NCBI RefSeq assembly: GCF_016827605.1
Contig: NZ_JAEPJQ010000001.1
Coordinates: forward strand, 806,001-870,000
DNA: 64,000 nt
Origin: Hyunsoonleella ulvae
GTDB lineage: Bacteria > Bacteroidota > Bacteroidia > Flavobacteriales > Flavobacteriaceae
Direction of reading: 5' to 3'
Position 1 is the first letter of the stretch. Every line of letters starts with the position of its first letter. Below are positions 1 through 64,000 of the stretch, one piece after another. The notes under the pieces were generated by a model, which was not told where the DNA came from, ran no database searches, and worked only from the letters and a program-made list of their open reading frames with translations. The position numbers and the translations under genes were made by a program.

Positions 1-463
1 GAAAAACACCAAACAAATTATCATCAGCTTCAGTCTCTAAAACTTCAAAAATTTCATCAAAAGCATCCCTACAATGAATTACAATAGGTAATTGATATTT
101 TTTCGCAAGCCGTATTTGGTATTTAAATGCTTCTTTTTGGATATCCAATGTAGAGGTATCCCAATACAAATCTATACCTATCTCTCCAATCGCATAAAAT
201 TGTCGCTTCGACAATAGTTCCTCAACATGTTTTAGCTCATCCTTATAATTATCCTTTACATGCGTTGGGTGTAGCCCCATCATTAAAAAAACATGTTCGG
301 GAAAATCTTTTTCTAGCTGAAACATAGCTTTTGTATATGTAGAATCAATAGCTGGAATAAAAAACCGAGATACTCCAAGGCCTATCGCTCGTTGTATCAT
401 GCTATGCCTATCTTCATCAAATGCTTCACTATATAAGTGGGTATGGGTGTCCGTAATAATCAT
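1..463 (-). CDS. TatD family metal-dependent hydrolase (partial, N-terminal part)
   Basis: The reading frame begins with ATG at 463 on the minus strand and runs off the left edge of the window, so about 154 of the roughly 255-265 residues usual for the family are visible. The protein opens MIITDTHTHLYSE, which carries the first HxH metal-ligand pair of the TatD amidohydrolase fold. Further along it has GEIGID, containing a conserved acidic metal ligand, and IVIHCRDAFDE with the next histidine. TatD proteins are cytosolic metal-dependent 3'-5' DNA exonucleases. The gene stands alone in front of the sigma/anti-sigma pair, which is read in the same direction. Identity to the family is clear; the exact substrate is not determinable here. 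Confidence 0.93.
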   Translation of the reverse strand, partial: MIITDTHTHLYSEAFDEDRHSMIQRAIGLGVSRFFIPAIDSTYTKAMFQLEKDFPEHVFLMMGLHPTHVKDNYKDELKHVEELLSKRQFYAIGEIGIDLYWDTSTLDIQKEAFKYQIRLAKKYQLPIVIHCRDAFDEIFEVLETEADDNLFGVF

Positions 464-591
464 GTCGTAAAAATAGTTTTTTTGACACGAATTCTTTGAA
501 TCTACATAAATTAAAACATCTTCAACTTTTAAGCATAAATCACTATTTATATTAGTTTACATGCTTAATTAGTCACCCTGAGATAAATAAA

Positions 592-1338
592 CTAATCTAT
601 TTTTTTAATTAACTTTTGAGCTTGGTTGTAATCCTCAGCATGCTCTGGAATACTTTTTAAAACCTCTAAAGCGTTGTTGTAATCTTCCTGTTTTAATTTA
701 CTCATGGCCAAGTACCATAGTGCTTTGTTTTTATAAACAGAATATCCTTCTTTTAAGTTGTTTAAAATAGCATCAGCTAGTTCAAAATTATTTAATTCAA
801 TATTTGTGATAGCTCTGTATAACTTTAATTCTGTATTATTTTCATCAGCGGCAATTAATTGCTTAAACGCTTTTTCTGCAGCAGGAAAATCTTTCGTATT
901 AAAAGCATTTTCCGCAGTTTTAAGCAACGTGTTATTTTCTCCCCTAACCGTAAAACTCACATTATCATAGGTTGCGTAATCCTCATAGGTTGGCATGGAA
1001 AACTGGTTGAATGTAAAGACGCCAAACAACACAGCTACTGATGCAGCCACCAAATATTTCATTAAAGGATACACTTTTGTTGTTTTTTTTGGATTGGACG
1101 TTTTTTCCGTTGATGCGAAATGTGCTTCAGAAATTTTCTTCAAATTCTTTTGAAACGCATTTGATTTTTCTTCATTACCAATCTTGTGCTCCAAAAATGA
1201 AGACAACTCCTTATAAGTATTGAATGTTTGTTTAAATTCTGGATCTGTACTTAATCTTTCTTCAAAATCTAATGTTTCGTCTTTGGATAATTCCTGAGAC
1301 AAATAAGCTTCAAACAATATGTAATTTTTCTCATCCAT
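592..1338 (-). CDS. TPR membrane protein, probable anti-sigma factor
   Basis: This 248-residue protein starts 5 nt after the sigma-factor gene ends, so the two are co-transcribed. Residues 1-45 are a charged helical segment of the type seen at the N-terminus of Bacteroidota anti-sigma proteins. Residues 92-110 form a single hydrophobic membrane segment. Residues 138-248 look like TPR helices, for example around FPAAEKAFKQLI and YNNALEVLKSIPEHAEDY. There is no zinc-binding HxxxCxxC motif, so it is not a classical ZAS-type anti-sigma factor. The role as the membrane partner that holds the upstream sigma factor is inferred from gene order and topology. The C-terminal TPR part would face the periplasm and could receive the signal. 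Confidence 0.72.
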   Translation of the reverse strand: MDEKNYILFEAYLSQELSKDETLDFEERLSTDPEFKQTFNTYKELSSFLEHKIGNEEKSNAFQKNLKKISEAHFASTEKTSNPKKTTKVYPLMKYLVAASVAVLFGVFTFNQFSMPTYEDYATYDNVSFTVRGENNTLLKTAENAFNTKDFPAAEKAFKQLIAADENNTELKLYRAITNIELNNFELADAILNNLKEGYSVYKNKALWYLAMSKLKQEDYNNALEVLKSIPEHAEDYNQAQKLIKKID

Positions 1339-1343
1339 AACAG

Positions 1344-1925
1344 TTACGATTTAAGGTGGTTAAATTTAGGCGAGCCTTGAACCAATGCTGTTAATTTACC
1401 TATGCATAAAGATTTCTTTTTTCTGGCGTAAGCATAGCTTACACCTAAACTTTTTGCAACTTCTTCCATAGATTTTATTTTAAATGTTGCATTCAACAAA
1501 TCTTTACAGGCAGTTCCTAGTTTGTTAAACATCTCTTTAAAAAGCTCCTGTTTATCTCCAAACATAGACGTTTCAAAAGCTAGTTCTTGGGCCTCGTCTC
1601 CTTTAGATAACACCTCTTCGTTAATTGTTACCTCCTTATTAGAAGTTTTTTTTATAACATTAAGCCACTTACGCTTACAGAGCAAAAAGAAATAAGCATC
1701 AAACGGACAGGTTAACCGCAATCCTTTCTCGCTGGCTTGATTATAAATAGTAATTAAAGTATCCTGAACTATATCTTGGGCTTCATCCGCACTGCCACTA
1801 TTCTGTTTAATATAATTTACCACTTTGGGCACAAACCTATCATAAATAGATTGTATCACAAATGAGTTGTTTTGAAGCAATCCGTTGATGTACTTCTGGT
1901 CTTCGTGAGTTTTTTTTTCGGTCAT
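1344..1925 (-). CDS. RNA polymerase sigma factor, ECF (sigma-70) family
   Basis: The 193-residue protein has the two ECF domains. Region 2 lies at about residues 20-65 and includes YDRFVPKVVNYIKQN and DEAQDIVQDTLITIYNQA. A C-terminal helix-turn-helix like region 4 lies at about residues 150-185, around MEEVAKSLGVSYAYARKKK. Its length is typical for ECF factors. It is followed after 5 nt by a probable anti-sigma gene and is divergent from a block of secreted and signalling genes. A promoter-like motif repeated three times in that block (1972, 2518 and 3641) is a plausible target, which is inference. Region 4 is less canonical than region 2. Confidence 0.88.
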   Translation of the reverse strand: MTEKKTHEDQKYINGLLQNNSFVIQSIYDRFVPKVVNYIKQNSGSADEAQDIVQDTLITIYNQASEKGLRLTCPFDAYFFLLCKRKWLNVIKKTSNKEVTINEEVLSKGDEAQELAFETSMFGDKQELFKEMFNKLGTACKDLLNATFKIKSMEEVAKSLGVSYAYARKKKSLCIGKLTALVQGSPKFNHLKS

Positions 1926-1971
1926 AAACCCCTTGTATTTGCTACTAAAGTAAAAAACTTTTGAAATAACA

Positions 1972-2010
1972 GGGTAACAAATTTTAAGTGGTGTTGATAT
2001 AAGGGCGTAA
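1972..2010 (+). promoter_or_regulatory. Repeated promoter-like motif, copy 1 (probable ECF promoter)
   Basis: The motif is GGGTAACAAA, then TTGATATAA starting exactly 22 nt after the first G, then GCGTAA. The same three blocks in the same register occur at 3641, and the first two in weaker form at 2518. The GGGTAAC box and TTGATATAA are about 15 bp apart, as expected for ECF -35/-10 elements. It sits 47 nt upstream of the ATG at 2057 and near the divergent sigma gene. Confidence 0.6.
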
Positions 2011-2056
2011 GTGTCAATAATGACAACGTAAACATTTAATTAAAAATATAAACATC

Positions 2057-2491
2057 ATGAAAAAATCAATTTTTATTATCGCAACCGTAGTGTTATCAAT
2101 GTTAAATTTAAATGCTACCAACAACAACAAGCATATTAATACCTTAAATGAAGTTGTAATTACAAAACATAACATCGCTCAAGTTTTTGAGTGGAAAGTC
2201 GAAACAACCAAAGGTAAATACTCTGGAACGTCTTTGTCTCTAGAACAAGCTAAAAAAATGATTGCTTTATCTAGTTCTGGAGAGATCGTTACGGGAACAG
2301 AAATCAAAAGTTTCTTTGTATTAAAATCTGAAATAAATGCTAAAAGAAACTATTTCTGGGAAGTTAAAACCGCGACAGGTACAGCCAAAGGGTATTCTTC
2401 ATCTGAGGCTTACGCACATAAAATGATTGCACTTGTGGCTTCTGGTGATACCATAGTATCAAAAATCATTATCAGTCAACCTCAACAATAA
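2057..2491 (+). CDS. Small secreted protein with internal duplication
   Basis: The 144-residue protein begins with a clear signal peptide of about 20 residues (MKKSIFIIATVVLSML...). The mature part is two copies of a roughly 45-residue unit. Each begins with an F-W-x-V pattern (FEWKVETTKGKYSG and YFWEVKTATGTAKG), followed by SxSxEQA-KMIAL-like helices and a final SGxxV segment. No named family is recognised. It is the first gene of the block opposite the sigma factor and carries copy 1 of the repeated promoter motif. A hairpin at 2515-2540 follows it. The export and duplication are seen directly; function is unknown. Confidence 0.75.
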   Translation: MKKSIFIIATVVLSMLNLNATNNNKHINTLNEVVITKHNIAQVFEWKVETTKGKYSGTSLSLEQAKKMIALSSSGEIVTGTEIKSFFVLKSEINAKRNYFWEVKTATGTAKGYSSSEAYAHKMIALVASGDTIVSKIIISQPQQ

Positions 2492-2514
2492 AAACTTTAA
2501 AAATTTTTACAAAA

Positions 2515-2556
2515 ACAGGGTAACAAAATTGTTGCCCTGTTGATTTAAACTTGAAC
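2515..2556 (+). promoter_or_regulatory. Hairpin overlapping repeated promoter-like motif, copy 2
   Basis: GGGTAACAAAAT begins at 2518 and TTGAT lies in the same register as in copies 1 and 3. The third block is degenerate. The same bases form a hairpin, ACAGGG-T-AACAA / TTGTT-G-CCCTGT (2515-2540). The site could therefore end transcription from the upstream gene or present a structured operator. The ATG of the next gene is at 2581. Confidence 0.45.
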
Positions 2557-2580
2557 AATAACTTTAAAACCCAATTTATT

Positions 2581-3549
2581 ATGAATGCTTTTAAAAGAAT
2601 TTTAGGAATAGTATTTATGACAGCTTTAATTACTACAAGCTGCGAGACATCAGATGATAACGACATTATAATTCGTCCATCGGCAGAAGATTTTAACGCC
2701 TTAAAAGACACAGCACTAGAAAACCTAACACAAAACTTTACGTTTAATACTGATGATGGTAGCATTAACCTTACCTCAGAAAAAGGTGTGCAAATTTATA
2801 TTAATGCTACTTGTTTAACATTAAACGGAAATGCTGTAAGTGGAAACGTAGATTTGGAATTTGTGGAACTTTTTGACAAAGGTAATATGTTAACTACCAA
2901 TAAATCCACCATGGGAGCTTTACCAAATGGCGATAAAGCTATGTTGGTTTCTGGTGGTGAGTTTTATGTAAATGCCACACAAAACGGAGAGGTTTTAGAG
3001 ACTTCTTGTGGTTTTCAAATGATGATACCTACTGATTTAACTGGTGGTGCAGATAACGACATGACTCTTTGGGAAGGCGAAATAGAAGCTAATGGCAACA
3101 TAGTTTGGAACCAAGAAGAAGATAATACTGGGCAAGGGCGTTTATTTGTTGAAGGCAACGAATATGTTGGATTTTTTCAATCCTTTGGATGGTCTAACGT
3201 TGATCGTTTTTACAACGACCCAAGACCCAAAACTACAATTTTAGTAGCTGTGCCTAACGGATATAACAATACCAATAGTGCTGTTTATATTTCTTATGAC
3301 GGTGAGAATACCGGATTAGCATACTTGGACACATATGATGCTGGCACTGGACTATTTAGTGAGCATTACGGACAAATCCCTATTGGTTTAGAATGCCATA
3401 TCATCTTTGCTACAGAAGAAGGAGACAACTGGAAGTATGCTATTAAAGCGGTAACTATTAGCGAAAATGATATCATCACATTTACAGAAGGTGATACGGC
3501 AGTAGCTACTGAAGAAGAATTAACTGTAATAATAAACAATTTACCTTAA
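2581..3549 (+). CDS. Lipoprotein of unknown function
   Basis: I place the start at ATG 2581. An upstream TTG at 2551 gives a longer frame, but the 2581 start yields a clean lipoprotein signal, MNAFKRILGIVFMTALITTSC, with the lipobox cysteine at residue 21. The mature protein (about 300 residues) is acidic and beta-rich, with many NG and GG turns, including GVQIYINATCLTLNGNAVSGNVDLEFVELFDK-like text near residues 60-90. It resembles surface-exposed beta-sandwich lipoproteins but I do not recognise a named family. It follows promoter motif copy 2 and is closed by a terminator at 3602. It probably sits in the outer membrane or periplasm. Confidence 0.75.
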   Translation: MNAFKRILGIVFMTALITTSCETSDDNDIIIRPSAEDFNALKDTALENLTQNFTFNTDDGSINLTSEKGVQIYINATCLTLNGNAVSGNVDLEFVELFDKGNMLTTNKSTMGALPNGDKAMLVSGGEFYVNATQNGEVLETSCGFQMMIPTDLTGGADNDMTLWEGEIEANGNIVWNQEEDNTGQGRLFVEGNEYVGFFQSFGWSNVDRFYNDPRPKTTILVAVPNGYNNTNSAVYISYDGENTGLAYLDTYDAGTGLFSEHYGQIPIGLECHIIFATEEGDNWKYAIKAVTISENDIITFTEGDTAVATEEELTVIINNLP

Positions 3550-3601
3550 TGCGTGACTAATTTATTATGGTTGCCCTAAATTATTAACCTACTTACAAAA
3601 G

Positions 3602-3632
3602 CCAGAGACCTCCCAAGTTTCTGGTTTTTTTG
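3602..3632 (+). terminator. Rho-independent terminator after the 2581 gene
   Basis: The stem CCAGAGAC / GTTTCTGG (8 pairs, one G-U) encloses a 7-nt loop and is followed by a T run. It lies 53 nt after the lipoprotein stop codon and directly before promoter motif copy 3. Confidence 0.75.
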
Positions 3633-3640
3633 GTTTTCTG

Positions 3641-3680
3641 GGGTAACAAAATACGTTCTTTCTTGATATAAAGGTGTAAA
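3641..3680 (+). promoter_or_regulatory. Repeated promoter-like motif, copy 3
   Basis: GGGTAACAAAAT, TTGATATAA and GTGTAA fall at exactly the same offsets as in copy 1 (offsets 1, 23 and 34). It lies 14 nt upstream of a 30-codon membrane microprotein and after a terminator, so it must start a new transcript. This independent position supports its being a promoter rather than chance. Confidence 0.62.
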
Positions 3681-3693
3681 CTTAATTATTGTA

Positions 3694-3786
3694 ATGAAAA
3701 AAAATGCTCCCATATCGATTCTTGCTATTTGTATTGTAGCAATCCTTACGGCAAACATTTTATTTATCGTTTCAAATTTACACTAG
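3694..3786 (+). CDS. Single-TM membrane microprotein (30 aa)
   Basis: The ATG is at 3694 and the TAG ends at 3786. The product starts MKKNAPISILAICIVAILTA, a short positively charged N-terminus and then an uninterrupted hydrophobic helix that runs nearly to the C-terminus. It lies directly downstream of promoter motif copy 3 and upstream of the PKD protein gene, so it may be the first cistron of the CHAT operon. A similar 33-residue microprotein lies at 9809. Reality as a gene is inferred from the promoter placement and the coherent transmembrane design; no homology can be tested here. Confidence 0.5.
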   Translation: MKKNAPISILAICIVAILTANILFIVSNLH

Positions 3787-3855
3787 CCTATGTTTTTAAC
3801 CAAAACACAAGTGCTCACTTTTATATATATTTAAACCTTGTAAATCTTAGTTTCT

Positions 3856-5811
3856 ATGAAATACCTCTTATTTCTTTTTGCCCTATGTCTTAGCACATGT
3901 TCTGTTTTTGGTCAAGAAATTATTGAGGGCGATACATTATCACGCATTGCAACTATTAAAGCCAAAACCATAGATAATAGCGTTATTTTCACTCCTGAGA
4001 CACCTACCTTAAATCAAATAGCAGGAGCCCCAAAAGCATTTTATACTTTTTTTTGGGAGTTTGGTGATGGGCATTACAGCAAGGAAAAAAATCCTAAGCA
4101 CACCTATAAAACCAAAGGTAATTATGAGGTAAGATTATGGGCCACTAATAATTATGATACAGGAAAACCGCCAACAACACGTCCAAAAAAAATCGCCATC
4201 AATTCAGTGTCATCAGCTTCTAACGATATGGCCTCTATGGATACCGATTTTGATTTAATAAGAAACCGAGAACCGGTACCATCTCAGGATATTGTTACCG
4301 TAATGCGGTATAAAAACATAAAAGATTATACCACAAAAGGAAAACTATACATATTCTATAATGAACAAAAGTTTAGCGCTGATAATTTTGTGTTAAAAGA
4401 TACGCGAACGTACTATAATGAAAAAGACATAAGCACATCGGCATTTGCCTATACGGATAAAATTGATGCGGAGGACAATACTCTTCTTGCCTCAACAGAC
4501 AATTCTTTTTTGAATTTAAGGGTTATCGCCCAAGATTCTACAGACCATACCAACTTGCCCTTAACCATTGCCGAATCTAAAGCCTATTACAAAAACTGGA
4601 GTATCTTAGAGTTTGACAACATGTCTCCAAATGAAGAACGCAATGTGTTTTTTAGTTTTGAAACCACGCCCGAAATGGTAAAGGATACAAGCGCCATTAT
4701 CTCTGTAAGAGGCATCTATGTACCCGATTCTAATTATGATAATCATAAGATAAAGGATATGGAAATGGAAATAGTTACATCTCATGATCCTAATAAAATG
4801 TCATCCAACGGTACGTTTATGAATTACCGCTTTGTTAGATTCAAAACTTTAAAATACAAGATTAAATTTCAAAACAACGGAGAGGGGCCTGCAAAAACCA
4901 TAAGATTAGAGACGGATATCCCTGAAATGCTGGATAAATCTACTTTAAAAGTAACTGATATGTATCCAAAATGTGAAATATGCCCCAAATACGAAGTAGC
5001 ATATAGTTGTTTGGACACCACATTTACAAATACCCAAGCCATTTTTACCTTTAAAAATATTTACCTTCCTGGGAGCGAACAGAAAAATGTAAAAGTGTAC
5101 GATTCTACCAAAGGTTTCGTAAAGTATAACATAAAATTTGCTAAGGATTTCCATAAGAAAAAAACCAAAAGTAGAACTGCTATTATTTTTGACAAAAACG
5201 AACCAATTATCACTAATTATTCTACGACTAGGTTTTTGCCAGGCATTTCAATTGGTGTCAAAGCGGGATATAATCATTTTTCAGATTTAAAAAACTCTGA
5301 AAGCTATTTTATAGGTGCTACACTATCTCCCTATAAAGCGTTCAGATGGTATTGGCAAGTAGAACTAATGAGTAATTTGCATTCTTACAACAGTAACACT
5401 CAGGTAGCCGAAGAAATTATAAGCGAACAAGGCTTTAGGTTTAGACAACGCACAACTACTTACACCTCTTACGAAAATATTGACTTAGACATCCCTGTAA
5501 TGCTGAGATACAATATAAATAACTATATAGGATTGGGTGCAGGATTGCAAAATACTATTTCGGTTAATGAAAAAAGTAACAATACTGTATTAATTGAGCA
5601 ATTTGAGGGCATATCACCAGACGCTCCAATATTTAATAGTAATGAAGAAATAAGCAAACAAACAAACTCGTTTACCAATTTACGTACAGGGATATTATTT
5701 GAAGCCACTGCTGGTTTTGCAAGAATTGGACCAAGTCTGGGCGCACGCTATATCCTTAATTTTGAGGATAATTTCAATTACTGGCAATTTTATGCTATTT
5801 GGAAATTTTAA
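3856..5811 (+). CDS. Secreted PKD-domain protein with C-terminal outer-membrane beta-barrel
   Basis: The 651-residue protein has a signal peptide (MKYLLFLFALCLSTCSVFGQ). A PKD domain at about residues 40-105 shows the hallmark FFWEFGDGHYSKEKNPKHTY. The middle part (about 330-430) is beta-sandwich-like with KYKIKFQNNGEGPAKTIRLE, similar to domains of conserved-repeat surface proteins. From about residue 465 the sequence has alternating aromatic beta strands ending in YWQFYAIWKF, the C-terminal aromatic signature of an outer-membrane barrel of the PorT/OmpA-like type. It is followed after 29 nt by the CHAT gene in the same direction. I infer that it anchors an extracellular or periplasmic sensing domain in the outer membrane for the CHAT system. 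Confidence 0.8.
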   Translation: MKYLLFLFALCLSTCSVFGQEIIEGDTLSRIATIKAKTIDNSVIFTPETPTLNQIAGAPKAFYTFFWEFGDGHYSKEKNPKHTYKTKGNYEVRLWATNNYDTGKPPTTRPKKIAINSVSSASNDMASMDTDFDLIRNREPVPSQDIVTVMRYKNIKDYTTKGKLYIFYNEQKFSADNFVLKDTRTYYNEKDISTSAFAYTDKIDAEDNTLLASTDNSFLNLRVIAQDSTDHTNLPLTIAESKAYYKNWSILEFDNMSPNEERNVFFSFETTPEMVKDTSAIISVRGIYVPDSNYDNHKIKDMEMEIVTSHDPNKMSSNGTFMNYRFVRFKTLKYKIKFQNNGEGPAKTIRLETDIPEMLDKSTLKVTDMYPKCEICPKYEVAYSCLDTTFTNTQAIFTFKNIYLPGSEQKNVKVYDSTKGFVKYNIKFAKDFHKKKTKSRTAIIFDKNEPIITNYSTTRFLPGISIGVKAGYNHFSDLKNSESYFIGATLSPYKAFRWYWQVELMSNLHSYNSNTQVAEEIISEQGFRFRQRTTTYTSYENIDLDIPVMLRYNINNYIGLGAGLQNTISVNEKSNNTVLIEQFEGISPDAPIFNSNEEISKQTNSFTNLRTGILFEATAGFARIGPSLGARYILNFEDNFNYWQFYAIWKF

Positions 5812-5840
5812 AGCCTAAGACCCACTAAAAAGCTTACCTT

Positions 5841-8417
5841 ATGCACAAACTATGGACTCTTTTTCTGGTTTTTAGCTCTATGAGTTTTTCTCAAAACCTA
5901 GAAGAACAGATTTACGTAGCAACAGAAGCATTTATTGAAAACCCAAACAATGTATCATATAAAACAATACATCAACAAGAAGCCAAATTTAAAAGTTTGG
6001 TAAAAACCCAAGATGAACAATTAGCCCTAGTATTTTTACAATGCCACAAAGGTTATTTTTTAGACCAGAATTCGCGTTTAGAAGCAGCTATTTTAACCTA
6101 TGAAAACGCTCTAAAACGTTTTAAAAACCATCAACTTTCAAAAATTTCAAATTTTGATATTGTAGAAAGCTGCTTAATCCCCCTAGGCAACCTCTACACC
6201 AAAACAGGCAATTATACCAATGCTGAAAACATTATTAAACAATACATTGTTTTAGCTGAAGCAAAAAAAAATAACACACAAAAAGTAAGCGGTATCATTA
6301 ATCTTGCCCAACTATACTACACCATTAGTAAATACGAGGCTGCTATTAAACTTACTTCAGATTATTTAAAGCACGACAAACTTCAAACTAACCAAAAACA
6401 AAAGCTAATTTCTATAAATGCTAACAGTAAAATTGCTTCTGGACAAATAGAAAGAAATGATGAAATTCCTATTCGGCTAGATGATGATGAAAAGAAATAT
6501 AAAATAGCCCTAAAAAATCAAAATTATATAGCAGCTTTAAACGCTTTTAATGCTCTTAAAGCCAAACGCCTTTCTAATAAACAACTATCTAAACGGGATT
6601 TAGCCAAACATCTGGTTGAAGAAGCACAACTTTATGTATTGTTAAAACAAAACACTAAAGTACTTAATAGCTTAAACAGTGCGCTAAAAATTTTAATTCC
6701 AGATTTCCAAACTGGTAACGTACCAAAAACAGAAGACGTTTATGCTGAAAATACGTTTATTGATATTTTTGATTTGTACGCAGAGATTCAATCGAGTCCT
6801 ATCAATGCCTTAAAATATTATGATTTAAGCATTTACGTATCCAATTTATTACGTAATACTTGGACTTCGCAAGAGTCTAAGCACCTCAATCAAACCAATC
6901 ATAAAATACGTAGTGAAAAGTGCATAGACCTACTCTATCAACTTTATCAGAACACAAGAAATAAAACCTACATTTTTAAAGCGTTAGAATATTCTGAAAA
7001 TAGTAGAGCCTCTACCTTAAAGGAGATTTTTCAAAAGAAATTATACTTACAAAAACATCCTAATGACAGCCTGTTAATTAAAGAATATAATCTTTTAAGA
7101 CAACAAGAACACCATACAGGTCTTCTTATTAAAGAACAATTGGGTAAAAATAGAGTTTCAAAAATCAATAGTTTAAACAAAAAACTAATAGAAATAAGCC
7201 TACAGCTAAACACTATAAAACAACTAACTTTAAAAAAACATATAGATTATAAGAGTTATGTATCGATTGAAGATGTACAAAAAAAATTAGTAGAAGACCA
7301 ATCTCTCTTAGTAGAGTATTTCTATGGAAAACATACCATTTATCAATTTGTAGTATCTCCTGAAGACATTTTAATCAATTCTATAAACATAACCTCAAAA
7401 ATCCAAAACCATATTGTAGATTACATTCATTTTTTTGATAACGCATCTAAAATAAATAATGCTATCCCAAAATTTACTGAAAGTGCATTCAACCTATTTA
7501 AACTACTAAAACTGGATACTATTCCCAGTGAACAAAACGTAATTCTTATCCCTGATGGCATATTAAATTTTGTACCTTTTGAAACACTACTTACCCAACC
7601 AACCCAAACCATATCATTTTCAAAAATGCCCTTTTTGATAAAACAGAAACGTATTGTATACAATTCCAGTATGTTTTTTTATGCAACTGATATCCAAACG
7701 GTAACGAATAACGACCTTTTAGGCTTTTTCCCTGTTTTTGAAGGTACAGATAGAGCATTAAACTATTCTATAAATGAAGCCAAAGCCATCAGCAATACAA
7801 TACCATCTACAGTATTGATGCATAAACATGCTACAAAAAGTAGTTTTTTAACTAAAGCTGCAAAATATGGTATAGTACATATTTCTACCCATGCAAGTAG
7901 TGGTAGTTCTATAACTCCTGCTAGTATTGATTTTTACGATGACACCCTTTATATTAACGAACTGTATAGCATGGATTTTAGCTCTAACTTAGTAGTATTA
8001 AGTGCTTGCGAAACGGGAATAGGCAAGCTTTTAAAGGGTGAGGGCGCTATGAGTATTGCCCGTGGTTTTCAGTATGCTGGGGCGAAAAATGTATTATTCT
8101 CTTTATGGCAAATTAATGACTTGGCTACCTCTAAATTAATGACATCATTTTATAAAAATTACAGCGAAAACCAATCAGCGCATACCTCAAACCAACAATC
8201 AAAACTAGATTACTTAAAGGATAAAGACATTAGTAACGCTAAAAAATCGCCTTATTATTGGGGTGCATTTTTGTATTATGGAGAAATTGTTCCAAAAAAC
8301 ACATCAATACATACACCCTATATCGTTTTAGGAATTATTTCTATTTTGATTATAGTACCTTTACTTTTTAAATTTATGCGCTCTCATGGAAAAAACACTA
8401 CAGGAATTTCTTCTTGA
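5841..8417 (+). CDS. TPR-CHAT caspase-like protein with C-terminal membrane anchor
   Basis: The 858-residue protein has a signal peptide (MHKLWTLFLVFSSMSFSQ), TPR-type helices over about residues 90-420, a coiled region, and a CHAT domain from about 560 to 815. The CHAT catalytic pair is visible: the histidines of HISTHASSG (His680/His684) and Cys723 in LVVLSACETG. The family pattern GEGAMSIARGFQYAGAKNVLFSLWQIND follows. A hydrophobic helix at about 828-848 and a short basic tail end the protein. CHAT proteins belong to the caspase/separase clan of cysteine proteases. The topology suggests the protease is held in the cytoplasmic membrane with the TPR/CHAT part outside the cytosol. The next gene, an aspartic protease, overlaps its end by 32 nt, a sign of tight coupling. 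Confidence 0.9.
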   Translation: MHKLWTLFLVFSSMSFSQNLEEQIYVATEAFIENPNNVSYKTIHQQEAKFKSLVKTQDEQLALVFLQCHKGYFLDQNSRLEAAILTYENALKRFKNHQLSKISNFDIVESCLIPLGNLYTKTGNYTNAENIIKQYIVLAEAKKNNTQKVSGIINLAQLYYTISKYEAAIKLTSDYLKHDKLQTNQKQKLISINANSKIASGQIERNDEIPIRLDDDEKKYKIALKNQNYIAALNAFNALKAKRLSNKQLSKRDLAKHLVEEAQLYVLLKQNTKVLNSLNSALKILIPDFQTGNVPKTEDVYAENTFIDIFDLYAEIQSSPINALKYYDLSIYVSNLLRNTWTSQESKHLNQTNHKIRSEKCIDLLYQLYQNTRNKTYIFKALEYSENSRASTLKEIFQKKLYLQKHPNDSLLIKEYNLLRQQEHHTGLLIKEQLGKNRVSKINSLNKKLIEISLQLNTIKQLTLKKHIDYKSYVSIEDVQKKLVEDQSLLVEYFYGKHTIYQFVVSPEDILINSINITSKIQNHIVDYIHFFDNASKINNAIPKFTESAFNLFKLLKLDTIPSEQNVILIPDGILNFVPFETLLTQPTQTISFSKMPFLIKQKRIVYNSSMFFYATDIQTVTNNDLLGFFPVFEGTDRALNYSINEAKAISNTIPSTVLMHKHATKSSFLTKAAKYGIVHISTHASSGSSITPASIDFYDDTLYINELYSMDFSSNLVVLSACETGIGKLLKGEGAMSIARGFQYAGAKNVLFSLWQINDLATSKLMTSFYKNYSENQSAHTSNQQSKLDYLKDKDISNAKKSPYYWGAFLYYGEIVPKNTSIHTPYIVLGIISILIIVPLLFKFMRSHGKNTTGISS

Positions 8418-8829
8418 AAAAGGTTATATCAAAATCAAATTAAAGCTCACTAAAACCAACCATTTTGAAATTAAGGCTGCTATTAATGGTGTAAAAGGAA
8501 ATTTTATTCTTGATACAGGTGCATCAAGTTCTTGTGTTGGTTTTGAAGGCACTGAAACTTTTAAACTTAAAGTTAAAGATTCAAATATTTTAGCTGCTGG
8601 CGCTGGTGCCACTGATATGGAAACCAAAATGTCTAAAAAAAATAAAGTGAAAATTGGCAAATGGCATCACGATAAAGTAGTTTTGGTTTTATTCAATTTA
8701 GTTCATGTAAATACTGCCTTAACAAATCACAACTCAAAACCTGTTGATGGTATTATTGGTGCAGATATTTTGAAAAAAGGAAAAGCTGTAATTGACTATG
8801 AGAAAAAATATCTATATTTAAAACTGTAA
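8386..8829 (+). CDS. Retropepsin-like (clan AA) aspartic protease
   Basis: The 147-residue protein has the single catalytic motif of retropepsin-like proteases, GNFILDTGASSSCVGF, with Asp43-Thr44-Gly45. Near the C-terminus it has the matching hydrophobic-hydrophobic-Gly element DGIIGADILKKGKAVIDY. One DTG per chain means it must dimerise to make an active site, as in viral and bacterial retropepsins. It has no signal peptide or membrane segment. The ATG lies inside the CHAT gene, so the two overlap by 32 nt and are translationally linked. A protease pair of a CHAT cysteine protease and an aspartic protease suggests a proteolytic cascade, which is inference. Confidence 0.85.
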   Translation: MEKTLQEFLLEKGYIKIKLKLTKTNHFEIKAAINGVKGNFILDTGASSSCVGFEGTETFKLKVKDSNILAAGAGATDMETKMSKKNKVKIGKWHHDKVVLVLFNLVHVNTALTNHNSKPVDGIIGADILKKGKAVIDYEKKYLYLKL

Positions 8830-8882
8830 TTTTCTATAGAATTACATAATTAACTAATAGCAAATAATATCCCAAGACCTAA

Positions 8883-9512
8883 ATGCACACATCCATAGTA
8901 ATAGCAGATGATCATCCGCTAATGCTTAGAGGCTTAACAGATTTTCTAACCTCTAAGGGTTACAATATCTTGGGCAGTGCTGAAGATGGCAAAAGCGCTT
9001 ACAACCTTATTGTAAAACTTAAACCTAAGATTGCTATTCTAGATATAAGAATGCCGTTAAAAACTGGATTAGAGATTGCTGAAGAAGTTCAAAAAAACAA
9101 ATTACCTACAAAGGTTATCTTAATTACTTTTGACAAGGAAGAAGAGTTATATGACCAAGCTTTACAGTTTGGCGTATACGGATATATTTTAAAAGAGTTT
9201 GCTATAGAGGAAATAGAAACCTGCATTGCACATGTACAAAATGACCAAGCTTATTTTAGTGAAGAAATCGCAGAATATCTAAACCACAACCAAAATAACA
9301 AACCCAAACAATTAGATTTACTTACCAAATCTGAATTAAAAATTGTAAAGCTTATATCTGAAAGTAAGACATCTCAAGAAATAGCCAAACAATTATCTAT
9401 ATCTCCAAGAACGGTAGATAAGCATAGAAGCAATATTGTATCAAAACTCGAACTAGACAACAAACCAACCTCATTGTCTATCTGGGCTAACCTGAATAAA
9501 CCTTTCTTATAA
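8883..9512 (+). CDS. LuxR/NarL-type response regulator
   Basis: The 209-residue protein has a receiver domain at residues 1-120, with the acidic pair D9-D10, phospho-acceptor D54 (AILDIRMPLKTG) and a conserved lysine in YILKEFA. A LuxR-type helix-turn-helix follows at about 145-205 (LTKSELKIVKLISES...SPRTVDKHRSNI). No histidine kinase gene is adjacent, so its kinase is elsewhere or it is an orphan. It follows the protease gene by 53 nt. A 24-bp dyad begins within its last two bases (9511) and is repeated at 9658 ahead of two small-RNA-like units. That makes those units its likely targets. Confidence 0.9.
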   Translation: MHTSIVIADDHPLMLRGLTDFLTSKGYNILGSAEDGKSAYNLIVKLKPKIAILDIRMPLKTGLEIAEEVQKNKLPTKVILITFDKEEELYDQALQFGVYGYILKEFAIEEIETCIAHVQNDQAYFSEEIAEYLNHNQNNKPKQLDLLTKSELKIVKLISESKTSQEIAKQLSISPRTVDKHRSNIVSKLELDNKPTSLSIWANLNKPFL

Positions 9513-9561
9513 AATACGTACAACTACGTATTTTATTATACTTTAATATCATTTACTTTTA
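9511..9561 (+). promoter_or_regulatory. 24-bp dyad operator plus -10 element, copy 1
   Basis: A perfect inverted repeat with 10-bp arms (AAAATACGTA and TACGTATTTT, 4-bp spacer) occupies 9511-9534. A -10-like TACTTTTA (family consensus TAnnTTTG) lies at 9554-9561, 19 nt away. The dyad centre would sit near -45 relative to the expected start, where NarL-type activators bind. The arrangement is repeated exactly at 9658. Confidence 0.6.
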
Positions 9562-9567
9562 CAATGC

Positions 9568-9626
9568 TATTAATTAGTTCTTAGGGAGAATTATTGGAAG
9601 TCCTAAACTGTAAGGTTTAGGGCTTT
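9568..9626 (+). ncRNA. Candidate small RNA, tandem copy 1
   Basis: About 60 nt lie between the -10 element at 9554 and a terminator hairpin CCTAAAC / GTTTAGG (9602-9621). The segment GCTATTAATTA, then TTCT...AGAA, is shared with copy 2 at the same distance from its promoter. No convincing reading frame exists; the only ATG would give six codons and is absent from copy 2. The 5' end is inferred from the promoter, not mapped. Confidence 0.5.
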
Positions 9627-9657
9627 CGCATTTTATATGAATCTACAACTCCTATAA

Positions 9658-9708
9658 AAAATACGTATAACTGCGTATTTTTTTTTTAAGTGTTAACATA
9701 TACTTTTA
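9658..9708 (+). promoter_or_regulatory. 24-bp dyad operator plus -10 element, copy 2
   Basis: The dyad AAAATACGTA / TGCGTATTTT (one mismatch between arms) lies at 9658-9681, and TACTTTTA at 9701-9708 after the same 19-nt gap as in copy 1. The T-rich right arm could also act as a weak terminator for copy 1. The conserved spacing to TACTTTTA argues for an operator. Confidence 0.6.
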
Positions 9709-9714
9709 CACAAG

Positions 9715-9777
9715 CTATTAATCAATTCTTTTGAGAGAGAATTACCAAAACCTTGTGTTGCATAACACAAGGTTTTT
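9715..9777 (+). ncRNA. Candidate small RNA, tandem copy 2
   Basis: The unit has AAGCTATTAATCA, then an AATTCT / AGAATT mini-hairpin, then a strong terminator CCTTGTGTT-GCAT-AACACAAGG followed by five T (9751-9777). Its body and promoter align with copy 1, while the terminator stems differ completely in sequence. That is what one expects when only stem pairing is under selection. Confidence 0.52.
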
Positions 9778-9808
9778 AAACGAAACCCTTACTTAATTGT
9801 TAATCCAT

Positions 9809-9910
9809 ATGAAAGCTACAAAATCTATTTTAGATACCTCATTTGCAATTGGTCTTGCAGTGTTAGTGATTGCCACCATTGCAATAAACCTACTGGTTAT
9901 ATTCTTTTAA
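9809..9910 (+). CDS. Single-TM membrane microprotein (33 aa)
   Basis: The ATG is at 9809 and the stop ends at 9910. The product begins MKATKSILDTSFAIGLAVLV and continues as one hydrophobic helix to the C-terminus (...INLLVIFF). It has the same design as the microprotein at 3694: a short lysine-bearing N-terminus and a single membrane span. It is bounded by the terminator of small-RNA copy 2 upstream and the shared terminator at 9942 downstream. No promoter is obvious, so read-through from the small-RNA unit is possible. It could be a membrane anchor or modulator of a CHAT-locus component, which is inference. Confidence 0.48.
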   Translation: MKATKSILDTSFAIGLAVLVIATIAINLLVIFF

Positions 9911-9941
9911 ACTCTATTTCATTTTTTAGTTAGTTGAAATG

Positions 9942-9976
9942 AAAAAGCCCCGAAACAATATGTTTCGGGGCTTTTT
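9942..9976. terminator. Bidirectional terminator
   Basis: AAAAAGCCCCGAAAC / GTTTCGGGGCTTTTT is a long perfect stem with a 5-nt loop, flanked by A and T runs on both sides. It can stop transcripts from the CHAT block on the plus strand and the atpD-atpC operon on the minus strand. Confidence 0.9.
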
Positions 9977-9998
9977 ATATTAAGTTGTAAGATACTTT

Positions 9999-10274
9999 CT
10001 AATCTGCTAAAACAATAATTTTATTGTCTTTCATTTCTATTGTTCCAGAATTAATTGGTAACCAATATCCTTTATCAGATTTGGTAAACTTTGGTGCCAC
10101 TTCTTCATCTAAAGTAATATTCCCAGATACCTTAACATTACCCTCTTTAAGCAGAGAGATGATTGGTGCGTGATCTTTAAGCATTTCAAACTCGCCATTA
10201 ACTCCAGGAACAGCTACAGAATCTACTTCTCCTTTAAATAATGTTGCTTCTGGTGATACAATTTCTAAATACAT
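9999..10274 (-). CDS. atpC: F-type ATP synthase epsilon subunit
   Basis: The 91-residue protein matches the N-terminal beta-sandwich of the epsilon subunit: MYLEIVSPEATLFKGEVDSVAVPGVNGEFEMLKDHAPIIS pattern, read across positions 1-45. It lacks the C-terminal helical hairpin of about 45 residues found in longer epsilon subunits. The short form is common in Bacteroidota. It lies 99 nt downstream of atpD, with an intercistronic hairpin at 10293-10313 (ACCCTGAA / TTCAGGGT). Epsilon forms part of the central stalk of F1 and links rotation to catalysis. In this genome the two genes appear split from the main atp operon, as is usual in Flavobacteriia. Confidence 0.94.
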   Translation of the reverse strand: MYLEIVSPEATLFKGEVDSVAVPGVNGEFEMLKDHAPIISLLKEGNVKVSGNITLDEEVAPKFTKSDKGYWLPINSGTIEMKDNKIIVLAD

Positions 10275-10373
10275 AGTTAAACTTGTTTAACTACCCTGAA
10301 TTTATTTCAGGGTCATTTTAATTTTGCTTTTTTTATCTAGGATACTGAAACAAGTCCAGCACTTACTTTCGGC

Positions 10374-11885
<1,512 letters not shown>

Positions 11886-11942
11886 TTATTTGTTTAATAT
11901 TATGCGATTTAATTCAGCGAAACACGTTTTAATTTCGCGCTG

Positions 11943-11950
11943 CAAAGATA
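11943..11950 (-). promoter_or_regulatory. -10 element of the atpD promoter
   Basis: On the minus strand the sequence is TATCTTTG, an exact match to the Bacteroidota -10 consensus TAnnTTTG. It is correctly placed upstream of atpD. Confidence 0.65.
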
Positions 11951-11997
11951 TATTTTTTAATTTAAAATGAAAGTCGATTTTAAAGGTTTTTCCCAAT

Positions 11998-12030
11998 AAA
12001 AAAGCACCTCCTTTTTGGAAGTGCTTTTTT
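11998..12030. terminator. Terminator downstream of rplY
   Basis: AAAAAAGCACCTCC / GGAAGTGCTTTTTT with a 5-nt T loop forms a stem with one mismatch and a T run on the minus strand. It ends the prs-rplY transcript. Confidence 0.85.
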
Positions 12031-12049
12031 AGTTTCTTTTAGAGAAAAA

Positions 12050-12685
12050 CTATTCTTGAGAAGCCTCTGCTGCTGGTGCTTCTGCAGCTGCCGTTTCTGC
12101 TCCTTCCTCTTCTTCTTCGTCTTCATCATCAGCAATAGCTGTTCTAGATGTTTTAACTTGACAAACTACTGTGTTATCTGTATGAAGGAACCTGTATTTT
12201 TCACTATCTAAATCTCCTACATACACCTTATCACCTATTTTTAGCGGTGTAATATCTATTTCTATAAAATCAGGAAGATTTGCAGGTAATGCTTTGATAC
12301 GAAGTTTTCTGTTATTCCTTCTTAGAACACCACCATTTTTAACACCTTTTGAGTTACCAACAAGTTGTACAGGGATGTTTAGTGCTATTTCCTTATCCTC
12401 AAATAACTGATAGAAATCTATATGTAAGATTCTATCTGTAACAGGATGAAATTGAATATCTTGAAGTACTGCACTAAAAGTAACTCCATTATCTAAGGCA
12501 ATCACAACTGTATGCGCATTTGGCGTGTATACAAGTTTAGAGAAAGCCAATTCTGGTGCAGAGAAATGTACTGGCTTATCCCCTCCGTATAATACGCAAG
12601 GTACCTGTCCAGCATTACGTAAGGCTTTTGTTGATTTTTTGCCCACGCTTTCTCTTTGAGATCCGTTGATTGTAATTGATTTCAT
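12050..12685 (-). CDS. rplY: 50S ribosomal protein L25/general stress protein Ctc
   Basis: The 211-residue protein is of the long Ctc type: an L25 domain at about 1-95 ([41 protein letters not shown]) and a C-terminal TL5-like beta domain at about 100-185. A very acidic, alanine-rich tail ([10 protein letters not shown]...) ends the protein. L25 binds 5S rRNA in the large subunit. It sits 23 nt downstream of prs, a gene pairing conserved in many bacteria, and before a strong terminator. The acidic tail is common in this phylum. Confidence 0.96.
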
Positions 12686-12708
12686 TTTATATATAATTAA
12701 TTATTAAT

Positions 12709-13650
12709 TTACATTACAAATTTTGAGCTGATAGAACGGTTATGATGTACTTTATCCATAACCTCTGCAAATAAATCTGCACAACTCAATACTCTAATTT
12801 TATCGTTTTCTTCTTTTAAAGGAATAGAATCTGTTGTTATTAATTCCTCTAATTTAGATCCTGACAATCTTTCGTAAGCACTCCCTGATAATATGGGATG
12901 CGTACAAATAGCCCTAACACTTAATGCCCCTCTTTCTATCATTAAGTCTGCTGCTTTGGTTAACGTTCCAGCTGTATCTACCATATCATCTACTAGCACC
13001 ACATTTTTACCTGTAACATCGCCAATTAATTCCATATGGGATATCACATTAGCTTTTGCACGTTGCTTGTAACAAATAACCACATCGCTTTCCAACGCTT
13101 TAGAATAAGCATAGGCCCTTTTAGAACCTCCCATATCTGGAGAAGCAATAGTAAGATTAGGTAAATTCAAACTCCTCAAATAAGGTAAAAATATAGTGGA
13201 AGCAAATAAGTGATCTACTGGCTTTTCAAAGAACCCTTGAATTTGGTCTGCATGCAAATCCATGGTTATAATTCTGGTTGCTCCGGCAGACTCTAACATT
13301 TTAGCTACTAATTTTGCAGCAATTGGCACTCTAGGCTTATCTTTTCTATCTTGCCTTGCCCAACCAAAATATGGCATAACAGCTGTAATGTGTCTTGCTG
13401 ATGCACGCTTAGCCGCATCAATCATTAACAACATTTCCATTAAATTTCTTGGACTTGGATGTGTAGATCCAATAATAAAAATTCTAGTACCTCTAATAGA
13501 TTCTTCATAAGACGGTTGAAATTCCCCATCACTATAAGTAGAGGTTATAACATTACCAAGCTCCGCTCCAAAAGCTTTGGCGATCTTCTCGCCCAACACT
13601 GTACTTTGCGTACAAGCAAAAATTTTTGCTTCAGTATTTACAACGGCCAT
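12709..13650 (-). CDS. prs: Ribose-phosphate pyrophosphokinase
   Basis: The 313-residue enzyme makes PRPP from ribose-5-phosphate and ATP, feeding purine, pyrimidine, histidine and NAD synthesis. It has the standard family features: YSDGEFQPSYEESIRG for substrate binding, MPYFGWARQDRKD with the ATP-binding loop, and the PRPP-binding signature VVLVDDMVDTAGTLTKAAD. Length and order are normal. A TAAATTTG -10 element lies about 55 nt upstream, and rplY follows in the same transcript. Confidence 0.98.
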   Translation of the reverse strand: MAVVNTEAKIFACTQSTVLGEKIAKAFGAELGNVITSTYSDGEFQPSYEESIRGTRIFIIGSTHPSPRNLMEMLLMIDAAKRASARHITAVMPYFGWARQDRKDKPRVPIAAKLVAKMLESAGATRIITMDLHADQIQGFFEKPVDHLFASTIFLPYLRSLNLPNLTIASPDMGGSKRAYAYSKALESDVVICYKQRAKANVISHMELIGDVTGKNVVLVDDMVDTAGTLTKAADLMIERGALSVRAICTHPILSGSAYERLSGSKLEELITTDSIPLKEENDKIRVLSCADLFAEVMDKVHHNRSISSKFVM

Positions 13651-13703
13651 GGTTAACTAGTTGTTTTTTAGGATTTAAACTAATAGGTTTTTAAAACGAG
13701 GTG

Positions 13704-13711
13704 CAAATTTA
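13704..13711 (-). promoter_or_regulatory. -10 element of the prs promoter
   Basis: The minus-strand sequence TAAATTTG matches TAnnTTTG exactly and lies 54 nt upstream of the prs ATG. Confidence 0.62.
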
Positions 13712-13776
13712 TACATTTATTTTAACCTGAAAAGTATATTGCATAGTATTTTTGATTGAAATTCAATAAAAAAAAT

Positions 13777-13784
13777 TATTTTTG
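13777..13784 (+). promoter_or_regulatory. -10 element in front of the broken tRNA copy
   Basis: TATTTTTG matches the TAnnTTTG consensus exactly and lies 12 nt before the tRNA-like GCTCAAGTG. This looks like the original tRNA-Leu promoter. No equally good element precedes the intact tRNA at 14152, so one transcript may cover the fragment, the nuclease gene and the tRNA. Confidence 0.6.
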
Positions 13785-13796
13785 CAGTCCGAAATT

Positions 13797-13865
13797 GCTC
13801 AAGTGCCTGCCTGCCGTCGGCAGGGCGGAATTGGTAGACCTGTCTGCCGACAGGCAGGCGCGCTG
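13797..13865 (+). pseudogene. Split 5' fragment of tRNA-Leu containing two palindromic inserts
   Basis: GCTCAAGTG, GCGGAATTGGTAGAC and GCGCTG are identical to the first 30 nt of the intact tRNA-Leu at 14152. Two segments of about 19 nt interrupt them: CCTGCCTGCCGTCGGCAG (13806-13823) and CTGTCTGCCGACAGGCAGG (13840-13858). The inserts are inverted relative to each other and can pair, with the D-arm sequence in the loop. After GCGCTG the tRNA similarity stops. There is no anticodon arm, so it cannot be a working tRNA. The preceding AAATT is also shared with the intact copy. Confidence 0.8.
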
Positions 13866-13887
13866 TAATAACGGACTCTTTAAGATT

Positions 13888-14148
13888 ATGTTTTATATTT
13901 ACGCAATATCTAGCATTAAAAGGAACTACATTTATGTAGGCTTAACCAAAGATATTGAGCAAAGAGTTTTAAGACATAATCAAGGAAGAGAAAAAACAAC
14001 ACGTGCTTATCGCCCTTTTGAACTGATATACTACGAGCAAGTAGATAATTCAAGAGTCGAAGCAAGGAAAAGGGAGAAATATTGGAAATCTGGAGTTGGC
14101 AAAGAACAACTTAGAAACATTAGAGATAAACATAACTTACCAAAATAA
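13888..14148 (+). CDS. GIY-YIG endonuclease domain protein
   Basis: I start the gene at ATG 13888, giving 86 residues. A longer frame back to 13756 would translate the tRNA fragment and is rejected. The protein opens MFYIYAISSIKRNYIYVGLT, a GIY-YIG pair of strands (YIY and YVG), then the catalytic-type arginine in IEQRVLRH. The metal-binding glutamate lies in VEARKREKYWKSG. It is a minimal URI-like single-domain nuclease of normal length. The stop codon lies 3 nt before the intact tRNA-Leu. The position between a broken and an intact tRNA copy suggests a small selfish element. Confidence 0.88.
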   Translation: MFYIYAISSIKRNYIYVGLTKDIEQRVLRHNQGREKTTRAYRPFELIYYEQVDNSRVEARKREKYWKSGVGKEQLRNIRDKHNLPK

Positions 14149-14151
14149 ATT

Positions 14152-14233
14152 GCTCAAGTGGCGGAATTGGTAGACGCGCTGGATTCAAAATCCAGTTTCT
14201 TCGGAAGTGTGGGTTCGATTCCCACCTTGAGTA
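14152..14233 (+). tRNA. tRNA-Leu (anticodon CAA)
   Basis: The cloverleaf is complete: acceptor GCTCAAG / CTTGAGT with A as discriminator, D-arm GCG...CGC with GGTAGA, anticodon stem CTGGA / TCCAG with loop TTCAAAA (CAA). A long variable arm TTCTTCGGAAGT (class II) and T-arm GTGGG-TTCGATT-CCCAC complete it. CCA is not encoded. A terminator follows after 4 nt. Confidence 0.97.
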
Positions 14234-14237
14234 CAGA

Positions 14238-14272
14238 TAAAAAAGCTCATATAGAAATATGAGCTTTTTTAT
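14238..14272 (+). terminator. Terminator after tRNA-Leu
   Basis: AAAAAAGCTCATAT / ATATGAGCTTTTTT is a perfect stem with a 4-nt loop and T run. Confidence 0.9.
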
Positions 14273-14438
14273 TCTCCACTAAATAAGTTCTATCAATTTA
14301 CTTTAAGATTTCTAAGAAGTATACACTTTTATGTGGGCAAAGAAGACAAAAATATTTGGTCACGCAGGATATTTCATTATATTTTATCAGGATTTACAAT
14401 AATCTCCTCCTTAACAAAAAGAAATTCTAAATCTATTT

Positions 14439-14454
14439 TTACGAATTTCTGTAA
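14439..14454. promoter_or_regulatory. Operator-like palindrome upstream of the secreted nuclease
   Basis: TTACGAATTTCTGTAA differs at two positions from TTACAGATTTCTGTAA at 23781 and retains the TTAC...TCTGTAA core of the sites at 19296 and 20689. It lies 47 nt before the ATG at 14502. A weak -10 (TATTTTAT, 14477-14484) starts 22 nt after it, close to the spacing at the other sites. The weakest member of the set. Confidence 0.4.
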
Positions 14455-14501
14455 TAAAAAGAACAGTATTTTTATTTATTTTATGTTCTAAAATAAAACA
14501 G

Positions 14502-15311
14502 ATGCTTAGAAAATTACTTGTAATATCTTTTCTATTTTTTTCTTTAAATATATTTCCCCAGTTAGAAAACATCACTTTGATATCATGGAATATACAAGAT
14601 TTTGGAAAAACTAAAAGTAGTGAGGAATTAGATGAGATTGCAGAAATTGTTAGACATGTTGATATTATCGCAATACAAGAGGTTGTTGCAGGATATGGCG
14701 GAGCTCAGGCCGTTGCTAAACTTACTGATATTCTAAATCGAAAAGGAAATGCGTGGGACTATGCAATAAGTAATCCAACAAGTAGCTCAAAATATGTTAC
14801 AGAACGTTACGCTTTTATTTGGAAAAACAAACATATTAAAATAAAGAACAGAGGTCGATTAGTTACTGAATTAGATACTCTAATAGACAGAGAACCATTT
14901 CTATTAGATTTTTATGTAAATAAAAAACAATTTTCAATTATTAACTTTCATTCCAGACCTTACAATAAAGATCCAGAAAGTGAAATTAAAGCTTTAGCTT
15001 CTTTTGTAAGTGATTTTAGCAGAAGACCGTTAATTGTTACCGGAGATTTCAATGCAAATGATACAAAGCCCGTATTTGATAATTTTAAAAGTATAGGACT
15101 TACCCCTGCTATTAACAATCAAAAAACAACCTTGAAAAAGACTTGTAAACAAAATAAGTATTTAAACCATTCCATCGATAATATTTTTTCATCTAAAGAA
15201 GTTAATAAAATAGAAAGTAAGGTTATTGACTTTGTTAAGTTTTGCGAAAACTTAGAGAAGGCGAGAAAGTTATCTGATCACTTACCTGTTTTTTTAAAGT
15301 TTTCTATTTAG
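14502..15311 (+). CDS. Secreted endonuclease/exonuclease/phosphatase family protein (DNase I-like)
   Basis: The 269-residue protein has a signal peptide (MLRKLLVISFLFFSLNIFPQ) and then the EEP fold. The fold shows LISWNIQDFG (Asn metal/phosphate ligand), IIAIQEV (catalytic Glu), NFHSRPY (His), TGDFNAND (Asp/Asn) and a terminal LSDHLPV with the catalytic Asp-His. All core residues of the DNase I/exonuclease III superfamily are present. The closest relatives by pattern are DNase I-like secreted nucleases. It stands alone on the plus strand, facing the minus-strand DUF4236 operon across 30 nt. It may share the palindromic operator of that operon. Extracellular DNA breakdown is the likely role. 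Confidence 0.88.
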   Translation: MLRKLLVISFLFFSLNIFPQLENITLISWNIQDFGKTKSSEELDEIAEIVRHVDIIAIQEVVAGYGGAQAVAKLTDILNRKGNAWDYAISNPTSSSKYVTERYAFIWKNKHIKIKNRGRLVTELDTLIDREPFLLDFYVNKKQFSIINFHSRPYNKDPESEIKALASFVSDFSRRPLIVTGDFNANDTKPVFDNFKSIGLTPAINNQKTTLKKTCKQNKYLNHSIDNIFSSKEVNKIESKVIDFVKFCENLEKARKLSDHLPVFLKFSI

Positions 15312-15341
15312 TAACCGCTTTACTATTTCTCAAAAAGCTTT

Positions 15342-15863
15342 TTAATTACACTTACATCCTGTTCCTACAATCCATTTGCAACATGGGTCTGCCTCACATG
15401 CTGCTTTATTTTTTCCTGAGCAACCACAATTAGATGTTGTAGCGCAGTTTTTTACACTATTTCCAGGCTCTTCACAAGCAATACCATCATTATCCCTATC
15501 TAAATCGTTTCTACATTCTGGGTCCGCATCATAAGCAGCTTGGGCTGCAGCTTGAGAAGTATAATTTGCACAATTGGTATCTCTACAAAAGCTAGAGTTA
15601 GAATCATTAATATGCTCACTAGCTGAGCAAGAGAATATTATAATAAGAAGTATCCAAGGAACCAAAGCTAATACGCATCCCGAGTTTTTAGTTTTAGAGA
15701 ATTTTTTACGATAGGATAAGCCCGGTATTCCTGTACGAATAGAATAGCCTTTTGTGCTTATACTGCCTCGCTTTGTCCTGTAACTAGGAGTGACACCTGA
15801 TTTGCTTACATTTATTCCCATGTTTTTGCCTAACTTTATTCTTTTATTGAATCTAAATGACAT
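15342..15863 (-). CDS. DUF4236 membrane protein with Excalibur calcium-binding domain
   Basis: The 173-residue protein starts with a DUF4236 domain (MSFRFNKRIKLGKNMGINVS, then a Ser/Thr/Gly-rich basic stretch to about residue 55). A hydrophobic helix follows at about 62-80 (CVLALVPWILLIIIFSC). After it comes an Excalibur domain with NCANYTSQAAAQAAYD and the calcium loop DRDNDGIACE at about 120-130. The last 35 residues hold eight cysteines. It is the last gene of a six-gene minus-strand operon, 2 nt after the VWA-like gene. The fusion of DUF4236 to Excalibur is seen directly; function is unknown, but the C-terminal half should lie outside the cytosol. Confidence 0.83.
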   Translation of the reverse strand: MSFRFNKRIKLGKNMGINVSKSGVTPSYRTKRGSISTKGYSIRTGIPGLSYRKKFSKTKNSGCVLALVPWILLIIIFSCSASEHINDSNSSFCRDTNCANYTSQAAAQAAYDADPECRNDLDRDNDGIACEEPGNSVKNCATTSNCGCSGKNKAACEADPCCKWIVGTGCKCN

Positions 15864-15865
15864 CG

Positions 15866-16792
15866 TTATTTGTTTAGAATAAAATTGAAAATGACCTTTT
15901 CTATATTAGGAGGTAGGTCTGAGTTTTTAATTTTTACTTTTTTTACCCCCATAGACTCTAGCCAATTGTACCAGTAAGCTTCAATAACATCTTGAGCATA
16001 GGGATGTCTAGGGTTTTGATTTTCAATACCAATAACAAGTACTTCTAAATCATTTAGATTTTTATTAGCAGGTAAAAAACCTAGATTACGTTTTTCCATG
16101 ATTTCTTTCCAATTGGGAGTATTTAACCCTAATCTAGATAAGGATTGAGGTGTTAAATACGAGGTCTGATTTTTATTATTTCGTATTGATTTTTCATGAT
16201 ACATATAACCATCGGTTAGAATAACCAATATGTTTCTACGGCAACTTTCTATACAATAATCTTTTACATGGTCTTTAAAAAAACGCCAGGTGTCCGAACC
16301 AGGATAACCTGATGTTTTAGATGATGATCTTGCTAGGTTATAAATTAAAGATGGATTGTTTTCATAAAGACTAATAGTTTTGGGCATCCATTCTTTTTTA
16401 GAAACTCCTTTTGTATATGAAATTTTTAACTGATTTGATATTTTATTTATTTTAGGGTCTGTGGGAATAGGTTCAAAAAACACCTCCATTTTATCGTAAA
16501 GCAATCCTAGTTTTTTGTTTTTAATATGTGTGTTGAATGCTTTTGCTAATGAAAGAATATAAGCTGAGTCTTTAACTTGTTGATTTGGCAAATCAATTCT
16601 ATCAGAAAGGTCTAAGAGGATACTAATATTTAGGTTTTCCTGTTTTCGCTTCATCAAATAATCGGGGCAATCATTTTTAGCATATATATTTTGATTTTCA
16701 TCAACTGTAAGGTCTTTAGGCTTTTCTTTTTTATCATGGGCACATGACATACAGAAAATCAATAGGCAACTAGTTAAGATTACTTTTTTCAT
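15866..16792 (-). CDS. VWA-like lipoprotein
   Basis: The start at 16792 gives MKKVILTSCLLIFCMSC, a lipoprotein signal with lipobox cysteine at residue 17. A longer frame to 16873 would overlap the upstream gene and is rejected. The mature protein (about 290 residues) looks like a von Willebrand A fold. The first strand and MIDAS-like motif read ISILLDLSDRID (D-x-S-x-R, the second serine replaced), and a later strand reads ILVILTDGYMY. The stop of the upstream membrane gene is 1 nt away. It probably displays a metal-dependent binding domain at the membrane surface. Confidence 0.72.
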   Translation of the reverse strand: MKKVILTSCLLIFCMSCAHDKKEKPKDLTVDENQNIYAKNDCPDYLMKRKQENLNISILLDLSDRIDLPNQQVKDSAYILSLAKAFNTHIKNKKLGLLYDKMEVFFEPIPTDPKINKISNQLKISYTKGVSKKEWMPKTISLYENNPSLIYNLARSSSKTSGYPGSDTWRFFKDHVKDYCIESCRRNILVILTDGYMYHEKSIRNNKNQTSYLTPQSLSRLGLNTPNWKEIMEKRNLGFLPANKNLNDLEVLVIGIENQNPRHPYAQDVIEAYWYNWLESMGVKKVKIKNSDLPPNIEKVIFNFILNK

Positions 16793-16793
16793 T

Positions 16794-18089
16794 TTACAAG
16801 GTTTTTGAAAATACTGTATTCTGATAATCTTGTCGAACACCAACAGCATCAAGATGAAGTTTATATACCTCAATACACTCTGCTATTAATTTATCCTCTT
16901 CAGGCTTTGCAATTCGTAATTGCTCACCTATAAAAGTTAGCCAGCCCTGTAAATATTCAGAGGCATATAGCTTATATTCTGCAGTTGGAATAATAGTACC
17001 ATCTATAATACTTTGTAATTCATGAATTCTACCATTGGCAGCTGAAATCTTTTCTTTTATAGTTCTAATTAAGGACTTTAGTTCATCTATTTTGGCAGTG
17101 TTATCGTGTATATGCTCTTGATGAATCTCAATTTGTTCATGGCGTTTACGAATGGCATTTTTCACTTTATCTTTTTCTTTGTTTTCTTCCATTACAAAAT
17201 CGAAAATAAAGCCCCAAATAAGGTACGCTATAAACCCTAAAAAGATAATTAACCAAAATTCCTGACTTTGCATAGCTTCTGCAAACCCAAATGTAGCATC
17301 TTCATCAGCTACGTTTAGTTCCCATAGTTTTTTCTCCACAAAAAAGGCAAGTAATACATCAAAAACTAATGTTGCTAAAACGACTCCAGCAAGTTTAAAA
17401 TAGGCTATTAGTTTTTTCTTTTGATAGAACATATGAATAAGATACCCCAACCCTATAAAAATAAAGGGAGCAAATAGCACTGTTGCTAATGCTTGAAATC
17501 CATCTTTTGCAGCTAATAAAATAGCATTTGGCACATACCATCGCAAATCGCTATAAGTAAACTGTTTTTCCATGGCCGAATAGACTACAGAAGTATAAAA
17601 CATGAATAGATATACAGTTATTGGGATTAAGACAATGAGGCCAATCCAAAATTTCACTGATGCACCCTTTTTTGCAGGAACTCCATAATTATGAGGGTTT
17701 AATGGCAAATCTGTAATTTCAAACCTTAGCTCTTTTATAATATTTTTAATGTCTTTATTTTTATCTTCCTTTTGTTTTATGTTTTCATTTGCATTATCAA
17801 TAGCCACTTGAAACCCTTTAATTTCAGATTCTTTAGCACGCTGTTCTTGTAAATAGGGTTGTTTTAATTCTTCTTGCTTATGTTTTAATTCTTTTTCTTC
17901 ATTTTCGAATTTCGCATAAACAGCATCTAGACAAATACCTAATGTTTGAGAATTCCCCATGTTCCTGGAACTATGACGAAACCCTATTTCATGATAGCTC
18001 CGTTTTCTTACTTCTTGAGAAACTTCCTCATCGTTTATTTGAGATAAGAACTCTTTAGGCTTTAACTGTATCAAATTTTTGAATCCCAT
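16794..18089 (-). CDS. Coiled-coil multi-pass membrane protein
   Basis: The 431-residue protein has a soluble N-terminus, a lysine/glutamate-rich coiled coil at about 60-120 (KFENEEKELKHKQEELKQ), and four hydrophobic helices between about 140 and 300. The helices include FWIGLIVLIPITVYLFMFYT, a segment around ALATVLFAPFIFIGLGYLI, VVLATLVFDVLLAFFV and FWLIIFLGFIAYLIWGFIFDF. A second coiled coil follows at about 305-365. No family is recognised. It sits between the TerB-like gene (2 nt spacing) and the VWA-like lipoprotein. The arrangement suggests a membrane scaffold for those partners, which is inference. Confidence 0.72.
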   Translation of the reverse strand: MGFKNLIQLKPKEFLSQINDEEVSQEVRKRSYHEIGFRHSSRNMGNSQTLGICLDAVYAKFENEEKELKHKQEELKQPYLQEQRAKESEIKGFQVAIDNANENIKQKEDKNKDIKNIIKELRFEITDLPLNPHNYGVPAKKGASVKFWIGLIVLIPITVYLFMFYTSVVYSAMEKQFTYSDLRWYVPNAILLAAKDGFQALATVLFAPFIFIGLGYLIHMFYQKKKLIAYFKLAGVVLATLVFDVLLAFFVEKKLWELNVADEDATFGFAEAMQSQEFWLIIFLGFIAYLIWGFIFDFVMEENKEKDKVKNAIRKRHEQIEIHQEHIHDNTAKIDELKSLIRTIKEKISAANGRIHELQSIIDGTIIPTAEYKLYASEYLQGWLTFIGEQLRIAKPEEDKLIAECIEVYKLHLDAVGVRQDYQNTVFSKTL

Positions 18090-18091
18090 AA

Positions 18092-18499
18092 TTATTTTTT
18101 TAGTTCAATTAAGATATCTTGTTTGCTTTTATTTGCCTTAACTGCATTTATAAGATGGTTTGCCAATGGTTTTATATTTTCATCCATAAATCCAAAGAGT
18201 TTTATATATTTCTCCAAAGCCACTTGTTCATCTTCAGTTACAATACCGTCTGCCCATATCATAATAGCAAAATCGCATAGAAACATGAGTTTATCATCAA
18301 TATCTTCAGGGATAAGATTATTGTTATCATTAGGGTGTAATAAGATCTCATCTAAATGTGTTTTGGAAACACCACGCTCTTCTGCAAATTCGTATAACAT
18401 TTTAATTTCTAAAGCACTAAACTCCCCATCAGAAAGAGCGATTTGATATAATCTTAAAAAATGACTTTTTAGAACGGCTGATATTTTTGTTTTTTCCAT
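18092..18499 (-). CDS. TerB-like protein
   Basis: The 135-residue all-helical protein has the TerB pattern. LYQIALSDGEFSALEIKMLYEFAEERGV gives the first acidic D-G-E metal-binding helix pair, and IMIWADGIVTEDEQVALEKYIKLFGF gives the second D-G repeat. TerB domains bind metal and occur in tellurite-resistance and membrane-linked stress modules. It has no signal peptide. The start lies 11 nt after the end of the frame-restored DUF6804-like gene. With its VWA and membrane neighbours it recalls Ter-type stress modules, but no TerD/TerC homologues are visible. Confidence 0.8.
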   Translation of the reverse strand: MEKTKISAVLKSHFLRLYQIALSDGEFSALEIKMLYEFAEERGVSKTHLDEILLHPNDNNNLIPEDIDDKLMFLCDFAIMIWADGIVTEDEQVALEKYIKLFGFMDENIKPLANHLINAVKANKSKQDILIELKK

Positions 18500-18510
18500 A
18501 ATATGTTTAT

Positions 18511-18888
18511 TTAAAGGATGCGATCACGTCGATATTTTTTCTGTTCTTTTTTTTGTTCTTGAATTATGCTCTTTTCTTTTTTAGGGGGGGTTGGTAATAA
18601 TTTCTATGAGAAATAGCACGCCAGTTATTATGTCCAGAGGTATCCACAATATCTTTTTGTAGAGGTAAATCGGAAAAATAGGATTAAATAAAACAGTAAC
18701 AATCAAGAACAAGAACACCCAATGGGTCGCTGTGATATTTTTAATAATAACCAAAACAGCACCAATAGAAATAACCGTACGTAGTAACCAGTAATATTCT
18801 CTTGGCGCTTTTAGCACTGCCACAAAAGCAGTATCGCACAGAGAACTGACACGATTTGTACTGTATTATGGAAGGTTTTAGTGTACAT
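18511..18888 (-). pseudogene. DUF6804-like small membrane protein gene with two compensating frameshifts
   Basis: A frame opens at ATG 18888 (MYTKTFHNTVQIVSVLCAIL), 9 nt after the upstream stop, but ends after 25 codons. The conserved core (REYYWLLRTVISIG, LFNPIFPIYLYKKILWIPLD) lies in another frame that stops at 18581 inside a run of seven G (18584-18590). One extra T in the TTTT run near 18825 and one G fewer in the G7 run would restore a single 126-codon frame from 18888 to 18511. That frame would end 11 nt before the TerB-like ATG. The core resembles DUF6804 membrane proteins. Two homopolymer errors in the sequence are the simplest explanation; real decay or phase variation is possible. 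Confidence 0.62.
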
Positions 18889-18897
18889 TTAATACCC

Positions 18898-19239
18898 TTA
18901 ATCCGTTGTTAAATCTTGAATTTCCGCAATAGGCGCATTAGTCTTTACAGATACAATTCCATGGTCTCTAGCTTGCGTAGAATTATACATTTCACTTTTA
19001 CCTATGGTTTCTCCATTTTTGGCTTTTAGAATAAAAAAGTATTTACCATTAATTGCAACCTTTTTTTCATAATTGCTATCTTCTGGCGCATGTACTTTTA
19101 CCGAGTTAACACCTGATTTACAACCTTGTTTTGAGGTGTACATTTGACTCGTTAGTATAGGCTCTCCGTTCCCGGCTTTAAGATTAAAATAAAACTTGTC
19201 GTTAGTGCTGTTTTTAATTTCGAATTTTGGTTGCCCCAT
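18898..19239 (-). CDS. Tandem DUF1508 (YegP-like) protein
   Basis: The 113-residue protein is two DUF1508 repeats. Repeat 1 (about 3-50) includes FYFNLKAGNGEPILTSQMYTSKQGCKSGVNSVK, read over residues 16-48. Repeat 2 (about 58-105) includes YFFILKAKNGETIGKSEMYNS. The family is a small alpha-beta domain of unknown biochemical role, exemplified by E. coli YegP. It is the first gene of the operon that runs down to 15342. The promoter has an exact TAnnTTTG -10 and a 16-bp palindrome 22 nt upstream of it. Cytosolic. Confidence 0.87.
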   Translation of the reverse strand: MGQPKFEIKNSTNDKFYFNLKAGNGEPILTSQMYTSKQGCKSGVNSVKVHAPEDSNYEKKVAINGKYFFILKAKNGETIGKSEMYNSTQARDHGIVSVKTNAPIAEIQDLTTD

Positions 19240-19266
19240 TATTATGTATTTAAATTATTAATACTC

Positions 19267-19311
19267 CAAATCTAAGCCCGTTAGAATACAAATCCTTACA
19301 GATATCTGTAA
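19267..19311 (-). promoter_or_regulatory. Promoter with TTACAGATATCTGTAA operator (DUF1508 operon)
   Basis: On the minus strand the palindrome TTACAGATATCTGTAA (19296-19311) is followed after 21 nt by TAGATTTG (19267-19274), a perfect TAnnTTTG -10. The palindrome centre is expected near -45. The same operator and the same 21-nt gap occur at 20660-20704. Confidence 0.72.
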
Positions 19312-19314
19312 AGC

Positions 19315-19343
19315 AAAAAAGAATGATGTACATCATTCTTTTT
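19315..19343. terminator. Terminator downstream of the HsdR_N operon
   Basis: AAAAAAGAATGAT / ATCATTCTTTTT forms a perfect stem around a GTAC centre with A and T runs on both sides. It ends minus-strand transcription from 20636 before the next operon begins. Confidence 0.8.
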
Positions 19344-19366
19344 ATCCCTTATGCTAAATTAATACC

Positions 19367-19597
19367 CTAATCTTCCCAACCACATAAGGTTCTTTTCAAT
19401 GCTTTAGCTTTAGACAACTTTACTTCATAAATCTTAGTAGAACAATTAGATAATCCACGACAGTATTTGTTGTAATGATAACGTTTACTCCCTTTACCTT
19501 TACAGATATATACATTGGATTTACTAAAAGAAGTAAACAGTAAAAAGAAGGCTACTAAATGAAAAATATAAAAGATTTTTATTTTATTCAGATTCAT
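19367..19597 (-). CDS. Small exported Cys/His-rich protein
   Basis: The ATG at 19597 gives 76 residues and overlaps the end of the nuclease gene by 14 nt. A longer upstream frame would overlap it by over 100 nt and is rejected. A hydrophobic signal or anchor covers residues 5-26. The rest is basic with an ordered set of cysteines and histidines: VYICKGKGSKRYHYNKYCRG, then LSNC, then a final LCGWED. The spacing suggests a small metal-binding or disulfide-stabilised domain. No family name can be given. It is the second and last gene of the HsdR_N operon, before a terminator. Confidence 0.65.
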   Translation of the reverse strand: MNLNKIKIFYIFHLVAFFLLFTSFSKSNVYICKGKGSKRYHYNKYCRGLSNCSTKIYEVKLSKAKALKRTLCGWED

Positions 19598-20636
19598 AAT
19601 AATCCACAGTTTGTAGCAATTGTTTTTCAAATTCATAGATTTCGTCAATGGATTGAATAAGGTGTTTTGTTTCTCCTCTATCTTTTTCAAAAACACCAAT
19701 ATACTTGTTACTACTATTTAAGTGAATTCGACATAAAGGTTTTCGATTATTGTCATCTAGTAAAATTCCAAAATAAGATTGTGTGTCTCTATAGGCAATT
19801 CGAGATATAGGAAGTTTTCTTCGTAAAATAGCAACCACAATTCTAAAACTTTCTAATTCTTCTTCTGTAGTGATAATTTTACTTATTTCTTCTACCTCAA
19901 TGATATCTTCTTGTTGCTTTTGGGTTTCTTTATTTAATGCGGCATTTAAACGGTCATTAACTTTTTCGCTAATAGTTTGATTGAAAGCTTTTGTTACTAA
20001 CTCTGTAAATTCATCTAAAATCCGTTTGGTCACAATACCCGTGTGTACTTCTTTTGCAAAAAGTTTAATAAAACTTTGAGACGGAGCTTGTAATTGTTCT
20101 GAAATCAGCTTTTTTATTTCCTTAGTATATTTTAGTGAGCTAGCATTATCAACTATTTTATCAATATCAAAATTAGATTTATGAAACTTAGCAATTTCAT
20201 GTATTGCATTATCTTTTAGAGCAGTAATATTGAACTCTAAAAAAGGCTTTTCATCCATTTTGTTACTGGCATCCAAATCGGTATAAAATCTATATTCTAT
20301 TCCATTTGTTAATAAGGCAAAACGCGTTTTTGTAGCATGAAAATATCGAAACAACTGAGAGTTATGGGTGTCTAAGTCTTCTTTCCAGTTTTTACATTCT
20401 ATTATGATGATAGGTTGTTCATTCTGAAAAATTGCATAGTCTACTTTTTCTCCTCTTTTAAGACCAATATCCGCTGTATATTCTGGGATAACTTCAGTAG
20501 GGTTAAAGGTATCATATCCCAATATATTTATAAAAGGCAGTACAAAAGCATGTTTTGTAGATTCTTCGGTGTCTATTTTATCTTTAAGCTTGGTTATTTT
20601 ATCAGCTAAGGATTTAAGTTGGTTTTGGATTTCCAT
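19584..20636 (-). CDS. HsdR N-terminal-domain (PD-(D/E)XK) nuclease-like protein
   Basis: The 350-residue protein carries a type I restriction HsdR_N-type domain at about residues 25-150. It includes FVLPFINILGYD and the nuclease core VDYAIFQ...PIIIIECKNWKED, with the D-(x)n-E-x-K catalytic arrangement. No helicase motifs follow, so it is a stand-alone domain rather than a type I restriction subunit. The C-terminal half (about 255-345) is a separate domain with RRKLPISRIAYRDTQSYFGILLDDN. It may bind or cleave DNA as a stand-alone nuclease in defence or stress. It carries its own promoter with the shared palindrome. Confidence 0.82.
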   Translation of the reverse strand: MEIQNQLKSLADKITKLKDKIDTEESTKHAFVLPFINILGYDTFNPTEVIPEYTADIGLKRGEKVDYAIFQNEQPIIIIECKNWKEDLDTHNSQLFRYFHATKTRFALLTNGIEYRFYTDLDASNKMDEKPFLEFNITALKDNAIHEIAKFHKSNFDIDKIVDNASSLKYTKEIKKLISEQLQAPSQSFIKLFAKEVHTGIVTKRILDEFTELVTKAFNQTISEKVNDRLNAALNKETQKQQEDIIEVEEISKIITTEEELESFRIVVAILRRKLPISRIAYRDTQSYFGILLDDNNRKPLCRIHLNSSNKYIGVFEKDRGETKHLIQSIDEIYEFEKQLLQTVDYYESE

Positions 20637-20659
20637 GCAGTTTTAAATTAACAATACCC

Positions 20660-20704
20660 CAAAACTAAGTTCATAAAACAACAACCCCTTACAGATATCT
20701 GTAA
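20660..20704 (-). promoter_or_regulatory. Promoter with TTACAGATATCTGTAA operator (HsdR_N operon)
   Basis: The palindrome at 20689-20704 is identical to that at 19296. TAGTTTTG (20660-20667 on the minus strand) is an exact TAnnTTTG -10 after the same 21-nt gap. The ATG is 24 nt further on. Confidence 0.74.
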
Positions 20705-20734
20705 GAGGTTAAAATTATTTAAATAAGGCTATCA

Positions 20735-21400
20735 TTATATTAACCCATCTCTAGTAAGTATAGCAATAAGCTGCGTGGTGTTTTTGGCTCCAAAATCATC
20801 AAACAGTTTACTTACTTTTTTATCGATGGTGCTTTCGCTATTTGGTGAGATATTATTTTGTTTAAATTTTTTTGCAATGTCTTTTTTGCTTAAGCCATTT
20901 GCCAATTCTGTTAAAATTGAGATATCGAATTCATCTAGTTCAATCACATTTTGACTTGAAGTCATATTTATTCGAGGAGATAAGTAAATATTATTCTGGT
21001 ATACCTCAAGTATAGCAACCGTTAATTCATTTAAACTATGCCGTCCTTTACATACATAACCATCAATATATTGTTCTTTAAAAAGCAATTTTACTTTTGA
21101 TGGGCTTTCTTCCATAGAATTTACTATAATTTTTATGGATGGTTGTATCGCTCTTACTGCCTTTATAAGGTCTACACCAGAGGTAAGTTTACGATCTGTA
21201 TGATTTTCTTTAAACAAAAGGTCTGTAATCAATAATTCAAAAGGCGCTCCTTTAGAAAGAGCTACTTTAATTCTATTAAAGGCTTTATCGCAGTAGAGTT
21301 CTTCTTGTAATTCAGGGATTTTAAGTTTATTTGATAGTGCACTAACAATGCCAGCATTTGTATCTTGAAAATCTTCAGCAATCAAAACTTTTTTAAACAT
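20735..21400 (-). CDS. LuxR-type response regulator
   Basis: I start at ATG 21400 (MFKKVLIAEDFQDTN), 10 nt after the kinase gene. A longer frame running into the kinase gene is rejected. The receiver domain (about 1-125) has E9-D10 as acidic residues and LLITDLLFKEN with the phospho-acceptor aspartate. A helix-turn-helix follows at about 150-215 (DEFDISILTELANGLSKKDIAKKF, TIDKKVSKLFDDFGAKN). It pairs with the upstream histidine kinase. Two operons just downstream share an identical 16-bp palindrome at activator-like positions, so this regulator is the best candidate to bind it. That link is inference. Confidence 0.88.
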   Translation of the reverse strand: MFKKVLIAEDFQDTNAGIVSALSNKLKIPELQEELYCDKAFNRIKVALSKGAPFELLITDLLFKENHTDRKLTSGVDLIKAVRAIQPSIKIIVNSMEESPSKVKLLFKEQYIDGYVCKGRHSLNELTVAILEVYQNNIYLSPRINMTSSQNVIELDEFDISILTELANGLSKKDIAKKFKQNNISPNSESTIDKKVSKLFDDFGAKNTTQLIAILTRDGLI

Positions 21401-21410
21401 AATAAAACTT

Positions 21411-23357
21411 TTAGTTGGGGGTTTTAATTTCAACTTTAAACCCTTTTCCTCTATCAGTTTCAAATATAATGGTTCCTCCAATGGCTTGAATACGCTTTTC
21501 TGTATTCCGAAGTCCATTTTTACCATACATAGCTGTTTTTGATGCACCTACACCATTATCCGAATAATTAATTTGTAAGCCATCGGGTAAGGCCTTAAAC
21601 ATAATTTTCACAACTGTTGCTTTACTATGTTTTACCATGTTTATCATTAGTTCTCGTAAAACTTTATACAAAACAGTTTTACATAAATCATTTACGACAG
21701 ACCAGTCTATAGACTTACTTCCTGTAGTGTATAATTTAACCTGTGTTGAAGTATAGAGGCTAAGCATGTCAAAGAGTTCGCTTTTATAGTTAGCTCCTGT
21801 TTCAACTTCATTTATTTCTCTTGAAAAATCACGACTTTGATTGTAAAGATCATCAAGTGTATTGAGCAATTTAGATTTATCTGAATCGTTTTGAACCAAA
21901 AGCATAGAGTGATTTATTTTAGCTCCAAAGTCATCATGTAGCTTTCTAGACAATTCAGCTTCCGTGCTATAAATAGTTTCTAGCTTTTCTAGTTCATTTT
22001 GTTGTTTTAAAACTTCTGCTCGCCTTTTAAAAAAATAAATTGCAAATGCTATCATGAGACAGGCAAAGACAAAAGCTGTTAAATAAATTATTTTAGAATG
22101 GCGCTCTTTGGTATACGCCAAATCTTTTTCTGCTTTTTCCTTTTGCAAGCGTAAAATAGACTCTTGTTTTTGCTTATCGTCATATTTATACTTAGCGAAC
22201 TGCGTTTTTACTTTTAGTTGTTGAGCATAAAGACTGTCTTGCAAAAAGACATAGCGATCACGCAACCCTACATTTTTCGGAAAGAGTTTCATTAAGAATT
22301 TAATAGCATCTTTTTCGGCTCTTGGCATTTTTAAATCTTTAGACAAACGAATCACAGAATCGAAATATACTGAAGCTTTCATTCTATTGCTTTTAGAGTA
22401 AAATTCCCCTAAATGGGTATAACTGGCTATTTGTCCACGTTTGTCGTTATTCTTAATTCTTAGGCCTAATGCTTTAAGTAGAGGTTTTTCAGTTTTACTT
22501 TGCCCAGAAAGCCATTTAGCATACGCTAAATTGTCTATTATTCTAGGGTATTCTTTTTTGTTGTCTACTATTAGCGAATCTTTGCTAATTTCATCTAGAA
22601 TTACAATTGCAGTTTTGTATTGTTTATTATCTATGTAGGTAACAGCTAGATTGTTTTTATAGGTTAGCTTGTCTTTAGTTGATGATGTAATTTCTATGGC
22701 TTTATTGTAAAATTTAATAGCATCTTTATAGTTAAGCAGTTTTCTATGATTTGTGGCTAATACACTATAAGATGAAGCTAAGTATTTTAAATCTTTTTTT
22801 GATTGTAAATATTCTAATGCTTCTGTTATAGTTTCTTTACTTCCAAAAAAATCATTTTGATTTTTTTGAATTAACCCCATACCTATAAGGTTTTGAGCAA
22901 TCCAACTACTGTCTCTAACCTGTTGAAATTGGTTTTTAGAAAGATTGTAATTAACAAATGCACTATCAGGATTATGTCCAATTTGACTGAAATAAAAGGC
23001 CTTTAAATAGTATTGACGACCTAAATTATATTTGTCTTCATTTAGATTGGCATTGATGATAAAATTGCTAAAGAATAATAAACTGTCATATTCCTGTAAG
23101 GTATAGTGAAAAAAGGTTTTTTGGTATATTATTTCAGGAAATAAAGTGTCGTTATAATTATTTTTAACTAATCTAAAAGCTTTATTTATTATTTGACGTT
23201 TTTTATCAAAAGAGAGGTTTTCTTGTATCGATTTATAGTAGTAAAAGGAGGTGCTATCTTTTGCTGTATCTATATCTATTTTAAAAAATTCATTTTTTCT
23301 CTCAGATGTACACGACAAGAATAAAATAATAAAAGAAAAGAATAATAACTTGTTCAA
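21411..23357 (-). CDS. TPR-containing sensor histidine kinase (HisKA_3 type)
   Basis: The start is a TTG at 23357; no in-frame ATG lies nearby. It gives MNKLLFFSFIILFLSCTS, a lipoprotein-like signal. Residues about 30-370 are TPR helices that would face the periplasm. A membrane helix at about 424-443 (IIYLTAFVFACLMIAFAIYF) leads to a HisKA_3 dimerisation segment with the phospho-accepting histidine in ELSRKLHDDFGAK. An HATPase_c domain follows (NMVKHSK, DNGVG, GKNGLRNTEKRIQAIGG). This is the common Bacteroidota NarX-like architecture that signals to LuxR-type regulators, here the adjacent gene. The stimulus is unknown. Confidence 0.9.
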   Translation of the reverse strand: MNKLLFFSFIILFLSCTSERKNEFFKIDIDTAKDSTSFYYYKSIQENLSFDKKRQIINKAFRLVKNNYNDTLFPEIIYQKTFFHYTLQEYDSLLFFSNFIINANLNEDKYNLGRQYYLKAFYFSQIGHNPDSAFVNYNLSKNQFQQVRDSSWIAQNLIGMGLIQKNQNDFFGSKETITEALEYLQSKKDLKYLASSYSVLATNHRKLLNYKDAIKFYNKAIEITSSTKDKLTYKNNLAVTYIDNKQYKTAIVILDEISKDSLIVDNKKEYPRIIDNLAYAKWLSGQSKTEKPLLKALGLRIKNNDKRGQIASYTHLGEFYSKSNRMKASVYFDSVIRLSKDLKMPRAEKDAIKFLMKLFPKNVGLRDRYVFLQDSLYAQQLKVKTQFAKYKYDDKQKQESILRLQKEKAEKDLAYTKERHSKIIYLTAFVFACLMIAFAIYFFKRRAEVLKQQNELEKLETIYSTEAELSRKLHDDFGAKINHSMLLVQNDSDKSKLLNTLDDLYNQSRDFSREINEVETGANYKSELFDMLSLYTSTQVKLYTTGSKSIDWSVVNDLCKTVLYKVLRELMINMVKHSKATVVKIMFKALPDGLQINYSDNGVGASKTAMYGKNGLRNTEKRIQAIGGTIIFETDRGKGFKVEIKTPN

Positions 23358-23381
23358 AATAGACTTTTATTTAAATGTATT

Positions 23382-23414
23382 AAAAAAAAAGAGCTATACC
23401 CAATAGTATAGCTC
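23382..23414 (-). terminator. Terminator after the small Pro-rich lipoprotein gene
   Basis: GAGCTATAC / GTATAGCTC with a 6-nt loop is followed on the minus strand by nine T. It separates the small lipoprotein transcript from the kinase gene. Confidence 0.85.
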
Positions 23415-23433
23415 AAATTCTATGTATTTATTG

Positions 23434-23607
23434 TTAATCTTCTTGAGGTCCAGGTGGGGGTGGGGGAGCTACAACTTCTCCATCATCCCCTTCTGTAGCT
23501 TGAATATTATCATAAAGATCATCTGTTCCAGAAATTGATTCTGGCGAGCAAGAAAAGAAAGACATACTTAAAAAGATTGCCATTAAGGCTATGGTTATTG
23601 TTTTCAT
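23434..23607 (-). CDS. Small lipoprotein with acidic, proline-rich tail (57 aa)
   Basis: The ATG is at 23607. The product starts MKTITIALMAIFLSMSFFSC, a lipoprotein signal with the cysteine at residue 20. A short acidic part (GTDDLYDNIQATEGDDGE) and a proline run VVAPPPPPGPQED follow. It is closed by a perfect terminator and preceded by a structured 170-nt leader ending at a palindrome. Such small lipoproteins next to TPR kinases in Flavobacteriia are often highly expressed, but no function is known to me. It is a plausible output or surface partner of the adjacent two-component system, which is inference. Confidence 0.72.
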   Translation of the reverse strand: MKTITIALMAIFLSMSFFSCSPESISGTDDLYDNIQATEGDDGEVVAPPPPPGPQED

Positions 23608-23950
23608 GATTTTAAAATTTTAGTATTAAACAAAGGGGTGGCTGTCCGGGATTTTCCCAGATGTGTTTTTTGTTAATCAACCACCCGTGAGTGTTTGTGG
23701 AGTACTCCGCTGTTTTTGAGAAGTGAAATTGTAATGCAGCAGCCCTTAACTACTTCTCAATGCGTTAATTACTAACTGCATTACAGATTTCTGTAAGAAC
23801 TAGTTTTGTACATTTGTTATGTTAGCAATGCATAACAAGAACTAGTCGATAAGACAAAATTACTTGAGGTTAAAATCAGTTGCTATAGATGATTCCAGAT
23901 ATTCCAATAATTCCTAAGAATTCTATGGAAATTCCAATATTTCTAACCAA
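23608..23950. promoter_or_regulatory. Intergenic region packed with inverted and direct repeats
   Basis: No gene lies in these 343 nt. The features seen are GGGTGG / CCACCC (23636 and 23681); TTGAGAAGT / ACTTCTCAA (23716 and 23752) interleaved with TGTAATGCAG / CTGCATTACA (23730 and 23776); and the palindrome TTACAGATTTCTGTAA (23781-23796). There are also -10-like TACATTTG (23809), TTGTTATG / CATAACAA (23814 and 23831), a direct repeat AAGAACTAGT (23795 and 23837) and a direct repeat ATTCCAATA (23901 and 23931) around TTCCTAAGAATTCTATGGAA. It must hold promoters for both divergent genes. Confidence 0.6.
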
Positions 23951-24868
23951 ATGATTGAAATGAAAACATCTGAAACTTATAAAAAGGATATATTAAAAAA
24001 GTATCATACAGATAAAGGAGGGGAAATGAGTGGTTATTTAGCTGAACCTACTCGAAAAAAAATTAGACTAGCATGTCTTTGGTTGTTAAGTAGAAGAAAA
24101 GAAAAAAACGATGAATATATTTTAAATCAGTTTTTTCAATTTAAAGAAGAAGATAAAGAATCACATATAAAAAAATTAAAAGGACATAAAGCAGATAAAT
24201 TTGTTCCTGTCATACAATATCTAAAAGGAATTACTCGTGACACTAGTTCTGAAAATTTAGAGTTGATAAGTTGGTTGATTGATTTTAAGCCCAGACCATT
24301 GCAGACATATCTAAAATCTGAAAATTCAATCCCTGTAGAAAAATCTAATACTGAGAATGAGGAAGAAAGTGTTGATACAACAAATAAAGAAAAAGGACAG
24401 AGTACAGGAAAAAAGAAACGTAGATGGGTAATAACATTTTCAATTAGCATAGCTTTTGCAGCCACTCTCATAGTGGCAAAAAGCAGAATGTTTGATAAAC
24501 CTATTGAACTAGACAAACCAATTGAGCAATCAGAAAATAAATGTATGGCTTGGGCAAAAAATAAATATGAAGAAGTCCCTTGTAACCTAACGTTACATGA
24601 AAAATATGGCACAAAAATTGAGCGTTATGATGCTAAGTTGGTTGCAAACTTTAAGAAGATTGAAGTAACTATGAAGACCGATTTCTTCGCAGAGGAAACA
24701 AATCAACCTTTAATATGGTATACTAAAAATAAAGATGGTAAGATAGAATATTTTACTAGCCCAGGACTTCATCCCATAACAGGTAAAACATTGGATGAAA
24801 TAACACCATATATCATCCAAAAATACGTGCCTATGCATTCGGGCAATACAAATTCTTTTACTCATTGA
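23951..24868 (+). CDS. Membrane-anchored protein of unknown function
   Basis: The 305-residue protein may start at 23951 or at the second ATG at 23960. Residues about 10-120 are helical and basic (RRKEKNDEYILNQFFQFKEE). A polar linker with TNKEKGQSTGKKKRR leads to a single membrane helix at about 158-176 (WVITFSISIAFAATLIVAKS). The C-terminal 120 residues would be periplasmic and include FFAEETNQPLIWYTKNKDGK and a final HSGNTNSF segment. The layout (cytosolic helical domain, one span, outer domain) resembles a membrane sensor. I recognise no family. Its upstream region has a dyad flanked by direct repeats, so self-regulation is possible. Confidence 0.65.
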   Translation: MIEMKTSETYKKDILKKYHTDKGGEMSGYLAEPTRKKIRLACLWLLSRRKEKNDEYILNQFFQFKEEDKESHIKKLKGHKADKFVPVIQYLKGITRDTSSENLELISWLIDFKPRPLQTYLKSENSIPVEKSNTENEEESVDTTNKEKGQSTGKKKRRWVITFSISIAFAATLIVAKSRMFDKPIELDKPIEQSENKCMAWAKNKYEEVPCNLTLHEKYGTKIERYDAKLVANFKKIEVTMKTDFFAEETNQPLIWYTKNKDGKIEYFTSPGLHPITGKTLDEITPYIIQKYVPMHSGNTNSFTH

Positions 24869-24993
24869 TATAAAACCTATTAGATAGTTCAATAATCTTC
24901 TCTATCACACAACCGTAATACTTTTCCAAAAAAGTTGTTACGGTTTTTTATTTGTACTTTTCTCAATCAATAGAAACATCAACCTCCAAACTA

Positions 24994-25902
24994 ATGAAAA
25001 CCAAAATCATTATTCTATATGTAACGTGTATCCTTTTTTCTTGTAAATCAGAGAAAAGACCATCTAAGCAAGATGTAAATTCTGAAACATGGATATCCCT
25101 TTTTAACGGAAAGGATTTATCAGGTTGGACGATAAAATTTGCAGGAGAAGACTTAAACACCAACTATAACGAGACGTTTAAGGTTAAAGATAGCATGCTC
25201 AGAATCACTTACGATAACTATGAAACATTCAACAATAAATTCGCCCACCTATATTACAATACACCATTTTCATATTACAAACTAAAATTCGATTACAGAT
25301 TTGTTGGAGAGCAGATAGATGGTGGTGCGCACTGGAATGTTCGTAATAGTGGGGTTATGCTGCACTCACAATCTGCTACAAGCAATGCATACAACCAATA
25401 CTTCCCCGTATCAGTAGAACTACAACTTTTAGGAGGTTTAGAAGACAACAATAAGCGCACCACGGGTAACGTATGTACACCAGGTACGGTAGTTGTAATG
25501 GGAGATACCATTAATTACAGGCATTGTATTAGGTCTAACTCTAAAACTTATTTTGGAGACCAGTGGATTCATGCAGAAGCTATTGTTTTAGGAGGAGAAT
25601 CCATGGCTTTTATAATAGAAAAAGATACCGTATTAAATTTTAAATTACCACAAATAGGCTCAACAAAACCTAGTAAAGATTATGAAGGTGAGAACTGGGA
25701 GGCTTGGAACATAAATCAAGAAACATGGGAAAATAGAGCAGGACAAATTTTAACCGAAGGTTACATTGCATTGCAAGCAGAAAGTCACCCCATAGATTTT
25801 AAAAATATAGAGCTACTAGATTTGTGTGGTTGTATGGATAAAAATGCAAAAAACTACAAATCGTATTACGTTAAAAATAAACCCGAATCTTGCGAATACT
25901 AA
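24994..25902 (+). CDS. DUF1080 (3-keto-disaccharide hydrolase fold) lipoprotein
   Basis: The ATG at 24994 gives MKTKIIILYVTCILFSC, a lipoprotein signal with cysteine at residue 17. The TTG at 24952 would add 14 residues before it and is rejected. The mature part is a DUF1080 concanavalin-like sandwich starting with the hallmark ISLFNGKDLSGWTIK. NVRNSGVMLHSQ and PVSVELQLLGG are further family segments, and GYIALQAESHPIDFKNIELLDL closes the domain. DUF1080 proteins include hydrolases acting on 3-keto-glycosides; the substrate here is unknown. The last 25 residues form a Cys-containing tail (LCGCMDKNAKNYKSYYV). Single gene. Confidence 0.9.
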   Translation: MKTKIIILYVTCILFSCKSEKRPSKQDVNSETWISLFNGKDLSGWTIKFAGEDLNTNYNETFKVKDSMLRITYDNYETFNNKFAHLYYNTPFSYYKLKFDYRFVGEQIDGGAHWNVRNSGVMLHSQSATSNAYNQYFPVSVELQLLGGLEDNNKRTTGNVCTPGTVVVMGDTINYRHCIRSNSKTYFGDQWIHAEAIVLGGESMAFIIEKDTVLNFKLPQIGSTKPSKDYEGENWEAWNINQETWENRAGQILTEGYIALQAESHPIDFKNIELLDLCGCMDKNAKNYKSYYVKNKPESCEY

Positions 25903-25938
25903 AAGGGTGCCTATACATTTCTGTTATTAAGTTTTAAT

Positions 25939-25946
25939 TACCTTTG
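25939..25946 (+). promoter_or_regulatory. -10 element upstream of yicC
   Basis: TACCTTTG matches TAnnTTTG and lies 22 nt before the yicC ATG. It is the likely promoter for yicC-gmk-nadD. Confidence 0.6.
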
Positions 25947-25967
25947 TATAACTAAAAGCATACGTTT

Positions 25968-26825
25968 ATGATTTATTCTATGACAGGTTATGGAAAATCT
26001 GTTTTACAGCTACCAACAAAAAAAATTACCATAGAGCTAAAATCTCTCAATAGTAAAAATTTAGATTTAAATGCTCGTATGCCGTCCATATACAGAGAAA
26101 AAGAGCTAAGCATTAGAAAATTATTGGCTGACAAACTAGTAAGAGGTAAAATAGATTTTTCAATCTATGTTGAAGCCACTGCAGAAGATACATCTACCCA
26201 AATAAATACTCCCGTTGTTAAACAGTACATGTCCCAATTAAAAGCCATAGTAGATGCAGAAGATGCAACCCTTTTAGAAATGGCTGTACGTTTTCCTGAT
26301 GCTTTAAATACTGTTCGAGAAGAAATAGACGAAAACGAATGGAACGCTATTCAAGGTGGGATAAATGATGCTGTAGAAGCATTAGTAAGCCATAGATTGA
26401 ATGAAGGAAAAGTGCTTGAAAGCGATTTTAACAATCGTGTTGGAAATATTGGCATCATCCTTAAAAAAGTAATTGAAATGGATCCTGAACGTGTTGAAGG
26501 CGTAAGGGAACGACTTAAAAAAGGAGTGGAAGAACTCAAGGAAAAATACGATGAAAATCGTTTTGAGCAAGAACTGGTATATTATATTGAAAAGTTTGAT
26601 ATAACTGAAGAAAAAGTACGTTTAAAAAACCATCTTAATTACTTTACCGAGAGTATAAACTCCAAAGATTCTAACGGAAAAAAACTAGGGTTTATCAGTC
26701 AGGAGATGGGACGGGAAATAAATACCATAGGTTCCAAAAGCAATTATGCGCCAATGCAGCAATTGGTGGTACAGATGAAAGATGAACTAGAAAAAATTAA
26801 GGAACAGTTATTGAATGTACTCTAA
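25968..26825 (+). CDS. yicC: YicC family endoribonuclease
   Basis: The 285-residue protein has the YicC N-terminal signature MIYSMTGYGKS and the following ELKSLNSKNLDLNARMP. The C-terminal DUF1732 part ends with RLKNHLNYF, LGFISQEMGREINTIGSKSN and PMQQLVVQMKDELEKIKEQLLNVL. The family includes stress-linked endoribonucleases that act on RNA in other bacteria. It is followed after 36 nt by gmk, a neighbourhood conserved widely in bacteria. Cytosolic, normal length. Confidence 0.95.
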   Translation: MIYSMTGYGKSVLQLPTKKITIELKSLNSKNLDLNARMPSIYREKELSIRKLLADKLVRGKIDFSIYVEATAEDTSTQINTPVVKQYMSQLKAIVDAEDATLLEMAVRFPDALNTVREEIDENEWNAIQGGINDAVEALVSHRLNEGKVLESDFNNRVGNIGIILKKVIEMDPERVEGVRERLKKGVEELKEKYDENRFEQELVYYIEKFDITEEKVRLKNHLNYFTESINSKDSNGKKLGFISQEMGREINTIGSKSNYAPMQQLVVQMKDELEKIKEQLLNVL

Positions 26826-26861
26826 TTCGGTTGGCAGTCTCAGTATACAGCAAGATTATTT

Positions 26862-27446
26862 ATGATTAAGGATAAAAAACAAGGTAAACTTATTGTGTTT
26901 TCAGCACCTTCAGGTTCTGGGAAAACCACTATTGTGAGACATTTATTAGGTATTGAAGATTTAAATTTAGAATTTTCTATATCTGCCACTTCAAGAGATA
27001 AACGTGGTACAGAAGAGGATGGGAAAGACTATTACTTTCTTTCAGCAAAAGCCTTCAAAACCAAAATTAAAAATGATGCGTTTTTAGAGTGGGAAGAAGT
27101 GTACCGAGATAATTTTTATGGCACATTAAAAACCGAAGTAGAGCGTATTTGGGACAAAGGAAAAAATGTAATTTTTGATATTGATGTTTCGGGAGGTTTA
27201 CGCATTAAAAGAAAATTTCCAGAAGAAACACTAGCTGTTTTTGTAAAACCCCCAAGTATCGACGAATTAAAAATAAGGCTTAAAAAACGAAAGACCGAAA
27301 GTGAAGATAAAATTAATATGCGGGTAGCTAAAGCTTCCGCTGAATTAGCCACGGCACCACTGTTTGACACCATTATTGTTAATGACAATCTAGAAAACGC
27401 CTTGGAGGAAGCCGAAGAAAAGGTTAGAAAATTCATTAATTCTTAA
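26862..27446 (+). CDS. gmk: Guanylate kinase
   Basis: The 194-residue enzyme phosphorylates GMP to GDP with ATP. The P-loop SAPSGSGKTT is at residues 15-24. The GMP-binding part includes SATSRDKRGTEEDGKDYYF and FLEWEEVYRDNFYGTLK. ISVSGGLRIKR-like FDIDVSGGLRIKRKFPEE and the lid LKIRLKKRKTES follow. Length and motifs are standard. It lies between yicC and nadD in one direction, with nadD starting 9 nt after it. Confidence 0.97.
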   Translation: MIKDKKQGKLIVFSAPSGSGKTTIVRHLLGIEDLNLEFSISATSRDKRGTEEDGKDYYFLSAKAFKTKIKNDAFLEWEEVYRDNFYGTLKTEVERIWDKGKNVIFDIDVSGGLRIKRKFPEETLAVFVKPPSIDELKIRLKKRKTESEDKINMRVAKASAELATAPLFDTIIVNDNLENALEEAEEKVRKFINS

Positions 27447-27455
27447 GCACACCTA

Positions 27456-28034
27456 ATGAAAGTTGGTTTATATTTTGGCTCTTTCAACCCAATTCATATT
27501 GGGCACTTGGTAATAGCAAATCATATTGCAGAATACAGTGATTTAGACCAAGTTTGGTTTGTAGTTACACCACATAATCCTTTTAAAAAGAAAAGCTCCC
27601 TTTTAGACAATTACCAACGGTTAGAAATGGTGTACCTCGCCACCAAAAACTATACAAAACTAAAACCAAGCGATATAGAGTTTAATTTACCTCAACCTAA
27701 TTATACCGTAAATACATTGGCATATTTACAAGAAAAACATCCTAACAATACATTTGCATTAATTATGGGAGAGGATAATTTAAAAAGTTTTCATAAGTGG
27801 AAAAATTATGATGTTATTTTAGAAAATCATCATATTTATGTATACCCAAGAATCTCAGAAAACACTGTAGAAACCCAATTCCATAACCACTCCAAAATTC
27901 ACTTTGTAGACGCCCCTATTATGCAATTATCTTCTACATTTATTAGAACATCAATTAAAGAGGGTAAAAATGTAAAACCCATGCTACCACATAAGGTTTG
28001 GGAGTATTTAGATGAAATGAATTTTTATAGGTAG
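27456..28034 (+). CDS. nadD: Nicotinate-nucleotide adenylyltransferase
   Basis: The 192-residue enzyme joins nicotinate mononucleotide and ATP to make deamido-NAD. The nucleotidyltransferase motif GLYFGSFNPIHIGHLVIANH is at residues 3-22, including the H-x-G-H catalytic element. FALIMGEDNLKSFHKWKNYD and a C-terminal ISSTxIR-like segment (LSSTFIRTSIKEGKNVKPMLP) complete the pattern. It is the third gene of the yicC-gmk-nadD unit, 9 nt after gmk. Cytosolic, normal length. Confidence 0.97.
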   Translation: MKVGLYFGSFNPIHIGHLVIANHIAEYSDLDQVWFVVTPHNPFKKKSSLLDNYQRLEMVYLATKNYTKLKPSDIEFNLPQPNYTVNTLAYLQEKHPNNTFALIMGEDNLKSFHKWKNYDVILENHHIYVYPRISENTVETQFHNHSKIHFVDAPIMQLSSTFIRTSIKEGKNVKPMLPHKVWEYLDEMNFYR

Positions 28035-28090
28035 ACTAAACATATTAGATGTTTTTTTTAACAGCCTACTTGTTATAAATGTACAGAATT

Positions 28091-28987
28091 ATGAAAACAA
28101 GACGACATTTTTTAAAGACTGCTGCTTTAGCACCCCTTGTACTAAGTGCTAATAAACTCCTAGCATTCCCTAAAGAAAAACCAACTACGCCAACAAATAG
28201 ATTACAGTACAGTATCAACGCATACTCTTTTAACACAGAGCTCCGCAGTGGGGAAATGTCTTTTTTTGATATGATGGAATTCTGTGCCGAAATTGGTATG
28301 GATGCTATAGATTTAACGGGTTACTATTTTTCCTCCTATCCAGAAAAACCATCCAATAAAGAGTTATTTGCTTTAAAAAGAAAAGCCCTTGATTTAGGTT
28401 TAGACATTGCTTGGACAGGCGTAAGAAATAATTTTGTTACTCCAAATGTAGCGGCTCGAAATTCCGATAAAGCTCTCATTAAAGATTGGCTAGAAGTATC
28501 ATCTAAACTAGGAGCCACTATTATGCGGGTATTTACAGGAAAAAATAAAAGTAAAGATTTTACAAAAAACGATATAAAAGAATGGTTAGTTAGTGATTAC
28601 AAAACATGTGCTAAATACGGAGAAGAGCATGGGGTTATAGTAGGATTACAAAATCATGATGAGTTTTTATTTATAAGTGATGAAATTATTGATGTACTAA
28701 ATCGTGTAAACTCTGATTGGTTTGGTTTGGTATTAGACTGTGGCAGTTTGCCATCAGACAATCCTTATGAGGAAATGAAAAAGTTAGCGCCTTACGCCAA
28801 CTATTGGTTTGTAAAAGAACACGTAAAAACCAAAGATAGCACTAAAGTTCCTGCAGATTTAAAACGTATAGCACAAATTATAAAAGCCAGTAACTACAAG
28901 GGTTATGTGTCTTTTGAAAGCCTTAAAGAAGGAGATACAAAAGCAATACTTAAAGATATGTTTAGCACCTTTACATCGGCACTTTAA
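28091..28987 (+). CDS. Exported sugar phosphate isomerase/epimerase (TIM barrel)
   Basis: I choose ATG 28091, giving MKTRRHFLKTAALAPLVLSA, a twin-arginine-type signal; an ATG at 28079 adds four residues. The mature domain is an AP-endonuclease-2/xylose-isomerase-like barrel. Its segments are FCAEIGMDAIDLTGYYF, GATIMRVFTG, YGEEHGVIVGLQNHDEF, WFGLVLDCGSLPS and a final KGYVSFESLKEGD. These have His/Glu/Asp residues at the usual metal-binding strands. It probably folds in the cytosol with a metal cofactor and is exported to the periplasm to act on a sugar derivative. It follows nadD by 56 nt but may have its own promoter. Confidence 0.87.
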   Translation: MKTRRHFLKTAALAPLVLSANKLLAFPKEKPTTPTNRLQYSINAYSFNTELRSGEMSFFDMMEFCAEIGMDAIDLTGYYFSSYPEKPSNKELFALKRKALDLGLDIAWTGVRNNFVTPNVAARNSDKALIKDWLEVSSKLGATIMRVFTGKNKSKDFTKNDIKEWLVSDYKTCAKYGEEHGVIVGLQNHDEFLFISDEIIDVLNRVNSDWFGLVLDCGSLPSDNPYEEMKKLAPYANYWFVKEHVKTKDSTKVPADLKRIAQIIKASNYKGYVSFESLKEGDTKAILKDMFSTFTSAL

Positions 28988-29016
28988 TAAAGTTATTAAT
29001 ATAGGTCTAAAAAATT

Positions 29017-29051
29017 GAAACCGCCTAAAGCAAGTTGCTTTAAACGGTTTC
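29017..29051 (+). terminator. Hairpin after the isomerase gene
   Basis: GAAACCG / CGGTTTC encloses TAAAGCA / TGCTTTA, a 14-bp stem with a small internal bulge. No T run follows, so it may stabilise the 3' end rather than terminate by itself. Confidence 0.5.
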
Positions 29052-29078
29052 GAAACTAAATAACCAACCAAAAATTTT

Positions 29079-29163
29079 AGTGAGACTCAAATTTGCATGG
29101 TTTGAAAAACCAATTGCAAATTTGTTTAGTTGAACTAATCCCTCCCCAAGGCGGGATCTCACT
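29079..29163. repeat. Nested inverted repeats in an 85-nt intergenic element
   Basis: AGTGAGA (29079) and TCTCACT (29157) bound the element. Inside, CAAATTTGCA (29088) and TGCAAATTTG (29115) form a perfect 10-bp stem. The bounded, nested design resembles a small miniature element or a structured RNA; no gene fits here. Confidence 0.5.
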
Positions 29164-29178
29164 TCATATGTTTTTATA

Positions 29179-30117
29179 TTATACCCTTGAACTTTCTCTA
29201 GGGTTTTCTATTCTTTCTTTTTTAAACTTACGTTTCTTCTCCTTATTGGCAGACTTATCTTTTGTACTACCAGACTTCAAGTACTGGATATAACCTCTAC
29301 CTTGAAACTCATATATTGTTTCAGAAGAAGGATGGAACAACTCTATGGTTCCGTCATCTATAACGGTCAATTCAAAGAATTCATTGTCAAAGAAATCATA
29401 ATCTAATGTTAAAGTTTTCAAATTCAAATTATTCGCAACATCTCCTATCCCATAAACTCCTGTATAGTCCCAAATTAAATTAATTGGGTTAAATCCTAAA
29501 TCATCTTGAGAGCTTCTAAATGTAGAATCGTTGCCTCCAGCTAAAAACTGTAAATAATTCTCGTTATCAAATTCGTTTAGCACACCCATTTCACTTGTAT
29601 ATGTTTTTTCCCAGGCTTCGTACTCCTGCAAGAAATAGTGAATATTGTCATAGAACACAAAATCATAATCAAAATTTCTACGTTGATACCCTTCTAGAAA
29701 ATACGATGTATCAGTATTAGGATTGTATAACTCTATAGTATTCCCATCAACAACAAAAACGTCAAACGTTACAAATCCGTCAAGATCATGATTTACATCC
29801 AAAATCATATTATAAGCATTATATGTTGCTACATCTATACCATAACCATTGCCGGTACTGCCAATACCAACTAAATTATTATTGGCATGAAGCACTCCAT
29901 TAATAAAAGAAACGGTAAACGCTTTTTGTAAAAAAGGCACCTCTCCAAAACCTATAGTTTGATTAATATCTACATACCAAAGTTCATGTGAATTTAACAC
30001 TTGGTTTACATTTATTACGGGCTCATCCACAAAGTCATCAACTAGTACTTCAGTATAACACGAAGTAAAAAGTGTGGACACCAACACAAAGCTTAAAAGT
30101 AATTTTGTCGTCTTCAT
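29179..30117 (-). CDS. Acidic lipoprotein of unknown function
   Basis: The ATG at 30117 gives MKTTKLLLSFVLVSTLFTSC, a lipoprotein signal with cysteine at residue 20; an ATG two codons upstream is also possible. The mature part is rich in D, N, Y and F with two similar halves. Each half contains an NxxTxELxxPxxxTxYxxxG-like block (NTIELYNPNTDTSYFLEGYQ and GTIELFHPSSETIYEFQGRG), so it is an internal duplication of about 130 residues. The last 30 residues are basic (KSGSTKDKSANKEKKRKFKK). No family name is recognised. It probably sits at the outer membrane. Single gene, convergent with the isomerase gene. Confidence 0.78.
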   Translation of the reverse strand: MKTTKLLLSFVLVSTLFTSCYTEVLVDDFVDEPVINVNQVLNSHELWYVDINQTIGFGEVPFLQKAFTVSFINGVLHANNNLVGIGSTGNGYGIDVATYNAYNMILDVNHDLDGFVTFDVFVVDGNTIELYNPNTDTSYFLEGYQRRNFDYDFVFYDNIHYFLQEYEAWEKTYTSEMGVLNEFDNENYLQFLAGGNDSTFRSSQDDLGFNPINLIWDYTGVYGIGDVANNLNLKTLTLDYDFFDNEFFELTVIDDGTIELFHPSSETIYEFQGRGYIQYLKSGSTKDKSANKEKKRKFKKERIENPRESSRV

Positions 30118-30212
30118 AATCATTCGTTTTTAGATTTCTAATACTATAGTTTCAAACAGCGTGCCAAAAATATATTGAGCATATTCAATCCTTAGATTTT
30201 CTTTATTTTATG

Positions 30213-30220
30213 TACTTTTG
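30213..30220 (+). promoter_or_regulatory. -10 element upstream of gpsA
   Basis: TACTTTTG matches TAnnTTTG, 25 nt before the gpsA ATG. Confidence 0.6.
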
Positions 30221-30245
30221 AAGGGTAAACAATTTTTATGTTTAG

Positions 30246-31247
30246 ATGGGGGAATCTTTAAAATATGCAGTTTTTGGTGCAGGAAGTTGGGCTACAGCAA
30301 TTGTTAAGATGCTTAGTGAAAACTTAGATGAAATTGGATGGTATATGCGAAGCGTGTATACCAAAGAGCATTTATTAAGGGAACAGCATAACCCTAACTA
30401 CTTAAGTTCTGTAGAATTCCATTTAGAGCAACTAAAGTTAAGTAACGACATTAACGAAATGGCAAATTGGGCCGATGTACTTATTTTTGTAATCCCCTCT
30501 GCATTTATTCATTCCGAACTTGAAAAATTAACGGTTGATATTTCAGATAAAACCATTGTATCAGCAGTAAAAGGTATTGTTCCAGAATCTGGACTATTAG
30601 TTGGCGAGCATTTTAACGAGAAATACAATGTGCCTTTTGAAAGTATTGCCGTAATTGCTGGCCCCTGTCATGCCGAAGAGGTGGCCCTAGAGCGTTTATC
30701 GTACCTAACCATATCCTGTTGGGATGCCAAAAAAGCCCAACATATAGCAGATAGTTTATCTAGCGATTATATTAAAACAAAAATTAGCGACGATGTTATT
30801 GGGATTGAATACGCAGTTATGCTTAAAAATATTTATGCTATTGCCGCTGGAATTGCCCATGGTTTGGGATACGGCGACAACTTTCAAAGCATACTGATGA
30901 GTAATTCCATAAGAGAAATGAAACGCTTCATTAAAAAAATGCACAAAATGAAGCGTAACATTAATAACTCTGCCTATCTGGGCGATTTATTGGTTACAGG
31001 CTACTCTACATTCTCCAGAAATCGCATGTTTGGTAATATGATTGGTAAAGGCTACACCGTAAAATCTGCACAAATGGAAATGAATATGGTTGCTGAAGGG
31101 TATTATGCTACAAAAAGCGCACATTTACTAAATGAAACCAATAAAAATAAAACGCGACTTCCAATAATTCGTGCGGTTTATGATATTCTGTATGAGAATA
31201 AAAGCCCAAAAAAGATATTTAAAAAATTAACTGAAAAATTAGATTAG
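30246..31247 (+). CDS. gpsA: Glycerol-3-phosphate dehydrogenase [NAD(P)+]
   Basis: The 333-residue enzyme reduces dihydroxyacetone phosphate to sn-glycerol-3-phosphate for phospholipid synthesis. The Rossmann motif AVFGAGSWATAI opens the protein. The family signatures VSAVKGIVPESG, VIAGPCHAEEVA, IEYAVMLKNIYAIAAGIAHGLGYGDN (catalytic Lys) and YLGDLLVTGYSTFSRNRMFG follow. Length and motif order are standard. A terminator lies 82 nt after its stop. Cytosolic or membrane-associated, single gene. Confidence 0.96.
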   Translation: MGESLKYAVFGAGSWATAIVKMLSENLDEIGWYMRSVYTKEHLLREQHNPNYLSSVEFHLEQLKLSNDINEMANWADVLIFVIPSAFIHSELEKLTVDISDKTIVSAVKGIVPESGLLVGEHFNEKYNVPFESIAVIAGPCHAEEVALERLSYLTISCWDAKKAQHIADSLSSDYIKTKISDDVIGIEYAVMLKNIYAIAAGIAHGLGYGDNFQSILMSNSIREMKRFIKKMHKMKRNINNSAYLGDLLVTGYSTFSRNRMFGNMIGKGYTVKSAQMEMNMVAEGYYATKSAHLLNETNKNKTRLPIIRAVYDILYENKSPKKIFKKLTEKLD

Positions 31248-31328
31248 TAAAAGCTTCCTCTAAATCATCCATAGAAGGGGAATACGCAACACAAATAAAA
31301 GTTTTGGCTCCTCGTATGAGAATAAACC

Positions 31329-31354
31329 ACTATGGATTTGAAATCCATAGTTTT
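31329..31354 (+). terminator. Terminator downstream of gpsA
   Basis: ACTATGGATTT / AAATCCATAGT forms a near-perfect stem with a minimal loop, followed by TTTT. Confidence 0.68.
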
Positions 31355-31411
31355 AAACAAAAGTAACTGCAATAGAATTGGAGGGTTTTAACCTTCAACT
31401 TGAACACAAAA

Positions 31412-31807
31412 CTACTTTACCAAAACACCCTTTACTTTCATTAACGGTATAGGTTGCAATGCATTTACATTAATAGTATTCTTTCTAAAAACATAGGTTT
31501 TATCAAACATAGAATTACCTTCAAAAAAAGAGACCTTGAAACTATTATGCAATGCAAATAGTGCCTCTTGCATTAATTCAATCTTGGCATAACTCTTAGC
31601 AGGAAGTTTATCAATCCGTTTTCTAAAAACTGCTGTCTTCTTTGTCTCAGAGTACCCTTCAGAAACAATAATAACCATCTCTAAATCAGTATCCTTTTCA
31701 TTTATAATATAAGCATTCCAATCTTGCGATTTATGCACCTTATTATACTCGCTTACCACGGCAATATAAACACCTGTAACTTTTGGGATTTCTATATCTT
31801 TTTTCAC
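31412..31807 (-). CDS. Conserved hypothetical protein
   Basis: The 131-residue protein starts with GTG at 31807; the codon just upstream in frame is a stop, and the nearby ATG at 31811 is out of frame. It opens MKKDIEIPKVTGVYIAVVSE and contains DWNAYIINEKDTDLEMVIIV and AKSYAKIELMQEALFALHNSF. It ends PIPLMKVKGVLVK. This pattern resembles a short conserved protein I know from many Flavobacteriia, often mislabelled as a tRNA-synthetase fragment; that resemblance is from memory. No signal peptide, no membrane helix. Function unknown. Divergent from the next gene. Confidence 0.8.
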   Translation of the reverse strand: MKKDIEIPKVTGVYIAVVSEYNKVHKSQDWNAYIINEKDTDLEMVIIVSEGYSETKKTAVFRKRIDKLPAKSYAKIELMQEALFALHNSFKVSFFEGNSMFDKTYVFRKNTINVNALQPIPLMKVKGVLVK

Positions 31808-31883
31808 TCATGTTAAATTCAGTCTCAAAAGTAATCTATTTCATAAAGATTATGTAATTTTCACAAAACTTAGATAGCACGTT

Positions 31884-32612
31884 ATGCAAAACACATCCAT
31901 TTTATCCATAGTTATATTTGTTATATGTTTAAACTTTAGCACCGCTAAAAGTATAGCGCAATCTTCTGACGAAAAAGCTATTGCAATTGCCAATAAAGTT
32001 GTAGAGGCCATTGGTGGTTGGGAAAATTACAACAACACACGTTTTATAAAATGGGATTTTGCGAAACGTGTACTTTATTGGAATAAATGGACAGGGGATG
32101 TTAGAATAGAAAGCCCAAAAGATACTTTAGTGATTTTAGTAAACGTAAACACCCTAGACGGAAAAGCGTTTGAAAACGGAAAGCAAGTTACCGATAAAGC
32201 CAAACTAAAGCAACTACTAACAAAAGGTAAAAAATGGTGGATTAACGACTCGTATTGGTTAGTAATGCCATGGAAATTACAAGACCCTGGTGTTAACTTA
32301 AAACATATAGCTACTGAGACGTTAGAAGGTGGAACCACAACCGATGTTTTACAATTAACATTTAACGATGTAGGTGTTACTCCAGAAAACAAGTATTACG
32401 TGTATGTAGATCAAACCGATCACTTAATAAAACAGTGGGCGTTTTTTACAAAGTTTGATGATACTACACCTAGATTCACTATGCCTTGGGATAATTATCA
32501 AAAAACGGGAAATATCTTGTTGTCTTTTAATCGCAGTAAATTCGGCCCAAAAAATGTGGAGGTAAAACAAGAGTTTAATGAAACGTTGTTTACCGATTTA
32601 GTTTATGAATAA
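31884..32612 (+). CDS. Secreted DUF6503-like protein
   Basis: The 242-residue protein has a signal peptide (MQNTSILSIVIFVICLNFSTA). A conserved segment AIAIANKVVEAIGGWENYNN begins the mature domain. The mature part is beta-rich with aromatic strands (YYVYVDQTDHLIKQWAFF, NILLSFNRSKFGPKNVEVKQEF), like lipoprotein-carrier (LolA/LolB-like) half-barrels. The AIGG-W opening resembles the DUF6503 family, which I give as likely rather than certain. It overlaps the following PNPOx gene by 8 nt, so the two are co-translated. Periplasmic. Confidence 0.72.
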   Translation: MQNTSILSIVIFVICLNFSTAKSIAQSSDEKAIAIANKVVEAIGGWENYNNTRFIKWDFAKRVLYWNKWTGDVRIESPKDTLVILVNVNTLDGKAFENGKQVTDKAKLKQLLTKGKKWWINDSYWLVMPWKLQDPGVNLKHIATETLEGGTTTDVLQLTFNDVGVTPENKYYVYVDQTDHLIKQWAFFTKFDDTTPRFTMPWDNYQKTGNILLSFNRSKFGPKNVEVKQEFNETLFTDLVYE

Positions 32613-33048
32613 AGACATTAAAAAGTATATAGACTCCAGTGTGTTATGTTGGCTTGCTACAGTTTCAAAAGACAACATCCCAAATGTATCCCCAAAAGAG
32701 GTATTTACCTATCATGAGGATACTATTATAATTGCAAACATAGCTTCTCCACAATCAGCAAAAAACATCAAACACAACAACAATATTTGCTTGAGTTTTA
32801 TTGATATTTTGGTACAAAAAGGTTACCAAATAAAAGGAAATGCAGAGATTATCCATAAAACATATCCCGAATTTAAAACCTTAGCACAACCACTATTAAA
32901 AATAACAGAGGGTAAATTTCCATTTTCGTCAATTTTTAAGATTTCTGTAAAAAGTGTTAAACCTATTATTGCTCCAAAATATGTGTTATATCCTGAAACT
33001 ACCGAGGCAGCACAAATTAAAAGTGCTAAAAAAACATACGGATTTTAA
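32605..33048 (+). CDS. Pyridoxamine 5'-phosphate oxidase family protein
   Basis: The 147-residue protein has the split-barrel flavin-binding pattern. MNKDIKKYIDSSVLCWLATVSKDNIPNVSPK-type opening spans residues 1-31. IIIANIASPQSAKNIKHNNNICLSFIDI and GYQIKGNAEIIH follow. It lacks the substrate motifs of true PdxH and belongs to the general FMN-binding group. Its start overlaps the previous gene by 8 nt. It may reduce an unknown small molecule with FMN or F420-like cofactors. Cytosolic. Confidence 0.87.
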   Translation: MNKDIKKYIDSSVLCWLATVSKDNIPNVSPKEVFTYHEDTIIIANIASPQSAKNIKHNNNICLSFIDILVQKGYQIKGNAEIIHKTYPEFKTLAQPLLKITEGKFPFSSIFKISVKSVKPIIAPKYVLYPETTEAAQIKSAKKTYGF

Positions 33049-33076
33049 GTAACAATTTATCTAGAGGTTTCAATGC

Positions 33077-33137
33077 CAAGTTAGTATCTAAAAAACTAAT
33101 AACTTGATATAAAAATCGCAATTTATGTTTACATTTG
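33077..33137 (+). promoter_or_regulatory. Promoter and dyad of the restriction-modification operon
   Basis: An imperfect dyad CAAGTTAGT / ACTAATAACTTG (33077-33106) overlaps a -35-like TTGATA (33104). TACATTTG (33130-33137), an exact -10, follows at a 20-nt spacing. The ATG at 33144 lies about where transcription should start. A dyad overlapping the promoter of a controller gene and a leaderless start are typical of C-protein autoregulation. Confidence 0.55.
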
Positions 33138-33143
33138 ATAAAA

Positions 33144-33476
33144 ATGGGTCAAATGACAAGTTTCGGGCATTACATAAAAACTGAAAGAGAAAAACGGGAA
33201 TGGACACAAACTGAGCTAGGCACTAAAATTGGAATTAACACCAGTGCCATATGCAGAATTGAAAATGGGAGTCAAAAATTTAGTACCTCTAAACTTAAAA
33301 AACTCGCCGATCTTTTTCAAGCCGATCTACAGGTTGTAACAGACTTATTTTTTGCTGATAAATTCGTTAAAGAAGCCATAAAATATAAATGTTCTGATTC
33401 TGTTTTTTCAGTAGCAGAAGATACTGCAAACTATTACAGGAATGTGAACGTAATACAAGGGAAATTAGAATTATGA
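33144..33476 (+). CDS. HTH-Xre regulator, probable restriction-modification controller
   Basis: ATG 33144 gives 110 residues; ATG 33153 is an alternative. The Xre-type helix-turn-helix is at about 5-65: FGHYIKTEREKREWTQTELGTKIGINTSAICRIENGSQKF, read over residues 7-46, is a textbook Cro/C1 domain. The C-terminal 45 residues are unassigned. It overlaps the methylase gene by 4 nt (ATGA). C proteins of this type time the expression of methylase and nuclease after entry into a cell, and its promoter carries a dyad. The role is inferred from fold and context. Confidence 0.85.
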   Translation: MGQMTSFGHYIKTEREKREWTQTELGTKIGINTSAICRIENGSQKFSTSKLKKLADLFQADLQVVTDLFFADKFVKEAIKYKCSDSVFSVAEDTANYYRNVNVIQGKLEL

Positions 33477-34471
33477 GCAGATCTTTAAAGTATATCGACC
33501 TCTTTTCTGGTGCTGGAGGTTTTTCTCTTGGGTTTGATAACAAAGGCTTTCAAAATGTATTTTCAGTAGATATCGAACCTAGTTTTTGTGAAACATACAA
33601 GCATAATTTTCCTAACCATACTTTAATACAAAAAGATATATGTGATGTCACAAATTCTGAACTTGAATATTTAAAAGAGTTCAATAAAATAGATGTTGTT
33701 ATTGGTGGGCCTCCTTGCCAAGGTTTTAGCATTGCAGGAAACATTGGCCGACAGTTTATTGATGACCCCAGAAACAGATTATTCAAAGAATTTGTTAGGG
33801 TTGTGAAAGTTATTAAACCTGCATTTTTTGTTATGGAAAATGTTGCTAGACTCTACAACCATAACAAAGGAAATACCAGAAAAGAAATTATAGCTGACTT
33901 TGAAAACCTTGGCTATAATGTTGCTTGTAAAATTCTCAATTCGGCAGATTACGGTGTTCCTCAAGTTAGAAAACGAGTTATCTTTATTGGCTCTAAAACT
34001 ACAAATACACTTGTTTTCCCTGAAAAAGAGGTAACGCAGTATTTAACAGTAAAAGACGCTTTACATGCCTATCCAAAATTAAAGTCTGGTCAAGAATCAA
34101 ACATCCCAAACCACACAGCAATGTCTCATACAGAGCAAATGCTTCATAAAATGAGTTTTGTTTCAGATGGAGGGGATAGAAGTGAAATACCTGTCCCAAT
34201 TAGACCAAAATCTGGAGATGTTAGAAAATATATAAAATACGCCAGCGATAAGCCATCTGTAACTGTAACAGGAGATATGAGAAAAATATTCCATTACGAA
34301 CAAAACAGGGCATTAACCGTTCGGGAATTAGCTAAACTACAGTCTTTCCCTGATGATTTTATTTTTAAAGGCACCAAAATATCCCAACAACAACAGGTAG
34401 GAAATTCTGTGCCGCCAAAAATGGCTGAAGCTATTGCAAGTGTAATTATTAAAATGAGTGAAAATGTTTAA
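33473..34471 (+). CDS. DNA (cytosine-5) methyltransferase
   Basis: The 332-residue enzyme has the ordered C5-MTase motifs: I (YIDLFSGAGGFSLGF), IV with the catalytic cysteine (IGGPPCQGFSIAG), VI (FFVMENV), VIII (GVPQVRKRVIFIGSK), and IX/X (ALTVRELAKLQSFPDDF, QVGNSVPPKMAEAIA). The target-recognition region between VIII and IX is short, about 70 residues. It lies between the controller and an adenine methylase, with overlaps of 4 and 8 nt. It methylates one strand or one part of the recognition site of this restriction system. Confidence 0.97.
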   Translation: MSRSLKYIDLFSGAGGFSLGFDNKGFQNVFSVDIEPSFCETYKHNFPNHTLIQKDICDVTNSELEYLKEFNKIDVVIGGPPCQGFSIAGNIGRQFIDDPRNRLFKEFVRVVKVIKPAFFVMENVARLYNHNKGNTRKEIIADFENLGYNVACKILNSADYGVPQVRKRVIFIGSKTTNTLVFPEKEVTQYLTVKDALHAYPKLKSGQESNIPNHTAMSHTEQMLHKMSFVSDGGDRSEIPVPIRPKSGDVRKYIKYASDKPSVTVTGDMRKIFHYEQNRALTVRELAKLQSFPDDFIFKGTKISQQQQVGNSVPPKMAEAIASVIIKMSENV

Positions 34472-35525
34472 ATATCCCAAAGTAAATTACATAGGCAATA
34501 AAGAAAAAATTGCCAAGTGGATATGTGACCAATTTCCAACTGATGCCACAACACTTTTTGATGCGTTTTCTGGCGGTTGTTCTTTAAGCTACGAAGCAAA
34601 ATGCAGAGGGCTGGAAGTTTACACAAACGATATTTTAAAAATCAATTATCATATTGCAAATGCTTTAATTAAAAACAACAATGTTTTACTAGACGCTTCT
34701 GATGTAGAAACTATTTTTAGCGGAGAGCCATTTCAAGGCTTTATGTTTAAAAATTACTCAGAAGTCTATTACTTCCCTAACGAATGTAAAGCACTCGATT
34801 TGTATAGGCAAAATATCGACTTGCTAGCGTCTGATGAGAAAAAATCATTGGCATTCGCCTTAATGAGAAGAGCCATGATTCGTAAAATGCCATACTCTAG
34901 GTTTACATTACATTGGGATAAAATTGTTCAATTAAGGGATGAGGAGTACAGTTATAAAAAATACAAAAGAAGAAGAGCGTATCATAACCAATCGTTTAAA
35001 CATCACTTTCTCCAGAATTTAGATGAATACAATCAAGCAATATTCAACAATAACAAAAACAATATTGCCTATAATGATGATATATTTAACCTACTGGAAA
35101 AGGTAAAGGCAGATATTATTTATTTAGACCCTCCATACACGGGCACAATGAATAATTACTTTGGTTTTTATGGTTTAGTAGATAATTTTATAACATCAGA
35201 AATAACAACACCATTTAAAAATAATTTTATCAATAAACATGCTGTAATCGCTCTTTTTGACAAACTGTTTTCTAAACTTAACAATTTTAAATATTGGTAT
35301 TTAAGCTATAATAATTCTTCGTATCCAAGTAAAAATGAACTTATCGAATTACTAAAAAAATACTCGGATACTATAGAGGTAATTGAGCGCAAACACAATT
35401 ACCAAATTACGGGTAAAAACAAAAAAGAAAAGAATAAAGAGTTTTTATTCATCGTGAAAAATAAAGCATATGGTAGTAGTCCAAGTAACAGAAAAAGACA
35501 AGTTATTTGCGAAACAACAAATTGA
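34464..35525 (+). CDS. D12-class DNA adenine methyltransferase
   Basis: The frame can be read from GTG 34458, but ATG 34464 (MFKYPKVNYIGNKEKIAKWI) is the better start and overlaps the C5-methylase gene by 8 nt. The SAM-binding motif FDAFSGGCSLSYEAKCRGLEVYTND and the catalytic DPPY in IIYLDPPYTGTMNNYFGFYG are clear. This is the Dam/MboIIM-like (D12) class of N6-adenine methylases. Having both a C5 and an N6 methylase in one operon is typical for type IIS systems with asymmetric sites. The exact sequence recognised cannot be deduced. Confidence 0.93.
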   Translation: MFKYPKVNYIGNKEKIAKWICDQFPTDATTLFDAFSGGCSLSYEAKCRGLEVYTNDILKINYHIANALIKNNNVLLDASDVETIFSGEPFQGFMFKNYSEVYYFPNECKALDLYRQNIDLLASDEKKSLAFALMRRAMIRKMPYSRFTLHWDKIVQLRDEEYSYKKYKRRRAYHNQSFKHHFLQNLDEYNQAIFNNNKNNIAYNDDIFNLLEKVKADIIYLDPPYTGTMNNYFGFYGLVDNFITSEITTPFKNNFINKHAVIALFDKLFSKLNNFKYWYLSYNNSSYPSKNELIELLKKYSDTIEVIERKHNYQITGKNKKEKNKEFLFIVKNKAYGSSPSNRKRQVICETTN

Positions 35526-35964
35526 AGCTTTTAAAAAAATTAAAGCTGGTAGTTGGCGCTATTCTAATGTAGAAGCTTGGCGCGGTATTGTTTGTGAAAT
35601 GTTAGCAAGTAAGTGGTTGGAAGAAAATTTTACCATTGAAAAATCGGCGAAAGGGCTCGATGATTCTGGTATTGTTGATGATTGTGATATGATTATTAAC
35701 TCTAAAAAAGTTGAAATAAAATCTGCTACAAAAAATTATTTTCGCTATTTGATGCCTAAAATTCATGATGTAAGAGACAAACCTAAAGACCTATACATAG
35801 GCGTTAAATACAATGAAACTGTAGAACCAAACCAGATACAGATTCTTGGATATATAAAGCGTTCTGAAATTTTAAACTATCCCATAAAACAAAACAAGGG
35901 CGCCCCTTATTATGAAGTGCCTTTGTTTAAATTAAGGTCAATTAATAAAAACACGTTTGACTAA
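35470..35964 (+). CDS. Putative PD-(D/E)XK restriction nuclease
   Basis: The 164-residue protein overlaps the adenine methylase gene by 56 nt in another frame. It has a likely nuclease core: VEAWRGIVCEMLASKWLEEN (an alpha helix with a conserved Glu), DCDMIINSKKVEIKSATKNYF (D...E-x-K) and then YIGVKYN. The E-K pair on one strand preceded by an acidic residue matches the PD-(D/E)XK fold. The size fits a small type II nuclease. It shares its stop with the start of the HNH gene (TAATG). Whether this protein, the HNH protein, or both cut DNA is open. Confidence 0.68.
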   Translation: MVVVQVTEKDKLFAKQQIEAFKKIKAGSWRYSNVEAWRGIVCEMLASKWLEENFTIEKSAKGLDDSGIVDDCDMIINSKKVEIKSATKNYFRYLMPKIHDVRDKPKDLYIGVKYNETVEPNQIQILGYIKRSEILNYPIKQNKGAPYYEVPLFKLRSINKNTFD

Positions 35965-37061
35965 TGGGTAAACAAAATTATGAGGAGTATTGGAAACTAA
36001 CGTTGGAATACACAGATTTTAATGATGATAAATTTCGAACAACATTAGCAATGGTTGTAGAAAAAATCGATGAACTAAATCTAAATGGACCTTACTCTTA
36101 TCATTCTTCAGACAATAAAGCGATTCAACAAACTATAATAAAAAAACTACCTAAGGGAGCCAAAGATCCCTTAATCTCAACCAGAAAAGCAATTAATCAA
36201 TGTATTAAACTAGGTTTTGTCAATCCAAGATACCAATCCTACCATCCGAATACGAAAGATTATTTAAATGCAAAATCTAATAAAAGAAGAAAAACGCTCT
36301 TATCGAAAATCATCTATTCAAACTCTAAATTTAATAGTTCTGTAACGAAAGCACATAATTGGAGTCAGATAAATTTTTTGATTTCTACATTAGAAGAAGT
36401 TGGCTTCTTATCATCTGAAGATATTATAGCAATGATGACAGTAGATATTAGCGACCTTGATAAAAATTATCTAACTAGATTAGAAATAGATGAGATATTA
36501 AAGGACCTAGATCCTGATTTTATTGAACGTAAATATAATCAGGTTGGTTACCTAAAAAATATTTTAAGAAAGCTAGATGAAGTGGTTTTTGTAAAAAACA
36601 ATGGCAAATATGAACTTTATTTTACCGAAGATGCCAAAAGAATTTTTGGAGAAGATTTAGAACAAGAATCGAAAAAAAGAAATCCATATTTACACCTACT
36701 GTATAAAAATCAACTTTTTGAAGAATCTGAAGAAAAATATAACAACAAAAGGTTGTGTTTTGCAGAAAAACTAGAGTATCCTGTTTTAATTGCAAGCCAC
36801 ATAAAACCATTTGCAGATTCAAATGAGCATGAGGCTTATGACCCCAACAACGGATTATTGTTAAGCAGAACAATAGACTCTCTATTTGACTTAAAATATA
36901 TTTCCTTTACAGATGAAGGAACTATGCTTTTCTCTAATAGAATACCAGAAGATGTAAAAGCGTTTTGGCAAGATTATAAACTTGATAAAACTATTTTAAA
37001 TGAAGAAAGAAAAGCGTATTTGACTTACCACAGAAATTCAATGGCAGCACTAGACGCATAG
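35964..37061 (+). CDS. HNH-domain endonuclease, probable restriction enzyme
   Basis: The 365-residue protein has an uncharacterised N-terminal part (about 1-240). The C-terminal HNH_2-type domain reads CFAEKLEYPVLIASHIKPFA, followed by EAYDPNNGLLLSRTIDSLFDLKYISF. SHI supplies the first histidine, DPNNGLLL the central asparagine, and DSLFD the last element. This HNH type occurs in restriction endonucleases and McrA-like proteins. It is the last gene of the restriction operon, starting within the stop codon of the previous gene, and faces pheS. The N-terminal part may recognise DNA. Confidence 0.83.
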   Translation: MGKQNYEEYWKLTLEYTDFNDDKFRTTLAMVVEKIDELNLNGPYSYHSSDNKAIQQTIIKKLPKGAKDPLISTRKAINQCIKLGFVNPRYQSYHPNTKDYLNAKSNKRRKTLLSKIIYSNSKFNSSVTKAHNWSQINFLISTLEEVGFLSSEDIIAMMTVDISDLDKNYLTRLEIDEILKDLDPDFIERKYNQVGYLKNILRKLDEVVFVKNNGKYELYFTEDAKRIFGEDLEQESKKRNPYLHLLYKNQLFEESEEKYNNKRLCFAEKLEYPVLIASHIKPFADSNEHEAYDPNNGLLLSRTIDSLFDLKYISFTDEGTMLFSNRIPEDVKAFWQDYKLDKTILNEERKAYLTYHRNSMAALDA

Positions 37062-37083
37062 GATTAACTATATATGTAAAAGT

Positions 37084-38103
37084 TTATAAAGCACTCTTAA
37101 ACTGCTCTAAAAACCTTACATCATTTTCACTCAATAAGCGAATATCACTAATTTGATGTAATAACAATGCAATACGATCTATACCCATACCAAACGCAAA
37201 ACCAGAGTATACTTTAGAATCTATACCACAATTTTCCAATACATTGGGGTCCACCATACCACAACCCATAATTTCCAGCCAACCTGTACCTTTGGTCATT
37301 TTATAATCGGTTTCTGTTTCTAAACCCCAATATACATCCACCTCTGCACTTGGTTCGGTAAATGGAAAGTATGAAGGTCGCAAGCGTATTTTACTTTTCC
37401 CAAACATCTCGGTAGTAAAGTGTTGTAAGGTCTGTTTTAAATCAGCAAAACTTACATCCTTATCAATATACAACCCTTCTACTTGATGGAAAAAACAGTG
37501 TGAACGTGCTGAAATAGCTTCGTTTCTATACACCCGTCCAGGAGAAATAGTTCTAATGGGCGGTTTGTTATTTTCCATATAACGTACTTGTACAGAGCTA
37601 GTGTGCGTACGCAATAAAATATCTGGATTGGTTTGAATAAAAAACGTATCCTGCATATCACGTGCCGGATGGTGTTCTGGTAAGTTTAAAGCTGTAAAGT
37701 TATGCCAGTCGTCCTCAATTTCAGGACCTTCACTTACATTAAACCCTATACGCGAAAAAATATCTATGATTTGATTTTTCACTATGGAAATTGGATGACG
37801 TGCACCAATCTCTATAGGCTGCCCAGGACGCGACAGGTCTCCATAAACACCTTTTACCTCTTCACTACTCTCTAGCTCTGCTTTTAAGACATTTACCTTT
37901 TCTTCGGCTGTTTTTTTAAGTTTATTAATAGTTTGGCCAAACTCCTTTTTTTGGTCGTTAGCCACGTTCTTAAATTCGGCAAAATATTGATTTAATAATC
38001 CTTTTTTACCTAGATATTTTATACGGAATGCTTCTACCTCTTCTTTAGTTTGCGCTTTAAACGCTTCGGCTTCAGCAATGAGTTCTTGAATCTTGTCTAT
38101 CAT
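37084..38103 (-). CDS. pheS: Phenylalanine-tRNA ligase alpha subunit
   Basis: The 339-residue subunit has the N-terminal coiled coil (about 1-85) and the class II aminoacyl-tRNA synthetase core. Its segments are HPISIVKNQIIDIFSRIGF, the motif-2 region RTHTSSVQVRYM and PGRVYRNEAISARSHCFFHQVEGL, and motif 3 SGFAFGMGIDRIALL. It forms a tetramer with PheT and charges tRNA-Phe. Length is standard. A TAAATTTG -10 lies 20 nt upstream. The gene faces the restriction operon, which ends 23 nt away. Confidence 0.98.
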   Translation of the reverse strand: MIDKIQELIAEAEAFKAQTKEEVEAFRIKYLGKKGLLNQYFAEFKNVANDQKKEFGQTINKLKKTAEEKVNVLKAELESSEEVKGVYGDLSRPGQPIEIGARHPISIVKNQIIDIFSRIGFNVSEGPEIEDDWHNFTALNLPEHHPARDMQDTFFIQTNPDILLRTHTSSVQVRYMENNKPPIRTISPGRVYRNEAISARSHCFFHQVEGLYIDKDVSFADLKQTLQHFTTEMFGKSKIRLRPSYFPFTEPSAEVDVYWGLETETDYKMTKGTGWLEIMGCGMVDPNVLENCGIDSKVYSGFAFGMGIDRIALLLHQISDIRLLSENDVRFLEQFKSAL

Positions 38104-38122
38104 AATAGCGTCAAAATGAGGG

Positions 38123-38130
38123 CAAATTTA
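38123..38130 (-). promoter_or_regulatory. -10 element of the pheS promoter
   Basis: The minus-strand TAAATTTG matches TAnnTTTG exactly, 20 nt from the ATG. Confidence 0.62.
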
Positions 38131-38390
38131 ATCAATTTAATTGGGATTAGTTTAGAGATTACTATGGTTTAAGTCAGTAAATCTTCACTTTGGTTTTTAA
38201 AGAAAAAAAAAGCTTTTCAACGAAATTTACTAAATTTCTTGAGTTACCCATACAAAAACCCCTACTTTTAGGTTCAGTAAAAGTGATTACTTTTTTGTTG
38301 TTTTCATATTACTTTGATAATTAGACAATCTCAAAAAGTAATTATTTAAATGAGAAATCAGTTTATATTAATTCAAACTTAGTCAGCAGC

Positions 38391-39677
38391 ATGAATCTAT
38401 CTAAAATCAAAAACTTATTTTTAGGATTAACAATCATTTTTTTTATTGGATGTGAAGGAGATCAAGGAGAAACTGGAGCCGAGGGACCAGCTGGTTTAAG
38501 TAGCCTAGTAAATATTACAAATATTTCTCCTGGGGAAAATTGTGAAAATGGTGGAACACAGGTTGATGTTGGTATTGATAATAATGCCAATGGAATATTA
38601 GACCAGAATGAGATACTTAACACAAATTATATATGTAATGGTGTAGACGGAAACACAAGCCTAACATCTGTAGTAACCGAACCAGCTGGTGATAACTGTG
38701 AAAATGGTGGCGTTAAAATAGATTCTGGTGTAGATGTGAATAGTAATGGCACTTTAGATGCAGACGAAATCACTACGACAGCATACGTATGTAACGGTTT
38801 AGATGGTAATGATGGTTTAATTAAAACCACCAATGAAGCAGCAGGAATTAATTGTGAAAACGGTGGTTTAAAGATTGATTCTGGAATAGACACCAATGGA
38901 AATGGCGCCCTTGATGATGATGAAGTTACTGCAACAGCTTATGTGTGTAATGGTGTTGATGGAAACAATAGCCTTACTAAAATTACGGATGAAGCAGCAG
39001 GAATTAACTGTGCAAATGGTGGACTTAAAATTGACACAGGAGTTGATACGAATGGGAATGGTAATCTTGATGATTCTGAAATAAGAGCGACAGCCTATGC
39101 CTGTAATGGTGTAGATGGCAATGTTAGTTTAGTAAATGTTACTGATGAACTTGCAGGAGAAAATTGTGAAAACGGTGGGGTTAAAATAGAATCTGGAGTT
39201 GATGATAATGGTAATGACACCTTGGATGAGGAAGAAGTTAGTGTTGAAAGGTTTATCTGCAATGGTATAGATGGCGGCTTTGATGAGCAAATACGACTTT
39301 CGCTTTTAGGTGGAGATTCAGGTAGATTTACTGATGGACCGCCAATCTTAACACCAGCATTCATCGATTTTGATAAACGTAATTATGTTGACGTGGATTC
39401 CATAGTATTTGTGCCAAGAATCAAAGCTGAAAGATCGAATAACGCAGTCATTGCTGAATTGTATGATCTTACCAATGATAGAGTTATTGATAATACTTTA
39501 ATTTCTACAACTAGCACTGAAATAATTCAAATCAAATCCTCTAATATTTTCGATGATTTACCAGAAGAAAAAATTGATTTAGCTGTTCAATTATCATCGG
39601 AAAATATCGTTTGTGAATTTTGTACCACTGGTATTGTTACAAACCCAACTTATTTAATATTATATAGAAGCAATTAA
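38391..39677 (+). CDS. EF-hand-like repeat lipoprotein, tandem paralog A
   Basis: The 428-residue protein has a lipoprotein signal ending in FFIGC (cysteine 21) and a short collagen-like GETGAEGPAGL stretch. Then come five 52-residue repeats (about 44-300), a DUF7151-like architecture. Each repeat has NCENGG near its start, a canonical 12-residue EF-hand loop (for example DTNGNGALDDDE) and a closing Y-x-CNGxDG. So each repeat carries one calcium-loop pattern and two cysteines that could form a disulfide. The C-terminal 125 residues are non-repetitive and beta-rich. It is followed 101 nt later by a close paralog. It is likely a calcium-stabilised surface rod; no partner is known. Confidence 0.87.
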   Translation: MNLSKIKNLFLGLTIIFFIGCEGDQGETGAEGPAGLSSLVNITNISPGENCENGGTQVDVGIDNNANGILDQNEILNTNYICNGVDGNTSLTSVVTEPAGDNCENGGVKIDSGVDVNSNGTLDADEITTTAYVCNGLDGNDGLIKTTNEAAGINCENGGLKIDSGIDTNGNGALDDDEVTATAYVCNGVDGNNSLTKITDEAAGINCANGGLKIDTGVDTNGNGNLDDSEIRATAYACNGVDGNVSLVNVTDELAGENCENGGVKIESGVDDNGNDTLDEEEVSVERFICNGIDGGFDEQIRLSLLGGDSGRFTDGPPILTPAFIDFDKRNYVDVDSIVFVPRIKAERSNNAVIAELYDLTNDRVIDNTLISTTSTEIIQIKSSNIFDDLPEEKIDLAVQLSSENIVCEFCTTGIVTNPTYLILYRSN

Positions 39678-39777
39678 ATTTGGAGTAGTTTTTAATTTTT
39701 ATTCTAAAATAAATCAATATTAAAACGCAACTATCAAAAATAAAAACCATAACTATTAATTTATATAGACTAAGAAC

Positions 39778-41085
39778 ATGAATCTATCAAACACAAAAAA
39801 TATACTTTTAGGATTAATACTCATATTTTTCATGGGTTGTGAAGGAGATCAAGGTGAAACGGGAGCTACTGGTGCTGCTGGTATAGATGGTGCAAATGGT
39901 TTAAACAGTTTGGTTAATATAACTAATGAGGCTCCAGGTAGTAATTGTGAAAATGGAGGAATAAAGGTTGATGTTGGTATAGATAATAACTCTAATGGCA
40001 CATTAGACAGTAATGAAATCCTAAGTACTAGTTATATATGTAATGGTGTTGACGGTAATACTAGCCTAACATCCGTAATAACCGAACCAGCAGGTAGTAA
40101 TTGTGAAAATGGTGGGGTTAAAATAGACTCTGGGATGGATGTGAATGCTAATGGCACATTAGACACCGACGAAATCACTACAACAGCATATGTATGTAAC
40201 GGCGTAGATGGTAATAATGGTTTAATTAAAACCACAAACGAAGCAGCGGGAATTAATTGTGAAAACGGTGGTTTAAAAATTGACTCTGGGATAGACGCAA
40301 ATACCAATGGTGTACTTGATGATAATGAAATAACCGCTACGGCTTATGTGTGTAATGGTGTAGATGGCAATAATAGCCTTACTAAAATTACTGATGAAGC
40401 TGCAGGGGCTAACTGCGAAAATGGCGGACTTAAAATTGACACAGGAGTTGACACTAATGGCAATGGTACACTTGATGATGAGGAGGTAAGAGCGACAGCT
40501 TATGCTTGTAATGGTGTAGATGGAAATATAAGTTTGGTAAACGTTACCGATGAGGCTGCCGGAGAAAATTGTGAAAACGGTGGAGTTAAGATAGACTCTG
40601 GAGTTGATGATAATGGTAATGGTACACTTGATGATGACGAAATAACTGTTACTAGATTTATATGTAACGGTATTGATGGTGGATTTGATGAACAAATAAG
40701 GTTGATACTTTTTAGTGGAATTTCTGGTCTTTGCACCTCTGAATTCTCTACTATGGGAGGAGAATTAATTGATTTTGATAAACGCAATTGGATTGGTGTT
40801 GACTCTATAGTTTTTATACCAAAGATACGTTCACACAACACCAGTAATACAGCCTTCGCTGATTTATATGATCTTACTAATGACAGGGTTATTGACAACA
40901 GTACAGTTTCAACTACAAGTGATACGTATATACATATTGAATCTCCTAACATTTTTGATGATTTACCAGAAGAAGAAATAAATTTATCTATTCAACTTAG
41001 AACAGAAAATTTAATTCCAAATAATTGTAATGTGTATTTGACGGGATCATCTTATTTAATGTTATATAGACAAAGTCAACAATAG
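39778..41085 (+). CDS. EF-hand-like repeat lipoprotein, tandem paralog B
   Basis: The 435-residue protein has the same design as its neighbour: lipobox FFMGC, a collagen-like GETGATGAAG stretch, five 52-residue repeats with DTNGNGTLDDEE-type loops, and a C-terminal beta domain. The repeats are nearly identical to those of paralog A at matching positions. The C-terminal domain is more diverged (CTSEFSTMGGELIDF against RFTDGPPILTPAFIDF). This shows whole-gene tandem duplication with faster change at the exposed tip. Large open frames on the opposite strand here are by-products of the repeats. Confidence 0.87.
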   Translation: MNLSNTKNILLGLILIFFMGCEGDQGETGATGAAGIDGANGLNSLVNITNEAPGSNCENGGIKVDVGIDNNSNGTLDSNEILSTSYICNGVDGNTSLTSVITEPAGSNCENGGVKIDSGMDVNANGTLDTDEITTTAYVCNGVDGNNGLIKTTNEAAGINCENGGLKIDSGIDANTNGVLDDNEITATAYVCNGVDGNNSLTKITDEAAGANCENGGLKIDTGVDTNGNGTLDDEEVRATAYACNGVDGNISLVNVTDEAAGENCENGGVKIDSGVDDNGNGTLDDDEITVTRFICNGIDGGFDEQIRLILFSGISGLCTSEFSTMGGELIDFDKRNWIGVDSIVFIPKIRSHNTSNTAFADLYDLTNDRVIDNSTVSTTSDTYIHIESPNIFDDLPEEEINLSIQLRTENLIPNNCNVYLTGSSYLMLYRQSQQ

Positions 41086-41205
41086 CTTTAGGTGCTTTAA
41101 CTAGCGACTAATAAACAAGCTGATTTGCTATTGTAATGTTATGTGATAATATGAGATTATATTGTTAGAAAATTCAGAGTAATATAATTTAGATGAACTA
41201 TCCTA

Positions 41206-42144
41206 TTAGGCATGAAATTTAACTTTTATCTTATCAACTATGGTTTGCGCTAATTTTTGTTTGCTTTCTATAGTCCATCCCGCTACATGGGGAGATAACA
41301 GTACATTTTCGGCTTCTATTAAAAATTGAAATGCCTCTGGGATTGTTTTGGCAAATAAACTTTCAAACGATTTTTTTTCATACTCCAAAACATCAAGTCC
41401 TGCTCCTAAAATTTTTCTAGATTTTAATGCAGACACTAAATCGGCTGTAACAACGCTTTTACCTCGAGCTGTATTTAATAACCAAAACGGTTTTTTAAAT
41501 TGATTGATAAATTGGGTATTTACCATGTTTAGCGTTAATGGTGTTTGCGGCGTATGTAAACTTACCACATCAGCTTTTTCTTGAAATTCTTGAAGTGATA
41601 CCTGGGTAGCGTTTTCGTCTCCAACATTGGGCTTAATATCATAGCATAATACCTCAACATCAAATCCTCTAAGTTTTTTAGCAAAGGCTTTGCCCATATT
41701 ACCATAACCTATTAACCCAACGGTTAAACCATCTAGCTCAATACCACGGTTATCTTCGCGTAACCATTTACCTTGTCGTACTTCTCTATCTGCTTTATTA
41801 AGTTTATTAAAGAGCGATAATAGCATCCCTAATGTGTGCTCGCCTACAGCATTTCGGTTACCTTCTGGAGCAGAAATTAAGTAGACTCCTTTTGCCTCCG
41901 CATAATCGCAGTCTATATTTTCTAATCCTGCCCCTACGCGACCTATAAACTTTAAGTTTTTAGCAGCATCTAAAAATTGCTTATCTATGGTAAATCTACT
42001 TCGGAGCACAATACCTTCATAATTGGCAATTTTTGCTTCAACCTCTTCTTTAGATGATGTATAGTCCTCATGATTTATATAACCTAAATCGTTAAGTTGG
42101 TGGATTAACAATTCGTGATTTGTATCTAGGTGTAATATTTTCAT
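41206..42144 (-). CDS. D-2-hydroxyacid dehydrogenase (phosphoglycerate dehydrogenase-like)
   Basis: The 312-residue protein has the D-isomer-specific dehydrogenase pattern. VLRSRFTIDKQFLDAAKNLKFIGRVGAGLENID opens the catalytic domain over residues about 50-85. The NAD-binding motif VGLIGYGNMGKAFAKKLRGF has GxGxxG. VVSLHTPQTPLTLNM and LLNTARGKSVV follow, with a late histidine in LLSPHVAGWT. It lacks the ACT domain of long SerA forms. It may make 3-phosphohydroxypyruvate in serine synthesis or act on another 2-hydroxyacid. It directly abuts the cupin gene, with which it is probably co-transcribed. Confidence 0.88.
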   Translation of the reverse strand: MKILHLDTNHELLIHQLNDLGYINHEDYTSSKEEVEAKIANYEGIVLRSRFTIDKQFLDAAKNLKFIGRVGAGLENIDCDYAEAKGVYLISAPEGNRNAVGEHTLGMLLSLFNKLNKADREVRQGKWLREDNRGIELDGLTVGLIGYGNMGKAFAKKLRGFDVEVLCYDIKPNVGDENATQVSLQEFQEKADVVSLHTPQTPLTLNMVNTQFINQFKKPFWLLNTARGKSVVTADLVSALKSRKILGAGLDVLEYEKKSFESLFAKTIPEAFQFLIEAENVLLSPHVAGWTIESKQKLAQTIVDKIKVKFHA

Positions 42145-42510
42145 TTATATTTTAGGGTATTCCGTCTGTGTTATTTCATGCTGTTCATTTCCTGTATGTG
42201 CTGTACTTAGTTTTTCGAACAATAATACATGAACTTCTTCATCATGTTTTGTACATGGGTTATGCTCTACGCCTTTGGGTACAACTATAATTTCGCCTTC
42301 ATTAACCACCTCTGTTCTATCTCTAAATTGCATATATAATGTGCCTTTTATAACTTGAAATAGTTCGTCCTCATCATCATGACTATGCCATACAAATTCG
42401 CCTTTTAATTTTGCTAATATAACCTGCATATTGTCTACCGTTGCAATTTGATGCGGATGCCAGTTTTTACTGAACTTAGATAGCTTTTCCTTGATATTTA
42501 TAGATTTCAT
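42145..42510 (-). CDS. Cupin-domain protein
   Basis: The 121-residue protein is one cupin barrel with both metal-binding motifs. Motif 1 is FVWHSHDDEDELFQVIKG (H-x-H, Glu) and motif 2 is GEIIVVPKGVEHNP (final His). The histidine set is complete, so it can bind a metal ion. The product resembles small cupins of unknown substrate. The stop codon touches the ATG of the dehydrogenase gene, so the two genes form one unit. Cytosolic. Confidence 0.9.
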   Translation of the reverse strand: MKSINIKEKLSKFSKNWHPHQIATVDNMQVILAKLKGEFVWHSHDDEDELFQVIKGTLYMQFRDRTEVVNEGEIIVVPKGVEHNPCTKHDEEVHVLLFEKLSTAHTGNEQHEITQTEYPKI

Positions 42511-42590
42511 GCTGTAAACTTACAAAGTTTTATGACTTGTATTGATGTTTTGATATGAAGTATAGCGATTTTTGACTAAAACATACAGAA

Positions 42591-42771
42591 CCGCGTTAGG
42601 GATTGCAGCGGCATCCTTTTATGCAAAGCTTAAGAATTACTTATGTTACTTAAAAAACCAAATAGGCTTAACTGATGAGATCCCGAAACTAGTTCGGAAC
42701 TGCTTCGCAGAAAAGATATAGCGGAAAGCCTGTCTGCCAACAGGCAGACCCGACCCCTTGTGGGTAAGCCC
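42591..42771 (+). repeat. Structured intergenic element with palindromic insert
   Basis: The 264-nt gap between the carbonic anhydrase and cupin genes holds CGTTAGGGATTGCAGCGGC at 42594 and AAAGATATAGCGGAAAGCC at 42712, then CCCGACCCC. From memory, these blocks recur in intergenic DNA of many Flavobacteriia. Stems seen are CCGAA / TTCGG, CTGC-TTC-GCAG, CTGTCTGCC / GGCAGAC-type at 42731-42749, and ACCC / GGGT. The 18-nt TGTCTGCCAACAGGCAGA splits the AAAGCC-CCGACCC block and resembles the inserts in the tRNA fragment at 13806 and 13840. Confidence 0.5.
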
Positions 42772-42774
42772 AAA

Positions 42775-43290
42775 TTAACCGTTAAACCAACTGGAGTATT
42801 TTATGTAGGCCTCTGCAATGCGATTAATTTCGCCAGATATCAATTCTTCGCTTATATCTTTTATTTTTTTTGCAGGGACTCCTGCATAAATTGAACCTGA
42901 CTTTACTATTGTATCTTTAGTAATCACAGCACCTGCTGCAATAATACAGTTAGACTCTACAACACATCCATCCATGATAATACTGCCCATGCCAACCAAA
43001 ACATTATCGTGAATGGTACAGCCATGCACCAAGGCATTATGCCCTATTGAAACATTATTGCCAATTGTTGTTGGTGCTGTTTTATAGGTACCATGGATAA
43101 CTGCGCCATCTTGTACATTTACTTTATTTCCCATTTTTATGAAGTTAACATCGCCACGAACTACTGCGCTAAACCAAACACTACATTGGTTTCCCATGGT
43201 TACATCTCCAACTATGGTTGCATTTTCGGCAACAAAACAATCGTCTGGTATTATAGGAGATTTTCCTCTTACTTCTTGAATTACTGGCAT
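42775..43290 (-). CDS. Gamma-class carbonic anhydrase family protein
   Basis: The 171-residue protein is a left-handed beta-helix of hexapeptide repeats: GDVTMGNQCSVWFSAVVRGD, VNVQDGAVIHG, IGHNALVHGC and VGMGSIIMDGC. The metal histidines (HG...GHNALVHG) match gamma-carbonic anhydrase/YrdA-type proteins. Members form trimers that bind a metal between subunits. Some hydrate CO2 while many lack proven activity. Single gene on the minus strand with normal length. Cytosolic. Confidence 0.93.
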   Translation of the reverse strand: MPVIQEVRGKSPIIPDDCFVAENATIVGDVTMGNQCSVWFSAVVRGDVNFIKMGNKVNVQDGAVIHGTYKTAPTTIGNNVSIGHNALVHGCTIHDNVLVGMGSIIMDGCVVESNCIIAAGAVITKDTIVKSGSIYAGVPAKKIKDISEELISGEINRIAEAYIKYSSWFNG

Positions 43291-43341
43291 TGGTACATTT
43301 AATATTTTCTATTAACTATTTGCTTTACTCTAAATGGTGTA

Positions 43342-44076
43342 TTATTTAAAAAACGATAGTAAATCAGCCTTTTTGGATGCAGAAACCATAATTTCTTTTC
43401 CGTTACTTAATATCACACTCCCACCTTTTCCTTTTTGGTATTTTACCACTTCGTTTACATTTACTAAATAGGATTTATGTACACGGGAAAAACCAGAATC
43501 CTTTAATGCATCTTCAAAATATTTTAAGGTTTTACTCACTATTTTTCTCTTGTCATTATTGAGGTAAATTTCGGTGTAATTATCATCTGCTTTACAGTAC
43601 AAAATATCTGCAGTGTTTAACACTTCAAAACCAGATTGTTGTGGGATAGTTATTTTACCATTTACACTCTGAGTTTTTGGCACTAAAACTTCATCTTGTA
43701 GTGCATTTTCTTTTGTTTTTATATCAGTAACATAATCTACCGCTTTTATTAACTCATCTATAGAAATTGGTTTCATTAGGTAATATGAAGCGTGTGCATT
43801 TAACGCATCAATGGCATAATGATCATAAGCTGTTACAAAAATAGTCTCAAAGTTAACATCGCCTATTTTCTCCAATAAATCGAAAGCATTACCATAAGGC
43901 ATTTCAACATCTAGAAACACCAAATCTAAATCGTTATTTCTTATAAGGATTAGAGCTTCATCAATATTAGCTGCCTCTCCTAATATTTCAACATTAGGGC
44001 AGTATTTCTGTAAATAATTTTTTAGAATTTGCCTGCTGGTTTCTTCGTCTTCTACTATGATTGATGTTAGTTTCAT
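43342..44076 (-). CDS. LytTR-type response regulator
   Basis: The 244-residue protein has a receiver domain at 1-120. Its acidic residues lie in VEDEETSRQI, and the phospho-acceptor is in LDLVFLDVEMPYGNAFDLL. A LytTR DNA-binding domain follows at about 140-242 (ILYCKADDNYTEIYL, VHKSYLVNVNEVVKYQKGKGG). It is the partner of the LytS-type kinase 59 nt upstream on the same strand. LytTR regulators bind paired direct repeats, and ACTTACGCA occurs twice (46329 and 46423) upstream of the kinase gene. A link between them is inference. Confidence 0.94.
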   Translation of the reverse strand: MKLTSIIVEDEETSRQILKNYLQKYCPNVEILGEAANIDEALILIRNNDLDLVFLDVEMPYGNAFDLLEKIGDVNFETIFVTAYDHYAIDALNAHASYYLMKPISIDELIKAVDYVTDIKTKENALQDEVLVPKTQSVNGKITIPQQSGFEVLNTADILYCKADDNYTEIYLNNDKRKIVSKTLKYFEDALKDSGFSRVHKSYLVNVNEVVKYQKGKGGSVILSNGKEIMVSASKKADLLSFFK

Positions 44077-44135
44077 ACGCCTAATTATTATTTATTTTTT
44101 AATTAAACTCTTAACTTCTATGGGTTTGGGATCCT

Positions 44136-46307
44136 CTAATCTTTTTTTAAGGTTACTACTACTTTTGTTCCTGTGTCTTCATCATCTTTAAAATCGTCTA
44201 CAAATACATCCACCTTATCTTTATACATATCGTTTAGAATAGCAACGCGTTTTTTAATGTTGCCCATACCTTTAGAATTTTGCTTCTTCTGGTTATTGGT
44301 TTTAAGTGCTTTAGATTTTTTACGACCAATACCATCGTCTGTAATCGTTATCTTTATCTCGTCTTCCACTTCTTGGATAATAGAAATATTTAAATGCCCT
44401 TTGTCTTTTTTGTAACGCAACCCATGCCACACTGCATTTTCAATATATGGCTGTAAGAGCATTGGAGGAATTACAAAATCCTCCACTTTTATTGTATCGT
44501 CTACATGGATTGTATAATCAAATTTATCTTGAAACCTAAAATGTTCTAATTGTGTGTATAGTTGCAGTAATTCTATTTCTTTTCCCAATGGGATAAAATC
44601 TTCTTCGCTATTTTCTAACACTGCACGCATTAGTTTTGAAAAATCTGTTAAGTATTTATTTGCTGTGCGCTCATCATTTGATGCGATAAAACTGTTTACT
44701 GAATTTAACGCATTGAAAATAAAATGAGGGTTCATTTGACTTCGCAATGATTTTAAAGCTAATAGATTATTTGCCAGTCTTTGTTGCCGAATGTATTTAA
44801 ACATTAAAACTGCTACGAGTAACGACAAAAACAACCCTCCTATTAATGAATAAATAATTATTTTTTGTTGTTTAGATTGCTCTATGGTTAATAGATATTT
44901 ACTTTCTGAAAGCTCACGGTCATTCTCCAAACTGGTAATACGGTTTTGTTTGGCTGACAAATCTTTGCGAAAACGGGCTGCTTGTGATATCTCTTGTTCT
45001 TTTTTCCGATATAGTTTATCAACTACATCTACATATTTTTGGTAAGCCTCTAGTGCTTTGGTAAAATCGCCTTTGGTTTTATAAACTTCGGAAAGCCTTC
45101 TGGTGGCATCTTTCTGTACTACTAAATCTTCTTTAGTTTTTGCCTCTTTTATACTCTTTTCTAGGTAAGAAATAGCATTACCATAATCGCTTTGCTCAGC
45201 ATAGGCATTACCAATTTTATAGTTTTGTTTTTGTAGGGTTAACGGACTCTCGTTATCTATAATAGAATCAGATTCTTCTTCTATATCTTCAAGGTCATCA
45301 AGTACTTGCTTACGAAGCTCAATCTCACTACTATACAAATTGTTCTTACTCTTAAAATCGGCTACTTTAACTTTTTCTTCTACGGCCCTCTTTTTATTTT
45401 GTGTATTGGCTAGTTTTAAGGATTTATTAAAATATCCTTCTGCTTCGGCTAGCGCACCTTTACTACTATATGCTTCTGCTATCTTAGAATTTAAATCTGT
45501 GATTTTGGGCGCTATTAAGTGTGTTTTAGCAACCCCTAAACCCTCATTATAAGCTTCGATAGAAGTATCAAACTCATTGATACTTTTGTACACATCTCCC
45601 AAACCTTCATGAAGTGATACCAATTGATAATTTGACAATGCATTTCTATCAATATCTTTATATGTTTTGATACTTTCTTGATAATTTCCATTTAAGCGAT
45701 ATGCTTTTGCCAATTTTAATCGTGTAAGGTTACTGGTCTTACTTTGAAGACTTATTCTGTAGTTTGAAACTGCCAAATCGTACTGTTTCCAATACATATA
45801 AATGTCACCCAATACTTCGTAAGCATCCCCATTCTGTTTTTTAGACACACTTGTTTCTAATGCATCTCCAACAAACTGAATACTCTTTTTCGCATCTTTT
45901 TTAAGATACACTTCGGCGGAGTCTATATATGAATTAAATGCTGCTCCCCTATTTTTTTTAGACCGTTTACTTGTAAAAGCAGTTTCATCACTCTGCTCTA
46001 CCTCAACAATAATACGTTCGTTACTTTGTATGGTATAATATATGGTTTCAAAATCCTTATGCCTAATCATAAGTTCGTCTCCTTTTCTAACTTCAATTCT
46101 AAAATCCCCAAAAGCATCGGTTGTTGTATAAGCACCTCCATTTACCTGGATGTTTACATCTGGCACACCATCTCGGGTATCCTGCTCAACCACAGAGCCT
46201 CTTACCGTAAATCTTGGCGAATTATTTAAAATATCTACCTGTGCTTTGGAACTCCACCCAAAAAGCAAGAGAATAACACATAATATGTATTTGATTTGAA
46301 ATTGCAT
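44136..46307 (-). CDS. TPR-containing LytS-type histidine kinase
   Basis: The 723-residue protein starts with a signal peptide (MQFQIKYILCVILLLFGWSSKA). A carboxypeptidase-regulatory-like beta domain follows at about 30-105 (FTVRGSVVEQDTRDGVPDVNIQV). TPR helices cover about 130-430 and a coiled coil about 440-475. A membrane helix at about 480-505 (IIIYSLIGGLFLSLLVAVLMF) leads to the His_kinase domain with SLRSQMNPHFIFNALNSVNS. An HATPase_c domain follows (MLLQPYIENAVWHGL, ITDDGIGRKKS, KGMGNIKKRVAILND). The N-terminal beta domain plus TPR array would sense in the periplasm. The stimulus is unknown. Confidence 0.92.
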   Translation of the reverse strand: MQFQIKYILCVILLLFGWSSKAQVDILNNSPRFTVRGSVVEQDTRDGVPDVNIQVNGGAYTTTDAFGDFRIEVRKGDELMIRHKDFETIYYTIQSNERIIVEVEQSDETAFTSKRSKKNRGAAFNSYIDSAEVYLKKDAKKSIQFVGDALETSVSKKQNGDAYEVLGDIYMYWKQYDLAVSNYRISLQSKTSNLTRLKLAKAYRLNGNYQESIKTYKDIDRNALSNYQLVSLHEGLGDVYKSINEFDTSIEAYNEGLGVAKTHLIAPKITDLNSKIAEAYSSKGALAEAEGYFNKSLKLANTQNKKRAVEEKVKVADFKSKNNLYSSEIELRKQVLDDLEDIEEESDSIIDNESPLTLQKQNYKIGNAYAEQSDYGNAISYLEKSIKEAKTKEDLVVQKDATRRLSEVYKTKGDFTKALEAYQKYVDVVDKLYRKKEQEISQAARFRKDLSAKQNRITSLENDRELSESKYLLTIEQSKQQKIIIYSLIGGLFLSLLVAVLMFKYIRQQRLANNLLALKSLRSQMNPHFIFNALNSVNSFIASNDERTANKYLTDFSKLMRAVLENSEEDFIPLGKEIELLQLYTQLEHFRFQDKFDYTIHVDDTIKVEDFVIPPMLLQPYIENAVWHGLRYKKDKGHLNISIIQEVEDEIKITITDDGIGRKKSKALKTNNQKKQNSKGMGNIKKRVAILNDMYKDKVDVFVDDFKDDEDTGTKVVVTLKKD

Positions 46308-46515
46308 ATCTCAATTTAGAACAGCTAAACTTACGCACTTTCGTTGTTATATTAAAATGCGACGTCTCTAAAAACATGTGTATTACTGTTTAAATAAGAT
46401 ACTTTACCCATTTTTATAATACACTTACGCATTAAAACGTGTGTTTCACTCATTCGTCTTTTTTTTAAAAATACTTTGGGTTTAGTTTTATAATCTCAAT
46501 CAAAAAAAAATCGAA

Positions 46516-47229
46516 ATGCAAAACACTATCAAATTATTTATCCTATCAATTCTTTGTTCTTCCATAGGGTACGCCCAACATGGAATTAAAAACTTTATCG
46601 ATCAGCCTTATATAGATGTCACAGGAACTGTGGAAACAGAAATAATTCCGAATGAAATTTCTCTTAAAATTATTTTAGATGAGAATGATAAAAAAGGAAA
46701 GTTAAGTATTGAAAAGCAAGAGAATCAAATGATCTTAACTCTAAAAACTTTAGGCATTAACGTGGATAAAAATCTATCTGTATTAGACTTTAATGGAGTT
46801 TATCACAGAAAACTTTTAGGTAATAACGAAGTTATAAAGAACAAGCACTACCAATTAATAGTCAATGATGGCAAAACATTAGGGGAAGTTTACGAAGCAC
46901 TGGATGCTTGCGACATTTCTAACATTTCTATCATAAAAACCAGCCATACTGAATTGGAAAAATTTAGAAGAGAAACAAAATTAAAAGCTCTAAAAACGGC
47001 TAAAGAAAAAGCCAATGACTATGCTGAAACTATTGGGCAAACTATCGGAAAAGCTTTATTTATTCAGGAAATCAACAACAATATTAGTGCCTTAAGTGGT
47101 CAATTAAGCGGTATCAATGCAAACCATATTTCAAGATATAGCATAGACAACAAACAAAGAATAGAAGATTTAAATCTTAAACCAATTCTCATACGAGAAA
47201 CGGTACTAGTAAAATTCATCTTAAATTAA
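46516..47229 (+). CDS. SIMPL-domain (DUF541) secreted protein
   Basis: The 237-residue protein has a signal peptide (MQNTIKLFILSILCSSIGYA). A SIMPL domain follows, opening with YIDVTGTVETEIIPNEISLKIIL. Family segments include KLKALKTAKEKANDYAETIGQTIGKAL near residues 154-180. SIMPL proteins are periplasmic and found in many phyla, with roles in signalling or envelope stress suggested but not settled. It lies 16 nt before the VWA lipoprotein gene and shares its direction, so both are likely one transcript. The divergent neighbour is the LytS-type kinase. Confidence 0.87.
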   Translation: MQNTIKLFILSILCSSIGYAQHGIKNFIDQPYIDVTGTVETEIIPNEISLKIILDENDKKGKLSIEKQENQMILTLKTLGINVDKNLSVLDFNGVYHRKLLGNNEVIKNKHYQLIVNDGKTLGEVYEALDACDISNISIIKTSHTELEKFRRETKLKALKTAKEKANDYAETIGQTIGKALFIQEINNNISALSGQLSGINANHISRYSIDNKQRIEDLNLKPILIRETVLVKFILN

Positions 47230-47245
47230 AAAACGAAAAAAAATT

Positions 47246-48400
47246 ATGAAAACATTATCTAAATCCTTAGTACTTGCAATGGCGGTTTTAAGTTTAACAG
47301 CCTGTAATGCAAACAACAAAAAACAGGATGTTGCCATTCATACCATTACAACAAAGCACCACACTCCAAACAAACAATTTATAAAAGTGGCACTTTTACT
47401 AGATACAAGTAATAGTATGGATGGTTTAATAGACCAAGCCAAGGCACAACTTTGGGAAATTGTAAACGAGCTTTCTTATGCAAAATGTGGTAATGGCAAA
47501 CCTAATTTACAAATTGCATTATACGAGTATGGGAATGATCGATTAAATAGCGAAGAAGGACATATACGACAAGTTTTGGCATTTAGTGACGACTTGGATG
47601 AAATCTCAAAAGAACTATTTTCCTTAACTACCAATGGTGGCAATGAGTATTGCGGACAGGTTATTCAAACTTCATTAAATCAATTAAACTGGGGCAATAA
47701 TCCTGATGATTTAAAATTAATATTTATTGCAGGAAACGAACCTTTTACCCAAGGCAGAGTAAATTACAAAGACGCATCAGTAAATGCTAAAGAAAAAGAT
47801 GTTACGGTTAATACTATTTTTTGTGGCGATTACAACCAAGGGATATCTACATATTGGAAAGACGGGGCAGATTTAACACAAGGCGATTACATGGCAATTA
47901 ACCACAATAAAGCTACAGTACATATTGCTTCTCCCTATGATGACGAGATTCTTCAGCTTAATATCAAATTAAACAAAACTTATATTGCCTATGGGAGTAG
48001 AGGTAAAGAAAAGCAAATGATGCAAGCAAAACAAGACATGAACGCTAGTGGCTATAGTAAAGCAAATGCTGTAAGTAGAACAGTGAGTAAAAGTTCGCAT
48101 TTATACAAAAACTCCAAATGGGATTTGGTTGATGCTGTGGCTGATGACAACCTTGAAATTAATGATCTTGAGGAAGATGCGTTACCCGATGTACTTAAAA
48201 ACAAGACTCCTGAAGAGATTAAAAGCTACATCGCTAAAATGAAACAGGAGCGAGAAACTGTACAACAACAAATTCAGGAATTGAATAAAAAACGTAAGGC
48301 CTATATCGCCGAAAAACAAAAAGGTTCTGAAAATGGTTTAGAAAATGCTATGACCAAAGCCATTAAAACCCAAGCTAAAAAGAAAGAGTATACGTGGTAG
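47246..48400 (+). CDS. VWA-domain lipoprotein
   Basis: The 384-residue protein has a lipoprotein signal ending MAVLSLTACN (cysteine about 20). A von Willebrand A domain at about 50-240 has an intact MIDAS start, VALLLDTSNSMDGLI (D-x-S-x-S), then LIFIAGNEPFTQG and TIFCGDY. The C-terminal third is coiled and charged, with PEEIKSYIAKMKQERETVQQ and a basic end. It probably binds a ligand through a divalent metal at the periplasmic side of a membrane. It follows the SIMPL gene and ends at a hairpin shared with the converging PorP/SprF gene. Confidence 0.9.
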   Translation: MKTLSKSLVLAMAVLSLTACNANNKKQDVAIHTITTKHHTPNKQFIKVALLLDTSNSMDGLIDQAKAQLWEIVNELSYAKCGNGKPNLQIALYEYGNDRLNSEEGHIRQVLAFSDDLDEISKELFSLTTNGGNEYCGQVIQTSLNQLNWGNNPDDLKLIFIAGNEPFTQGRVNYKDASVNAKEKDVTVNTIFCGDYNQGISTYWKDGADLTQGDYMAINHNKATVHIASPYDDEILQLNIKLNKTYIAYGSRGKEKQMMQAKQDMNASGYSKANAVSRTVSKSSHLYKNSKWDLVDAVADDNLEINDLEEDALPDVLKNKTPEEIKSYIAKMKQERETVQQQIQELNKKRKAYIAEKQKGSENGLENAMTKAIKTQAKKKEYTW

Positions 48401-48410
48401 AGTAAGAACA

Positions 48411-48445
48411 ACCTGCAAGGTTTACACAATCTTGTAGGTTTATTT
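48411..48445 (+). terminator. Terminator between the VWA and PorP/SprF genes
   Basis: ACCTGCAAG / CTTGTAGGT with an 11-nt loop (one G-T pair) is followed by TTATTTCTTTC. It lies just after the VWA stop codon and before the converging gene. Confidence 0.68.
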
Positions 48446-48466
48446 CTTTCAGAAAAAAGAGATTAA

Positions 48467-49471
48467 TTAATTTACTGCAGGACAGTTACAGTCGTAACGT
48501 TCTCTTCTACAGCTAAAATTATACCCTAAGGTAAGTTGATGAAAACCACCATTAGTAAACACAACAGAATTAGATTGATACGTATAAGTGTAGGCGAACA
48601 TAAACTGATTATAATTTACACCCAGAATTGGCGTAAATTGCTGTAATTTTTGACTACTAACACCCCCAGAGTTGTTTAAAAACTCTGCGCCATCTAAACT
48701 TTGTCTGTATGACAAACCACCCCAAAGTGTACCAAACTCCATTTGCTTATATGCTTTGGCATTAAAATCTACCATAGACTCTTGTGTACCATCTCGGTAT
48801 TGAAACATTACTGAAGGCTCAAAACTCCAATCGCTACCATATTTACCAAAAACGCCACCAACTGATAATAAGTAACGTCTTAAGTTATTTGTAATTAAAA
48901 TATCATTATTAATTCCGGCATTTTTAAGTACATTTTTAATGGTACCATGAGCATAAAAATCTAAATAATGGTAGGAGAATCCAAAATCTATATTAAAATT
49001 GGTAGCACTCTGCACAACACCCTGTACAATAGGATCTTGCCCATCAAAAGGAAACGTAGTTTCATCTAACTGGTATTGTATAAAACCAGCACTTAAACCA
49101 AAAGACAACATATTTAAATCTACCTCGCTTCTAGAAAACAATAAATGGTGTGCATAAGTTAAATAAGCACCCGTTTGCGAATGAAATCCGTTTTTATCAG
49201 CATATAAAATACCTCCAACCCCTGATGGAGAATCGCCTATACGCCCGTTAACGCTTAATGTCATTAATCGTGGCGCATCTTCATGCCCAAACCATTGTTG
49301 TCTTCCTGTTAATCGTACCTTGGCACAATTAGCTGCCCCAGCCATAGATGGATGTATCAGATAATAATTATCCGTTAAATAATCCGTATATATAGGAAGT
49401 CCCTCTTGGGCTTTAATACTTGGTATGCATAACATCCCAACCAGTAGCAAAAAAACATATTTCAATTTCAT
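48467..49471 (-). CDS. PorP/SprF family type IX secretion membrane protein
   Basis: The 334-residue protein has a signal peptide (MKLKYVFLLLVGMLCIPSIKA). Then comes the PorP/SprF opening with YTDYLTDNYYLIHPSMAGAANCAKVRLTGRQQW, read over residues 28-60. The rest is alternating beta strands of an outer-membrane barrel, ending FHQLTLGYNFSCR and a cysteine-bearing tail. The family partners with adhesins and the type IX secretion/gliding machinery of Bacteroidota. Here the usual neighbouring large adhesin gene is absent. Single gene, divergent from the NifU-like gene. Confidence 0.93.
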   Translation of the reverse strand: MKLKYVFLLLVGMLCIPSIKAQEGLPIYTDYLTDNYYLIHPSMAGAANCAKVRLTGRQQWFGHEDAPRLMTLSVNGRIGDSPSGVGGILYADKNGFHSQTGAYLTYAHHLLFSRSEVDLNMLSFGLSAGFIQYQLDETTFPFDGQDPIVQGVVQSATNFNIDFGFSYHYLDFYAHGTIKNVLKNAGINNDILITNNLRRYLLSVGGVFGKYGSDWSFEPSVMFQYRDGTQESMVDFNAKAYKQMEFGTLWGGLSYRQSLDGAEFLNNSGGVSSQKLQQFTPILGVNYNQFMFAYTYTYQSNSVVFTNGGFHQLTLGYNFSCRRERYDCNCPAVN

Positions 49472-49581
49472 AGGTTACAATCTAGGTAAACTGGTTTTTA
49501 GGAAAACGCTTAACAGTAAAAAAAATTACATAAAAACGTTTAGCCACAATCAAATATATGCATATCTCGGTTTTCTTTTAG

Positions 49582-49589
49582 TATTTTTG
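49582..49589 (+). promoter_or_regulatory. -10 element upstream of the NifU-type gene
   Basis: TATTTTTG matches TAnnTTTG exactly, 17 nt before the ATG at 49606. Confidence 0.6.
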
Positions 49590-49605
49590 TAAAAAAATAG
49601 CTAAA

Positions 49606-50511
49606 ATGAGCAATTTCAAGGTTTCTGTGCAAGAAACGTCCAATAATACCATAGTTAAGTTTGAGGTAAACCAGTTTATAACAAAACATCAAAGTTTTGA
49701 ATTTAAAAACGTAGATGATGCTAAACCTTCACCTCTAGCCCAACAACTATTTTATTTGCCTTTTGTTAAAAAAGTATATATCTCTGGGAATTTTGTAGCA
49801 GTAGAACGCTACGATATTGTAGAATGGAAAGATGTACAAGACGAAGTAGCCCAACAGATTGAAACTTATTTAAACGATGGCGGTAAGGTAATTACAGAGG
49901 AAGCCACTCCAAAAAAACAAACACCAGTTACTGTTTACGCTGAAGCTACGCCTAATCCCGCAGTAATGAAATTTGTTGCCAACAAAAAGATTGCTACGGC
50001 TATGTTTGAATTTACCTCTATAGATGATGCTAAATTATCGCCTTTAGCCACAGAACTATTCCACTTTCCATTTGTAAAAAGTGTTTTTATTGAAGAAAAT
50101 TATGTTTCTCTTACTAAATATGATAGAGCTGAATGGCAAGACATTACTGTTGAATTAAGAGAATTCATTAGAAATTTTATAGCTGATGGTAAAGACATCG
50201 TACTTCCCGAAGCTGCTGAAAAAATGGAAAAATCAGTAACACAGCTCGACAGAAAATTTGAAGGATTGGACGATACATCTAAAGAAATTGTAAATATTTT
50301 AGAAGAGTATGTAAAACCTGCCGTAGCTAGTGATGGAGGTAATATTCAATTCATTGGATACGATGCCGACGTTAAAAATGTAAGCGTGTTACTTCAAGGT
50401 GCCTGTAGCGGCTGCCCATCATCAACTTTCACTCTAAAGAATGGTATAGAAAATATGCTTAAGCAAATGCTCCCTGGTAAGGTAGAAACTGTAGAAGCTA
50501 TAAATGGGTAG
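49606..50511 (+). CDS. NifU-type iron-sulfur scaffold with duplicated Nfu_N domain
   Basis: The 301-residue protein has two Nfu N-terminal domains. The first is about 5-90 (FQEF-like VNQFITKHQSFEFKNVDDAK, PLAQQLFYLPFVKKVYISGN) and the second about 108-195 (EATPNPAVMKFVANKKI, PLATELFHFPFVKSVFIEEN). The C-terminal NifU domain (about 220-298) carries the cluster-binding cysteines in GACSGCPSST. The duplication is seen directly and appears usual for the phylum. Nfu proteins carry or deliver Fe-S clusters. Cytosolic, single gene; a possible terminator follows at 50509-50554. Confidence 0.94.
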   Translation: MSNFKVSVQETSNNTIVKFEVNQFITKHQSFEFKNVDDAKPSPLAQQLFYLPFVKKVYISGNFVAVERYDIVEWKDVQDEVAQQIETYLNDGGKVITEEATPKKQTPVTVYAEATPNPAVMKFVANKKIATAMFEFTSIDDAKLSPLATELFHFPFVKSVFIEENYVSLTKYDRAEWQDITVELREFIRNFIADGKDIVLPEAAEKMEKSVTQLDRKFEGLDDTSKEIVNILEEYVKPAVASDGGNIQFIGYDADVKNVSVLLQGACSGCPSSTFTLKNGIENMLKQMLPGKVETVEAING

Positions 50512-50820
50512 GGTTGTTTTGTTAAATTAGTACATCTACTGTACCAGAACCCTTTTTCTTTTCTGGCTTTAACTTTTAAAATATATTATCCACTTCTAAG
50601 AATTTTTAATAGCCTTAAAATCATTAGAACAGCGTTATTGTAACGCAGACTTTGTTACAAAATATGCTTTAAATTTTACAATGCGTATCCAAGGAAAAAT
50701 CTAGTTTTAAATTACAATATACACTCTCTAAAATATTTATGATTAAATTTAAGTGTTCCCTAAAAACCTTAATCAATTAACATCATAAAGAGACTAAAAT
50801 AAAAACTATAGATTTTGAAT
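50512..50820 (+). other. Intergenic region before the polysaccharide locus
   Basis: No gene is seen in these 309 nt. AGGGTT (50510) can pair with AACCCT before a T-rich stretch near 50555, a weak terminator for the NifU-type gene. The remainder is AT-rich and must hold the promoter of the hybrid regulator. I see no exact TAnnTTTG element in a convincing place. Confidence 0.5.
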
Positions 50821-53800
50821 ATGATTGTAACTTTTTTAAAATTGAGAGCTTTAAATGCTTTAAAAGAGCATACAACTCCAATAAGAGTTAAGAAACACTT
50901 TAAATCAATTTTAAAAGAAGAGAAAAACATCATATACAGATACTTCTGTTTGGTTTTATTTTTTGCATGCTTGAGTATTAACTCCCAAAACAACATACAA
51001 AAATTCGATTTTATTAACGTAAATGACGGAGAATCCAAAGTTGCTGTTACTTGTATAATTCAAGATCATGCTGGTTTTATTTGGTTTGGAACGGCAGGTG
51101 TTGGTATAAATCGTTTTGATGGTATTAACTATAAAAATTACAAACACACTTTAAACGACAGCACTTCTTTAAGCAACAATAACATTTACTGCACTTTTCT
51201 AGATAAAAAAAACAGGTTATGGTTTGGCACAGAGGAAGGTTTAAACCTTTATGATAGAGATCTAGATCAATTTGTTAGAATTCCGTTAGCACATCAAGAT
51301 CTCACTCAAGACAGAGTACTATCAGTAAGGAGTTTATCAGGAGATGATAACAATAATCTTTTTATTGGCACATTTGGATCTGGTCTGTACAAACTTAATT
51401 TAGACACTTTAAATGTCCAACAAGTAGCTACTTCTTCAAGCATTAACAACCCCTTTTTAATTATTTATGCTTTAGCTTGTAATGCAGAAGGAAAGATTTT
51501 TGCAGGCTCTAATTCTGGATTATTAGAATTTAACTTGAATGAAAATCACCTTGAACACACCAAGGTAAACACAAAAATAAACACCATTAATAATCCTATT
51601 TACTCACTATTAATAGACAATAATGATATATGGATTGGTACAGAATCTGATGGTTTAATCGTTTTAAAAGATAAAGGAAAAAGCTTAAAGGGATACAGAA
51701 TTAATTTTGCTAATATTACCGAACAGCGCATCTTTTCAATTGTTGAATTATCAGACGGAAGTTTTTTATGCGGAACCGAAAACGATGGACTAATACATGT
51801 TAATGATCAAGGCAAACTCTTAAAACGCTATTTATACAACAAAGAAGACGAAAACAGTTTGTTATCTGATTCTATTTGGTCTTTATATAAAGATAAAGAT
51901 GGTAGAATATGGCTAGGATATTACAACAGTGGGGTAAGCATTTATGATGAGTTTTATGATAAATTTTCAGATTTAAAAAGTGAACGCAATAACAAAAATT
52001 CGTTGTCAAGTCCATCAGTTACAGGCTTATTAAAAGACGCTAAGGAAAACCTCTGGGTTTGTACAGACGGGGGAGGTGTAGACATCTATAATTTTAATAC
52101 TCAAAAATTTACCCATATCAATTCAACTATTTCTGGTTCTTATAATGGACTAAAGAGCAATTATTTAGAATGTATTTTTTTAGACAGCAAGGGTAATATT
52201 TGGTTAGGAAGCTGGAATGATGGAATATTTGTGCTACCCAAAGGTTCTAAGAGCTTTTTAAATTACAACAAAACCAATAGCAATCTTGCTTCCAATACCA
52301 TTTTAAGCATTACTGAAGATGCCGAAGGTAAAATATGGATAGGTTCCTTTTTTAAAGGCCTTCATTCCTTTGATCCGAAATCTAAAAAGATAACACGCCA
52401 TACGGGCAAATCCTTTGTAGAAAAAAACCTCATAAAGGTAGATATTAGAAAAGTGTTAGTAGACTCTAGACATAACTTGTGGGTAGGTACAACACAAGGA
52501 TTATACAAAGTGGTAAAAGATGCAGATGGTATTTTTCATGTAGTATCATTTAGAGATAAGATGTCTGAAAAATTTAATAATGAAATTACCGCTAACCATG
52601 TAGTAACACTTTATGAGGCATCTGATAAACAAACCATCTGGATTGGAACCAGAGGAGCTGGATTATGTAAACTAAATACAACCGAAGAAACATTTACTTG
52701 GTATAATAAAGAAAACGGACTGGATGGAGAAAATATAACTGGAATCATTGAAAGTAATGATGGTAATTTATGGGTAAGCAGTAATTCTGGGATATACCTA
52801 CTCAATACAAAAACACAAGAATTTAAACACTATACACAAAATGATGGGTTATTATCTAACGACTTTAATGTAAATGCCTCATTTAAAGACAAAAACGGCA
52901 ACCTGTTTTTTGGCAATTATCAAGGTGTAGACTATTTTAACCCTAATGCTATAAATACAAATACTACAGAACCTTTAGTACACCTAACTAATTTTAAATT
53001 ATTTAACGAACCTGTAATACCCAATACGGAAAATAGCCCATTATATAAAGTCATCTCAGAGACCGAAGAAATCACGCTTACTCATAAACAATCTGTTTTT
53101 ACTATTGAATTTACTGCAATAAATTACACAAGACCTGAAAAAAACCAATTTGCCTATTATCTTGAAGGACTTGAAGATTCTTGGAATTATGTTGGAAATA
53201 CTAGGAATGCCACATACACAAACTTAGATTATGGCACGTATACCTTTAAACTTAAAGCAGCAAATAATGATGGAATTTGGAATGAAATTCCGAAAAATTT
53301 AAAAATAACCATTTTACCTCCTTGGTGGAGAACCAATTGGGCTTTATTTACCTATGTCCTTCTATTTTTGGGAGCTCTATACTATTTAAATAGAATTACT
53401 CGCGAACGGCTTAAGGAAAAACAATTAATTGCCTATGAGCGGGAAACAAGAAAACAAAAAGAAGCTTTAAATGAAAAGAAGTTCCAGTTTTTTACCAATA
53501 TTTCCCATGAATTTAGAACGCCTCTTACCTTAATCATGAATCCTCTAGAGGATATCTTAACAAGCAAAACGCAACAACTACCAGAACTTGTAAGAACAAA
53601 ACTTAACACTGTACATAAAAACACTAGTAGATTACACAGGCTTATTACAGAACTTTTAGACTTTAGAAAACTGGAATTAAACAAAGTACGTATTAGGGCA
53701 CACCAATTTAATCTTGTAGAATTTGTTCAAGATATTATAGGGCATTTTAAAGAAGAGGCTATATCAAAAAACATATCCTTATCCCTGGATACTACTTTTT

Positions 53801-55098
53801 TAGATATTCCTATCTGGGCCGATAAAAGTATGTTAGAAAAAATAGTATTTAATCTACTATCCAATGCAGTAAAGGTTACGCCAGAAGGTGGAATGATAAA
53901 TTTAGATGTAAATATTCTCGAAGAAGACATTGTTTTTCCCCTAATAGATCAAGACAAGAAACGTAAAGCCATTGAAATTAATATTTCGGATTCTGGGCCT
54001 GGAATAGATAGAAATCAAGTTGAAAAAATCTTTGAAAGGTTTTATCAGGCAGAAAATTTAAACAAAGCCTATTACGGAGGCACAGGTATTGGTTTAGAGG
54101 TGGTAAAAAACTTTGTACACCTGCACAAAGGTAATATTGATGTTAAGAGCGATTTAAATAAAGGAACCACCTTTAAAATTCAGCTACCGGCAGGCCAGAT
54201 GCATTTTAATGAAAATGAAATAATAAACGAAGTTTCTGATATTAAAACAAAAGAAGAAGCTTATGTAAAAAAGGAAGTATATCAATCAAAGAATTCCCCA
54301 TCAGAAGCTGAACCCATAGAGAAAGAATCCAAATCGCAACTTAACACCCTACTAATCGTAGAAGACAACCTAGAACTTCAAACTTACCTTTCAGAAGAGC
54401 TTAAAGACGATTACATCATACATATTGCCAATAATGGTATTGAAGGTATAGAAATCGCAAAAAAAATACTCCCAGATATTATTATAACCGATGTAATAAT
54501 GCCAGAAATGGATGGATTTGAATTTTGTAAAAACATAAAAAGCGATATTAAAACAAGTCACATACCGCTACTTATGCTTACAGCAAAAGCTAGAATTGAT
54601 AACCGAATGGAAGGTATTGAATTAGGTGCAGATGCCTATATGGTAAAGCCATTTAACCTAAGGCTTCTAAAACTTAGACTAGCACAACTTATTACAAGCA
54701 GAAAATTAATTTTTAACAAATACTTTAGTGTAATTAGTGATTTACCAGAAAACGTTAAAACAACATCCATTGACAAGGAGTTTATTGAAAAAGTGCTTAA
54801 TTACATAAACGAGAACATTAGCGATCCTAATTTAAGTGTAGAGGTGCTTGCAAACCAACTTAACTTAAGTAAAAGTCAGTTTTACCGAAAAATTAAAGCC
54901 CTAACCAACCAAACAGCAAACGAATTTTTGAGAAATATAAGACTTCAAAAAGCAAAACAAATACTAGAACTAGGTAGTGCTACCGTAGGAGAGGTATCTT
55001 ATAAAGTTGGTTTTTCGTCACACTCTTACTTTACAAAATGCTTTAAAAACCATTATGGTGTACTTCCTACAAGCATAGAAGTTAAAAGCAAAGAGTGA
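50821..55098 (+). CDS. Hybrid two-component system regulator (HTCS)
   Basis: The 1425-residue protein fuses a whole signalling pathway. A signal or membrane helix lies at about 38-57 (IIYRYFCLVLFFACLSINS), oddly preceded by 37 extra residues, so the true start may be a non-ATG codon downstream. Two sets of beta-propeller Reg_prop repeats (GFIWFGTAGVGINRFDG, NRLWFGTEEGLNLYD) are followed by Y_Y_Y (FAYYLEGLEDSWNYVGN). A membrane helix near 850, HisKA (FFTNISHEFRTPLTLIMNP), HATPase, a receiver (PDIIITDVIMPEMDGFEFC) and an AraC domain (LNLSKSQFYRKIKALTNQ) complete it. It senses a periplasmic glycan fragment and switches on the downstream susCD genes. Confidence 0.96.
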   Translation: MIVTFLKLRALNALKEHTTPIRVKKHFKSILKEEKNIIYRYFCLVLFFACLSINSQNNIQKFDFINVNDGESKVAVTCIIQDHAGFIWFGTAGVGINRFDGINYKNYKHTLNDSTSLSNNNIYCTFLDKKNRLWFGTEEGLNLYDRDLDQFVRIPLAHQDLTQDRVLSVRSLSGDDNNNLFIGTFGSGLYKLNLDTLNVQQVATSSSINNPFLIIYALACNAEGKIFAGSNSGLLEFNLNENHLEHTKVNTKINTINNPIYSLLIDNNDIWIGTESDGLIVLKDKGKSLKGYRINFANITEQRIFSIVELSDGSFLCGTENDGLIHVNDQGKLLKRYLYNKEDENSLLSDSIWSLYKDKDGRIWLGYYNSGVSIYDEFYDKFSDLKSERNNKNSLSSPSVTGLLKDAKENLWVCTDGGGVDIYNFNTQKFTHINSTISGSYNGLKSNYLECIFLDSKGNIWLGSWNDGIFVLPKGSKSFLNYNKTNSNLASNTILSITEDAEGKIWIGSFFKGLHSFDPKSKKITRHTGKSFVEKNLIKVDIRKVLVDSRHNLWVGTTQGLYKVVKDADGIFHVVSFRDKMSEKFNNEITANHVVTLYEASDKQTIWIGTRGAGLCKLNTTEETFTWYNKENGLDGENITGIIESNDGNLWVSSNSGIYLLNTKTQEFKHYTQNDGLLSNDFNVNASFKDKNGNLFFGNYQGVDYFNPNAINTNTTEPLVHLTNFKLFNEPVIPNTENSPLYKVISETEEITLTHKQSVFTIEFTAINYTRPEKNQFAYYLEGLEDSWNYVGNTRNATYTNLDYGTYTFKLKAANNDGIWNEIPKNLKITILPPWWRTNWALFTYVLLFLGALYYLNRITRERLKEKQLIAYERETRKQKEALNEKKFQFFTNISHEFRTPLTLIMNPLEDILTSKTQQLPELVRTKLNTVHKNTSRLHRLITELLDFRKLELNKVRIRAHQFNLVEFVQDIIGHFKEEAISKNISLSLDTTFLDIPIWADKSMLEKIVFNLLSNAVKVTPEGGMINLDVNILEEDIVFPLIDQDKKRKAIEINISDSGPGIDRNQVEKIFERFYQAENLNKAYYGGTGIGLEVVKNFVHLHKGNIDVKSDLNKGTTFKIQLPAGQMHFNENEIINEVSDIKTKEEAYVKKEVYQSKNSPSEAEPIEKESKSQLNTLLIVEDNLELQTYLSEELKDDYIIHIANNGIEGIEIAKKILPDIIITDVIMPEMDGFEFCKNIKSDIKTSHIPLLMLTAKARIDNRMEGIELGADAYMVKPFNLRLLKLRLAQLITSRKLIFNKYFSVISDLPENVKTTSIDKEFIEKVLNYINENISDPNLSVEVLANQLNLSKSQFYRKIKALTNQTANEFLRNIRLQKAKQILELGSATVGEVSYKVGFSSHSYFTKCFKNHYGVLPTSIEVKSKE

Positions 55099-55197
55099 CA
55101 CAGTATCATCAAAGCTACAGCTCAAATTCTATCTTTTATTGCTCTAAATGTTTTAATGAATGCTTTGCATTTACCAAATAAAAGTAAGCTACTTACA

Positions 55198-55205
55198 TAG
55201 TTTTG
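55198..55205 (+). promoter_or_regulatory. -10 element directly before a microprotein gene
   Basis: TAGTTTTG matches TAnnTTTG exactly and ends 5 nt before the ATG at 55211. Transcription should begin at or next to that ATG, which suggests a leaderless message. Confidence 0.45.
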
Positions 55206-55210
55206 TTTTC

Positions 55211-55309
55211 ATGGAATTTAAATATATCCGTAGAAAGTCAATAGTTGAAATTATTCTTATTCTCATAATAATAATCTTGATTTTATGCTTTTTTACCTTT
55301 CTAGTTTAA
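55211..55309 (+). CDS. Single-TM membrane microprotein (32 aa)
   Basis: The ATG is at 55211 and the TAA ends at 55309. The product starts MEFKYIRRKSIVEIILILII and continues as an isoleucine/leucine helix ending FFTFLV. Two arginines and a lysine precede the membrane span, so the N-terminus should stay in the cytosol. It sits in the gap between the hybrid regulator and the GH3 gene with a consensus -10 just before it. It is the third microprotein of this design in the window. It may be a chance frame; the promoter placement is the only support. Confidence 0.42.
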   Translation: MEFKYIRRKSIVEIILILIIIILILCFFTFLV

Positions 55310-55338
55310 CCCTTCCAAACAACTAACTTAAATTAAAA

Positions 55339-57978
55339 ATGAAATTAATCTTGCCGTATAGAGTTTACCTTTTTATAATCGTAGGAGTAGTACTTTTATT
55401 TTCATGCAACTCTAAAGATCAAACATACGCTTATAAATTCCAGAATCCTGAATTAAATACAGAAGAAAGAGTAAAAGATCTCATAGCGCAAATGACACTC
55501 AAAGAAAAGGTGTCTCAAATGCGTTACGATGCGCCAGCTATAGAGCGACTTGGTATACCAGAATACAACTGGTGGAATGAATGTTTACATGGTGTAGCAA
55601 GAGCTGGAGAAGCGACGGTATTCCCTCAAGGTATTGGTATGGGTGCTACTTGGAATGCGCCTTTAATTTTTAAAATGGGAGAAGCCGTATCTGATGAAGC
55701 ACGTGCAAAACACCATAAAGCAGTTTCAGAAGGTAAAAGAGGTATTTACCAAGGTTTAACATTTTGGACGCCCAATATCAATATTTTTAGAGATCCTCGC
55801 TGGGGAAGAGGACAAGAAACTTATGGCGAAGACCCTTATCTTACAAGTCGCATAGGTGTTAACTATATAAAAGGGCTTCAAGGAGATGATGATACACACC
55901 TTAAAGTAGTAGCCACGGCAAAACATTTTGCTGTACACAGTGGTCCGGAAAGATCGCGCCATCAAGATAATTACCATACATCGAATAAAGATTTGTACGA
56001 AACCTATTTACCAGCTTTTAAGGCAGCAGTAAAAGAAGCAAAAGTGCATTCTATTATGTGTGCCTATAATAGGTATAGAGACGAAGCATGTTGTGGCAGT
56101 AATTTGTTGTTAAATAATATATTAAGAAACGATTGGGGCTTTGATGGTTATGTGGTATCAGACTGTTGGGCTATAAATGATTTTTGGGAAGAAGACAAGC
56201 ATCATATTGTTAACACCCCTGAAGAAGCCGCTGCTTTAGCCGTAAGTCGCGGAACAGATTTAAACTGTGGCAGCGTATTCGATCCCAATTTAACCGAAGC
56301 CGTACTTAAAGAGTTAGTGGATGAGAGCAAAGTAGATTTAGCGTTATCACGCTTATTCACAGCGCGCTTTAAATTAGGGATGTTCGATCCTGATGATAAC
56401 GTAAAATGGTCTAAAATACCGTATAGTGTGGTGGCAAGTGATACGCACCATAAGTTATCTGAAAAGGTAGCGAAAGAGTCTATGGTACTTCTAAAAAACG
56501 AAGACGATGTATTACCTCTCAATAAATCCATAAAATCAATAGCAGTTATTGGTCCAAACGCTAATTCAAAACAAGTACTATTGGGCAATTATCATGGTAC
56601 ACCAAAAAACCATATTACCCCTTTAGCCGCCATTCAAAAAAAATTACCAAATGCAAAAGTGCATTATGCATTAGGAAGTGATATTGCGGTTGGTTGGCCT
56701 AAGCTTGATGCTATTCCAACTGATGTCCTTAAAAATGATGGGGCTCAAGGTTTAAAAGGAGCATACTTTAAAAACATAAACTGGCAAGGGAAGCCAGAAT
56801 TTACAAGAAACGATAAAAATGTAGACTTTACTTGGGTATCGAATAGACCTTTGGATAGTTTAAACAAAGATGTTTTTTCTGTACGGTGGACAGGAGAACT
56901 TATTCCAAAAGAAAGCGGCAAGTACCGTATAGGCTTGAGAGCCAGTAGTGGCGGCAAACTGTACTTTAACGATTCGCTTCGCTTTAAGTTTAGTGATGAC
57001 CATGAACCTAAAACACATTATTTTGATATAGAATTAGCCAAAGGTAAATCCAACTCCATTAAGATAGAGTACTACAATTATCATGCAGATCCACAAGCAC
57101 AATTAGTTTGGGCCAAAACTGACGCCGATTTAATAACACCTGCAATAGAAGCTGCCAAACAATCAGAAGTGGTAGTGCTCTGTCTTGGATTATCTCCTTC
57201 CATAGAAGGTGAGGAAATGCCCGTTTTATTAGATGGTTTTGATAAAGGGGATAGATCTAAATTAACGCTTCCAAAAACACAAATAGAATTAATGCAAAAA
57301 GTACAAGATTTGGGCAAACCAACTATTTTAGTTTTAATGAATGGTAGTGCCGTAGCTGTTAATTGGGCTGCAGATAATGTTCCTGCCATATTAGAAGCTT
57401 GGTACCCTGGCGAGTTTGGTGGAACTGCCATAGCTGATGTATTATTTGGGGATTACAACCCCGCAGGAAGGTTACCAGTAACATTCTACAAATCCGTGAA
57501 CGATTTACCAGACTTCAAGGATTATAACATGGCAAACAGAACTTATAAATACTTTAAAGGCACACCTTTATTCCCTTTTGGTCATGGCTTAAGTTACACC
57601 ACCTTTAAATATTCCAACTTAAACATTAAAGAACAGGTAAACGCCAACACACCTGTAGAAATTCAGGTTAGCGTTACTAACACCGGTAAAATGGCGGGAG
57701 ATGAAGTTGTTCAGGTATACTTATCACATAAATCTAATACCTCAGGTCCAATAAGATCATTAGTAGGCTTTCAAAGAATTCATCTAGATAAAGATGAAAC
57801 AAAAACGGTTAACTTTAGTATAACACCTCAACAGTATGCTATTATAAAAGAAGATGGCTCTACATCTGTTGAGAAAGGATCTTTAAATATAAGTGTAGGT
57901 GGCAAACAACCAGGATTCTTTGATATAGCAGATACTAAAACCTCTAATGTTTTAGAGAGCACTGTTGTTCTAAAATAA
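55339..57978 (+). CDS. Glycoside hydrolase family 3 lipoprotein with PA14 insert
   Basis: The 879-residue enzyme has a lipoprotein signal ending VVLLFSC. The GH3 N-terminal barrel includes YNWWNECLHGVARAGEATVFPQ, WTPNINIFRDPRWGRGQETYGEDP and KVVATAKHFAVHSGPERSRH. The nucleophile aspartate lies in GFDGYVVSDCWAI. A PA14 domain is inserted in the C-terminal half at about 475-590 (LKGAYFKNINWQGKPEF, SGKYRIGLRASSGGKLYF). A fibronectin-III-like domain (VQVYLSHKS) closes it. The WWNECLHGVA motif and the PA14 insert are shared with Bacteroidota beta-xylosidases and beta-glucosidases. It removes terminal sugars from oligosaccharides in the periplasm or at the surface. Confidence 0.95.
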   Translation: MKLILPYRVYLFIIVGVVLLFSCNSKDQTYAYKFQNPELNTEERVKDLIAQMTLKEKVSQMRYDAPAIERLGIPEYNWWNECLHGVARAGEATVFPQGIGMGATWNAPLIFKMGEAVSDEARAKHHKAVSEGKRGIYQGLTFWTPNINIFRDPRWGRGQETYGEDPYLTSRIGVNYIKGLQGDDDTHLKVVATAKHFAVHSGPERSRHQDNYHTSNKDLYETYLPAFKAAVKEAKVHSIMCAYNRYRDEACCGSNLLLNNILRNDWGFDGYVVSDCWAINDFWEEDKHHIVNTPEEAAALAVSRGTDLNCGSVFDPNLTEAVLKELVDESKVDLALSRLFTARFKLGMFDPDDNVKWSKIPYSVVASDTHHKLSEKVAKESMVLLKNEDDVLPLNKSIKSIAVIGPNANSKQVLLGNYHGTPKNHITPLAAIQKKLPNAKVHYALGSDIAVGWPKLDAIPTDVLKNDGAQGLKGAYFKNINWQGKPEFTRNDKNVDFTWVSNRPLDSLNKDVFSVRWTGELIPKESGKYRIGLRASSGGKLYFNDSLRFKFSDDHEPKTHYFDIELAKGKSNSIKIEYYNYHADPQAQLVWAKTDADLITPAIEAAKQSEVVVLCLGLSPSIEGEEMPVLLDGFDKGDRSKLTLPKTQIELMQKVQDLGKPTILVLMNGSAVAVNWAADNVPAILEAWYPGEFGGTAIADVLFGDYNPAGRLPVTFYKSVNDLPDFKDYNMANRTYKYFKGTPLFPFGHGLSYTTFKYSNLNIKEQVNANTPVEIQVSVTNTGKMAGDEVVQVYLSHKSNTSGPIRSLVGFQRIHLDKDETKTVNFSITPQQYAIIKEDGSTSVEKGSLNISVGGKQPGFFDIADTKTSNVLESTVVLK

Positions 57979-58070
57979 AAAAACATCTCTTAAGTACTTA
58001 AATACAAGCGTTTGCAAGAAATGTTCTAAATGTTGCAACAATAGTTTTAACATAACCTTAAGATAAAAAT

Positions 58071-58078
58071 TAGCTTTG
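58071..58078 (+). promoter_or_regulatory. -10 element of the susC promoter
   Basis: TAGCTTTG matches TAnnTTTG exactly, 68 nt before the susC-like ATG. No good -35 is seen, as expected for an activator-dependent promoter. TTGCAA occurs at 58012 and 58033, a possible paired site for the AraC domain of the regulator. Confidence 0.58.
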
Positions 58079-58146
58079 AAGAATGGCGTAACTAAACTTT
58101 TATAAATCAATCATAAAAGAAAAGACTAACTAAACACTCACAAATT

Positions 58147-61100
58147 ATGACAAGACATTATGTAAAAAAACTACTTTTTGTTGTTGTATTAATGTTTACT
58201 AACCTTATCATAGCGCAAACGATAAGTGGTATAGTTTCAGATGGTTCTGTACCCTTGCCCGGAGCAAGCGTTATTGAAAAGGGTACAAACAATGGTACAA
58301 CTGCTGATTTTGACGGTAAATATTCGTTAAACCTTAACTCTAAAAACGCCACTTTAGTGGTAAGCTACTTAGGTTATATTACCAAAGAAATTGCCGTTAA
58401 TGGAGCTTCTGTTCTCAATATTACATTAGATGAAGATATACAAGCTTTAGATGAAGTAGTTGTAATTGGTTATGGGACACAAAAACGATCAGATTTAACA
58501 ACTTCCATCTCATCAGTTCAATCTGAAGAGATTAGTGAAATACCTGCTAGTGATATTTCCCAAACTTTACAAGGTAGAGCAGCTGGTGTAAACATTTCTG
58601 CCGGTGGCGCACCAGGATCCAGAACCTTAGTAAGTATTAGAGGTCTAAATACCTTTGGAGATGGAGATCCATTATATGTAGTAGATGGTGTATTTACCAA
58701 CAGCATCAACAATATAGATCCTGCAAGCATAGAAAAAATTGATGTATTAAAGGATGCAGCTGCAGCCGCCATTTATGGTTCTAGAGGATCTAATGGTGTT
58801 ATTATTGTAACAACCAAACAAGGTGTAGTAGGTAGAACTTCATTTACATTTAGTACCTATACAGGTTTTCAACAATCCAACCAAAGATACAATCTGTTAA
58901 ACACAGAACAATATGTACAATATATAAAAGAAATCAATGCTCAACAAGATGGCGGTACTTTGGTTAGTATCATAAATAACAACCCTACATTTGATGGGAA
59001 TGGTATTGATACCGATTGGCAGGATGCACTTTTTAGAACAGCACTTTTAACCAATTATAATTTTGGTGCCAACGGCGGAACAGAAAAAGCAAAATATAAT
59101 TTTTCATTTTCAGCGTTTGATCAAGATGGTATTTATATTGACACAAATTTTAAGCGTTACACTTTTAATGCAAATAGTGAAGCCAAAATAAGTGACAACT
59201 TCAAAATAGGCGAAACTTTTGCTTATGGGTATACAGAAACAATAGCACCTCAAACTAGTGGGGGTCGTGTACCTCTATATAATGTTATAGCAGCCGCACC
59301 ATATATCCCTGTTAGAAATCCAGATGGTAGTTTTGCAGGACCTAATGCAGGAGATGTAAATAACTCTAGAAACCAAGTTCGAGTACAAGAAACCGAAGAC
59401 AATTTAAATAGGGTTACATCTTTGATTGGAAGTTTATATGCAGAATTTAAACTTGCCGAAGGTTTAACATACCGTTCTCAATTTGGTTTAAATTCACGAT
59501 ACGAATTTCAAGATAATATCAGTAGAGCCTTTGTAACTACAGGGCAGTTTGGTCAGCTTAATACTGTCATTTCAAAAAGAAGAACAAATCTTATTTCTAC
59601 TGTTTTTACCAATACCTTAAATTACAACAAGTCTATTGGCAATCATAATTTTAATGCCACTTTAGTAGCAGAGCAGCAGAAAGACAAAACAGAAACATTA
59701 ACTGGTGATTTAAACAATGAAGTAACTTCAGAAATACCAGAAGTACAGAATGGTATATCTAATAGTTTTACCATTCCAGTAAAACTACTATCCTATTTGG
59801 GCCGTTTTAGTTATAACTATAATGGTAAATACTTTTTACAAGGCTCTATACGTAGAGATAAATCGTCTTTTTTCGCTCCAGAAAATAGCGTAGGTTGGTT
59901 TCCTGGAGGATCTGTAGGATGGGTAGTATCTAAAGAAAAGTTCTTAGAGAATAGCAATACCATTAACAATCTTAAATTAAAAGCAAGTTATGGAGTAACG
60001 GGTAACAATAGGTTACCTAACTCTGGCACTAGAGTAAATCAATTTGATCCAGCAGTAGGCGCAGGATTTAACTTCCCCGTAGACGGTCAACTGCAACCCG
60101 GTTTCACTGTTATAGGAGCAAATAATAGAGATTTAGTTTGGGAGCAAGGTATTAATCAAAATTACGGTTTTGAATTGGGGCTTTGGAACAACAAAGTAAC
60201 TTTTGCAGCCGATTATTTTAATAACAGAAGTGATGGCTTAATAGTTGGTGAGGCGCAAAGACCATCAGCTGGTATTCCAGGAGATGGTTTAACAGGTGTA
60301 GTGTTACCTAAAAACGTTGGAGATGTTGAAGTAGAAGGACTGGAACTCACACTAGGTTACAACGATTATGAAGGCGATTTTAAATGGAGCTTTTGGGGAA
60401 ATGTATCAAGATCAGAAAGTAATGTTATCTCATTAGGCTCAGTAACGCAACAACTTAGACAAGCATCTTTTAACCCTCCATTTTCCGAACAATTAAGTAG
60501 GTTAGCACCTAACCAACCTATTTTCCATTTTTATGGTTTAGAATTCGAAGGTGTTTATTCCGATGAGCAGGAAATTATCGACCACCTTGGAGCAGATAAT
60601 TTAGATCCTGGATCTGGACAAGTGTTTTTACCAAGACCAGGTGATGTAAGATACCGAGATTTAGATGGAGACGGCGACATAACTGATGCTGACAGAACAG
60701 TAATTGGGGATCCTAATCCAGATTTTACTTTTGCAGCGAATATAAAAGCAGAATACAAAAATTTCGACCTAAGCATATTATTTACTGGTATCTATGGTGC
60801 AGATGCTTTAAATGCAAATATTTGGTTTTTACAAGGACAAGAAAATGTAACCAACCATAGTGTAGATGTATTAAGACGTTGGCAAAACCCTGGAGATATT
60901 ACAGATATCCCACGTTTTAGATTTGAAGGTAATAACCCTAACAACTTTATTTCTACACGTTATTTACAGGATGTCTCTTATGCTAGATTAAGAAACTTAA
61001 CTCTGGGTTATAATTTCGATAAGGAATTTTTAAACGATACTTTTAAAGGTGTAGTATCTAAAGCAAGGCTTTATTTACAAGGACAAAATTTGGTAACTTT

Positions 61101-61236
61101 AACAAGATACGAAGGTTTAGACCCAGAAATAGCACCGTTCTATGGCGCAAATGGCCTTTTACAAGGAACCAATATAGATCGTGGCGAAGCACCAAGACCA
61201 CAAACTTTTATTGTAGGGTTACAATTAGAATTTTAA
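58147..61236 (+). CDS. SusC/RagA family TonB-linked outer-membrane protein
   Basis: The 1029-residue protein has a signal peptide (MTRHYVKKLLFVVVLMFTNLIIA). A CarboxypepD_reg-like domain follows (ISGIVSDGSVPLPGASVIEKG), then the TonB box/plug start LDEVVVIGYGTQKRSDLTTSIS. The plug has SIRGLNTFGDGDPLYVVDGV and KIDVLKDAAAAAIYGSRGSNGVI. A long beta-barrel ends ...QTFIVGLQLEF, with a C-terminal aromatic. It imports glycan fragments across the outer membrane using TonB energy, with the SusD-like lipoprotein as lid. The susD-like gene follows after 10 nt. Confidence 0.98.
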   Translation: MTRHYVKKLLFVVVLMFTNLIIAQTISGIVSDGSVPLPGASVIEKGTNNGTTADFDGKYSLNLNSKNATLVVSYLGYITKEIAVNGASVLNITLDEDIQALDEVVVIGYGTQKRSDLTTSISSVQSEEISEIPASDISQTLQGRAAGVNISAGGAPGSRTLVSIRGLNTFGDGDPLYVVDGVFTNSINNIDPASIEKIDVLKDAAAAAIYGSRGSNGVIIVTTKQGVVGRTSFTFSTYTGFQQSNQRYNLLNTEQYVQYIKEINAQQDGGTLVSIINNNPTFDGNGIDTDWQDALFRTALLTNYNFGANGGTEKAKYNFSFSAFDQDGIYIDTNFKRYTFNANSEAKISDNFKIGETFAYGYTETIAPQTSGGRVPLYNVIAAAPYIPVRNPDGSFAGPNAGDVNNSRNQVRVQETEDNLNRVTSLIGSLYAEFKLAEGLTYRSQFGLNSRYEFQDNISRAFVTTGQFGQLNTVISKRRTNLISTVFTNTLNYNKSIGNHNFNATLVAEQQKDKTETLTGDLNNEVTSEIPEVQNGISNSFTIPVKLLSYLGRFSYNYNGKYFLQGSIRRDKSSFFAPENSVGWFPGGSVGWVVSKEKFLENSNTINNLKLKASYGVTGNNRLPNSGTRVNQFDPAVGAGFNFPVDGQLQPGFTVIGANNRDLVWEQGINQNYGFELGLWNNKVTFAADYFNNRSDGLIVGEAQRPSAGIPGDGLTGVVLPKNVGDVEVEGLELTLGYNDYEGDFKWSFWGNVSRSESNVISLGSVTQQLRQASFNPPFSEQLSRLAPNQPIFHFYGLEFEGVYSDEQEIIDHLGADNLDPGSGQVFLPRPGDVRYRDLDGDGDITDADRTVIGDPNPDFTFAANIKAEYKNFDLSILFTGIYGADALNANIWFLQGQENVTNHSVDVLRRWQNPGDITDIPRFRFEGNNPNNFISTRYLQDVSYARLRNLTLGYNFDKEFLNDTFKGVVSKARLYLQGQNLVTLTRYEGLDPEIAPFYGANGLLQGTNIDRGEAPRPQTFIVGLQLEF

Positions 61237-61246
61237 AAAAATTATT

Positions 61247-62749
61247 ATGAAAAACACATTTAAACTAAGTAGTGCTGTCATTGTTATATTGATATCGATA
61301 CTATCTGTTTCGTGTAACGATGAAGTTGCAGTAAAAAACACAAATGATCTTTCCCGTGATAGCTTTTTTGAATCATTAGCTCAAATCGAAGCATCAGCAA
61401 ATGCGGCTTATGCGCAGTTACAAAATACAGGACTTTATCAAAGGTACGGCTATATTTTACCAGATACATTTTCAGATGAATCACAATCTGGAGGAGACCC
61501 TAACTTTGTAACTTCATTTAATTTCTCATTAACCCCCTCTCTAGAGCAGGTAACACGTTTCTGGAACAATTGCTATAACGGCATTGGTGCCTGTAACTTT
61601 GTTATAGAAGGGGAGGCTACCATGAGAGAACGTCTAGTTTCTGGTAACTTTACAGAAGCCGATATTGAGGATGCTGTAGGACAAGCTCATTTTTTAAGAG
61701 GTTTATTTTATTTCTTTCTGGTAAAACGTTATGGCGGTGTTCCTTTATTATTGGAGTCTCAAGCTACAATTACGCCACAACCTAGAAGTACCGCAGACGA
61801 AGTATACGATGTAATTATAAATGAATTTAAACTCGCCTCTGAATTATTGTATGCCAAAGGAGCCACAGAAAATGGTAGAGCTACTAGCGGTGCAGCTATG
61901 GGAATGCTTGGTAAGGTATACTTACACAGAGAAATGTATAGGGAAGCGCAACAAACTTTTGCGCAAATTACAGACTATTCGTTACTACCACTAGAAGACT
62001 ATGTGGATAACTTTAACGACTCAGGAGAATATAATGATGAATCTTTGTTTGAAGTGTCTTTTAATGGTGACGCTACAGAACAAGACCTTTGGTCTCAAAC
62101 TGGTATTGGCGTTTCAGAAGTAACGTTTCATGCACAAGAATACACAGCTTGGGGTAACTTAAACCCATCCAGAAAATTGATGGATGAGTTTGAGGAAGAC
62201 GACCCTAGGCTTAATCTAGCAATTTTACAAAATGGTGTGCCTTACGGCCCAAATTTCGATTTAATCTGGAATCAAGGTAATATCAGATGGTTTAAGTTTT
62301 CACAACTGTATGATAACAGCCAAATTCAGCAAAATGGATCTACCAATGCAAGAGTATTACGCTATGCAGATATTGTTTTAATGCAAGCTGAAGTAGAGCA
62401 TAAACTTGGAAATGATGAAGGTGCTGTAGACTTTTTAAACCAAATAAGAGCGCGCGTAGAAATGCCACTTTACGGTACACCAGAAATGGATGCAGCAGGT
62501 TTTCCTGTAGACACACCTTCAGGTGTTTTTGATGCCATTGTACATGAACGCATGATAGAACTTTGTGGCGAACAAGTAAGGTTTGATGATCTGGTCAGGT
62601 GGAATCTAGATGCCCAAGAAATAACCGTAAACGATTTTGGTCAATCTAGGGGCTACAACCCAAATGTACATAGGCTCATGCCAATACCCCAAGTAGAAAT
62701 AGATACCAATGATGGTATTGGCCCAGAAGACCAGAACCCAGGATATTAA
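61247..62749 (+). CDS. SusD/RagB family lipoprotein
   Basis: The 500-residue protein has a lipoprotein signal ending ISILSVSC. The SusD opening reads ANAAYAQLQNTGLYQRYG. TPR-like helices follow (DAVGQAHFLRGLFYFFLVKRYGGVPLL), and the C-terminal RagB part reads VLRYADIVLMQAEVEHKLGN, ... LNQIRARVEMP and HERMIELCGEQVRFDDLVRWN. It is the sugar-binding lid for the SusC channel encoded just upstream. The final segment GIGPEDQNPGY is typical. A hairpin follows the gene. Confidence 0.97.
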   Translation: MKNTFKLSSAVIVILISILSVSCNDEVAVKNTNDLSRDSFFESLAQIEASANAAYAQLQNTGLYQRYGYILPDTFSDESQSGGDPNFVTSFNFSLTPSLEQVTRFWNNCYNGIGACNFVIEGEATMRERLVSGNFTEADIEDAVGQAHFLRGLFYFFLVKRYGGVPLLLESQATITPQPRSTADEVYDVIINEFKLASELLYAKGATENGRATSGAAMGMLGKVYLHREMYREAQQTFAQITDYSLLPLEDYVDNFNDSGEYNDESLFEVSFNGDATEQDLWSQTGIGVSEVTFHAQEYTAWGNLNPSRKLMDEFEEDDPRLNLAILQNGVPYGPNFDLIWNQGNIRWFKFSQLYDNSQIQQNGSTNARVLRYADIVLMQAEVEHKLGNDEGAVDFLNQIRARVEMPLYGTPEMDAAGFPVDTPSGVFDAIVHERMIELCGEQVRFDDLVRWNLDAQEITVNDFGQSRGYNPNVHRLMPIPQVEIDTNDGIGPEDQNPGY

Positions 62750-62799
62750 AATTTAAAAACAATATAGTTTTATTTAGTTTCAATTATTTTATTTATCAA

Positions 62800-62836
62800 T
62801 TTAAGGGAGTAATGTCTTTACCTTACTCTCTTAAAT
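62800..62836 (+). terminator. Hairpin after the susD-like gene
   Basis: ATTTAAGGGAGTAA / TTACTCTCTTAAAT forms a stem with one mismatch and a 9-nt loop, 51 nt after the stop. No strong T run follows, so it may attenuate rather than end transcription into the next gene. Confidence 0.6.
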
Positions 62837-62882
62837 ATTGATAATTTAATTGTAAAAACCAATATTCATTTTTCCATTAAAT

Positions 62883-64000
62883 ATGGTTAGAGTTTATCAC
62901 ATAATAACTTGTATCTCTTTGGTAGTTTTTTATGTTTCTTGTAAAAAAGAGGAAAAAAACAGTACCGTAAAAAACCCAACCGAGGATATCATTTTTCAAA
63001 AAATTACAAGTGATTCAACAGGTATTACCTTTGCCAATATACTTTCTGAAAGTGATACACTTAACTATTTTACTTATCCCTACTTGTACATGGGTGGGGG
63101 AATTTCAGTAGGCGATATAAATAATGATGGGCTCGAAGATTTATTTTTTACTGGTAACATGGTAGCAAATAGATTATACCTCAACAAAGGTAATCTGAAG
63201 TTTGAGGATATAACTGAAACCGCAGGAGTTGCAGGAGATAAACGCTGGTATACTGGCACTACTATGGCCGATGTAAATAATGATGGCTTTTTGGATATTT
63301 ACTGTCTTGTGGGCGGGCAATCCCAACCCAAGCAAAATGAGCTTTACATAAATAACGGCGACAATACTTTTACCGAAAGTGCCAAAAGTTTTGGGCTTGA
63401 TGATATTGGCAATAGTGTAGACGCCACATTTTTTGACTATGATAACGATGGCGACCTTGATGTATTTGTAGCTAACTATCCTATAACACCCTTTAACTAT
63501 AACAGTTTTAACTACAAAATGAGAATGGATAGGGTTACTGATGACGAAACTGATAACCTATATAAAAATAACGGTAAAACCTTTACCAAAGTAACAAGCG
63601 AAGCCAACGTAAAACAATATAGCTTATCATTAAGCGTAACTGCTGCCGATTTAAATAACGATGGATGGACAGACTTGTATGTTTCTAATGACTTTGGGAG
63701 TCCAGATTGTATGTATATCAACAATAAAGATGGCTCGTTTACAGACCAAATTAAACGTACTACCAATCACACGGCCTTCTATGGTATGGGTGTAGATATA
63801 GCAGATTTTAATAACGATGGCTTATTGGATATTCTTCAAATGGATATGGATGCAGAGTCTAATAGACGCTCTAAAGCTAATATGGCAAGCATGAACCCTC
63901 AAATGTTTAAAAACATAGAAAGTGTGGGGTTTCAATACCAGTTTATGCAAAACACACTGCAGATGGGCACAGGTATTTATGAAGACAACTTACCTAAATT
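62883..64000 (+). CDS. FG-GAP/VCBS-repeat lipoprotein (partial, N-terminal part)
   Basis: The frame opens at ATG 62883 and runs off the right edge, giving about 372 residues. The signal VVFYVSC is a lipobox. FG-GAP/VCBS repeats follow, each with a calcium-loop pattern: GDINNDGLEDLFFTGN, ADVNNDGFLDIYCLVG, FDYDNDGDLDVFVAN, ADLNNDGWTDLYVSNDFG and ADFNNDGLLDILQMDM. Such large VCBS/ASPIC-type lipoproteins are commonly encoded next to susCD pairs in Flavobacteriia. They are thought to be surface proteins of the glycan locus. The complete gene, probably above 1000 codons, lies beyond the window. Confidence 0.92.
   Translation, partial: MVRVYHIITCISLVVFYVSCKKEEKNSTVKNPTEDIIFQKITSDSTGITFANILSESDTLNYFTYPYLYMGGGISVGDINNDGLEDLFFTGNMVANRLYLNKGNLKFEDITETAGVAGDKRWYTGTTMADVNNDGFLDIYCLVGGQSQPKQNELYINNGDNTFTESAKSFGLDDIGNSVDATFFDYDNDGDLDVFVANYPITPFNYNSFNYKMRMDRVTDDETDNLYKNNGKTFTKVTSEANVKQYSLSLSVTAADLNNDGWTDLYVSNDFGSPDCMYINNKDGSFTDQIKRTTNHTAFYGMGVDIADFNNDGLLDILQMDMDAESNRRSKANMASMNPQMFKNIESVGFQYQFMQNTLQMGTGIYEDNLPK

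Follow-up and report, generated by a model that had tools for sequence, protein, structure and literature searches.

Two predicted small RNA genes lie directly behind a LuxR-type regulator gene in Hyunsoonleella ulvae. The region 9508-9782 of the window (the whole analyzed stretch of 64,000 nucleotides) carries two promoters with near-identical dyads, and behind each of them one predicted RNA of about 68 nt. The explanation that we favor, and regard in its full form as probable, is that both units belong to a family of small RNAs that would be activated by the neighboring response regulator, act in trans and bring several signals to one output. Conservation and structure of the RNA, the matching of operators to regulators and their spacing were established by comparing sequences between genomes. 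Little is known about small-RNA regulation in Flavobacteriaceae. The matched regulator-operator pairs are a directly testable entry to the converging signals, the partners of the RNA and a helper protein, and they lend themselves naturally to studying how GerE domains recognize DNA.

Two predicted RNA units at one regulator locus

The regulator gene (8883-9512, forward strand) codes for a protein with the REC and GerE domains of a NarL/LuxR-type response regulator (Pfam Response_reg 9.2e-25, GerE 1.4e-13, both above the Pfam cut-offs), which we propose as the activator of what we call class I units. NCBIfam gave matches to 103 models; the 25 listed all lie below their cut-offs and include no named equivalog. 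The gene order 5' of the units is PKD/DUF7849, CHAT-TPR (5841-8417), a retropepsin-like aspartic protease (8386-8829; Asp_protease_2, 2.2e-11) and REC-GerE, the last three on the forward strand and the CHAT-TPR gene here just 5' of the protease gene. A PADLOC search for defense systems gave weak matches for the operon, the best being the protease against PDC-M08B with 31.6 bits.

The first unit begins with a predicted dyad operator at 9511-9534, followed by the promoter box TACTTTTA of the flavobacterial TAnnTTTG type at 9554-9561 and a predicted type A RNA at 9566-9632, which comprises GCUAUUAAU, an AGGGAG hairpin and a terminator (hairpin at 9595-9628, from fold and covariation). In the second unit, also on the forward strand, a predicted operator at 9658-9681 and the box TACTTTTA at 9701-9708 precede a predicted type B RNA at 9714-9782 with GCUAUUAAU, a GAGAGAG hairpin and a terminator (9747-9776, from repeat search and fold). 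Both RNAs were assigned by fold and by the RNA model R1, which they match with 73.7 bits (E 1.9e-12) and 58.6 bits (E 3.7e-9), each being itself part of the training set.

A preliminary description of this DNA had placed the two tandem units under identical dyads. The 147-nt spacing stands, but two positions distinguish the dyads, and the arms of the second fail to match at one position. The -10 element 19 nt past each dyad was correctly located and is the box TACTTTTA in both units. A conserved body and a terminator are likewise present, with a further small hairpin between GCTATTAAT and the terminator, so that each RNA reads as a 5' GCUAUUAA, a small inner hairpin and a terminator. Beyond this hairpin, a third genomic copy, the other classes of regulator and the membrane peptide had escaped the description. 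In the accessible part of PMC9723704 the flavobacterial promoter box lies at -12 to -5, which would put the predicted +1 at or adjoining the G of GCTATTAAT (at 9566 and 9714) and the center of the first dyad 43.5 bp before it. Both predicted RNAs fold more stably than shuffled sequences (z -4.56 and -4.68). A peptide encoded inside the RNA was considered and is ruled out by stop codons in all three frames of the conserved body, which also contains no ATG.

A predicted structured RNA family in Flavobacteriaceae

The alignment started from 109 distinct candidates, selected for having GCTATTAA together with both a promoter box and dyad-like sequence, of which 61 diverse ones were taken on. Eight of these were dropped as badly trimmed or divergent (including L021 and one L016 unit), several 3' ends were shortened and five sequences were added (L160, three of L024 and one of L026), giving 58 rows. 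Because the rows were chosen by GCTATTAA, its invariance in columns one to eight is built into the alignment, and the removal of divergent rows makes the alignment favor structure. RNAalifold returned the terminator helix only; the inner hairpin was added by hand from single folds. Compensatory changes occur in 12 of 13 terminator pairs and, within the inner hairpin, in 5 of 8 (17/21 together). Over both helices 92.3% of the cells pair, and no shuffle out of 500 equals these figures, although this statistic ignores relatedness. The proposed selection on RNA structure is thus borne out by the changes in the terminator, and the covariance search in relatives that had been suggested finds both helices to covary.

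Model R1 was built with the terminator helix alone and has matches at E <= 0.01 in 129 of 299 sampled genomes of the family, where matches close to this threshold may be chance. At E <= 1e-4 it matches 11 of 395 genomes of the order, a set that includes genomes of the family, and all 11 belong to Flavobacteriaceae. Judged by sequence, the RNA is conserved in many Flavobacteriaceae. The genome of H. ulvae itself has three matches at 58.6-73.7 bits, namely both window units and C1:453629-453698, all members of the training set; the next best match reaches 29.1 bits. The third copy (L160), with an operator of class III, has no recognized LuxR-type neighbor. Matches of 29.1 bits or less in this genome were treated as chance; in the best of them (L325), GCTATTAAT follows a TAnnTTTA box at a distance of 4 nt, with no recognized dyad. 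Other sites of GCTATTAA behind TAnnTTT in the same genome (L191, L192, L194, L195) were rejected as not unit-like by eye.

A scan of the window against Rfam release 15 at gathering scores found one match, a tRNA at 14152-14233. With matches admitted up to an E of 10, the region 9500-9950 gave 13, all far below the gathering scores. A literature search, which did not reach most subscription papers, found no published description of the RNA.

The RNA is also recovered through its promoter. A search for the full class I promoter pattern, a dyad and TAnnTT with 23 nt between them, gave 25 matches in 12 genomes of the genus, 22 of them at the regulator locus; the reversed pattern has none in 29 genomes. 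The pattern excludes the letters of the RNA, yet 22 of 22 locus matches lead into GCTATTAA. The six off-locus matches (three in the genus, three in other genera) precede or adjoin different genes, and GCTATTAA follows none of them. In H. ulvae, a complete class I promoter pattern (L359, G000:C18:132515-132559) stands before the gene of a 295-aa protein, by eye of the C45/choloylglycine-hydrolase type. In three genomes (L357, L358, L346) a class I-like promoter has similar genes upstream and differing genes downstream, a slot that looks as if it were exchangeable.

The inner hairpin varies. Among 40 units of loci with orthologues of the response regulator its region contains AGGG in 23, GAGAGA in 9, another GGA or GGG in 2 and none of these in 6. 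Among class I units AGGG is found in 132 of 192, a count biased by the choice of most loci through a body that contains AGGGAG; the unbiased figures are 23/40 and 11/22. In L310 (minus strand) and L312 (plus strand) the body at 1501 is immediately preceded by an extra hairpin, whose AAGGG loop sits on an unrelated stem.

Possible action in trans

We infer that the units are activated from the predicted start sites and that the RNAs act in trans. The conserved 5' GCUAUUAA would mediate this action, joined in type A by the AGGG hairpin, and the most likely mode is pairing with mRNAs or holding an RNA-binding protein.

That the RNA is an antisense regulator whose 5' GCUAUUAA end pairs near start codons is plausible, and we hold it tentatively. 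In the predicted folds this end is unpaired in unit 2 and mostly unpaired in unit 1, where bases 1 and 2 are paired to the 3' side. The lead of all 22 locus promoters into GCTATTAA agrees with this reading, as does the 5' seed that FopS RNAs of Bacteroides use according to the accessible part of PMC11697453. The exact 9-mer argues the other way, as it shows no clear excess at start regions. The anti-seed ATTAATAGC has 132 exact sites in the H. ulvae genome; of 96 distinct sites, 8 fall in the interval from 100 nt upstream to 45 nt downstream of a start, where a hand estimate with uniform placement and 3500 assumed genes expects about 6 of 96.

Titration of a protein is the second mode, in which the AGGG hairpin would sequester a translational repressor in the manner of RsmX/Y/Z and RsmA, the protein here not being CsrA; we consider it unlikely, though worth keeping in mind. 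It is consistent with AGGG in the hairpin region of 23/40 units at loci chosen without the body, with the extra AAGGG loop on another stem in L310 and L312 (by eye), and with the fit of AGGGA to the ANGGA motif given in the accessible text of PMC2375449. However, AGGG is absent from 17 of the 40 units, one motif per RNA is the rule, whereas several are needed according to the same text (PMC2375449), and a candidate protein is lacking. CsrA (PF02599) was found in 0 of 299 family genomes, with the control positive in 3 of 14.

In the Pseudomonas system of GacA with RsmX, RsmY and RsmZ, as far as PMC2375449 could be consulted, a GacA-type regulator positively controls sibling sRNAs that carry GGA motifs, and a palindrome upstream of them is the potential binding site. 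The likeness lies in the wiring, here sibling RNAs with a predicted response-regulator operator upstream. In contrast to that system, CsrA was not found in the 299 family genomes, an RNA usually has one AGGG (by eye) and many units have none, the RNAs adjoin the regulator gene, and the same RNA also stands behind other operators. Membership of the Rsm/Csr titrating RNAs thus fails on the CsrA partner and on the number of motifs.

In Vibrio, several sibling sRNAs, the Qrr RNAs, are the output of a response regulator, LuxO, which is a sigma-54 activator, and these RNAs use Hfq. The H. ulvae units resemble them as several predicted sibling sRNAs of a response regulator. Unlike in Vibrio, Hfq (PF17209) was found in 0 of 299 family genomes, with the control positive in 5 of 14, a result that does not place the RNA among the Hfq-dependent sRNAs.

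In Bacteroidota, the FopS/GibS family of Bacteroides is described in the accessible part of PMC11697453 as multicopy sRNAs that share a conserved 5' end and have a terminator. By description, the present RNA is likewise a multicopy Bacteroidota sRNA with these two features. FopS has canonical promoters that some regulator may enhance (PMC11697453, in the part available), whereas the operators here match neighboring regulator genes; in addition the present RNA has an inner hairpin, and its window region reaches the threshold of no Rfam family. Rfp18 of Flavobacterium psychrophilum is a conserved flavobacterial sRNA whose third stem-loop is the pairing region, according to the text available of PMC9723704; it shares with the window RNA, in a comparison of descriptions and not of sequences, that both are conserved flavobacterial sRNAs.

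Operators change with the neighboring regulator

The regulator, used as query against 60 relatives, gave the loci L007-L036, chosen without use of the RNA. In L007-L028, which are the locus of the window and orthologues of at least 46% identity, units follow a dyad 3' of the regulator gene in 21 of 22 loci, with one to three units each, in agreement with the placement behind a LuxR-type gene noted before. The exception is L025, where a degenerate dyad runs directly into the peptide gene without an RNA. No units were seen at L029-L036. All 61 named class I loci with at least 600 nt of sequence have the protease gene 5' of the regulator. The CHAT gene, found in 14 of 43 loci with at least 2500 nt, is not a constant partner.

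An exact scan of genome contigs for GCTATTAATTAGTTCTTAGGGAG gave at least 116 named stretches with at least 121 instances of the body, which were sorted by operator and by tblastn to reference regulators, REC-GerE being counted within 1200 nt. Among the matches listed, class I (TACGTA dyad) has 86 instances, with REC-GerE upstream in 80, two at an edge and four with none. Class II (TACTCA..TGAGTA dyad) has 29 among the matches listed, and here a PAS-GerE gene is upstream in 27, with one at an edge and one without. The matches listed further include two of class III, one with another PAS-GerE type downstream and one with none, and four with unclassified operators, one of them with REC-GerE. Four of the five listed class I and II instances without regulator lie within 420 nt of a sequence end; L117 does not. 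Crossed operator-regulator pairs were not seen among the at least 121 instances listed, and the classes agree in all 107 matched instances of classes I and II. Two operator classes occur within one genome in Hyunsoonleella flava, Algibacter pectinivorans, A. mikhailovii and H. aquatilis, so common descent of the species is not enough to account for the match.

Twenty further stretches were taken around additional matches of model R1. Class II has its own regulator there in 10 of 11 cases, the exception being L240, and a convergent gene starts 70-110 nt downstream at 8 of 11 sites. Class IV (TACGG..CCGTA-like) lies behind the same 221-aa protein at 3 of 3 sites (L231 twice, L233). This protein matches Response_reg and DUF5932 only below the cut-offs and has no GerE match, which makes a LuxR-type label uncertain. 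In class III (TACC..GGTA; 7 units) a regulator adjoins only part of the units: a divergent PAS-GerE-type gene with a PAS match below the cut-off at L228 and L236, a second PAS-GerE type downstream at L048 and a distant REC-GerE relative 206 nt upstream at L064, while no reference regulator lies within 1500 nt of the units of L041, L081 and L160. No operator pattern matched at L229, L234, L239 and one L237 unit; at the first three the body has no recognized regulator. At L230:10297 a class I operator has no regulator nearby. L234 retains protease and RNA units and lacks the regulator between them, possibly a loss.

Since the operator matches the kind of regulator next to it while RNA and spacing stay constant, control of the units by the neighboring LuxR-type protein, as first proposed for this locus, is well supported by sequence comparison.

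The position of the operator is nearly fixed. With distances of 30-60 accepted in the count, 239 of the 240 distinct operator-bearing units have the operator center between 41.5 and 45.5 bp ahead of the predicted start. For class I the distance to the predicted +1 is 43.5 in 179 of 194 units, 44.5 in 11, 42.5 in 2, and 45.5 and 53.5 once each. Class II has 43.0 in 36/36, class III 43.5 in 6 of 7 and 42.5 once, and class IV 41.5 in 3/3. In the 4.06-Mb genome, TACGTA-N4-TRCGTA occurs at six distinct places (9 strand-counted rows; reversed control 2). Two of these are the window pair, and a third lies 27 bp past the stop codon of the closest response-regulator paralogue (L156 1501-1516, G000:C16:391110-391125; 41% identity), before a gene for a secreted-looking protein. 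Two others (L155, L157) sit in similar repeat-like sequence with TCTAACCGTTG, which we take to be attC-like.

It is improbable that the dyads are repressor sites or serve a regulator other than the neighbor. Some copies indeed have no recognized regulator nearby, but the agreement in all 107 matched instances, the dyad behind the closest paralogue and the fixed position of about 43 bp before +1, which suits an activator, argue against it. In our preferred reading the REC-GerE regulator, presumably phosphorylated, would bind the TACGTA-N4-TRCGTA dyad about 43.5 bp before the start, where the dyad overlaps the -33 region, and would activate both members of the ~68-nt family from their TAnnTTTG-type promoters, each transcript probably ending at its intrinsic terminator.

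Elsewhere other regulators would switch on the same RNA through their own operators, and several signals would thus feed one RNA output. The comparison points to one small RNA as the output of several signals in bacteria without detected Hfq or CsrA. A bolder version, which we put forward as speculation and think quite unlikely, is a regulator-swapping module: one RNA shared by at least three GerE-domain signaling kinds, and perhaps a fourth, response-regulator-like one, each with its own operator at a fixed distance, in which the AGGG hairpin would act on a protein replacing CsrA and the class I peptide would feed back on the sensor.

The membrane peptide behind the units

Class I loci end with a gene for a hydrophobic peptide of about 33 aa, in the window a 33-aa peptide with a single transmembrane segment (9809-9910, forward strand). 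Judged by eye, 21 of 22 loci have a convincing homologue (the exception is L027, and that of L025 is longer), and 37 equal-length pairs among 11 sequences of the genus give a pN/pS of 0.24. Pfam and NCBIfam gave no match for the 33-aa peptide. Across 168 loci there are 91 distinct peptide contexts, at least one of which (L085) is unlikely. Duplexes between RNA and peptide mRNA are no better in energy than shuffles (mean z +0.20, n=91), and the complementarity of a type I toxin-antitoxin pair was thus not found. CCC[CTA]AA precedes the peptide start in 21 of 88 sequences, which are related, against 6.7 +/- 2.5 in shuffles.

Least probable of all is that the RNA is a leader or attenuator of the peptide gene, or forms with the peptide a type I toxin-antitoxin-like pair: the peptide behind the units in 21 of 22 class I loci, its place directly behind the degenerate dyad of L025 and the excess of CCC[CTA]AA would suit this, but unit 1 has its own terminator and then another promoter, RNA and peptide share one strand with no pairing signal, and the class II copies with a convergent gene (8 of 11) are not leaders. 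Under the small RNA reading, the unit 2 RNA may double as a leader of the peptide gene, and read-through could express the peptide. Behind the peptide gene lies a symmetric hairpin (9942-9976) followed by a convergent 91-aa gene; with its A and T tails and its place between convergent genes, it is likely a two-way terminator.
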